Source: a virus. From it: a stretch of 30,222 bases of DNA. The translations under genes were made by a program, and so were the position numbers. Shown piece after piece: positions 1 through 30,222 of the stretch (positions are counted from its first letter, which is position 1; every line of letters starts with the position of its first letter). The notes beneath the pieces were generated by a model. It worked only from the letters and a program-made list of their open reading frames with translations, was not told the DNA's origin and ran no database searches. Where the stretch lies: positions 1 to 30,222 of IMG/VR virus record IMGVR_UViG_3300023178_000186; one strand, written 5' to 3'.

Positions 1-165
1 AAGCCGAAGGCTTCTCCAAAGCCCTCCGAGATGCCCGTGGGTGATTTCAAAGATCACTTTGAAAAGATTACGGGCCGAGTCTTTAGACTCGAAAACGACA
101 TGGCAACGATGAACGCCAAGTTAGATATTATCATGGCGTTTGTGCAGGAAGATCCTGAAGCCTAA
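1..165 (+). CDS. 3' end of an unknown gene (partial)
   Basis: Frame 1 is open from the first base to a TAA at 163-165, giving the last 54 residues of a protein whose start lies left of the window. The tail is charged and probably helical (DHFEKITGRVFRLENDM, then an MNAKLDIIMAFVQEDPEA end), with a short Pro/Lys-rich stretch just before it. I do not recognise the family. It is followed at once by a GC-rich hairpin that could end its transcript. The lack of stops over 54 codons and the terminator behind it support a real gene end. Confidence 0.6.
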   Translation, partial: KPKASPKPSEMPVGDFKDHFEKITGRVFRLENDMATMNAKLDIIMAFVQEDPEA

Positions 166-175
166 TAATATTATG
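164..175 (+). promoter_or_regulatory. AATAATATTATG box, copy 1
   Basis: A 12-base element identical to the one at 218-229. It starts inside the stop codon of the first gene and ends in an ATG in frame with the next gene. That ATG would put the terminator hairpin inside the coding region, so it is probably not the used start. Near copies occur at 469-480 (11/12) and 764-775 (11/12), and a shorter core at 1401-1409. Function unknown. Confidence 0.4.
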
Positions 176-176
176 C

Positions 177-198
177 AGCCCCGTTTCGGCGGGGCTTT
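177..198 (+). terminator. Short GC-rich terminator-like hairpin
   Basis: AGCCCCG (177-183) pairs with CGGGGCT (190-196) around a 6-base loop, followed by only a short T run. It sits 12 bases after the stop of the first, partial gene and before the ribosome-binding site of the next one, where an intrinsic terminator is expected. The weak U tract suggests partial rather than complete termination. Confidence 0.6.
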
Positions 199-217
199 CC
201 AACCTTCTCACACAGGA

Positions 218-229
218 AATAATATTATG
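218..229 (+). promoter_or_regulatory. AATAATATTATG box, copy 2, at a start codon
   Basis: Exact copy of the 12-mer at 164-175. Its last three bases are the chosen ATG of the 80-residue gene, and AGGA lies just upstream at 214-217. The AT-rich TAATATTA palindrome inside the element could keep the initiation site unstructured or bind a regulator; the sequence does not say which. Confidence 0.4.
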
Positions 230-469
230 AGCATGATTAATAAATCCGACTGCGATAAATTATTGGCTGACTGCGCGGCTATTACTAATCCCACCGAAGG
301 ACAGCTAGTAATCACTGAGCCAGTAATATGTAAAACTTGTGCATATTATATTGGCAGTTGGTGTGCTGAATGGCTCGGTAACGAGTGGCTCCCTCAACCC
401 TACGATAGATATACAGAGTATATGGCTACCGAACAACAAGCCAAAGAAGTTTTGGAGTGCTGGGTATGA
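227..469 (+). CDS. Hypothetical small protein, 80 aa
   Basis: Unknown function. The ATG at 227 is chosen because AGGA (214-217) lies at good spacing; the frame is open upstream to an earlier ATG at 173, but that would translate through the terminator hairpin. The protein has three cysteines in the middle (KTCAYYIGSWCAEWLG) plus earlier C residues, which might bind a metal, and ends in a charged helix. Its stop overlaps the next start in an ATGA arrangement, so the two are probably translationally coupled. No family recognised. Confidence 0.65.
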   Translation: MSMINKSDCDKLLADCAAITNPTEGQLVITEPVICKTCAYYIGSWCAEWLGNEWLPQPYDRYTEYMATEQQAKEVLECWV

Positions 470-654
470 ATAATATTATAACCGTAAAGATCAAGAATCA
501 TTATGGCGCTGAACATATCTATCCAGTTTGTCCCAAAGCCCACAGCTTTGCTGACATTGCCGACACCAAAACCTTAACGCCTTACGTTATAAAATTAATT
601 AAGTCATTGGGATATAAAGTAATTGTTGAAACCGACACTCCGAAGGAGCTTTGA
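466..654 (+). CDS. Conserved-looking phage early protein, 62 aa
   Basis: Starts at the ATG that overlaps the preceding stop (ATGA), with GGAG at 454-457; an in-frame GTG at 457 is the alternative. The pattern (ITVKIKNHYGAEHIYPVC, then TPYVIKLIKSLGYKV) fits a small protein type that I recall as frequent in early regions of marine and T7-like phages, without known function. It is compact and soluble with no membrane segment. An AATAATATTATA element covers codons 2-5. Confidence 0.7.
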   Translation: MNNIITVKIKNHYGAEHIYPVCPKAHSFADIADTKTLTPYVIKLIKSLGYKVIVETDTPKEL

Positions 655-656
655 AG

Positions 657-755
657 ATGACTAGATCTGAAGCGAAGTACCGAGAATCACGCGCTAAAAT
701 CTTAGCGGCCTGTTATGTTTTCACTGTGGTTGCTGTTGTTTTATTTTATATCTGA
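657..755 (+). CDS. Tiny single-span membrane protein, 32 aa
   Basis: ATG at 657 lies two bases after the preceding stop, with GAAGGAG at 641-647 as ribosome-binding site. The product has a charged N-terminal half (MTRSEAKYRESRAKI) and a hydrophobic C-terminal half (LAACYVFTVVAVVLFYI), that is, one predicted membrane helix. Function unknown; small phage membrane peptides like this may act on host envelope proteins, but nothing here shows it. Good start signals and tight packing support it. Confidence 0.55.
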   Translation: MTRSEAKYRESRAKILAACYVFTVVAVVLFYI

Positions 756-772
756 TCGCGGAGATTAATATT

Positions 773-985
773 ATGTTGACACTTCAAGCTGATTGCAGAA
801 CCTGTAGTGTTTCTAATTCTGTTGAGGTTCATCCCGATGATTATCGTAATTATCTTTACAATAATCAGTTGGTTCAGAATGTTTGGCCCGATCTGACTGT
901 TGATGAGCGAGAAATAATTATTGGGCATTCTAATAATTATTATCTTTGTGGTGTTTGCTGGGACAGCATGGGAGAGGCAAAATGA
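773..985 (+). CDS. Small zinc-ribbon-like phage protein, 70 aa
   Basis: The ends of the protein carry CRTC (residues 8-11) and CGVC (about 59-62), a four-cysteine arrangement typical of a zinc ribbon. Between them lies a core resembling a small phage family with a W/Y..G/N...Q..-P-L-(S/T)...E pattern, here LVQNVWPDLTVDEREIII. The gene at 1774 has a related core without the cysteines. The ATG is preceded by an ATTAATATTATG element. Its stop overlaps the next start (ATGA). Function unknown; a nucleic-acid or protein-binding adaptor is possible. Confidence 0.7.
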   Translation: MLTLQADCRTCSVSNSVEVHPDDYRNYLYNNQLVQNVWPDLTVDEREIIIGHSNNYYLCGVCWDSMGEAK

Positions 986-1101
986 TTAAGTTTAGAAAAT
1001 CTAATTGTCGTGGCCTTCCTTGGAATACGAATCGAGACGAAGTATATCAGAGTCTTTATGTTGAAAATACTTCAGGATCTTTAAAGCCCTTAACGAAGTG
1101 A
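982..1101 (+). CDS. Hypothetical small protein, 39 aa
   Basis: Begins at an ATG overlapping the stop of the preceding gene by four bases, with GGGAGAGG upstream. The basic product (MIKFRKSNCRGLPWNTNRDE...) has no known motif. Its last codons and stop lie inside a 13-bp perfect hairpin (1079-1114), with the TGA in the loop, so ribosomes ending here would disturb that hairpin. The reading frame is short and could be chance, but the start coupling argues for translation. Confidence 0.45.
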   Translation: MIKFRKSNCRGLPWNTNRDEVYQSLYVENTSGSLKPLTK

Positions 1102-1114
1102 AAGGGCTTTAAAG
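1079..1114 (+). other. 13-bp perfect hairpin at a gene end
   Basis: CTTTAAAGCCCTT (1079-1091) pairs perfectly with AAGGGCTTTAAAG (1102-1114) around a 10-base loop that contains the TGA of the 39-aa gene. No U tract follows, so it is not a standard intrinsic terminator. It could protect a 3' end, act as a processing site, or be the first element of the structured region that follows. Confidence 0.65.
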
Positions 1115-1396
1115 CTCCTTCCGTATTAAGCGGTGGCTGGTCGCCGTGTGGTACAGGACTGTCATCCTGATGAAGTAATCAGCGGATAATATTACAGATC
1201 CTGAACTTTATCAGGCGGCTTAGTATTAGGGTGCTAAGTTGACATATTAAAATGGGATGTGACAGCATCCTAGCCCTAAATAAAAGCAGAGCAGGAAAGT
1301 GAAAACAGTAGCTTGGCCTGTAGCAAGGGTTAATAACCTTGCGAATAGGTTAGCCAGCCCCTATCTAACCCAATGCTGGCATCCTTAAACCTAGCG
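1115..1396 (+). ncRNA. Candidate structured RNA or long 5' leader
   Basis: No credible reading frame occupies this stretch, the longest gap in the window. Local inverted repeats follow each other: 1131-1135/1142-1146, 1154-1158/1165-1169, 1175-1179/1191-1195, 1200-1204/1211-1215, 1219-1223/1234-1238, 1255-1259/1266-1270, 1323-1328/1337-1342, and 1348-1353/1365-1370 interleaved with 1354-1358/1375-1379. A longer pairing, TTAGGG (1226-1231) with CCCTAA (1274-1279), encloses one hairpin. It matches no RNA family I can name (not tRNA, tmRNA, RNase P RNA or a group I intron core). It could be a free RNA, a leader controlling the gene at 1407, or DNA structure tied to replication. Confidence 0.5.
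1348..1380 (+). other. Interleaved stems: possible pseudoknot
   Basis: GGTTAG (1348-1353) pairs with CTAACC (1365-1370), and CCAGC (1354-1358) pairs with GCTGG (1375-1379). The two stems interleave, so they form either an H-type pseudoknot or mutually exclusive hairpins. ATAGG (1345-1349) with CCTAT (1360-1364) is a third competing option. The element ends about 16 bases before the GGAG of the gene at 1407, a position where it could affect translation. Confidence 0.45.
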
Positions 1397-1406
1397 GAGA
1401 AATATT

Positions 1407-1787
1407 ATGCCTACTGTATCTGGATATATTACTGTTGAAGTTGATGTTGCTGACTATGACTCTGATGTTTCTATTGAGTTTTATGATTTAGATGAGATCA
1501 TGGATACTGCTCAAGATAATAATTATACCAAAGAAGAAATTGTTGATTGGTGTTTTGACAACGGAGTTGACATGATAAATTACATGAAAAACTCTTGTGA
1601 TGTTGAAGATCTTATTAAAATTTTAGGTACTGTTGTATCCGAAAGGCTCCAAGGACTCAAAGATATTATTGCAAATCGCGATGAGCTTATTGAGAATCGC
1701 GGCAATAAAATTAGAGAGCTTGAGGAACAGCTTAAAAAGCTGCAAGAAGAAAGTGATGCGGAGGTTATCAAAAATGTCGCATACTGA
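1407..1787 (+). CDS. Hypothetical acidic protein with C-terminal coiled coil, 126 aa
   Basis: ATG at 1407 follows CGGAGAA with good spacing and an AATATT element. The N-terminal half is acidic and beta-rich (ITVEVDVADYDSDVSIEFYD); the C-terminal part from about residue 80 is a charged helix (IRELEEQLKKLQEE) typical of a coiled coil, so it probably oligomerises. It lies just downstream of the candidate structured RNA and may be controlled by it. No family recognised. Its end overlaps the next gene by 14 bases. Confidence 0.7.
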   Translation: MPTVSGYITVEVDVADYDSDVSIEFYDLDEIMDTAQDNNYTKEEIVDWCFDNGVDMINYMKNSCDVEDLIKILGTVVSERLQGLKDIIANRDELIENRGNKIRELEEQLKKLQEESDAEVIKNVAY

Positions 1788-1977
1788 TTTTGTATGGACT
1801 GCTTGCTTGTCAGATGATAACCCAAAAGTTATTAGAATCCCAGCGAGCCTTGAGGAATTAGACGATTGGCAGAAGGGTAGAAAAAGTATTGGTGAGGCTA
1901 TGCCTCGCCTTTCCCAAGCCCAAGTAGATTTTTTAATGTATGGTTTAGAGCCGTTGGACTTCAACGCTGAGAGGTAA
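1774..1977 (+). CDS. Small phage protein related to the zinc-ribbon gene, 67 aa
   Basis: Start chosen at ATG 1774 because GCGGAGG (1758-1764) lies at proper distance; the frame extends upstream to 1633 only inside the preceding gene. The core LDDWQKGRKSIGEAMPRLS matches the same W..G...Q/G.A.P.L(S/T) pattern as the protein at 773, and both look like a small family seen in many phages. Here no cysteine pairs flank it. Function unknown. Confidence 0.7.
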   Translation: MSHTDFVWTACLSDDNPKVIRIPASLEELDDWQKGRKSIGEAMPRLSQAQVDFLMYGLEPLDFNAER

Positions 1978-1979
1978 AT

Positions 1980-2582
1980 ATGTATTCTGTTCACGCTAAA
2001 GCGATCCAAGATTACGCGCAAGAATCTAGTGATAATCTAGTTGATGTAATTACTATGGTGGTCTTGAGCATCCAACAGCCTTGGAAAAATGTTGGCAAAC
2101 AAATGGCTGACGTAAAACTAAATGGCAAAGATTCTAAATTTCTTTGGGGTAATAAAAGGAGGGCATACGACTATATAACTAAACGCAAAGGTTTTATATT
2201 CAATCAATTCCTTGCAGTTATAAACTCTAACAAGCCAGATACAGATAAAGCATATTCTCTTATGAATATCTTTTTGCGGATTGATGGGCTTGGTATGGTT
2301 AAAGCTGGTTTTGTTTGTCAGCTTACTGCTGGCTTGGTAGGTTGTATTGACTTACACAACATCAGGCTATATGGTATTGATGAGAAAGTTTTAAAGCTTC
2401 CTAAGTCTTTGAAATCTAAGAATATTAGAGACGAAAAGATAAACAAGTATATTTCTATATGTCACAATATAGGTACTGAAAATCTTTGGGATACTTGGTG
2501 TAATTTTCTAGCTACAAAAAATTCAGTATGGTCTAATGGCTTTGAAGTTTCTAAAGTTCATTATGACTATTTGATGGTGTAA
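1980..2582 (+). CDS. HhH-GPD-like (DNA glycosylase-fold) protein, 200 aa
   Basis: Residues 98-118 read as a helix-hairpin-helix element (FLRIDGLGMVKAGFVCQL, with the LGMVKA hairpin). It is followed by GCIDLHNIRLYG, where D124-L-H126 and R129 match the VDTHVxR pattern holding the catalytic aspartate in HhH-GPD base-excision glycosylases. Overall length and helical nature fit a minimal HhH-GPD domain. By family knowledge such proteins bind DNA and flip or excise bases; by inference this one acts on DNA, possibly repair or recognition of modified bases. No C-terminal 4Fe-4S cysteine set is present. Start has GAGAGG upstream. Confidence 0.6.
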   Translation: MYSVHAKAIQDYAQESSDNLVDVITMVVLSIQQPWKNVGKQMADVKLNGKDSKFLWGNKRRAYDYITKRKGFIFNQFLAVINSNKPDTDKAYSLMNIFLRIDGLGMVKAGFVCQLTAGLVGCIDLHNIRLYGIDEKVLKLPKSLKSKNIRDEKINKYISICHNIGTENLWDTWCNFLATKNSVWSNGFEVSKVHYDYLMV

Positions 2583-2602
2583 AACTAAACTTGGAGTTTA
2601 AC

Positions 2603-3550
2603 ATGAGTAATGTACTTTCTATTTTTAATCGTGAGTTTCAAGAATCTATTTTTGATAAGGGTTATGGCTCTGCTGATTTTGATGTTGCCAAAGTTCCTCT
2701 AATGTATTTTGATGACGATGATGGCTGGCATCCTTCTTCTAAGGTTGCTGTAGTGCGTACAGATACTATGGAGGAGCTTGGCATTCACAGTCAAAATTAT
2801 AAGCCAGTTCCACCAAAGAAACTAATCGACGCGCAGCGAGCTATTATTATGCGGAGCGGCTTGGATACCGATGGGATTGTAGAAAAGATTGAGACAAGCC
2901 ACAACGGTGCGGCAACATTTGTAAAGTATCGGTTGCCTAGTCATACTTATACAACACCAGATGGCGACACCGCCTGCTTAACACTACTTGGTGTAACGTC
3001 TCTCAATAGTACATTTTCTTTTGTTATGTCGGCTGGCGCTCATCAGTCAGCTTGTTTTAATGGTCAAGTTTTTCTGAGTGATGCCGCCGCTTTGTTCAAG
3101 GCGAGACACACAAAGAATCTAAATATCGACCATGCCTCTAGAGTTATTGTCAAATGCTTAGAAGTTTTTGACCAAGAAAGAGATCGCTGGGGAGTAATGT
3201 ATAAAACTCCAGTGACAGAAAAGCAAGCTATGTTTACTCTTGCTGAAGCCGCTGGTTGCTTAGATCTTGTACGGGCCGCAGTAAATGAAAGCGGGGTATC
3301 ATGGTCAGCAGTGTTTGATAAGCTACCTAGATTCAATAGCACCCTGACATATCTTTCTAAAGCTTGGTCACAGTATGCTGACAAGATGGGCCGCAATCAA
3401 TGGGCGCTTTATAATACTTTAACGGATTGGTCTACTCATGCCCCAGCAGCAAGTAAAAAATCTCAAGTCAACATTGCTTCAGTTAATCAGAAGCGCCAAG
3501 AGGTTGTCAGAAAGGTTGTCAATTCTGATGTGTTCCGCATCGCGGCCTGA
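2603..3550 (+). CDS. DUF932-type phage/plasmid protein, 315 aa
   Basis: The ATG at 2603 follows GGAGTTTAAC, an initiation cassette seen again at 7045; the in-frame TTG at 2591 lies within the ribosome-binding site and is rejected. The sequence fits the DUF932 family: an N-terminal R-T-D-T-(M)...LG-x-x-(S)xxYxPVPP segment, a central beta-rich region ending in SAGAHQSACFNGQVF, and a helical C-terminal half. DUF932 proteins are common in phages and plasmids, with function not established. It is the largest gene of the early region. Confidence 0.75.
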   Translation: MSNVLSIFNREFQESIFDKGYGSADFDVAKVPLMYFDDDDGWHPSSKVAVVRTDTMEELGIHSQNYKPVPPKKLIDAQRAIIMRSGLDTDGIVEKIETSHNGAATFVKYRLPSHTYTTPDGDTACLTLLGVTSLNSTFSFVMSAGAHQSACFNGQVFLSDAAALFKARHTKNLNIDHASRVIVKCLEVFDQERDRWGVMYKTPVTEKQAMFTLAEAAGCLDLVRAAVNESGVSWSAVFDKLPRFNSTLTYLSKAWSQYADKMGRNQWALYNTLTDWSTHAPAASKKSQVNIASVNQKRQEVVRKVVNSDVFRIAA

Positions 3551-3701
3551 CAAAGTAGATATTGAGTCACTAGTAGTGATTCATATCTATTTAAAACCAA
3601 ACCCTGACTACAGTGGCTTGGCTCAGGATTTAAGAAAGCGAAAGTTTTCTGAATCAGAAATCTTCAATGTACTTAACAAAGTCAGAGAAGGATACTACTA
3701 A
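3528..3701 (+). CDS. Hypothetical small protein, 57 aa
   Basis: Overlaps the end of the DUF932 gene by 23 bases; ATG at 3528 with a weak AAAGG upstream, so translation may depend on coupling. The product has a helical C-terminal half (AQDLRKRKFSESEIFNVLNKVREGYY) resembling a small helix-turn-helix-sized domain, but no firm match. It is followed after 7 bases by a strong intrinsic terminator, marking the end of a transcription block. Confidence 0.55.
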   Translation: MCSASRPDKVDIESLVVIHIYLKPNPDYSGLAQDLRKRKFSESEIFNVLNKVREGYY

Positions 3702-3708
3702 AACTAAT

Positions 3709-3729
3709 GCGCCCTTCGGGGCGCTTTTT
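3709..3729 (+). terminator. Strong intrinsic terminator
   Basis: GCGCCC (3709-3714), TTCG tetraloop, GGGCGC (3719-3724), then five Ts. The UUCG-type loop and U tract make a classic rho-independent terminator. It separates the first block of genes (up to 3701) from the block starting at 3742. Confidence 0.9.
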
Positions 3730-3741
3730 GTTGGAGGTGTG

Positions 3742-3948
3742 ATGAAACAGCGTCAAGAGAAAATGATAAACACTAATCGTTTGGTCAGGTCGGCAATGAC
3801 TGATGAAGATTATTGTGCATTTATTCTGGACTGTCTGCACCAAGAGCAGAGCGAGTGGTCTTTGGAGCAGTTAAATAAATTCTGGGACGATGCCGCAAAG
3901 TCTAGCGACACCGTTGAAGAATGGATCAACAACCACAGAGGAAAGTAA
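3742..3948 (+). CDS. Hypothetical small acidic protein, 68 aa
   Basis: First gene after the strong terminator. ATG 3742 is preceded by GGAGG (3733-3737); the open frame upstream runs through the terminator and is rejected. The helical, acidic protein (LDCLHQEQSEWSLEQLNKFW, then DTVEEWINNHRGK) has no recognised domain. How this block is transcribed past the terminator is unclear: either readthrough or a promoter close by that I cannot identify. Confidence 0.65.
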   Translation: MKQRQEKMINTNRLVRSAMTDEDYCAFILDCLHQEQSEWSLEQLNKFWDDAAKSSDTVEEWINNHRGK

Positions 3949-3949
3949 G

Positions 3950-4162
3950 ATGGCATATTATATTGCACCACATAAAACATTCGGCGGCGTCAGGTGCTGG
4001 CGTGTTGTCAAAAGATTACGAGACTTCAAGCCCGAAGAAGGTCAAGAGTATATGGTAAAAACAAATAAGCGACAGCTTGAGATGGGGGATTCTTTGCCGA
4101 TCTACATCGGTTTAAATGGTAAGCTACAAAAGTGTAGTAGCTTTGCTGTGTTTTTATTCTAG
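3950..4162 (+). CDS. Hypothetical small basic protein, 70 aa
   Basis: ATG at 3950 comes one base after the preceding stop with GAGGAAAG as ribosome-binding site. The protein is basic in its first half (VRCWRVVKRLRDFK) and ends in a hydrophobic run (CSSFAVFLF). No family recognised. Tight spacing to both neighbours supports operon membership. Confidence 0.6.
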   Translation: MAYYIAPHKTFGGVRCWRVVKRLRDFKPEEGQEYMVKTNKRQLEMGDSLPIYIGLNGKLQKCSSFAVFLF

Positions 4163-4171
4163 GAGATAATA

Positions 4172-4354
4172 ATGAGACTTACCAAACCCCAACAACAAAT
4201 GCTGTATTCAAAATGGATTTATGCAAATCAAAATAAAACTTACTTACAGTTTAGACGCGCTGTTCAAGAAGTATTTATGGGGGAGGGGGCCATCTGCGTA
4301 CAGTGGAATGGTATGTGGTTAGTTATAGAACCTGATGGGTATTCACATTCTTAG
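4172..4354 (+). CDS. Hypothetical small protein, 60 aa
   Basis: ATG 4172 follows TAGGAGATAATA, a strong ribosome-binding site. The N-terminal half is helical and basic (LTKPQQQMLYSKWIYANQNK), and the C-terminal half predicts strands with several tryptophans (CVQWNGMWLVIEPDG). The small alpha-beta layout could be a DNA- or protein-binding fold, but I recognise no family. Confidence 0.6.
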   Translation: MRLTKPQQQMLYSKWIYANQNKTYLQFRRAVQEVFMGEGAICVQWNGMWLVIEPDGYSHS

Positions 4355-4363
4355 GAGATTACT

Positions 4364-4582
4364 ATGATTATGAATAGCATAGAACTTATGCAGCACTGGA
4401 AGCAACATATACGGGACGCCAAAGCTGGCTCATTAAAAGGAATGAGAAAGTATAAGGGTATGCTCGGTGAGACTGCAAACATTGTCGGTTATTTTGAAGG
4501 TAAGGCGCAGGCTCAAACCGAAGCAATTACAATTCTTGAATACATGATTGAATATCAGGAGATGTTTCATGGGGACGGCTAG
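4364..4582 (+). CDS. Hypothetical helical protein, 72 aa
   Basis: Two ATGs are possible, 4364 and 4370, two codons apart; TAGGAGATTACT favours the first. The sequence is mostly amphipathic helix (ELMQHWKQHIRDAKAGS, TEAITILEYMIEYQEMF), with a basic middle (KGMRKYKGM). No domain recognised. Its last 14 bases overlap the next gene. Confidence 0.6.
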   Translation: MIMNSIELMQHWKQHIRDAKAGSLKGMRKYKGMLGETANIVGYFEGKAQAQTEAITILEYMIEYQEMFHGDG

Positions 4583-4811
4583 TATGTATGGGCATCAAGA
4601 GTTTGATGTAGAACTTGATAGTCCTTGGATGTCTTTGTATGCAACGGTTGTTTATATTAATCACGGAGATGAGGAGAACTTAGTTGAACTGGTTTCAGTT
4701 AAAGCCAATGGAATTGATATCACTAACTGGATTAATAGTGATTACATATATGATCTTATTGCTGATGAGATAAGCAATGCTGACTATCATTGGTCGGATC
4801 ATGGAGATTAA
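4569..4811 (+). CDS. Hypothetical acidic protein, 80 aa
   Basis: ATG 4569 is chosen because CAGGAGATGTTTC places AGGAG at 4556-4560; the TTG at 4548 lies further into the preceding gene. The product is acidic and mixed strand/helix (WMSLYATVVYINHGDEENLVE, then helices with many D/E). An acidic early protein of this size could imitate DNA to block host enzymes, but that is only a possibility; no family is recognised. Confidence 0.6.
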   Translation: MGTASMYGHQEFDVELDSPWMSLYATVVYINHGDEENLVELVSVKANGIDITNWINSDYIYDLIADEISNADYHWSDHGD

Positions 4812-4812
4812 C

Positions 4813-4998
4813 ATGAGTAAGTTAAAAGAAGCTTTAAATGAAGCCAGCATCTCTATTGCTTGTTTGCTTGATGACATTGCGACTGACGAAAACAATGACA
4901 TAAAGATTTGGGAGTTAGAAAAAGACTTGAAGCATATTCAAGATCAAATAACTGTTATTGAAAACCTACTAGACGGAGCGATAATTTATGGCAAGTGA
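4813..4998 (+). CDS. Hypothetical helical protein, 61 aa
   Basis: ATG 4813 follows GGAGATTAAC, one of several nearly identical initiation cassettes in this phage. The protein is acidic and almost entirely helical (LKEALNEASISIACLLDDI, LEKDLKHIQDQITVIENLL) and could form a two-helix coiled hairpin. Function unknown. Its end overlaps the next gene by 11 bases. Confidence 0.6.
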   Translation: MSKLKEALNEASISIACLLDDIATDENNDIKIWELEKDLKHIQDQITVIENLLDGAIIYGK

Positions 4999-5194
4999 GT
5001 ACCCATGTATGATTACAGGACAATATTATGAGGCCGATCTGATTGCAGAGAGTGCAGAGTTTGTAATGGAGCATCCAACAGAACCATCTTGGGGCTTATA
5101 CAAATTTACTAGTATTGCTTGGGATGAGCGGGGCTTGGCCTGCTTTGTGAATATAGATGTTGAAGATGCTAGAAAACAATACGAGGCTGACTGA
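4988..5194 (+). CDS. Hypothetical acidic protein, 68 aa
   Basis: ATG at 4988 with ACGGAG upstream. The sequence is acidic with predicted strands (WGLYKFTSIAWDERGLACFVN) and no recognised motif. The TGA stop shares its last base with the next ATG (TGATG), indicating coupled translation. Confidence 0.6.
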   Translation: MASEYPCMITGQYYEADLIAESAEFVMEHPTEPSWGLYKFTSIAWDERGLACFVNIDVEDARKQYEAD

Positions 5195-5397
5195 TGAGCA
5201 TTTATAGAAAATACTTTGCTTTAACTGAAGGCAAGTTAGTATGCATAGGAGACTTTGGAGGTTGGCCTGCGGCGGCGTCAGGGGCTGACGATCTTCTGGG
5301 CGAGGGTGGTTGGGAGTGGGTAGCCAACTATTATGATGTTAAACAATGGTCTGACTGTATTCAAGAGGTTGAGAATGAATATCTTTTATCTATCTAA
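5194..5397 (+). CDS. Hypothetical small acidic protein, 67 aa
   Basis: Starts at an ATG overlapping the previous stop. The product is rich in Gly, Trp and acidic residues in the middle (DDLLGEGGWEWVANYYDV) and has no recognised domain. The segment 5263-5312 is clearly more GC-rich than its surroundings because of the Ala/Gly/Trp codons. Confidence 0.6.
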   Translation: MSIYRKYFALTEGKLVCIGDFGGWPAAASGADDLLGEGGWEWVANYYDVKQWSDCIQEVENEYLLSI

Positions 5398-5887
5398 AGA
5401 TCCTGAGAAAGCAGCATGGTTCCAGTGTGATAAACATATAGTAAAGATGCCATTAGAAACAGCGCAGTTACTTAGCACTGCCCATGTTGAGCTTGACTTA
5501 AATCAAGTTGCGTATCGCGCAACACACAAGAACCATCCTAGTGCTGTGTGGGCTAGAAGTAATCGAAGTAATTATAAATGGTTGGTTGAACACTTTAGAG
5601 CTTTATGTTTTGAATATCAAGATAGATATGGCAAAGTGCATAAGTCCTTTAGCGACCACATAGATGCACTTAAAATATATCCTGAAAACCTTCCCGATGG
5701 AGACTTCTATCCACCGCCACAGTGTATGCCAGATGAATGCAAAAGAGATGACACAGTTCTTGGCTATCGTGTATACTACAAAAAGAAAAGGGATGAGTGG
5801 GCCGCAAGAGGAATGCCTATGAAGTGGTATGGTCAGGAGGCTGGCAATGAGCTTAGGATGTGGCAAATACACAGGAGTAGGGCGTGA
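5375..5887 (+). CDS. Conserved phage protein with CDKHxVKM motif, 170 aa
   Basis: Start at ATG 5375 (GAGG upstream); earlier in-frame ATGs lie inside the previous gene. I recognise the pattern from many T4- and T7-like marine phages: an N-terminal (M)NIFYLxxDPxxAA segment, CDKHIVKMPLETAQLLSTAH, then THKNHPSAVW and NYKWL, and a late QCMPD element with YRxYY. The invariant C/D/K/H/E residues suggest an enzyme or metal site, but no activity is established to my knowledge. It overlaps the previous gene by 23 bases. Confidence 0.75.
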   Translation: MNIFYLSKDPEKAAWFQCDKHIVKMPLETAQLLSTAHVELDLNQVAYRATHKNHPSAVWARSNRSNYKWLVEHFRALCFEYQDRYGKVHKSFSDHIDALKIYPENLPDGDFYPPPQCMPDECKRDDTVLGYRVYYKKKRDEWAARGMPMKWYGQEAGNELRMWQIHRSRA

Positions 5888-6027
5888 CCAAATCAAAGCA
5901 GTACTTCATCGTTAAAAGCGACAGAATTAAAAATAAAATAAGAAGGTTTATTAAAAACTTACCGGAGTATTGGTTTGCTCTGATGCTATTCATTATTTTC
6001 TCTATTGCATTATCTCATTGTCACTGA
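5884..6027 (+). CDS. Tiny single-span membrane protein, 47 aa, GTG start
   Basis: GTG at 5884 overlaps the preceding TGA (GTGA), with AGGAG at 5872-5876 at good spacing. The product has a strongly basic N-terminal half (SDRIKNKIRRFIKNL) and one hydrophobic segment (WFALMLFIIFSIALSH) near the C terminus. It is probably an inner-membrane peptide with its basic face in the cytoplasm. Function unknown. Confidence 0.55.
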   Translation: MTKSKQYFIVKSDRIKNKIRRFIKNLPEYWFALMLFIIFSIALSHCH

Positions 6028-6035
6028 GGTGAGCC

Positions 6036-6431
6036 ATGAAGGTCTTTGTATATTTTAATTTACATAAAAAACTTTGGTCTATTAAAGCCTTAGAAGGCCC
6101 AGATAAGGGGCGTGTTATAGATAGATGTAGGTATGTGAAATTAAAAGAGGTACAGCCAAGGGTATCTCAGAAAGGCAGAGAAAGAGTATTGAAAGAGAAG
6201 CGTAAAAATGTTCATGCTGGTTTAGTAGGTACTTGGGTTGTAAAGCCTATTGATTGGGGCTATTGGGATTCATTGTTGCCGTATCGACAGGTATCTTATA
6301 ACCCTTATAAACATGAATACTTTTATTTTTGTAATGAGAATGATGCCGAATACACGGGGTCAGACTATGCCGAGTTAGAAGTAACATCTGAAAAACCATA
6401 TGTTTGGATTAAAAACAGGAGCAAGAAATGA
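6036..6431 (+). CDS. Conserved T7-like phage protein, 131 aa
   Basis: ATG 6036 follows GAGGTGAGCC. The N-terminal part (VYFNLHKKLWSIKALEGPDKGRV) and the KRKNVHAGLVGTW segment around residue 55-68 match a family I recall from many T7-like and marine phages, of unknown function. Basic and tyrosine-rich overall; the C-terminal half (SYNPYKHEYFYFCNENDAEY) continues the conserved region. Its stop overlaps the DUF3310 start (ATGA). Confidence 0.75.
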   Translation: MKVFVYFNLHKKLWSIKALEGPDKGRVIDRCRYVKLKEVQPRVSQKGRERVLKEKRKNVHAGLVGTWVVKPIDWGYWDSLLPYRQVSYNPYKHEYFYFCNENDAEYTGSDYAELEVTSEKPYVWIKNRSKK

Positions 6432-6727
6432 GCATCAATGATACTACTCCCGATGAATGGGATAAAATTAAAAGGCCGCAGACAGCCACGGGGCAAACGT
6501 ACTACCCCCAGCAATATAATACTGTAAGCAAACCAGAACATTATAACAAGGGCGGCATTGAAGCAATCGACTATATCAAGCAGCAGTTGGGAGACGGGTT
6601 TGGCGACTACTGTGCTGGCAATGTTATGAAATATGTCCATCGTTATAAATATAAAAATGGTATAGAAGATCTTCGTAAGGCCCGTGTTTATCTTGATTGG
6701 CTCATAAAGGAAATTGTAAATGAATGA
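6428..6727 (+). CDS. DUF3310 protein, 99 aa
   Basis: From about residue 33 the protein shows the DUF3310 signature: SKPEHYNKGGIEAIDYIKQQ, an FGDYCAGNVMKYVHR core, and KNGIEDLRKARVYLDWL at the end. The first 30 residues are a variable leader. DUF3310 proteins are widespread in phages and are often annotated loosely as nucleotide kinases, without proof. The start overlaps the previous stop, and the end overlaps the next gene by eight bases. Confidence 0.9.
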   Translation: MSINDTTPDEWDKIKRPQTATGQTYYPQQYNTVSKPEHYNKGGIEAIDYIKQQLGDGFGDYCAGNVMKYVHRYKYKNGIEDLRKARVYLDWLIKEIVNE

Positions 6728-7052
6728 AGAAGTTATATTGTCTGATGAAGGCAAAGAATATTCTATTGATGAAATCAAACACAGCAATAGAATCATTAAG
6801 AGTGCAACGCCTAAAGGAACTTTAGATTGGCATTTAAAATGGATCGCTAGTATCTGGTTGCTTGTAGCTATATCTCTTAGAAGTACTGGAGTTCCAGAGC
6901 TACAGGTGTATGATATGCTGTTAAGCTTTGCGGGTACGGCGCTTTGGGCTGTTGTAGGTTTCATGTGGAAAGATAGAGCGTTAATAATGATCAATAGTAT
7001 TGCGGCTGTGATGTTATTGAGTGGACTAATCGGAAAGATATTTGGAGTTTAA
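6720..7052 (+). CDS. Three-span membrane protein, 110 aa
   Basis: After a soluble charged N-terminal part of about 35 residues come three hydrophobic segments: about 39-53 (LKWIASIWLLVAISL), 65-82 (YDMLLSFAGTALWAVVGF) and 88-105 (LIMINSIAAVMLLSGLIG). It is probably an inner-membrane protein. It sits among early genes, away from the lysis genes, so a holin role is less likely. No family recognised; ATG lies within the overlap with DUF3310. Confidence 0.7.
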   Translation: MNEEVILSDEGKEYSIDEIKHSNRIIKSATPKGTLDWHLKWIASIWLLVAISLRSTGVPELQVYDMLLSFAGTALWAVVGFMWKDRALIMINSIAAVMLLSGLIGKIFGV

Positions 7053-7053
7053 C

Positions 7054-7365
7054 ATGACCTTTGATCAGTATCAAGCTCTTGCTGCGGCAACAGCACAATA
7101 TAAAGATGACTTCTACCCTATTGCATCTTTGATGGTAGAGTCTGCTGAGTTGTCAGATTTATTTATCAAGCCTCGTCTGCGCGGCGACAACAAAGCAATA
7201 GATAAGCATGACATAGTATCTGAAGCTGGGGATGTATTGTGGAATCTTGCAATGCTTTTGCGTGACAACGGTATTGACTTTTCTGAAGTTGCAGAGTACA
7301 ATCTCTCCAAACTCCGCAGCCGCTCAGAGCGTGGAGTGATTCAAGGATCTGGAGGTGATCGTTGA
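7054..7365 (+). CDS. MazG-like nucleotide pyrophosphohydrolase, 103 aa
   Basis: The E28-S-A-E31 and E56-A-G-D59 pairs form the ExxE...ExxD metal-binding motif of all-alpha NTP pyrophosphohydrolases, within VSEAGDVLWNLAMLLRDNG. The length fits a single MazG-like domain. By family knowledge these cleave (d)NTPs to NMP and pyrophosphate using Mg; in marine phages they are thought to adjust nucleotide or ppGpp levels. Start at ATG 7054 behind GGAGTTTAAC, the same cassette as at 2594; the TTG at 7042 lies in the ribosome-binding site. It ends in GSGGDR. Confidence 0.85.
   Translation: MTFDQYQALAAATAQYKDDFYPIASLMVESAELSDLFIKPRLRGDNKAIDKHDIVSEAGDVLWNLAMLLRDNGIDFSEVAEYNLSKLRSRSERGVIQGSGGDR
7351..7364 (+). 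promoter_or_regulatory. Strong Shine-Dalgarno for a TTG start
   Basis: GGAGGTGATC (7351-7360) is an almost full-length complement of the 16S anti-Shine-Dalgarno. It lies within the end of the MazG-like gene, six bases before TTG 7362, and decides the start of the next gene despite the poor initiation codon. Confidence 0.75.
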
Positions 7366-7595
7366 AAATCATTGAAGGTAATTTCGGAGAGAACGCGCCA
7401 AAGGGTAAAGGAAAAATAAATAAAGCAGTTAAAAAACTTGAGGCTAATGGCCTGAGTATAGACGACTCTGAGTTTGTTTTGATTGTAGACTTTGGTGGAG
7501 AGTTAAAGGTTGCTTCTGATTTAGATATAGAAAAACTTACATTTGTATTAGAAGTAATAAAGTATAGCGTTCTAACAGGGAGCTATGAAATCTAA
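7362..7595 (+). CDS. Hypothetical protein, 77 aa, TTG start
   Basis: TTG 7362 overlaps the preceding TGA and is served by an unusually strong Shine-Dalgarno (GGAGGTGATC). The N-terminal part is basic (GKGKINKAVKKLEANGL), the remainder mixed strand/helix (SEFVLIVDFGGELKVASDL). No family recognised. It ends in TAATG with the next start. Confidence 0.65.
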   Translation: MKIIEGNFGENAPKGKGKINKAVKKLEANGLSIDDSEFVLIVDFGGELKVASDLDIEKLTFVLEVIKYSVLTGSYEI

Positions 7596-7819
7596 TGGAT
7601 AATAGATTTGTAAAGATTGAAGATCAACTTTGTCAAGCCTTTACATTATCTCTTGGTACTTGTTTACCAGAGCCTAAAGCTTTTGATAATCTGATCAATT
7701 TTATAGATCAGAAAAATCAAAAAGAGGAAATGCATTTAAATGCAGAGTACATTTATAGTGGTATAGTAGATTATATTAATCACCTTTCTAAAGGAGAAGT
7801 AAGTTATGGCAGTCGTTGA
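7595..7819 (+). CDS. Hypothetical protein, 74 aa
   Basis: ATG overlaps the preceding stop by one base (TAATG). The product is mainly helical, with no recognised motif. Its last 14 bases overlap the SSB gene, and the Shine-Dalgarno of that gene lies in its coding region, linking its translation to the replication genes. Confidence 0.6.
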   Translation: MDNRFVKIEDQLCQAFTLSLGTCLPEPKAFDNLINFIDQKNQKEEMHLNAEYIYSGIVDYINHLSKGEVSYGSR

Positions 7820-8234
7820 AGGACGCGCATATTGGGCATCTGTTACTACACCAAATACAAAATATACTCCAGTTTATTCTGTCAATTTGGTTGTTGATGA
7901 GGACGTTGCAGAGCAGTTTCGGTCACGCGGTTTTCCTGTAAAGGATATGGACGAAGGGCCAGCACTAATCATCAAGCGTAAAGTTAATGGCCCTAATGGT
8001 ATGATCAGGCAAGCCCCTAAGCTTCTTGATAAAAACAAGAACCGCATGGATTCTAATGTCGGAAACGGCTCTCTTGTTAAAGTACAATATAAAGAGTGGG
8101 AAACCACTTGGAATGGTACTCAATACAAGGGTCTTGACTTCCAAGCCATGCAAGTCTTAGATCTTGTTGAGTATGCTCTTGCAGATGGAGAAGAGTTTGA
8201 ATCTTATGATGATGACGAGGAGGATGAACTGTGA
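7806..8234 (+). CDS. Probable single-stranded DNA-binding protein, 142 aa
   Basis: N-terminal part has a beta-rich OB-like profile (GRAYWASVTTPNTKYTPVYS, VNLVVDEDVAEQFRSRG), with basic and aromatic residues in the middle (IIKRKVNGPNGMIRQAPKLL). The C terminus is strongly acidic (SYDDDEEDEL), the typical tail by which phage and bacterial SSBs contact replication partners. It lies just before the primase-helicase and polymerase, where T7-type phages place gp2.5-like proteins. ATG has AAGGAG upstream. Assignment rests on tail, size and context rather than a definite OB-fold match. Confidence 0.7.
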   Translation: MAVVEGRAYWASVTTPNTKYTPVYSVNLVVDEDVAEQFRSRGFPVKDMDEGPALIIKRKVNGPNGMIRQAPKLLDKNKNRMDSNVGNGSLVKVQYKEWETTWNGTQYKGLDFQAMQVLDLVEYALADGEEFESYDDDEEDEL

Positions 8235-8455
8235 GTAACATCTATAGCTTTGAAGATAAGCAATATGATGTATCAAAACTCAGTACTGAAGCACAAAACT
8301 GCTATGCCTATCTTGCGCTTGCGCAGCAAAAAGTAAATGAGTCTAATACTGATCTTACTATTTTGCAGGCGGCAACAGTTGCGCTTCATACAAAAATGCA
8401 GGAGCTTCTAGTTGATGATGCTCTTATCTCTGAGGACGAAATGAAAGAGGGTTAA
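8231..8455 (+). CDS. DUF6447-like small protein, 74 aa, GTG start
   Basis: GTG 8231 overlaps the SSB stop (GTGA), with GAGGA upstream. The layout, a short strand part (YSFEDKQYDVSKLS) followed by a helix (AQNCYAYLALAQQKVNES) and an L-Q-A-A-T repeat-like segment, recalls the small DUF6447 family of phage and bacterial proteins; I am not certain of the number. Acidic end (DEMKEG). Its position between SSB and primase suggests a replication accessory role, by inference only. Confidence 0.65.
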   Translation: MSNIYSFEDKQYDVSKLSTEAQNCYAYLALAQQKVNESNTDLTILQAATVALHTKMQELLVDDALISEDEMKEG

Positions 8456-8456
8456 A

Positions 8457-10118
8457 ATGGGCAACTTTGTGGCGTACCACAAGCCCTGTCCTAGTTGTGG
8501 AGGCAGTGATCCTGTCTCCATTAACGAGGATGGGTCTGCTAAATGCTTTAGTTGTGATACTTTTTTTAAGAACTATGAAGCAGCGATGGACGGAAACGTG
8601 ACAGACTTCACAAGCTACAAAAGAAACTATGACAATCAACCCACAACAGAAAAGGAAACCTTCTACCACGAACTAAGCGACAGAAAAATATCTCTTGATA
8701 CAGCAAAGCGTTATGGTGTGCGCTCAGTAAAAGAGGGATCAAATACAATTATCGAACACCACTATCCTTACTATATCAATAACGAAGAAGTTTCTACAAA
8801 AATCCGCAGAGCAAATAAAACTTTTAACTGGGTTGGCTCACCAAAAGGAACAGGTTTGTTTGGTCAGCAGCTAGCTCAAGCAGGCGGTAAATTCTTAACA
8901 ATCACTGAAGGCGAATGCGATGCTATGGCAGCTTATGAGTTGCTTGGTAGCAAGTGGCCTGTTGTGTCTGTAAAGAATGGAGCATCTGGTGCAGTAAGAG
9001 ATATCCAAGAAAACCTAGAGTTTGTTGAATCATTTGACTTTGTTGTTCTTAATTTTGATAACGACAAGGCTGGTATAGATGCAACAAAAAAGGTTGCTCG
9101 GATTCTAAAGCCCGGTAAAGCAAAAATTCTAAAACTTCCAGACGAGTTTAAAGATCCAAATGAAATGCTCCGTCTTGGGCATCATAAAGCTTATGTCACT
9201 TCGTGGTGGGCAGCTAAGTTGTATACGCCTTCTGGTATTCTTAATGTCTCTGAAGAGCGAGAGAACTATAAGAAGCGTGAAAAGAAAGAAGCTATTCCCT
9301 ACCCTTGGCACGGGCTGAATGATAAGCTTGAGGGCTTGAGACAGAAAGAGCTTATTACTCTTACTGGCGGCACAGGTCTTGGTAAGTCTAGTGTGACGCG
9401 AGAACTTCAACATTGGTTGATTACTAATACTAATGACAAGGTTGGCATCATTGCCCTTGAAGAAGATTGGCGGCGAACAGTAGACGGTATACTTTCTATT
9501 GAAGCTAATGCCCGTCTACACATTGAGAGCATCAGGGCGCAGTTTACAGAAGAAGAAATAGATAATTTCTTTAATATTCTTTACGATGGCAACAACAAAA
9601 ACCGCGTCTTTGTTCATGCCCATCTTGGAATGAATGATGTTGATAGTATCTTTAGCAAGCTGCGCTTCATGGCTATTGGCTTAGAATGTAAGTGGATAAT
9701 TTTTGATCACTTGCATATGTTGTTGTCGATGACAACTGACGGTGATGAGCGCAGAAACATTGATGCTATCATGCACAACTTCAGAACTCTTGTTGAGGAA
9801 ACTGGGGTCGGCTTAATTCTTGTGTCACACTTGCGCAGGCTTGACGGCAACCGTGGACATGAGAATGGCATTGAAGTAAACTTGAGCCATATGCGAGGCT
9901 CTCAGAGCATTGCGCAACTCTCTGACTGCGTTATCTCTTTGGAGAGAAATCAACAGGCAGAAGATCCTATTGAGGCCAGTACAACAAGGGTTCGTGTGCT
10001 GAAGTCACGCTATACAGGTGACACAGGCGTAGCCACCTACTTGTTCTATGACAAAGACAGCGGTAGGCTCAGTGAAATTTCTATGGAATCTGAAGATCAG
10101 GAAGATCTTGAACTATGA
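8457..10118 (+). CDS. Primase-helicase (T7 gp4-like), 553 aa
   Basis: The protein contains a zinc ribbon (C11-x2-C14 and C30-x2-C33), a TOPRIM primase domain (E151 in ITEGECDA; D201-N-D203 in VVLNFDNDKAG) and a RecA-like helicase domain with Walker A GGTGLGKSS (304-312, K310) and Walker B WIIFDHLHML (D417). Later motifs are VSHLRR (456-461), HMRGSQSI (478-485) and KSRYTGDTG (516-524). In T7-like phages this enzyme makes RNA primers and unwinds the fork as a hexamer alongside the polymerase. The length is close to the family's 550-570 residues. The stop overlaps the polymerase start (ATGA). Confidence 0.95.
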   Translation: MGNFVAYHKPCPSCGGSDPVSINEDGSAKCFSCDTFFKNYEAAMDGNVTDFTSYKRNYDNQPTTEKETFYHELSDRKISLDTAKRYGVRSVKEGSNTIIEHHYPYYINNEEVSTKIRRANKTFNWVGSPKGTGLFGQQLAQAGGKFLTITEGECDAMAAYELLGSKWPVVSVKNGASGAVRDIQENLEFVESFDFVVLNFDNDKAGIDATKKVARILKPGKAKILKLPDEFKDPNEMLRLGHHKAYVTSWWAAKLYTPSGILNVSEERENYKKREKKEAIPYPWHGLNDKLEGLRQKELITLTGGTGLGKSSVTRELQHWLITNTNDKVGIIALEEDWRRTVDGILSIEANARLHIESIRAQFTEEEIDNFFNILYDGNNKNRVFVHAHLGMNDVDSIFSKLRFMAIGLECKWIIFDHLHMLLSMTTDGDERRNIDAIMHNFRTLVEETGVGLILVSHLRRLDGNRGHENGIEVNLSHMRGSQSIAQLSDCVISLERNQQAEDPIEASTTRVRVLKSRYTGDTGVATYLFYDKDSGRLSEISMESEDQEDLEL

Positions 10119-11869
10119 AAAATGTAGTGTTTGATATTGAAACAGATGGGATTGATGCTACCAAAATTTGGTGCATTGCCATTACAGATCCAGATACAGG
10201 CGAGGTTAAAACCTTTGGCCCGACACAACTAGTGGAGGGTCTTGCCTATCTGGAAAAAGCAGAGAAGCTCATCGGCCATAATATTATTGGCTATGATCTT
10301 CCTGTCATTAAGCGGCTCCATAACATTGATCTTTCAAAAGACAAAAAGGTTGTCGATACTCTTGTCCTGTCTCGGCTTTTTAATCCGACCAGAGAAGGAG
10401 GACACAGCCTAGAGTCTTGGGGTTACAGGATAGGCGTAAGCAAAATAGAGTTTGATGCCTTTGAAGAGTATACCCCAGAGATGCTTAACTACTGCCGTAA
10501 TGATGTTGTTCTTAACTCAAAGCTGTTCAACAACCTTAAATTTGAGGCCCGTGGCTTCAGCAGACAAAGCGTTGAAATTGAACACAACTCTCTAAAAATT
10601 ATTGCGGGGCAGCGGGATCATGGATTTCTCCTTGATGTGCAAAAGGCTTCTCTTTTAGTGGCAGAGCTAACCGAAAAGCTGAACGCTGTTGAAGCAGAAG
10701 TACAGAAAACATTTAGACCAAAACAAAATAAAACATATCTTCTTCCATTCTTTACTAAGACAGGTGCGCTTTCTAAGATGGCCTTGATAAAAGGCACAAC
10801 AAAGAAGAGCAGAATGTCTCAAGAAGAATATGAAGAGATGGCTATCAAACAAAAGGTTATTCGCATTGACGAGGTTCCATTTAATCTTGGCTCTCGCAAG
10901 CAGATCGGAGAATACCTTATTGATTTTGGTTGGACACCAGAACGGTTTACTCCAACAGGCCAGCCGATTGTAGATGAATCAACACTCAGCAAAATTACAG
11001 ACATACCTGAAGCAAAGCTTATTGCAGAATATCTTTTGTTGCAGAAGCGTATCGCCCAGATTGACTCTTGGCTAAAGGTTGTAGAAGACGATGATAGAGT
11101 AAGAGGATATGTAAATCCTAATGGAACTATCACCGGAAGAATGACACACAACAGCCCAAACATGGCGCAAATACCAAGCGTAGCTTCGCCCTATGGAAAA
11201 GATTGCAGAGCCTGCTGGACAGTACCAGAAGGCTACAAGCTAGTAGGTATTGATGCTAGCGGTCTGGAGCTACGAATGCTGGCACACTATATGAAGGACG
11301 AGGATTTCAAAAATGAAATACTGCATGGAGACATACACTCAGCTAACCAAAGACTTGCAGGGCTTGAATCGAGAAATCAAGCAAAAACATTTATCTATGC
11401 CCTCTTATACGGAGCAGGAGATGCAAAGCTTGGAAGTGTGGTTGGAGGAGACAAGGCTGATGGTTCAAAACTTAGAAAGCATTTCTTCGATAATCTCCCT
11501 GCATTTAAGCATCTTAAAGACGCAGTTGGACGAGCGGCTACAAAAGGTTTCATCAAAGGACTAGATGGGCGCAAGCTATTTGTTCGCTCTGAACACGCCG
11601 CACTGAATACTTTATTGCAGGGCGGTGGCGCTATCGTTATGAAGCAAGCCATGATAAACTTACAGCAGCTTATAGAGCTTAATACATTGGACGCACACTT
11701 TGTCTGTAATGTACACGACGAATGGCAGCTAGAAGTAAAAGAATCTCAAGCAGATGCTCTTGGTCAGCTTGGAGTTGAAGCAATCAAAAAGGCAGGAGAA
11801 GAACTAAATCTTTTCTGTCCTCTTGATGGTGAATACAAAATAGGAGATAACTGGAGTGAAACTCACTGA
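10115..11869 (+). CDS. Family A DNA polymerase (T7 gp5-like), 584 aa
   Basis: N-terminal 3'-5' exonuclease: D7 and E9 in DIETDG, then N56...D61 in GHNIIGYD, and Y126..D130 in YCRND. Polymerase domain: motif A GIDASGLELRMLAHYM (D380), motif B R420-x3-K424-x3-Y428 (NQAKTFIYALLYG), motif C VHDEW (H534, D535). The position matching E. coli Pol I F762 is Tyr428, as in T7. The region between exonuclease and polymerase (about 200-260) has no zinc or DnaJ insert, unlike HMO-2011-type phages. Length is shorter than T7 gp5 (704). It replicates the phage genome with the primase-helicase. Confidence 0.95.
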   Translation: MKNVVFDIETDGIDATKIWCIAITDPDTGEVKTFGPTQLVEGLAYLEKAEKLIGHNIIGYDLPVIKRLHNIDLSKDKKVVDTLVLSRLFNPTREGGHSLESWGYRIGVSKIEFDAFEEYTPEMLNYCRNDVVLNSKLFNNLKFEARGFSRQSVEIEHNSLKIIAGQRDHGFLLDVQKASLLVAELTEKLNAVEAEVQKTFRPKQNKTYLLPFFTKTGALSKMALIKGTTKKSRMSQEEYEEMAIKQKVIRIDEVPFNLGSRKQIGEYLIDFGWTPERFTPTGQPIVDESTLSKITDIPEAKLIAEYLLLQKRIAQIDSWLKVVEDDDRVRGYVNPNGTITGRMTHNSPNMAQIPSVASPYGKDCRACWTVPEGYKLVGIDASGLELRMLAHYMKDEDFKNEILHGDIHSANQRLAGLESRNQAKTFIYALLYGAGDAKLGSVVGGDKADGSKLRKHFFDNLPAFKHLKDAVGRAATKGFIKGLDGRKLFVRSEHAALNTLLQGGGAIVMKQAMINLQQLIELNTLDAHFVCNVHDEWQLEVKESQADALGQLGVEAIKKAGEELNLFCPLDGEYKIGDNWSETH

Positions 11870-12155
11870 GATGAAGCCCGATCATGATCCAAGCAGAACA
11901 GGCGACATAGCTGAATACTATGCTGTGACATGGCTATGGGATAACGGCTATCAGGTGTTTAAGAACTGTGGGTGTAGTGGCCCTGTAGATCTTATTGCTC
12001 TTGATCCAAATGGAAAGATAAAGCTGTTTGATGTAAAGTCTTATAAAGATTCTAGGCTACGAGCTAGATCTAAAACTCAAAAACAATTAGGTGTAGAATA
12101 TATTCATTATAATCCCGTAACCCGAAAGTGTAAATTTGTGAGACATAGAAAATGA
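11856..12155 (+). CDS. PD-(D/E)XK nuclease, Hjc-like, 99 aa, GTG start
   Basis: The segment GDIAEYYAVTWLWDNGYQVF (E20) followed by CGCSGPVDLIAL (D45) and IKLFDVKSYK (D59-x-K61) forms the PD-(D/E)XK core with an upstream acidic helix, as in small Holliday-junction-resolvase-like or restriction-type nucleases. It is complete for the minimal fold. GTG 11856 has AGGAG at 11842-11846; ATG 11871 is a shorter alternative that keeps the core. It overlaps the polymerase end by 14 bases. By inference it processes branched or damaged replication DNA. Confidence 0.75.
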   Translation: MKLTEMKPDHDPSRTGDIAEYYAVTWLWDNGYQVFKNCGCSGPVDLIALDPNGKIKLFDVKSYKDSRLRARSKTQKQLGVEYIHYNPVTRKCKFVRHRK

Positions 12156-13009
12156 AACTTGAAAATCTAGTGGAAGATATTTATAGCGGTCTGTCAGATC
12201 TGTCGGCTGGTAAACCATTTATTATTGATGAAGATGATCTTGATCTGACGCTTGCTCGTATTAAAGAATCTATTTTAGGTTGGTCAAATCCCTCTGAGCG
12301 TAACGCAAACTTTACACTTAGAATGTCCAACATTGGTCGCCCATTGCGACAGCTTTGGTACGAGAAAAATCTACCAGCAGAAGCCTCTGCGCCCTCTCCT
12401 GCAACCCAGATTAAGTTCCTTTATGGTCATTTACTAGAGGAAATTGTTCTTATGTTGGTACGGGCAGCAGGCCACACTGTTACCGACGAACAGAAAGAAG
12501 TAGATGTAAAGGGTATCAAGGGCCACATTGATTGTAAGATTGATGGCGAGGTTGTTGATGTAAAAACTGCTTCTAAGTTTTCTTACAATAAGTTTCGTGA
12601 AGGACGCCTGAGAGAAGATGATCCCTTTGGATATATGTCCCAACTTGCTGGATACGAAGAGGCTGAGAAGTCTTCTGAAGGGGGCTTCCTTGTCATTAAT
12701 AAAGAAGGCGGGGATATCTGTCTCTACAGGCCAGAAGAGCTAGATAAGCCAAACATCAACGAAAGAATAAAAGAAATCCGCAAGGCACTTGATCTGGCTA
12801 CCCCGCCATCCCGCTGCTATGAATCAGTGCCAGAAGGAAAGAAGGGGAACATGAAATTAAATCGCAACTGTAATTTCTGTGCCTATAAGTTTGATTGCCA
12901 CAAAGACGCAAACAACGGTAAAGGGCTTAGAGGATTTAAGTATGCCAATGGTATTACCTACTTTACTCATGTTGAAGCGGCCCCCAGAGTTGAGGAGGTT
13001 GTTTCTTGA
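12152..13009 (+). CDS. PD-(D/E)XK exonuclease with Cas4/RecB-like features, 285 aa
   Basis: Motifs in order: YGHLLEEIV (H93, E96), GHIDCKIDG (D127), VVDVKTAS (D136-x-K138) and the YMSQLAGY helix with Q164, the RecB/Cas4 nuclease signature. The C-terminal part has C222 and then C240-x2-C243-x5-C249 (NCNFCAYKFDC), the four-cysteine set that holds an iron-sulfur cluster in Cas4/AddB-type nucleases. By family knowledge it degrades or processes DNA ends; in this place it is the likely functional equivalent of T7 gp6 exonuclease. ATG overlaps the previous stop (ATGA). Confidence 0.85.
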   Translation: MKLENLVEDIYSGLSDLSAGKPFIIDEDDLDLTLARIKESILGWSNPSERNANFTLRMSNIGRPLRQLWYEKNLPAEASAPSPATQIKFLYGHLLEEIVLMLVRAAGHTVTDEQKEVDVKGIKGHIDCKIDGEVVDVKTASKFSYNKFREGRLREDDPFGYMSQLAGYEEAEKSSEGGFLVINKEGGDICLYRPEELDKPNINERIKEIRKALDLATPPSRCYESVPEGKKGNMKLNRNCNFCAYKFDCHKDANNGKGLRGFKYANGITYFTHVEAAPRVEEVVS

Positions 13010-13275
13010 ACGCCAAGACAGTTAAAAAGATCTTTCGCCAAACAGAAAAAATTAGTGTTGAATGGTTAAAGAGTTTGCTTTCTGAAGAGGAAGCAGCCAA
13101 GGTTACACCAGAGAACTATAAAAATTATATGAAAATGACAACCCACTATTTTAGGGACAGGCAAATTTTTATGTCTGCTTTTACTGAGCGGTGGACACGA
13201 CAACGATTAAAGAAGCTTTATAAAAAGAATCCACAACGACCTATTGACACTTACTCTTTTAGTGATCTAAAATGA
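13006..13275 (+). CDS. Hypothetical basic protein, 89 aa, TTG start
   Basis: TTG 13006 overlaps the exonuclease stop (TTGA); GAGGAGG (12990-12996) is a strong ribosome-binding site. The basic, helical protein (KTVKKIFRQTEKISVEWLKS, LSEEEAAKVTPENYK, TRQRLKKLYKK) seems conserved among related phages as far as I recall, without known function. Its location among nucleases suggests a DNA-related role, by inference only. Confidence 0.7.
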   Translation: MNAKTVKKIFRQTEKISVEWLKSLLSEEEAAKVTPENYKNYMKMTTHYFRDRQIFMSAFTERWTRQRLKKLYKKNPQRPIDTYSFSDLK

Positions 13276-13424
13276 ATAAAGAGTGGAACATTGAGTTCCT
13301 TTTGTGTGCTTCAGCCGCCCAAGTAATAGCTGGGCAGCAGGTTCCAGAGGAACTTTTATATGAATTATATATAAAGCTCGCTGCCCATTTTGATAGATTA
13401 GAAAACTCAGAGACTTTACATTGA
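13272..13424 (+). CDS. Hypothetical small protein, 50 aa
   Basis: Starts at an ATG overlapping the previous stop (ATGA) and ends overlapping the TTG start of endonuclease I. The mostly helical product (WNIEFLLCASAAQVIAG, VPEELLYELYIKLAAHFDRL) has no recognised motif. Perfect tiling between two coupled genes and in-frame overlap at both ends support translation. Confidence 0.6.
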   Translation: MNKEWNIEFLLCASAAQVIAGQQVPEELLYELYIKLAAHFDRLENSETLH

Positions 13425-13903
13425 AGCCAAAAATAAGAAAAGGAACTAGACGCCCTCGTGTCGCACGACCAAGAGAAAAGAATGTGGTTACAGGCTACGA
13501 CTCAAACTGGGAGTATGAGCTTCACTCTGGGATATTAAATGATTGGGCCATACACTCTGAAAAGGCAGAGTATGTTGTTGAGCATACATATCATCCTGAC
13601 TTTATCAGAGAGATAGACGGTAAAAAGATTTATCTTGAAGCCAAAGGTAGGTTCTGGGATCATAATGAATACAACAAATATGTTTGGATTGCCAAGGCGC
13701 TACCAGAAAACATTGAGCTTGTTTTTTTGTTTGCTGATCCTGACGCGCCTATGCCACAAGCCAAGCGTCGAAGAGATGGGACAAGAAGGAACCATGCTGA
13801 GTGGGCCTCATCGAAAGGATTTAGATGGTTTTCTGAGGATAGCATCCCAGAAGATTGGATAGATGTAAGCAAAAGGAAAAGCTTAGAAGACGAAGATGGA
13901 TGA
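13421..13903 (+). CDS. Endonuclease I (T7 gp3-like Holliday junction resolvase), 160 aa, TTG start
   Basis: After a basic N-terminal arm come the endonuclease I residues: E31 in YDSNWEYELHS, D60 in TYHPDFIREI, E73 and K75 in IYLEAKGRFWD. These match E20, D55, E65, K67 of T7 endonuclease I in order and in ExK spacing. The family resolves four-way junctions and debranches replication intermediates as a domain-swapped dimer. TTG 13421 overlaps the previous TGA. The segment KRRRDGTRRNHAEWA extends past the T7 core and the C terminus is acidic. Confidence 0.9.
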   Translation: MKPKIRKGTRRPRVARPREKNVVTGYDSNWEYELHSGILNDWAIHSEKAEYVVEHTYHPDFIREIDGKKIYLEAKGRFWDHNEYNKYVWIAKALPENIELVFLFADPDAPMPQAKRRRDGTRRNHAEWASSKGFRWFSEDSIPEDWIDVSKRKSLEDEDG

Positions 13904-14045
13904 TCGCAAAAAAGAACGGACAGATAAATTCAATCGCCATAAAAGACGTAAGAATTTAGATCGTGAGCCGCGCATTAGACACATGAAAAAAAAGAGCAAG
14001 TATAAACTTAGCGTAACCAACTTATATACATCTGAAGATGAATAA
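13896..14045 (+). CDS. Hypothetical Lys/Arg-rich protein, 49 aa
   Basis: ATG 13896 overlaps the end of endonuclease I by 8 bases; the stop forms TAATG with the DUF1289 start. The N-terminal two thirds are extremely basic (DRKKERTDKFNRHKRRKN, KKKSKYKL), suggesting nucleic-acid binding. No Shine-Dalgarno is clear, so translation probably depends on coupling. Function unknown. Confidence 0.5.
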   Translation: MDDRKKERTDKFNRHKRRKNLDREPRIRHMKKKSKYKLSVTNLYTSEDE

Positions 14046-14233
14046 TGAAAACGCCATGTATCAACATATGCAAACTAAAAAATGGAGTTTGTTATGGGTG
14101 TGGTAGAACCACAAATGAAATTGCAAATTGGTCTAAGTATACAACCGAAGAAAGGAGAAAAATAATTGGACGCCTATCAGCAGTACATTCACAAGAGTCG
14201 CTACGCTCGTTATCTCCCAGAAGAAAACCGTAG
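14045..14233 (+). CDS. DUF1289 protein, 62 aa
   Basis: The start TPCINICKLKNGVCYGCGRT followed by NEIANWSKYTTEER is the DUF1289 signature: four cysteines (C5, C9, C16, C19) probably holding an Fe-S or zinc site. DUF1289 proteins are common in Proteobacteria and in some marine phages; function is not established. Conserved sequence ends near residue 45, and the last 20 residues are read from DNA that also encodes the NrdJ N terminus, an overlap of 68 bases. Confidence 0.85.
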   Translation: MKTPCINICKLKNGVCYGCGRTTNEIANWSKYTTEERRKIIGRLSAVHSQESLRSLSPRRKP

Positions 14234-16037
14234 AGAAACGTGGGAAGAAACCGTCAACCGTTACATCAACTTCTGGGTAGACCGAGGCCATCTGAACGAC
14301 TTTGACGTTTCAGAAATTTTTAAAGCCATTCATGACTTAGATGTTATGCCTTCCATGCGAGCGTTGATGACCGCAGGGGAAGCACTAGACCGTGACAACG
14401 TAGCGGGGTTTAATTGTAGTTATCTTCCTATTGATCACCCAAAGGCCTTTGATGAACTAATGTACGTTCTTATGTGTGGCACAGGCGTAGGCTTTAGCGT
14501 TGAGCGACAATACATTTCTAAACTACCAGAGGTTGCAGAGACTTTCCATGACACAGACACAATTATTAATGTTGCGGATTCGAAGATCGGATGGGCGAAA
14601 TCGTATCGGGAATTGGTATCATTGTTGTTTTCAGGTCAAGTTCCCCGATGGGACGTTAGCCGAGTACGACCTTCAGGTTCCCCGCTCAAAACTTTTGGAG
14701 GCAGAGCTAGTGGCCCAGAACCTTTGCTCGATTTATTCCAATTCACAGTGGGACTCTTTCAGGGAGCAGCTGGACGAAAGCTTACGTCCATTGAATGCCA
14801 CGACCTTTGCTGCAAGATTGCTCAAATCGTCGTTGTCGGAGGAGTCCGAAGGTCAGCCCTCATCAGCCTCTCCAATCTCACGGATGACAGAATCCGACGA
14901 TGCAAGCACGGGCAGTGGTGGGTAGAAGATCCCCAGCGAGGATTAGCTAATAACTCAGCGTGTTATACTGAGAAGCCCGATTTTGAAGGATTTTTAAATG
15001 AGTGGACAAGTCTATATGAATCACGATCTGGCGAACGAGGTGTCTTTAGTAGAGTGGCAAGTCAAAAGCAAGCTGCAAAAAATGACCGACGAGATGCTAC
15101 CTATGATTTTGGAACTAATCCATGTAGCGAAATCATCCTCAGACCCTATCAATTCTGCAATCTTTCGGAAGTTGTTGTCAGGCCGTCCGATACACTTGCA
15201 AGCCTCAAACGAAAAGTACGAGTTGCAACTATCCTTGGGACTCTACAGGCGACACTCACAGACTTCCGATACCTGAGAAACATCTGGAAGACAAACACGG
15301 AAGAGGAAGCATTGCTTGGTGTTTCGCTAACAGGTATCATGGATCACCCGCTTCTTTCAGGGAGAGATGACAAGGCCAAGCTGAAGAAGTGGCTAACGGA
15401 GATGCGTAATGAAGCTATTAACACTAATAAGCACTGGGCTGGGAGACTTGGTATTAACCCTTCTGTCGCTATTACTGCGATTAAGCCTTCAGGTACTGTT
15501 AGTCAGTTGGTCGATTCTGCTAGTGGGATTCACCCTCGCTACAGCAGTCAATATATTCGGAGAGTCCGTGCAGACGCTCGTGACCCACTTTGCAGGGTCT
15601 TAGAAGAGGCTGGTGTCCCTGTAGAAGACGATATAATGTCACCAAGTACACGGGTATTTAGCTTTCCTATCGCCTCTCCTGAAGGCGCTGTGACGGCCTC
15701 AGAGATGGGTGCTATGGAGCAGCTAGAACTATGGGAGATTTATCAGGACTATTGGTGTGAGCATAAGCCTTCCATGACTTGCTACTATCGTGATGAGGAA
15801 TTTCTTGAGGTAGGACAGTGGTTGTACAACAAGTTTGATAAGGTGTCAGGAATATCCTTCCTTCCTTACTCGGATCATACTTATCAACAAGCCCCGTATG
15901 AACCTGTAGATAAGAAAACATACAACGAACTGATTAAGAATTTTCCAAAAGAAATTAGCTGGGATTTGAGAGAAGAGTCGGATATGACGGAGGGATCACA
16001 GACGCTTGCTTGCGTAGGGAACTCTTGTGAATTATAA
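14166..16037 (+). CDS. nrdJ: Class II (cobalamin-dependent) ribonucleotide reductase, 623 aa, TTG start
   Basis: All catalytic features of monomeric adenosylcobalamin-dependent RTPR are visible: redox C84 in NCSYLPID, the NPCSEI segment with thiyl-radical C320 and E322, its partner C331 in FCNLSEV (11 apart as in the family), KPSGTVSQLVDSASG near 440-454, and the C-terminal redox pair C616-x4-C621. It reduces ribonucleoside triphosphates without oxygen. It is shorter than the bacterial enzyme (about 740) but complete. TTG 14166 has AAGGAG upstream; the conserved SRYARYLPEENRRETWEETV segment starts at residue 11, so no later start is possible. Confidence 0.95.
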   Translation: MDAYQQYIHKSRYARYLPEENRRETWEETVNRYINFWVDRGHLNDFDVSEIFKAIHDLDVMPSMRALMTAGEALDRDNVAGFNCSYLPIDHPKAFDELMYVLMCGTGVGFSVERQYISKLPEVAETFHDTDTIINVADSKIGWAKSYRELVSLLFSGQVPRWDVSRVRPSGSPLKTFGGRASGPEPLLDLFQFTVGLFQGAAGRKLTSIECHDLCCKIAQIVVVGGVRRSALISLSNLTDDRIRRCKHGQWWVEDPQRGLANNSACYTEKPDFEGFLNEWTSLYESRSGERGVFSRVASQKQAAKNDRRDATYDFGTNPCSEIILRPYQFCNLSEVVVRPSDTLASLKRKVRVATILGTLQATLTDFRYLRNIWKTNTEEEALLGVSLTGIMDHPLLSGRDDKAKLKKWLTEMRNEAINTNKHWAGRLGINPSVAITAIKPSGTVSQLVDSASGIHPRYSSQYIRRVRADARDPLCRVLEEAGVPVEDDIMSPSTRVFSFPIASPEGAVTASEMGAMEQLELWEIYQDYWCEHKPSMTCYYRDEEFLEVGQWLYNKFDKVSGISFLPYSDHTYQQAPYEPVDKKTYNELIKNFPKEISWDLREESDMTEGSQTLACVGNSCEL

Positions 16038-16048
16038 TAAGGAGCGGT

Positions 16049-16273
16049 ATGAAAGAGGGAACTATAGTTGGCTTTCGTATTCTGATAGACTCTGATGGTC
16101 TTTTAGTTACGGAACACACTGAGCTTCCTGAGAAAGATGTATCAAAGGTCTTTACTCAGGAAGAGAATCAGATGTTAATTAGGACAGCGATTAGAGCCTT
16201 TAAAGAAATAACAGACTCTATTCACGAAAGAATTGAAACAGAGATTGATGCTGTCAACAGGGTTTGCCGATAG
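16049..16273 (+). CDS. Hypothetical protein, 74 aa, last of the plus-strand unit
   Basis: ATG 16049 follows TAAGGAGCGGT. A short beta part (GTIVGFRILIDSDGLLV) precedes a long helix (QMLIRTAIRAFKEITDSIHE), no recognised motif. Its end overlaps the opposing gene at 16254 by 20 bases. It is the final rightward gene, followed at once by the convergent hairpin and the terminator. Confidence 0.65.
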   Translation: MKEGTIVGFRILIDSDGLLVTEHTELPEKDVSKVFTQEENQMLIRTAIRAFKEITDSIHERIETEIDAVNRVCR

Positions 16274-16574
16274 GCATAGCTTTTGCTAGGGAGCTATGCT
16301 TGGCAAGGATGCCGCCTCTATCGGCCCTATGGCGGGCAGTTTTTTGAGCGATCTTTTTAGGCTGCTTGGAGAACTGCCTGCCTTTTTTTGTATCTTCTTT
16401 TTTCTTTCTAGAGGTCGCTGCATATTCAGAAGGGCTTAAAGCTTCTCTAGCCTTTTTAGGTAGGTATCGTTCACCTGTAGCCTTCGGGCCTTGCGTAGAA
16501 GGCTTACCAGACTTGGTTCCCCAATCTTCTTTTGTCCAATCCTTTAAAGACTGTTGAGACTTTTTAAGAGCCAT
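16254..16574 (-). CDS. Basic phage protein with KDWT/RYLPKKA motifs, 106 aa
   Basis: Start at ATG 16574 (AGAGGAAT upstream). Motifs SQQSLKDWTKEDWGTKSG, GERYLPKKAREALSPSEYAA and RKKKEDTKKGRQFSKQPKKI are those of a small, very basic family found in marine phages and large algal viruses, with no known function (I think DUF5872, not certain). It is the last gene of the leftward unit. Its C-terminal coding region contains the hairpin and the plus-strand terminator of the opposing unit. Confidence 0.75.
   Translation of the reverse strand: MALKKSQQSLKDWTKEDWGTKSGKPSTQGPKATGERYLPKKAREALSPSEYAATSRKKKEDTKKGRQFSKQPKKIAQKTARHRADRGGILAKHSSLAKAMPIGKPC
16264..16306. other. Strong hairpin at the convergent gene junction
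   Basis: GCATAGCT (16274-16281) pairs with AGCTATGC (16292-16299), 8 bp perfect. An outer stem TTGCC (16264-16268) with GGCAA (16302-16306) gives 13 bp in all around small internal loops. It begins within the last plus-strand codons and lies in the coding region of the opposing gene. No T run follows on either strand, so it is more likely a transcript-end stabiliser or pause element than a terminator itself. Confidence 0.6.
16310..16345 (+). terminator. Intrinsic terminator of the plus-strand unit
   Basis: TGCCGCC (16310-16316) pairs with GGC and GGCA of 16331-16338 with one bulged G (7 bp), followed by a run of six Ts (16340-16345). It lies about 40 bases after the last rightward stop and inside the antisense coding sequence of the gene ending at 16254. 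That gene is thus constrained both as protein and as terminator. Confidence 0.65.
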
Positions 16575-16612
16575 ACAGATTCCTCTTATATAATTTAATA
16601 TAAAACTTGGCT

Positions 16613-16909
16613 TTATTTGTAGCCGCCGCCTTGCGCTTTGTATTGCTTGGCGAGCATTTGAGCTTTTCGCGCAGACCACTGCCCCGGCGAACCGCCCTTA
16701 CCGCCCGCTTTAATTTTATTAAACAAATTCTTACGCATGGTTGGTTTTGTATAATTTCCTGCTTCATTTACTCTACTTCCTGTAGCTTTCTTTTTTCTAT
16801 AGCCTGCAGCATATGCAGCCGCTGCCTGCTTCTCTGCGTCCTCTCGACGCTTATAAACTCTTCCGCGACTTCCCCACTTGTAGCCGCCATCAACTTTTTT
16901 AATTGGCAT
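16613..16909 (-). CDS. Basic phage protein with RKAQMLAKQYK end, 98 aa
   Basis: The pattern VDGGYKWGSRGRVYKRREDA, GNYTKPTMRKNLFNKIKAGG and GQWSARKAQMLAKQYKAQ is of a small lysine-rich family that I recall from marine phages, usually near the virion genes, without known function. ATG 16909 (one base after the preceding stop) fits the family start MPxxxVxGGY; a GTG at 16924 with a closer AAGG is the alternative. A short AT-rich gap (16575-16612) separates it from the next gene and holds nothing else I can support. Confidence 0.75.
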   Translation of the reverse strand: MPIKKVDGGYKWGSRGRVYKRREDAEKQAAAAYAAGYRKKKATGSRVNEAGNYTKPTMRKNLFNKIKAGGKGGSPGQWSARKAQMLAKQYKAQGGGYK

Positions 16910-16910
16910 C

Positions 16911-17258
16911 TTACTTGTGTCCACAAACCTTAGTGTGCATATGGCCTACATCTTTATAGCTGACTAGACCGCCCTTTGATTTAGCAGAACGAGAAATATC
17001 TTTTTGTTGAGGATCTCTAAAGCTACCGCCTTCTTGAATGGTCTTACCTTTTCGATTGCGGCCTACATTCCCTGTGCCTGTAGCTGGGCCTGTAATAGTT
17101 CCTGCAAGATGCTGCGGAATTGTCCTGCCTGTGAAAGCTTTTGAAGCAATATTAGCCCCTGTGTAAGCTATTCCTGCTGGAGTAGGCTTCAAAGCTGTAG
17201 TAACCACACCAGCAAGGGGGTTATTGGCTAGATCTTTAATGTCTTTAAAAGATGGCAT
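16911..17258 (-). CDS. Hypothetical glycine-rich basic protein, 115 aa
   Basis: ATG 17258 has GAAGGAGATTAAT upstream. The N-terminal third may form a membrane-associated helix (LANNPLAGVVTTALKPTPAG), and the middle is rich in Gly, Thr and Arg, without known domain. The end HMHTKVCGHK contains His/Cys residues (H-x-H...C-x-H) that might bind metal. Basic composition similar to its two downstream neighbours. Confidence 0.65.
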   Translation of the reverse strand: MPSFKDIKDLANNPLAGVVTTALKPTPAGIAYTGANIASKAFTGRTIPQHLAGTITGPATGTGNVGRNRKGKTIQEGGSFRDPQQKDISRSAKSKGGLVSYKDVGHMHTKVCGHK

Positions 17259-17259
17259 A

Positions 17260-17526
17260 TTAATCTCCTTCGGGGAATACCGTCATTTTTAAATTAGAGA
17301 TGATCCAAGACTTTGGTATTGCAATCTCTGCATCACCTTCTGATATTTCATTGTCTTCAATAATCATATGAGGGCATATAATTATTTTTTCTTCGTCCTC
17401 GTGAATGATAGCTCCACAAGAAATTACTGTGGCAGTCTCTTGTTCTTTTAAAGCTAGTAAAGGACGCCAGCCCATGTTTGAGCCTCCAGCGGCGTCACGC
17501 CATATAACTCTGTGAAGCGTTACCAC
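17260..17526 (-). CDS. Hypothetical protein, 88 aa
   Basis: The N-terminal VIWRDAAGGSNMGWRPL, then TATVISCGAIIHEDEEKIIICP and IPKSWI, match a common small phage type with a W-x-D-A...G-W start and an IPK.I end, function unknown. This favours the GTG start at 17526, although ATG 17475 has a better ribosome-binding site (GGAGG at -8). The GTG overlaps the end of the giant gene. It is acidic, unlike its neighbours. Confidence 0.65.
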   Translation of the reverse strand: MVTLHRVIWRDAAGGSNMGWRPLLALKEQETATVISCGAIIHEDEEKIIICPHMIIEDNEISEGDAEIAIPKSWIISNLKMTVFPEGD

Positions 17527-20500
17527 TTGACCTTATCAGCCCAATAAGCAGCAGACATTTTGCCTCGCTTAATATTGCGCCTGTGACGGGCTTTGAAGCT
17601 CTTGCGCTTGGCTTTCATGCGCTTAGACTCGCCTGCCTTGGGCTTACCAGCAGTCTTAGCGCCTTGCTCACCAAAACGAATTACTTTTTCTTTACCGCCC
17701 TCACAGGCTTTGACAACATGAGACTTCTTCGGATGATTGGGTGTGCGTCGAGGCTTGTTGCACTTCATCTTTTTCTTGTCGATCTTCCCGCCTCTAGCAT
17801 ATCCTCGCAACTGTCGGCTTTCAGAAGGCTTCATAAACACAGCCTCGCCTGAGTCAATCATGCTCTTGATTGCTTTCTCAGCCTCTTCTTTGTTTTTAGC
17901 CTCTAGATTAAAGCCCTTCTCGTTGTTAGCCCAATCCATCTTACGGCCTTTAAAGTCTAGCTCTACGATCTCACGAGCATTAGCAGCAAACTTTGCAGCA
18001 GAAGGATACTTAGATTGTTTAGCCAACCAGCCCAGCGCAAGATGCCGTGCAGCATCGCCCTTACCGTCTAGCTCTTCAGCCTTACCGTATTTCTTGCCTA
18101 GCCCCTTGGCCCAAGCAACGTCCTCGTCTGAGATTCCCAAAGCTCTTGCAACAATACTACCCTCTGCAAAGCTCAATCGACGCATAGGATCTTCTTCGTC
18201 CATAAACGCAGGGCCAGCCTGTTCGTTATATGGCCTGCCTGTCATCTTATCTATGCGCTCGTCAGGCTCAGAAGGAGCATTAGGGACATTATAGACTTCG
18301 CCGCCACGAGCAAAACCATCACGAGCATTTCTAGCTCTAATAGATTCTTCGTCTACTGGAATCAATTTTGTTTGACGGTACTTAATTTGTTGCTCTGTGA
18401 TTTCTCGGGCTATTTTTCTAGCCTCTTCTGGCAGGGCAGGCATTTTGCGAATGTTGTCTTTATTTTGTTCTGCCCAAGTTGAATCATAATAATGATTAGA
18501 AATCAAAGCCAAAGCAGCCGTTCGGCCCATTCCAGCTTCAGTTAGTACCTTAAAGATCTCTGAGTTTGAATACATAGATCTCATCGCCTCAACCTTTAAA
18601 TAAAGATCTTGTTGATCAGAATAATTAGACTCAAGATTTTTTAAAGTATTTTCTTTTACTTCTTCGCCAGCCATTTCATAGTCTGGAGTAGACTTTAAAT
18701 ATCCACGCTTCTTAGACATATATTCTTTAGTCGCATAGAAAAGATTGTCTTGCGGATCTAGCTTTGAAAATTTAATGCCCGTAAAATTAGCAAGCAATTC
18801 TGCGCTAAGATCTTTTTTTACTGTCCCCGTAGCGCCTCGTTTTACGCCCTGCCCCGCCTCAATGATTCCTTCAATACTAGATATTGATCCCGGCATCATC
18901 CCATCAGACAAATACACAAAAGCATTTATTGCTTTATTTAAACGGGTTTCATTTTCTGGGAAAAGCTGTTCTCCATCTGCGGTTCTTCCAGAAGGATTCT
19001 TTGCAGCATAAACAACGCCTTCTAAATACTCTGTAATAATAGACTCACCAACAAAAGGCCTTAGAAGTGCTGCCGAACCATCAATGACAGCATCAGCAAG
19101 ATACTTTTCCAATGCCTCTCCCTTTAATTGACCAGCCTGTATTCGGTGCATGGCCTCAAGAATAGGCTCTTTCAAAGAACTATATGAATCTAGGAACTGG
19201 GTATCAGCAACAAAAAGCTGTCCATCCTCTCCGCGATAGGGGATTCTAGTCGCTTTAGACCAAGGAGTATGAGAAAGTTTTTGAACCGCATCTTGCTCTT
19301 CTTGACTAAGGCCAGCAAGATAACTAGCACCCTCTGCTATTCCTTCCCAAGCAGCCATAGAAGCTGCAAAGCCGCTAAGTCTTTGAAGCCCTCTGTTTCT
19401 CAGTGCCGTGTTTCCAGAAACAATTTCTTCAGAAGCTTGTTTTACAATCTTAGTTGAAGTTCTTATAATTTCTGCTGGGAAAGATACAAAGCTACCAATT
19501 GGAAGATAACGAAAAGCTTTTATTCCGTTAGGAACCTTATCGTAGTTTGGAAAAGTATCCTGTACGATTGTAGCCGCACGTTGCTCTAGTGCTTCTAGCG
19601 GCTCGTCTGGAAAAGCCTTTCTTAAAACATCAAGCTCTTTATTAAATGCATTGATCTTATAAAAATCATCTACTGCCATATATACTTTTTCGGCAGCACG
19701 ATATGTAGCCTTCGCCCCCTTCATTGGGACTTTAATTGTTTCTTCAATTCCTCCAAGACCATAGCCTGAAAGTTTTTCAAAAAACGCACGAGGCTCTATG
19801 TTTATGTCAGAGCCTTCTTGAAGAAGCCTTCTAAACTCTCCAATCCTAACATTAGTATTAATAACGCCAAGCTTTAGATACTTTTCATAAAGCTTGTCTA
19901 GCCCTTCATCGCCTTCAGACTTAGCAGCATTTACTAGAACTTTAAAAGTTTTATTGCCATCAAAAAACGGGTTGATGCCATTTGCCAAACCAAACTGCAT
20001 ACCACCAAGAGCATTACGCAAATGAGTTACATGGCTTGCTACAGTCTTCATAGCTTGAGAGCCGCCCTTTAAAGCAGCAAAGCTCCTCAATAAATCATTA
20101 TCAAAGACTCCCCAATGGGACTGCCGCCCCTGAATTGCGGTTGCCATCTGTTCAGTCGTGTATGTTCCGTCTAGACCTGAATTGGTTCCACTAATCTTAA
20201 CGGTATAGTCCACCCCATTTCTAGAAGTAGGCGCTTTAAATATATACTTGTTTTCAGCAACAGTTAAAAGATTGTCTGCAAATTTATTTGTTTCGACAAG
20301 CCTTGCCATCTTTCCTACAGTCAAAAGAATATTATCTGCTGGGTCTGTGATTTCTCCCATTAGCTCCCGAATCATCGGGTCAATGTCTTTCCTGCCCGTA
20401 AGAATTTCTGTATTGACTCGTACAGCCCTAGAGTAATAATCAAGGCCTGCAAAGTCTGTTCTCTTGTCAAGAATTTGATTAACCTTACCTAAAGCAAGCT

Positions 20501-21992
20501 CATAAGCATCAGACTCTTCCATGCCGTTAGCAATGTGTATGTCTTGTAGTTGTTTTACTACTTGATGCTTTAGGCTCTCATCTGGTTTAAAGTTTGTATC
20601 TTCAAACATACGATAAGAACGACGAAGATATTCTCCAGAATTTTCAAGAATAGCCTGCCTAAATTCTTCATTTGGGATGCTAGAATTAGCAAGCCTTGCA
20701 GAAAGATTATCAATCAACTCTCTTGCCTTTAGGACTTCAATTGCTACATCTCTTGGTAAATTAAATTCACCAACAACCCAATCAGCTTTGCCTTCAATTG
20801 AGGCAGAGGGTGCAAACTCAAGATCTATGTCTTTTGTTCGCAGAAGTCTATCTATACTTTCTTCAGATACTTCTGAGTTTGGGACTCGATCCAGTGCCAG
20901 CGTTAAACGATTGGCAATATTTTCTGCCTCTCGCACAAGCTGTCGCTCTGCATACTCTTTCCCACGAAAAAGGTTATAAGCTGTAGGAGTCCAATACCCT
21001 CTAGAAGTAAAGACTTGTCGCACGAAGCGGTTTATCGGGCCACTAGCCTGCTGCTCAACTTGGGCAACCCCTTGAGGAGTTTCAGAAAACTCTAAATCAC
21101 TATGAATAGTAGAATTATTAACTTCAACTTGTTGTCTAGCATCTTTTAAATATTCTGTTGCAACATCTACCTGTTCTTCAACAGTGCCGTTTTTCGGGAA
21201 CACAAGATTTTTTGTTCCTTTTAGGCTGCGCAGGAAACCTTCAAGAGTTCCACCAATAGCCATTCCCTCTAGACCAATCTTAACTCGTTGCTCTAGTACA
21301 GAATCATCAGCCTCAATTGCCATAAACTCAACAAAGTCTTTTAAAACTCCTTCAACTGGAATGTCGGCATCTTGTAAAGCATTAGCCAGAGCGCCATCTT
21401 CAGGCTGATAAAGAGCCTGATCAACCGCTAGACCAGAAACAATACCATTTAAAAGTAAGGGGAGTTTTGGCGCTAGCGTTACAGCAGCTTTTGATACTCC
21501 AGCACCTCCCGCAACATAAGAACCTAGTTGCATTGCAGAGCCAGCAGTAGTGGTCATGTCTTTGTATTCGCCAGTTTCTTCTAAAACTTCTTCTGGCTTA
21601 ACGCCAACAAGAGCACCCAACGCTCTGGTAAACTCTCTTTTTGTAGTATTAAAGAACTCGTCTGATATAATTTTGTCGTCTGCTCCAGCAAGATCTCCAA
21701 GACCATTTACAATGTCTTTAATTAGCCCTGTTGGGCCGCTGCCGAGCCTAGAAACATTGTTGACAAGATCTGCCCTAAAGTTTTCTTCTGTTTCGTCTAA
21801 AGGCTCTGGCGTCTTAGTAACGGGTACAGCAAGCTCTTCTGGGCTTTTAGGCCCAGCAAAATCTTTTAGTAGCTCTTGTTGTCTTGCTTTTGATAAAGCC
21901 TTTTGAATAAGCTCTTGGTCTGTAGGAGAGCCATCATGCTCAACTTCAATAACACCAAAAGGAGTATTCACCTTAGCGGTATAGGTCGCCAT
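17520..21992 (-). CDS. Giant virion-associated (internal/ejection-type) protein, 1490 aa
   Basis: ATG 21992 follows AGGGGTG at good spacing; the frame opens slightly earlier (22013) inside the preceding gene. N-terminal residues 8-38 (TPFGVIEVEHDGSPTDQE) resemble a short motif often starting phage structural proteins. Hydrophobic stretches lie near residues 150-200. About 1270-1370 (DAARHLALGWLAKQ, MDWANNEKGFN) resembles a DUF6973-type domain. About 1405-1490 (CNKPRRTPNHPKKSHVVKAC ... AAYWADKVKW) is a very basic module I recall as a stand-alone phage protein. Size and neighbours suggest an ejected internal protein; no transglycosylase motif was found. Confidence 0.75.
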   Translation of the reverse strand: MATYTAKVNTPFGVIEVEHDGSPTDQELIQKALSKARQQELLKDFAGPKSPEELAVPVTKTPEPLDETEENFRADLVNNVSRLGSGPTGLIKDIVNGLGDLAGADDKIISDEFFNTTKREFTRALGALVGVKPEEVLEETGEYKDMTTTAGSAMQLGSYVAGGAGVSKAAVTLAPKLPLLLNGIVSGLAVDQALYQPEDGALANALQDADIPVEGVLKDFVEFMAIEADDSVLEQRVKIGLEGMAIGGTLEGFLRSLKGTKNLVFPKNGTVEEQVDVATEYLKDARQQVEVNNSTIHSDLEFSETPQGVAQVEQQASGPINRFVRQVFTSRGYWTPTAYNLFRGKEYAERQLVREAENIANRLTLALDRVPNSEVSEESIDRLLRTKDIDLEFAPSASIEGKADWVVGEFNLPRDVAIEVLKARELIDNLSARLANSSIPNEEFRQAILENSGEYLRRSYRMFEDTNFKPDESLKHQVVKQLQDIHIANGMEESDAYELALGKVNQILDKRTDFAGLDYYSRAVRVNTEILTGRKDIDPMIRELMGEITDPADNILLTVGKMARLVETNKFADNLLTVAENKYIFKAPTSRNGVDYTVKISGTNSGLDGTYTTEQMATAIQGRQSHWGVFDNDLLRSFAALKGGSQAMKTVASHVTHLRNALGGMQFGLANGINPFFDGNKTFKVLVNAAKSEGDEGLDKLYEKYLKLGVINTNVRIGEFRRLLQEGSDINIEPRAFFEKLSGYGLGGIEETIKVPMKGAKATYRAAEKVYMAVDDFYKINAFNKELDVLRKAFPDEPLEALEQRAATIVQDTFPNYDKVPNGIKAFRYLPIGSFVSFPAEIIRTSTKIVKQASEEIVSGNTALRNRGLQRLSGFAASMAAWEGIAEGASYLAGLSQEEQDAVQKLSHTPWSKATRIPYRGEDGQLFVADTQFLDSYSSLKEPILEAMHRIQAGQLKGEALEKYLADAVIDGSAALLRPFVGESIITEYLEGVVYAAKNPSGRTADGEQLFPENETRLNKAINAFVYLSDGMMPGSISSIEGIIEAGQGVKRGATGTVKKDLSAELLANFTGIKFSKLDPQDNLFYATKEYMSKKRGYLKSTPDYEMAGEEVKENTLKNLESNYSDQQDLYLKVEAMRSMYSNSEIFKVLTEAGMGRTAALALISNHYYDSTWAEQNKDNIRKMPALPEEARKIAREITEQQIKYRQTKLIPVDEESIRARNARDGFARGGEVYNVPNAPSEPDERIDKMTGRPYNEQAGPAFMDEEDPMRRLSFAEGSIVARALGISDEDVAWAKGLGKKYGKAEELDGKGDAARHLALGWLAKQSKYPSAAKFAANAREIVELDFKGRKMDWANNEKGFNLEAKNKEEAEKAIKSMIDSGEAVFMKPSESRQLRGYARGGKIDKKKMKCNKPRRTPNHPKKSHVVKACEGGKEKVIRFGEQGAKTAGKPKAGESKRMKAKRKSFKARHRRNIKRGKMSAAYWADKVKW

Positions 21993-21996
21993 TCTA

Positions 21997-23343
21997 TTAT
22001 TCACCCCTATCAACAGTAATCTTTATAAAGTCTGCTGCTTGATCTGAAATATTGTTAAACTCACCCGCCCTAAACAAAAAGCTTAGTTTTGCTGCGTTGA
22101 AAGCATCTATCTCATCTTGAGTGTTTTGAGGCATTGTAATTAAATCTACAATTGTTGTAGTGCCTTCTGATGCCATGAAAGCCTTAATAGTTTCTTGATA
22201 AAACTGGTCGGCTCTTTTGTTTTCATAAGACATTGAATCGTCTGCAAACTGGTGAAATATTTTTTCAAAAGTATCTAGTTCTTTGGCGGTAGTTATTTTA
22301 CTAATAGAAACATCATTAGCAGTTAGCTCTCGCATAAACAAAGATCTTGCGTCTTCTGTAAAATTATCATTAATCCACTTCATATAATCAAAAGAATCAA
22401 AGCCAGCCTTTACAATTTCTTCTTCAGTTCTAAGATCTTGTGCGGTTCCTGAAATTTTTGATTCGCTTTTTATGGGTTTATCCATCCCGCCGGGAAGAGA
22501 AGTATCATAAGTATTTGTTACTGTAACTGTATATGCACTTGAGCCTACAGTTTTTACTTCTGTTTTTTCTTCAGTAAAAAATCTTTCTTCTGGCTTAGGC
22601 TCTTTAAACATCATATTGTCTGCATAAATTTTAGAAGCTGCTAAGTCACCAGAGCGATCATATTCTTCTTTTATAAGCTTTAATTGTTTTGCATAGTATC
22701 CGCGAGAACCTTCAGACTGATCATCTGCATAGCTTTTCAGCGCAAGGATTTCTTCTTTGTCCATATCTGATTGATTTTTACCTTTAAAAAATCCAATCAT
22801 TCTTCCAGTAATATAATCTCTTACTGTTTCTGGCCTATAATCTTTTGCTAAAATAGCAAGTCTTTTTTCATCTTGGCCTAAACCACCATCTTCAATAATT
22901 GACCTAGCCTCACGAAGCCTTTCTAATTGTTCTGTAGCAATCTGCTTAGTTCTGTTGTAAACAACAGCATCATAATTAGATTTATTTTCCATCCAGTCAG
23001 CAGTCTTTGCCTTCATTTCCTCTTCAACAAGAGGCTTATATTTATTAAACATATATTGAAAAGGATCTTCCTTGCTTCCTTCAATATTGCCCCACTCACT
23101 CATAATATCAGCAGCGTTGTTATCGGCTGTACGAGCAACTTGTCGAGCAGATCTAAATGACTCGCTCTGCATAAACTGCTCTGTTTGTTGTTTTAGCAGT
23201 TCGTTACCTACTGATTTTGCTAAACCAACACCAATAGATGCAAGCAATAATTTACGCTGTTCTTTTTCTCGCTCTGATTGTCGCTGCCTATTTTGTTTAC
23301 GAACATCTGCTAACAGAGATTCTGCAAAGGATTCAATAGCCAT
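21997..23343 (-). CDS. Probable virion structural protein, 448 aa
   Basis: ATG 23343 has AGAGGTATAAG upstream. N-terminal segment is basic and helical (RKQNRQRQSEREKEQRKLLL), followed by a weakly hydrophobic stretch (SIGVGLAKSVGNELL). The rest is charged and mostly helical, with no recognised domain. It sits between the giant protein and other structural genes and by context is an internal virion or ejection component. It ends close to the giant gene with tight spacing. Confidence 0.65.
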   Translation of the reverse strand: MAIESFAESLLADVRKQNRQRQSEREKEQRKLLLASIGVGLAKSVGNELLKQQTEQFMQSESFRSARQVARTADNNAADIMSEWGNIEGSKEDPFQYMFNKYKPLVEEEMKAKTADWMENKSNYDAVVYNRTKQIATEQLERLREARSIIEDGGLGQDEKRLAILAKDYRPETVRDYITGRMIGFFKGKNQSDMDKEEILALKSYADDQSEGSRGYYAKQLKLIKEEYDRSGDLAASKIYADNMMFKEPKPEERFFTEEKTEVKTVGSSAYTVTVTNTYDTSLPGGMDKPIKSESKISGTAQDLRTEEEIVKAGFDSFDYMKWINDNFTEDARSLFMRELTANDVSISKITTAKELDTFEKIFHQFADDSMSYENKRADQFYQETIKAFMASEGTTTIVDLITMPQNTQDEIDAFNAAKLSFLFRAGEFNNISDQAADFIKITVDRGE

Positions 23344-23348
23344 TATTC

Positions 23349-23951
23349 TTATACCTCTTGCTCGGGTTGCGCCAGAAGGCTAGACGATTCTTCAGCGGCG
23401 GTTTGCTCCGCACCTTCTTCTGTTTCTAGCTCTCCGTCACCTTCTTTAATTGGAAGGCTGTCAATTTTATTTTTACTTTCTTCAGAAAGATAAGGAATTT
23501 GAACATCAAGCTCTTTAAACTTTTTAAGGTTGTCGAGCCTTTCGTCAGATAATTTTGTGCCAAAAAATACTTCTTCTTCAGCATCTTCTTCTTCCTCGCC
23601 TCTAAAAATAACAGGATCAATGCCTGCTCTTTCCGCAAGCGCCAGAATCATATAGGCTGTAGGCTCTACTAAAAGCATCATCAGATTCGGATCCCATTTG
23701 CCCTGTGTAAATCCAGTAAATAAAATTACTTGGGCAATATCCATAACAGGCATATCTTCTGAAAGAACCTGAATAAGCTGATCATAATTTGTTTCTTCTA
23801 TAAGCTTTGAGAAAATCCACTCAGAAGCTTCATGTATATTTACATAGTCTGGAGGAGTTTCATAAGGGGCAGGGTTATTAGGATCAGATGTAAGACTTGA
23901 ACCCGGAATGGGCTGTCCCTTCATAATTACATCAAAGTATTCTTTATTCAT
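23349..23951 (-). CDS. Conserved phage virion-associated protein, 200 aa
   Basis: The first 115 residues (MKGQPIPGSSLTSDPNNPAP, PVMDIAQVILFTGFTQGKWD, LLVEPTAYMILALAERAGID) form the conserved part of a family that I recall from marine podo- and myoviruses, function unknown. The C-terminal third is very acidic (EEEEDAEEEV, GELETEEGAEQ) and probably disordered. TAATG overlap with the preceding gene. Position within the virion gene block suggests a structural or assembly role. Confidence 0.7.
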   Translation of the reverse strand: MNKEYFDVIMKGQPIPGSSLTSDPNNPAPYETPPDYVNIHEASEWIFSKLIEETNYDQLIQVLSEDMPVMDIAQVILFTGFTQGKWDPNLMMLLVEPTAYMILALAERAGIDPVIFRGEEEEDAEEEVFFGTKLSDERLDNLKKFKELDVQIPYLSEESKNKIDSLPIKEGDGELETEEGAEQTAAEESSSLLAQPEQEV

Positions 23952-25084
23952 TAACCAAACCCTCTCGCTTTCATAGCCTCTCCATAGACATTGTAAAGCT
24001 GTGCAGAAAAGCCGTATGGATTAGAAGCAATAGTCTCTGCACCAAAAGCATCATAATAATTTTGAAGAGATGGTGTAGTCAATCCATAACCAATATCTGT
24101 TGTACTTCCCATATCAATTGAAGGAACACCAATTGAATATTGAGTAACATTATATTCTGGTGTATCTACAACCCCAATAGCCTGAAGAGCTTTTGTTTGA
24201 ACTGCTTCAGCGGCTCTTGTCGGGAAGTTAGTAATAGATTCTTCTGCCCTACTTATGCCTCTTTCATAAATTTCTTTTCCTTTCCCAACTACTTTATCTA
24301 GCAAAGACTCTTCAACCTCCTCAGTGGCAAAAGTAGTTGCCATAGTTTCTTGCCTCAAAGCTTCTGCTGCTTGATCATACGCGGCTGTAGAAGAAGGAGC
24401 CAAAAGACTTTCCTCGACTACTTGTTGCGCAGATGAAACAACCTCTTCTCCACTCAAGCCAACATCTACGGCTTGATCTATTTTTTCTTGTAGTCCCGCT
24501 TGAACTTGCTCTGTTGGATCAACGCTAAAAGTATTTGCCAGTGTTTCTTCTCGTAGTGCGGCTAGTGCCTTGTCTTGAGCGCCCGTAACTATATTTGTTG
24601 CGGAACTTACAGTTTCTGTAAAGGCTGTTTGAGTTTCTTTCCAAACGCCTTCCCAGCTTGCTGAATTAACATCAATGCCGATTTTACCAAGACCCTTACC
24701 AATTAAACTTTCAGAAGTAATTCCAAGGCTCTTTGCAGCAGCGCCAACAGTTTCACCAAGAACCTTACCAACACCATCAGTTACTGTGCTGAAAAATTTA
24801 GAGGTTCGACTTGCCATAGTTACAGCGCCTTGAATAAATTTCCCGGCTGCATTAACCACAGTAGAGCCAAGGCCTGTGTACCCCGCCATAGCTCCACCAA
24901 GCCCTGTTAATCCCGCCGATAACATTTGCCCAATTCCCGGTAAAACAAGCGCAAGGCCAATCTGACCTATAATGCCAATCTTGTCCATAAACTTACCGAC
25001 TTTTTTAAAAAGGCCTTTAATACCCTTTCCAACCTTCTTGACAACTTTTTTAATGCCAGAAAATATTTTTTTGAAAAACCCCAT
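23951..25084 (-). CDS. Probable membrane-active internal virion protein, 377 aa
   Basis: The first 33 residues are a strongly cationic amphipathic helix with repeated K-K pairs (FFKKIFSGIKKVVKKVGKG), followed by a hydrophobic, Gly-rich region at 36-75 (IGIIGQIGLALVLPGIGQML). Such a combination inserts into membranes and fits an ejection protein. Residues 175-187 and 241-253 are near copies (AALREETLANTFS/EALRQETMATTFA), 66 residues apart. The C terminus is Tyr/Gly-rich. GGAGG precedes ATG 25084. Role inferred from composition and position. Confidence 0.7.
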   Translation of the reverse strand: MGFFKKIFSGIKKVVKKVGKGIKGLFKKVGKFMDKIGIIGQIGLALVLPGIGQMLSAGLTGLGGAMAGYTGLGSTVVNAAGKFIQGAVTMASRTSKFFSTVTDGVGKVLGETVGAAAKSLGITSESLIGKGLGKIGIDVNSASWEGVWKETQTAFTETVSSATNIVTGAQDKALAALREETLANTFSVDPTEQVQAGLQEKIDQAVDVGLSGEEVVSSAQQVVEESLLAPSSTAAYDQAAEALRQETMATTFATEEVEESLLDKVVGKGKEIYERGISRAEESITNFPTRAAEAVQTKALQAIGVVDTPEYNVTQYSIGVPSIDMGSTTDIGYGLTTPSLQNYYDAFGAETIASNPYGFSAQLYNVYGEAMKARGFG

Positions 25085-25086
25085 TA

Positions 25087-28000
25087 TTACGGCCCTCCGA
25101 AGAAATTATCTATCATACCCATTAAACCATTAATGGTCGTACTTTTACTATTACCAGCAGCAGTTTCATTTCCTAGAGCTACAGCATAAAGCTGAGTCTT
25201 TCTTGTTTGATCATTTTCGTAGCTCTGTCGGAAATAGTTTGCACTGTCTCGTGCTTCTTGCCACATATTCTGTTGTTGTTGCATTGTCATAGCAAAAGCA
25301 TTTTGAGCATTTTGTCTATTTGCATCATTTTGAGCAGCAGTTTCAGCAAGAGTTAGCTGCCTAGCCCACGCGGTATCCGCTTGAGCAATTGCTTGAGCAT
25401 TGGCCGCATTAAACTGCTCTCTTGCAAATTCTTGACTTGCGTTAAATTGAGAGGCTTGAAGCTCCATTGTCGCATTTGCAATCCGTTCAGAACTTGCTGA
25501 TCTAATTTGAGCCGTTTTAACCGCCGCACCAGCACTGATACTAGCCGCAGATACTGTTGCGCTTGCCGCAATGTTTGCAGTTGTGATCCTTGTTTCATTT
25601 TCTTTATCAACAAGTGTCTGCTGATTAATTGATTGCGCATTAAACTGATTCATAGTATTAATTTGAGCAGCGTTAAACTGAGAAATTTGTGCCGCCATGC
25701 TCGCATTAAACTGATCTACTTGGTTTTGACTTTGAGCATTAAACTGTGCCGCTGCATTAGTCATGGCCTGATCAGATAAAAGAGCCTGTTGCTTCATTTG
25801 AGCATTTAATACTTCAGTCTGCTGTCTATTACTTAGATTTGTCATATCCATCTGCAAGAAAGCAGCCGCGTTTTGTGCAGCAATTCTTGTTCTATTATCA
25901 AGATTAGCAAGATCTAAAGATGCAAGCGCCGTAGCATTTTGCATAGCCGCCTGTTGTTCAGCATTAAAATCAGACAAGATCATTGTTTGCATAAACTTAC
26001 TATTGGCTAATTGAACCTGTTGATCGGCATTAAATTTAGCCATATCCATGTTAGCAACCATTGATGCATTCTGAACCGCTCGTTGCTGATCAGCATTTAG
26101 CTGTGCAACATTCATGTTAGATGCAATCTGTGCTTGAAGTAGGTTTGTTTGCATACGAGCATTAAGATTAGCAAGCTCGGTTTGTTGTGCCGCATTCAAA
26201 TTTTCTGAGCTGGCCTGATTTAGTGCGCTCAGATTTGCAAGGCGCATTTGTTGGTCGTTGCTTAAATTTGCAAGTTCCATCTGCTGTTTAAAGTCAGCAT
26301 TTTTAGCCATAAAGTCAGCAGCAACTTGCATCTCATTTAAGCGCCTAACATTTTCAGCAGACATATTTGCTGCATTTGTTTGGTACTCAAGCTGGAGATT
26401 TGCAAGTTCTGTTTGTTGCTCATTACTCAGATTTTGAGCATTCATCGCCTGTTGGTTTTGAACATTTTGGACGGCTGCTTGCTGTCTATTTTGAAGATTT
26501 TGAAGAGCTGTCTGCTGCTGTAGTTGAGCAGAAGTCATCATAGTTTCTTGTGAAAACTGACTTTGTAATACAGACATTTGTTGAGCTAGTTGTGCTGTTT
26601 GAGAACTAGCAGTTTGTCTATTTGCTGTATTTTGTAGCCTTCTCTGTGCCTCAAGATTTGCTGTCTGAACACGCGCTTGTTGTTCATTCGTAAGATTTAA
26701 TGCAGACCGCTCTTGTAAGGCTAAAGCGTTTGCTTGCGCCATAGGAAGGGCAGTTTGAATAATTGCATTAAATAAAGCATCTCTTCCAATAGTAGAAACT
26801 TCTAAGCCTCGTTGTGCCATTTGTTGATTCATAGCATCAACTGCTGGCCTAGCCCACATTGGAATTTCTCCGTCTTCTAAGCCGCCAAGCAACGTCTCCA
26901 TTTGTGAAGATACAAGAGCTTCGGTTGGCAGTGCGGCAACGGCTGCACGAATTTCAATAGGCTCGTCATCTAACTGGGCCTCAACACTTTGAGGATCTTC
27001 AACAATAGTCGCTGAAAGATCTGCTGGCAACGCACCAACTTCTGCAACCATTTCTGCTGCCGCGCCTTTTGCCGCTGTGCCTTTGACTGTACGCATAGAG
27101 GCTGCTTCATAGCCCACCATGCCAACAATCTCAGCAGCGGTTCCATCTGTTGCAGGAACGCCTGTTATTGCTTCTCGGCTTTGTGCTTCAGCTTCTGGCG
27201 TTGCAGAAACTTGAGCAAGCCTTCCAGTTACAGGATCTACAAAAGCATCTGCTGATAATTCATATTCAGCAAGGCCTGAAAGAGCAGCTTGCTCGGCCTC
27301 AAGATCTCGTTCGGCTGCAATAGCCCTTTCAGTTAATTCTTGCTCTTCAAAATCAACAATAGCTTCTTCACTTACTTCGCCTTCTTGCGCAGTTGCTTCT
27401 TCAACGTCTTCTGCAACTAAAGTAGGATCATAAGTTGTGGCTGTTACGTCTTCTGGCGCTTCTGCTGTTTGAATATCTTCAATAATAGTAGCATCACCAG
27501 ACTTACCAAGTCCTGCCGTTCCTGAAACGGTTCCAGTAGTTGTTTCTGTTGCTGGAGTCAGCGGCTCTGATGTGACGGGAATGGCAGGGTGACCGCCAGT
27601 TCGTGGTACATCTGGTCTTACGCCACCTGTTTGTGGGTGCGGTTGCCTTTGACCACCTGATTCTTGTATTGACGGTGAATAAACGTCTTGGCCTCTAGGC
27701 GCTTCTTGCCGTCTTGAAGTCATGGTTCTTGGCCGTACCCTTTCTTCTTTTTCGACAGTTCGATCAAGAGAAGAGCCACCATAAAGGTTACCAATTACTT
27801 CTTTTTGTCTAGCTTCTTGTTTTCTTTTTTCTACATCAGGGCCAAAAGGCGTAAATTCTGCTTTAGACGTTTCCTTCATCTCAATAATAGGAGTTGTTTC
27901 TAAACCAGTTCGATCAACTTTTACAGGTGTATAGATTGCTTCCTCTGGAAGAGTGGCAGGGGGCGGCCCCTTTACTCCTGCTGCTGGATCATATGCGTCT

Positions 28001-28368
28001 GCAACACCATCACCATCAAGGTCTACATTAGGCGCAGGGCCACCCGTTTTTGTGGTTGTGGGTGGGGTTGATCCCGGCCCAGTTCCCCTACCACGGCCTG
28101 TATCCGCAGGAGAAGGGGCAGTAGTCCTTGGGGTAGGCGTAGCTGGTGTTGGCTTAGATCTAGTTTCAAGTACTATGTCGCCCATTGTAAGATCTTTAGG
28201 TGGGGGCGGTGTAGTCTTCTGCGTTGTTTTTGAAACGGGCTGTTTTACTACAGCAGAAGATCTTAAAACCTGTATTCTATTAGCTAGTTCTTGTGCAGGA
28301 CTAAGCTCTACTTTATCCAGTGCCGTTCTAGCAGTAGTTCGCCTTTGTGGTGGTTTTCTTGTAGCCAT
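25087..28368 (-). CDS. Large 11-residue-repeat virion fibre protein, 1093 aa
   Basis: Architecture by position: basic N terminus, Pro/Thr-rich linker (about 50-145) holding one Ca-loop-like DLDGDGVADAYD (116-127), an acidic Ala/Glu-rich region to about 430, then from residue 559 a continuous series of 11-residue units (for example LSNEQQTELAN, FNADQQVQLAN) to 866, and a second block of FNA-type units from 876. Gln, Asn and Ala dominate with hydrophobic residues at fixed places, typical of long helical coiled coils of hendecad type. GAGGAAA precedes ATG 28368. Likely a tail or internal fibre; no receptor-binding domain is recognisable. Confidence 0.75.
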   Translation of the reverse strand: MATRKPPQRRTTARTALDKVELSPAQELANRIQVLRSSAVVKQPVSKTTQKTTPPPPKDLTMGDIVLETRSKPTPATPTPRTTAPSPADTGRGRGTGPGSTPPTTTKTGGPAPNVDLDGDGVADAYDPAAGVKGPPPATLPEEAIYTPVKVDRTGLETTPIIEMKETSKAEFTPFGPDVEKRKQEARQKEVIGNLYGGSSLDRTVEKEERVRPRTMTSRRQEAPRGQDVYSPSIQESGGQRQPHPQTGGVRPDVPRTGGHPAIPVTSEPLTPATETTTGTVSGTAGLGKSGDATIIEDIQTAEAPEDVTATTYDPTLVAEDVEEATAQEGEVSEEAIVDFEEQELTERAIAAERDLEAEQAALSGLAEYELSADAFVDPVTGRLAQVSATPEAEAQSREAITGVPATDGTAAEIVGMVGYEAASMRTVKGTAAKGAAAEMVAEVGALPADLSATIVEDPQSVEAQLDDEPIEIRAAVAALPTEALVSSQMETLLGGLEDGEIPMWARPAVDAMNQQMAQRGLEVSTIGRDALFNAIIQTALPMAQANALALQERSALNLTNEQQARVQTANLEAQRRLQNTANRQTASSQTAQLAQQMSVLQSQFSQETMMTSAQLQQQTALQNLQNRQQAAVQNVQNQQAMNAQNLSNEQQTELANLQLEYQTNAANMSAENVRRLNEMQVAADFMAKNADFKQQMELANLSNDQQMRLANLSALNQASSENLNAAQQTELANLNARMQTNLLQAQIASNMNVAQLNADQQRAVQNASMVANMDMAKFNADQQVQLANSKFMQTMILSDFNAEQQAAMQNATALASLDLANLDNRTRIAAQNAAAFLQMDMTNLSNRQQTEVLNAQMKQQALLSDQAMTNAAAQFNAQSQNQVDQFNASMAAQISQFNAAQINTMNQFNAQSINQQTLVDKENETRITTANIAASATVSAASISAGAAVKTAQIRSASSERIANATMELQASQFNASQEFAREQFNAANAQAIAQADTAWARQLTLAETAAQNDANRQNAQNAFAMTMQQQQNMWQEARDSANYFRQSYENDQTRKTQLYAVALGNETAAGNSKSTTINGLMGMIDNFFGGP
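25612..26694 (-). repeat. Hendecad (11-residue) coding repeat array
   Basis: Within the 1093-residue gene, residues 559-866 form 28 consecutive 33-base units in a single register. Nine residues then break the register and four units beginning FNA follow (876-919). Units share a hydrophobic first residue, N at 3 in many, QQ at 5-6 and A-N or Q-N at the end. Repeats are degenerate at DNA level, so they reflect protein structure, not a recent tandem duplication. Confidence 0.8.
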
Positions 28369-28379
28369 TTATATTTTCC

Positions 28380-28739
28380 TCAGTACGACCAAATAGCAGG
28401 AGAAGGAAATTCATCATCTGCCATGTCTAAGTGTATAAAACGTCCGTTTCCTTTTTGATTTATTCCTATTCTTTTAATACCCTGCGCTAAAGCAACCTCA
28501 AGAACTTTTAAAGCTTTATCTCCTGTTACGGCTATATCAACTGCAGAGCCTGTTGTATGCGCTCCACCACGAAGCTTTGATGCTTCAATAGGATGCTCAA
28601 TACATCTATAGCCAGAGCTAACAACAAAAGGAAAATTACATTCATGCCTAATGTTATTTAAAATCTTTAAAAATTCTTCATTAAATTTGTAGTCGCCGCA
28701 GTGCTGACAGCTTAACTCTTCTTTTGTAAAATAATTCAT
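28380..28739 (-). CDS. M15 peptidase-type endolysin, 119 aa
   Basis: The Peptidase M15A signature is complete: SSGYRC (41-46), H61 in GGAHTTGSAVDI with D68, and H103 in FIHLDM form the zinc site; C11-x2-C14 near the N terminus is common in the family. By family knowledge it cleaves peptide cross-links of peptidoglycan (D-Ala-D-Ala or L-Ala-D-Glu bonds) and lyses the host. No signal peptide, so it depends on a holin encoded next to it. ATG overlaps the previous stop (ATGA) and lacks a strong Shine-Dalgarno. Confidence 0.85.
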   Translation of the reverse strand: MNYFTKEELSCQHCGDYKFNEEFLKILNNIRHECNFPFVVSSGYRCIEHPIEASKLRGGAHTTGSAVDIAVTGDKALKVLEVALAQGIKRIGINQKGNGRFIHLDMADDEFPSPAIWSY

Positions 28740-28936
28740 TCTTTTTTACCAGAACCCAAAAACAGTCCAAAAGCACCCGTTAAGGCTCCTGTCATTACAC
28801 TGACTAAGCCTGCTTGTTCTAGGGTGGGTGTTGGTATTTCCATAAACCATTCAACAACACGATATGTCATAATGACCATCGCCACCATCAAAAGCCGTGG
28901 AACTACTCGCCATTTGTCTAGTTCTTCTGGTTTCAT
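28736..28936 (-). CDS. Two-span small membrane protein, holin candidate, 66 aa
   Basis: Two hydrophobic segments: about 12-32 (VPRLLMVAMVIMTYRVVEWF) and 42-62 (GLVSVMTGALTGAFGLFLGS), separated by a short polar loop and ending in a basic tail (GKKE). Small size, two spans, charged ends and position directly before the endolysin match a class II holin. The layout is known to me from related marine phages. ATG overlaps the previous stop. Confidence 0.7.
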   Translation of the reverse strand: MKPEELDKWRVVPRLLMVAMVIMTYRVVEWFMEIPTPTLEQAGLVSVMTGALTGAFGLFLGSGKKE

Positions 28937-29307
28937 TTTTTCTTTAGCTGCATTAGTTTGTCAGCGCCCCTAATACCAAAGCTTGCGCTTACAGCCAAAA
29001 AAAGTAAGTATTGATACCAATCCGGTAAAGTATCAAGTGTATTAAAGCTGTCATGAACGCGATCAACAATAGTGGGATCATTAACGACAACAGAGTATCC
29101 CAAACAAAACAAAGGAACTGCCAGCACAATCGTCCAAAATTCATCTTTCCAGCTTGATGCAGAAGCGTCAGCCATTTTGCTTTCCCAATCTGCATCATTC
29201 TGGATAACCTGTAACTTAGCTTGGTGCTTTGCTTGAGCTTGCTCATGTTTGTTATTGAGATAGCCCCCTACTAAGTTTGAAATTGGTGAAATAAGTGCTT
29301 GCCACAT
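28933..29307 (-). CDS. GTA-type 3-TM holin-like protein, 124 aa
   Basis: N-terminal part ends in the ISNLVGGYL segment and a charged helix (KHEQAQAKHQAKLQVIQNDA); then SWKDEFWTIVLAVPLFCLGY and LPDWYQYLLFLAVSASFGIRG give two strong membrane segments, with a weaker one at the start. The ADWE...SWKDE(F/W) and WYQY...FGIRG pattern is that of the 3-TM holin family of gene transfer agents (PF11351, as I recall). No strong ribosome-binding site; the ATG lies two bases after the lipoprotein stop. Confidence 0.75.
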   Translation of the reverse strand: MWQALISPISNLVGGYLNNKHEQAQAKHQAKLQVIQNDADWESKMADASASSWKDEFWTIVLAVPLFCLGYSVVVNDPTIVDRVHDSFNTLDTLPDWYQYLLFLAVSASFGIRGADKLMQLKKK

Positions 29308-29308
29308 A

Positions 29309-30145
29309 TTAGTTACAAGTTACTACGATTTGACCAGTTTCATTCGTTGTAACAATACAGCCACTTTGCTCATTAGCCAACATATCTTTAAAGTCGGAAT
29401 TTATAATAGTTGCATACTGAACCCAGCTTTTTGTGGTTTCGTGCATACCAAGCAGGCCTTGAATACCAAGACTTTCAGCAGTTTCAAGACCGTTAGTGCC
29501 AAGTGTTACAAGGCCATCCATAGCGTTATTGCTTATGTTAGCTGCTACGTTAAGACCGTCTTCAGCCGTAAGCCCAACTTGAGTAAGGCCAGCTGTTGCA
29601 ATGTTAGTGTTAGCAGTAAACCCTGCAGTGCCTAAAGTAGTTAGGTTATCCATGCCAGTAGTACCGAGATTTACCATACCGTCAATAAACGGAGTGTAGT
29701 CTACGTTTCCTACGGCAGTAAAGCCTGCACTAGAAATGTCAGAGAAACTGCCGTACAAGGCCTGTTGAGTCTGAGCATCAGCGGTTACTCGCGCTAGATC
29801 AACTTGTGAGTTGTAGCGAGCCATAGTCTTGGCTGAGTCTGCTTGCATCCACATCATACCAAGAGAGGTCACAGGAGACGCTAGGATAGACGCCCACTGG
29901 ATAGCTTCTGATTGTTGGGGAATAGGATTAGCAGTAGGAGTCTGTGTTAGAGCCAAAGCCATTACAGCAGCACTAGCGGCCTGTCCATCTCCTGCAGCAG
30001 CGATAGCAGAAAGGGCGTCAAACTTGGCTTGTGCCGCTCTTGAGTTAGCCTCTGCTGCTTTTTGTACTGCTTCATAGTATTGACTTGAGCTAGATGCACA
30101 ACCTACTAAAAATACTAATACTGCGGCTACTAAAATATTCTTCAT
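29309..30145 (-). CDS. Phage lipoprotein with 11-residue repeats, 278 aa
   Basis: Signal peptide MKNILVAAVLVFLVGCASSS with lipobox LVGC; C16 is the predicted lipidated cysteine, followed by Ser residues. Then an Ala-rich helical segment (about 20-60) and a Gly/Thr/Leu-rich region in which 156-232 splits into seven 11-residue units. C-terminal SGCIVTTNETGQIVVTC is probably a disulfide-closed hairpin. AAGGAG precedes the ATG, which overlaps the preceding stop. By position near holin and endolysin it may serve lysis or exclusion; it is much larger than an outer spanin. Exact role unknown. Confidence 0.75.
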   Translation of the reverse strand: MKNILVAAVLVFLVGCASSSSQYYEAVQKAAEANSRAAQAKFDALSAIAAAGDGQAASAAVMALALTQTPTANPIPQQSEAIQWASILASPVTSLGMMWMQADSAKTMARYNSQVDLARVTADAQTQQALYGSFSDISSAGFTAVGNVDYTPFIDGMVNLGTTGMDNLTTLGTAGFTANTNIATAGLTQVGLTAEDGLNVAANISNNAMDGLVTLGTNGLETAESLGIQGLLGMHETTKSWVQYATIINSDFKDMLANEQSGCIVTTNETGQIVVTCN

Positions 30146-30222
30146 TGGGTTTTCTCCTTTTCACCTAAAAGTTTTTTAGCGCGAGCAATATCATTCAAAA
30201 ATGATTGTTTACAATGCTCTTC
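30142..30222 (-). CDS. 3' end of an unknown gene (partial)
   Basis: The minus-strand frame is open from the window edge to TGA at 30142-30144, giving the last 26 residues (helical, basic KKLLGEKEK end). The stop overlaps the lipoprotein ATG (ATGA), and the AAGGAG of that gene lies in its coding sequence. The start lies beyond the window; no function can be assigned. Confidence 0.6.
   Translation of the reverse strand, partial: EEHCKQSFLNDIARAKKLLGEKEKTQ

Follow-up and report, generated by a model that had tools for sequence, protein, structure and literature searches.

The window analysed here, meaning the whole stretch of 30,222 nucleotides, is a virus record whose DNA polymerase has its nearest counterparts (about 50% identity) in Pelagibacter phages of the HTVC103P/115P kind and whose primase-helicase is of the T7-like type (phrog_239); its source is an uncultured aquatic virus of bacteria. 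When open reading frames of at least 40 amino acids on the coding strands are considered over the whole 30-kb window, the longest gene-free stretch covers positions 1102–1406 (305 nt) and the next one measures 118 nt, so that the sole long gap reported in an earlier note on this DNA is indeed there. It is followed by a plus-strand gene (1407–1787) for an acidic protein of 126 amino acids without known family, with a predicted C-terminal coiled coil and a structure model of low confidence (pLDDT 66.8). The gene on the 5′ side (982–1101) carries an in-frame deletion of 41 codons with respect to L003 and L008 (39 vs. 80 amino acids); the deleted part is Cys-rich and lies between two copies of TTGTCGTGG.

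The dense folding that had been attributed to the segment 1079–1396 is also borne out, the entire segment reaching −117.9 kcal/mol vs. −91.9 (sd 5.6) for shuffled sequences (z −4.66; 0 of 100 shuffles). By part, the z-scores are −5.67 (1066–1127), −3.15 (1128–1288), and −2.31 (1289–1381, nested folding only). Comparison with related contigs drawn from IMG/VR reveals that what had been read as one segment consists of three modules of differing histories, the conserved RNA unit lying only at about 1289–1381. Free length variation in relatives, which had been named as an argument against a functional RNA, affects 1128–1288 and hence only part of the segment: this block is missing from L005, L006, L007, L012, L057, L066, and L067. 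The first four of these, in which a nearby protein is 87% identical, keep the 5′ hairpin and the 3′ end and lack approximately 150 nt between them.

The 5′ module (1066–1127, plus strand) is a long hairpin whose previously described 13-bp perfect core is exact, 1079–1091 pairing with 1102–1114. It belongs to a family of hairpins dispersed over intergenic sites of this phage group, with the invariant core UUUAAA[A/G]CCC...GGG[U/C]UUUAAA, 21 sequence variants among the fetched loci, and up to 4 copies per 11-kb locus. The family covaries, with 98.6% of cells paired and 4 pairs changed on both sides, the latter count taken alone falling within that of the shuffles (78 of 500). Intergenic hairpins of at least 20 bp with the invariant UUUAAA[A/G]CCC core, several per phage, were seen in L013, L018, L025 (for example at 1411–1469, 2301–2357, 2710–2760, and 4088–4148), and L004, where they alternate with ordinary terminators. 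Three near relatives (L031, L009, and L011) possess the 5′ hairpin and lack the RNA element of the 3′ module; L031 also lacks the acidic-protein gene. No U run follows either 1066–1127 or 1289–1381, and a consensus scan of positions 1–2600 listed no terminator-like site on the plus strand. The RNase III sites of T7 are processing hairpins; long intergenic duplexes without a U tail resemble such hairpins, and we infer from this likeness that they may be processing sites of RNase III type. The hairpin 1066–1127 would probably be a separate upstream processing or insulating hairpin.

The middle module (1128–1288, plus strand) is a strain-specific structured block, identical only in L003/L064 and L008/L075. 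Scanning for its relatives returned chance matches only, and the block is hence without covariation support. The TTAGGG and CCCTAA sequences pointed out in the earlier note are both present, at 1226 and 1274, and can pair with each other as RNA inside the block. Two hairpin loops, CUGUCA (1159–1164) and UGACAG (1260–1265), are perfectly complementary over 6 nt, a comparable loop pair being found in 5 of 1000 shuffles, and could possibly act as kissing loops. A hammerhead-like CUGAUGA (around 1167) was discarded, the conserved GAAA partner and an Rfam match both being absent, as was an integron attC site, for which the full-length imperfect palindrome is absent.

The conserved RNA element itself (1289–1381, plus strand, 93 nt) was found in 11 distinct sequences, with one copy per contig. 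Their alignment (A4), built with MAFFT without structure information, fits a fold of 26 pairs made of two hairpins, P1 (9 bp with an A/GG internal loop) and P2 (6 bp), and an H-type pseudoknot with stems S1 (5 bp) and S2 (6 bp) and loops L1 (3–4 nt), L2 (1 nt), and L3 (10 nt). P1 (1291–1321) is formed by GCAGG-A-AAGU and GCUU-GG-CCUGU with the conserved loop GAAAACAGUA, and P2 (1323–1342) by GCAAGG and CCUUGC with the conserved loop GUUAAYAA. Within the pseudoknot, S1 (1345–1364) joins RUAGG (1345–1349) to CCUAY (1360–1364), its outer pair being A-U, G-C, or G-U, whereas S2 (1353–1380) joins GCCAGC (1353–1358) to GCUGGC (1375–1380); L1 is UUA (1350–1352), L2 a single C (1359), and L3 CUAACCCAAU (1365–1374). 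These are the interleaved 3′ stems remarked upon before, GCCAGC/GCTGGC crossing ATAGG/CCTAT in the DNA of the window, and covariation backs both.

Standard pairs occupy 249 of the 250 cells when the alignment is read as plus-strand RNA (99.6%, vs. 90.8% if the other strand were transcribed); since the G-U pairs fit only a plus-strand transcript, the fold is specific to that RNA. S2 is paired in 100% of cases and the single mismatch of S1 is in L004. Both sides have changed in 9 of the 26 pairs (four of nine in P1, two of six in P2, one in S1, and two of six in S2), so that the covarying base pairs sought in relatives are present for 1289–1381, as judged on 11 sequences with few independent substitutions. 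None of 500 shuffles matches the observed pairing percentage, covariation score, or count of pairs changed on both sides; sliding the partners lowers pairing to 25–43%, and RNAalifold recovers P1, P2, and S2 unaided. Variation is less frequent in unpaired columns (8 of 41) than in paired ones (18 of 52), some of this invariance being ascertainment, as the scan patterns fixed parts of the sequence; the variation in S2, P1, and P2 came from patterns that left those stems free. Reduced forms also exist. Because L007 lacks P2, and L066 and L004 keep the pseudoknot alone, the pseudoknot is the minimum that is retained, and no other part of the element ever lies nearer the start codon. The sequences GGUU (1348–1351) and UAACC (1366–1370), in columns 61–65 and 80–84 of A4, are invariant in 11 of 11 sequences; to judge from their complementarity they could pair with each other to the exclusion of S1, as a possible conformational switch. 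As to other identities, ARAGORN predicts 0 tRNA or tmRNA genes and an Rfam match to either is absent. The likeness of the P2 loop UUAAUAA to tmRNA was abandoned: L061, L072, and L100 read UAACAA and so do without the second stop codon, and a reading frame running through P1 meets a UAG in L057, L082, and L100.

The element occurs in at least five gene settings. Its carriers are the window group, L057, L066, L067/L069, L005–L007/L012, L004/L062, L058, L061/L063, L100, L072/L073/L074/L076/L081, and L082, and six exact-pattern scans aimed at different segments kept returning this same set. The P1 pattern was also matched in L077–L080 and L109, where the remainder of the element is absent, and the same applies to L068 and to most extra matches of one pattern scan. 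No match to Rfam 15 was obtained at the gathering threshold for the whole window, in agreement with the earlier view that the RNA, here 1289–1381, fits no known class, and with permissive settings the window segment, L100, and L072 yielded no Rfam matches or only chance-level ones. The element was not matched in INPHARED phages or PLSDB plasmids; when 84,980 bacterial and archaeal genomes were scanned with a pattern, all 16 matches were due to chance, and at the DNA level 399 + 396 genomes from two phyla yielded two short matches attributable to chance. No published description of the element was found in the open-licence literature. The element 1289–1381 constitutes a new RNA family within a broad kind already known, that of phage cis-regulatory pseudoknot RNAs.

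By blastn, L072 and L082 share with the window only positions 1287/1290–1381, at 88.5% and 91.3%, and no other DNA. L082 encodes a DnaB-type helicase and a NifU-like gene, whereas the window and L061 encode a T7-type primase-helicase; the carriers are therefore of at least two unlike kinds. The P1 variant AAG/CUU is common to the window and L058/L061, the variant GAC/GUC to L007 and the L072 group, and the variant UAG/CUA with CUGG/CCAG to L057, L067, and L082. Identity to the window element is 95% for the copy of L058 and 89% for that of L067, the nearer phage relative. The stem variants thus cut across phage kinship, which argues for horizontal exchange of the element, the transfer of a unit of approximately 93–97 nt appearing to be the best account of the variant pattern. 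The upstream gene of L082, L100, and L004 has its stop codon within the element.

On its 3′ side the element is followed by an unstructured linker (1382–1406, plus strand) that includes CUUAAA (1384–1389) and the Shine-Dalgarno (SD) sequence GGAG (1396–1399). A start codon with an SD site stands shortly 3′ of the element in the window group, L057, L058, L061, L066, L067, L004, L082, and L100, the distance from the end of the pseudoknot to the SD site being about 7–25 nt (15 in the window). Linkers across the family are enriched in YTAA, with 14 occurrences in 113 nt vs. 2.7 in shuffles and a density of 12.4 per 100 nt vs. 1.5 in 171 further SD leaders from these phages, an effect that is large, counted post hoc on a motif spotted first, and drawn from seven largely independent linkers; that of L100 is without the motif. 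The products encoded downstream match no family and vary from setting to setting, none of the at least five settings having a recognised metabolic product. A distant relative (19–20% identity) of the protein downstream in the window follows the same RNA in L058 and L061, and a related phage (L029) keeps the downstream gene without the RNA element.

This arrangement recalls the gene 32 operator of phage T4, in which a pseudoknot is followed by UUAAA/UAAA repeats and then by the ribosome binding site, gp32 nucleating at the pseudoknot and the repeats carrying its cooperative spread (PMC535899, PMC3014915); according to a 2010 review, this pseudoknot may be the sole viral example used for translational autoregulation (PMC3014915). 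As in the operators of T4 and RB69, the element would place a pseudoknot, unstructured repeats of the UUAAA/UAAA type, and an SD site in this order in a phage mRNA. The pseudoknot has covarying stems S1 and S2 and ends 15 nt 5′ of the SD site in the window, and the YTAA densities given above, with their post hoc character, provide the counterpart of the repeats. On the other hand, the gene downstream here does not encode a single-strand binding protein, the element is attached to several unrelated genes, and the T4 operator as described is without the two-hairpin P1–P2 module (PMC535899, PMC3014915). We thus retain the gene 32 operator as a working likeness for a candidate leader and not as a family to which it would belong.

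From its position and from this analogy, the element 1289–1381, a structured RNA that phages have exchanged, most likely serves in cis as a leader for translational control, a proposal to which we would give an even chance. The transcript folds into P1, P2, and the H-type pseudoknot, as covariation shows, with the pseudoknot joined to the SD site by the UUAA/CUAA-rich linker that is observed. The pseudoknot may be the docking site of an RNA-binding partner from host or phage, and the docked partner would spread along the linker, or be handed to it, and in this way govern the access of ribosomes, like gp32 on the mRNA of T4 gene 32. Since the downstream genes differ, this putative partner must act in trans, and since the loops stay the same in carriers whose replication genes differ, a host factor would be the simplest candidate. 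The options of the earlier note, an RNA, a leader, or a replication element, are thereby narrowed: RNA and leader are both favoured for 1289–1381 by covariation, plus-strand specificity, and the SD site on the 3′ side, and nothing speaks for a replication element. The L072 group does not fit a leader. There, a complex terminator-like hairpin with a U run (L072:7293–7354, identified by eye; the consensus scan listed none there) lies directly 5′ of the element and a strong sigma70-type promoter (11 of 12 matches) stands 3′ of it at 7498, so that in this group the element is no simple leader.

Translation could also be served in a more general way, if the pseudoknot and the single-stranded linker recruited the 30S subunit or ribosomal protein S1 as a translation enhancer or ribosome standby site, raising translation of any gene that follows without a repressor. 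An A/U-rich single-stranded linker does adjoin the pseudoknot before the SD site, and such a role would account both for the unrelated downstream genes and for one conserved partner across unlike phages. In the tisB leader of E. coli, a pseudoknot and a single-stranded region likewise serve translation initiation and the pseudoknot is essential for standby translation; there the ribosome binding site is sequestered and the standby site located about 100 nt upstream, whereas here the SD site is near and appears free (PMC7708055). Since no sequestration of the SD site is predicted, there is no obvious need for a standby site. Moreover, the loops of P1 and P2 are conserved beyond what a generic ribosome site should need and the L072 group fits this role no better, with its terminator-like hairpin 5′ and promoter 3′, and we therefore consider it rather unlikely. 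The L072 copy, lying between terminator-like hairpin and promoter, keeps alive instead the idea of a stand-alone noncoding RNA that acts in trans, for example as a decoy for a host RNA-binding protein, and is maintained in any transcribed intergenic slot. A single copy per contig, very conserved loops, and neighbours that differ between phages are compatible with it, but outside the L072 group the element is found directly 5′ of an SD site with the enriched linker motif, the consensus scan of the window reveals no evident promoter or terminator of its own, and the pseudoknot-only copies (L004, L066) still precede genes. A trans-acting RNA is accordingly unlikely in our view.

The sharp boundaries, the P1 variants crossing phage kinship, with a window copy nearer to L058 than to L067, and the overlap with the 3′ ends of upstream genes (L004, L082, L100) would also be expected of a cassette that is mainly selfish or spread by recombination, whose benefit lies in its own propagation and for which a leader role is secondary. 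The mobile regulatory cassettes of T4-type phages, reportedly described by Arbiol in 2010, are said to be small regulatory sequences that move between intergenic sites and consist of early promoters with stem-loops. The element resembles them in moving between phage intergenic sites and differs in being a covarying RNA, promoterless, and common to phages of different kinds. Only one copy is present per genome, terminal repeats, target duplication, and an encoded recombinase were not seen, and the compensatory changes show that a folded RNA is under selection, which makes a mainly selfish cassette quite improbable. Least probable is a riboswitch whose conserved loops bind a small molecule and whose pseudoknot gates the ribosome binding site: size, conserved loops, a compact H-type pseudoknot before the SD site as in the SAM/SAH, SAM-V, and preQ1 translational riboswitches, and an alternative GGUU/UAACC pairing exclusive with S1 would suit it, but the downstream genes share no metabolic function, no Rfam riboswitch is matched, the P1–P2 module is additional, and the element is restricted to phage contigs and absent from the bacterial genomes searched, the usual place of metabolite riboswitches.

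Returning to the cis-acting leader, a fuller form of the proposal, which we advance tentatively and at somewhat less than even confidence, is that of an uncatalogued RNA family spread horizontally among phages that differ in their replication genes, a plug-in control leader which a host factor common to them would read and which could place unrelated phage genes under the same translational switch. The element is a small, well-bounded, and clearly covarying addition to the short list of phage RNAs whose pseudoknot fold is conserved, its carriers being phages without a cultured model, and as a unit of 93 nt with sharp edges it is directly amenable to testing. A second, portable design of a gene 32-like operator would show that such operators move between phages.
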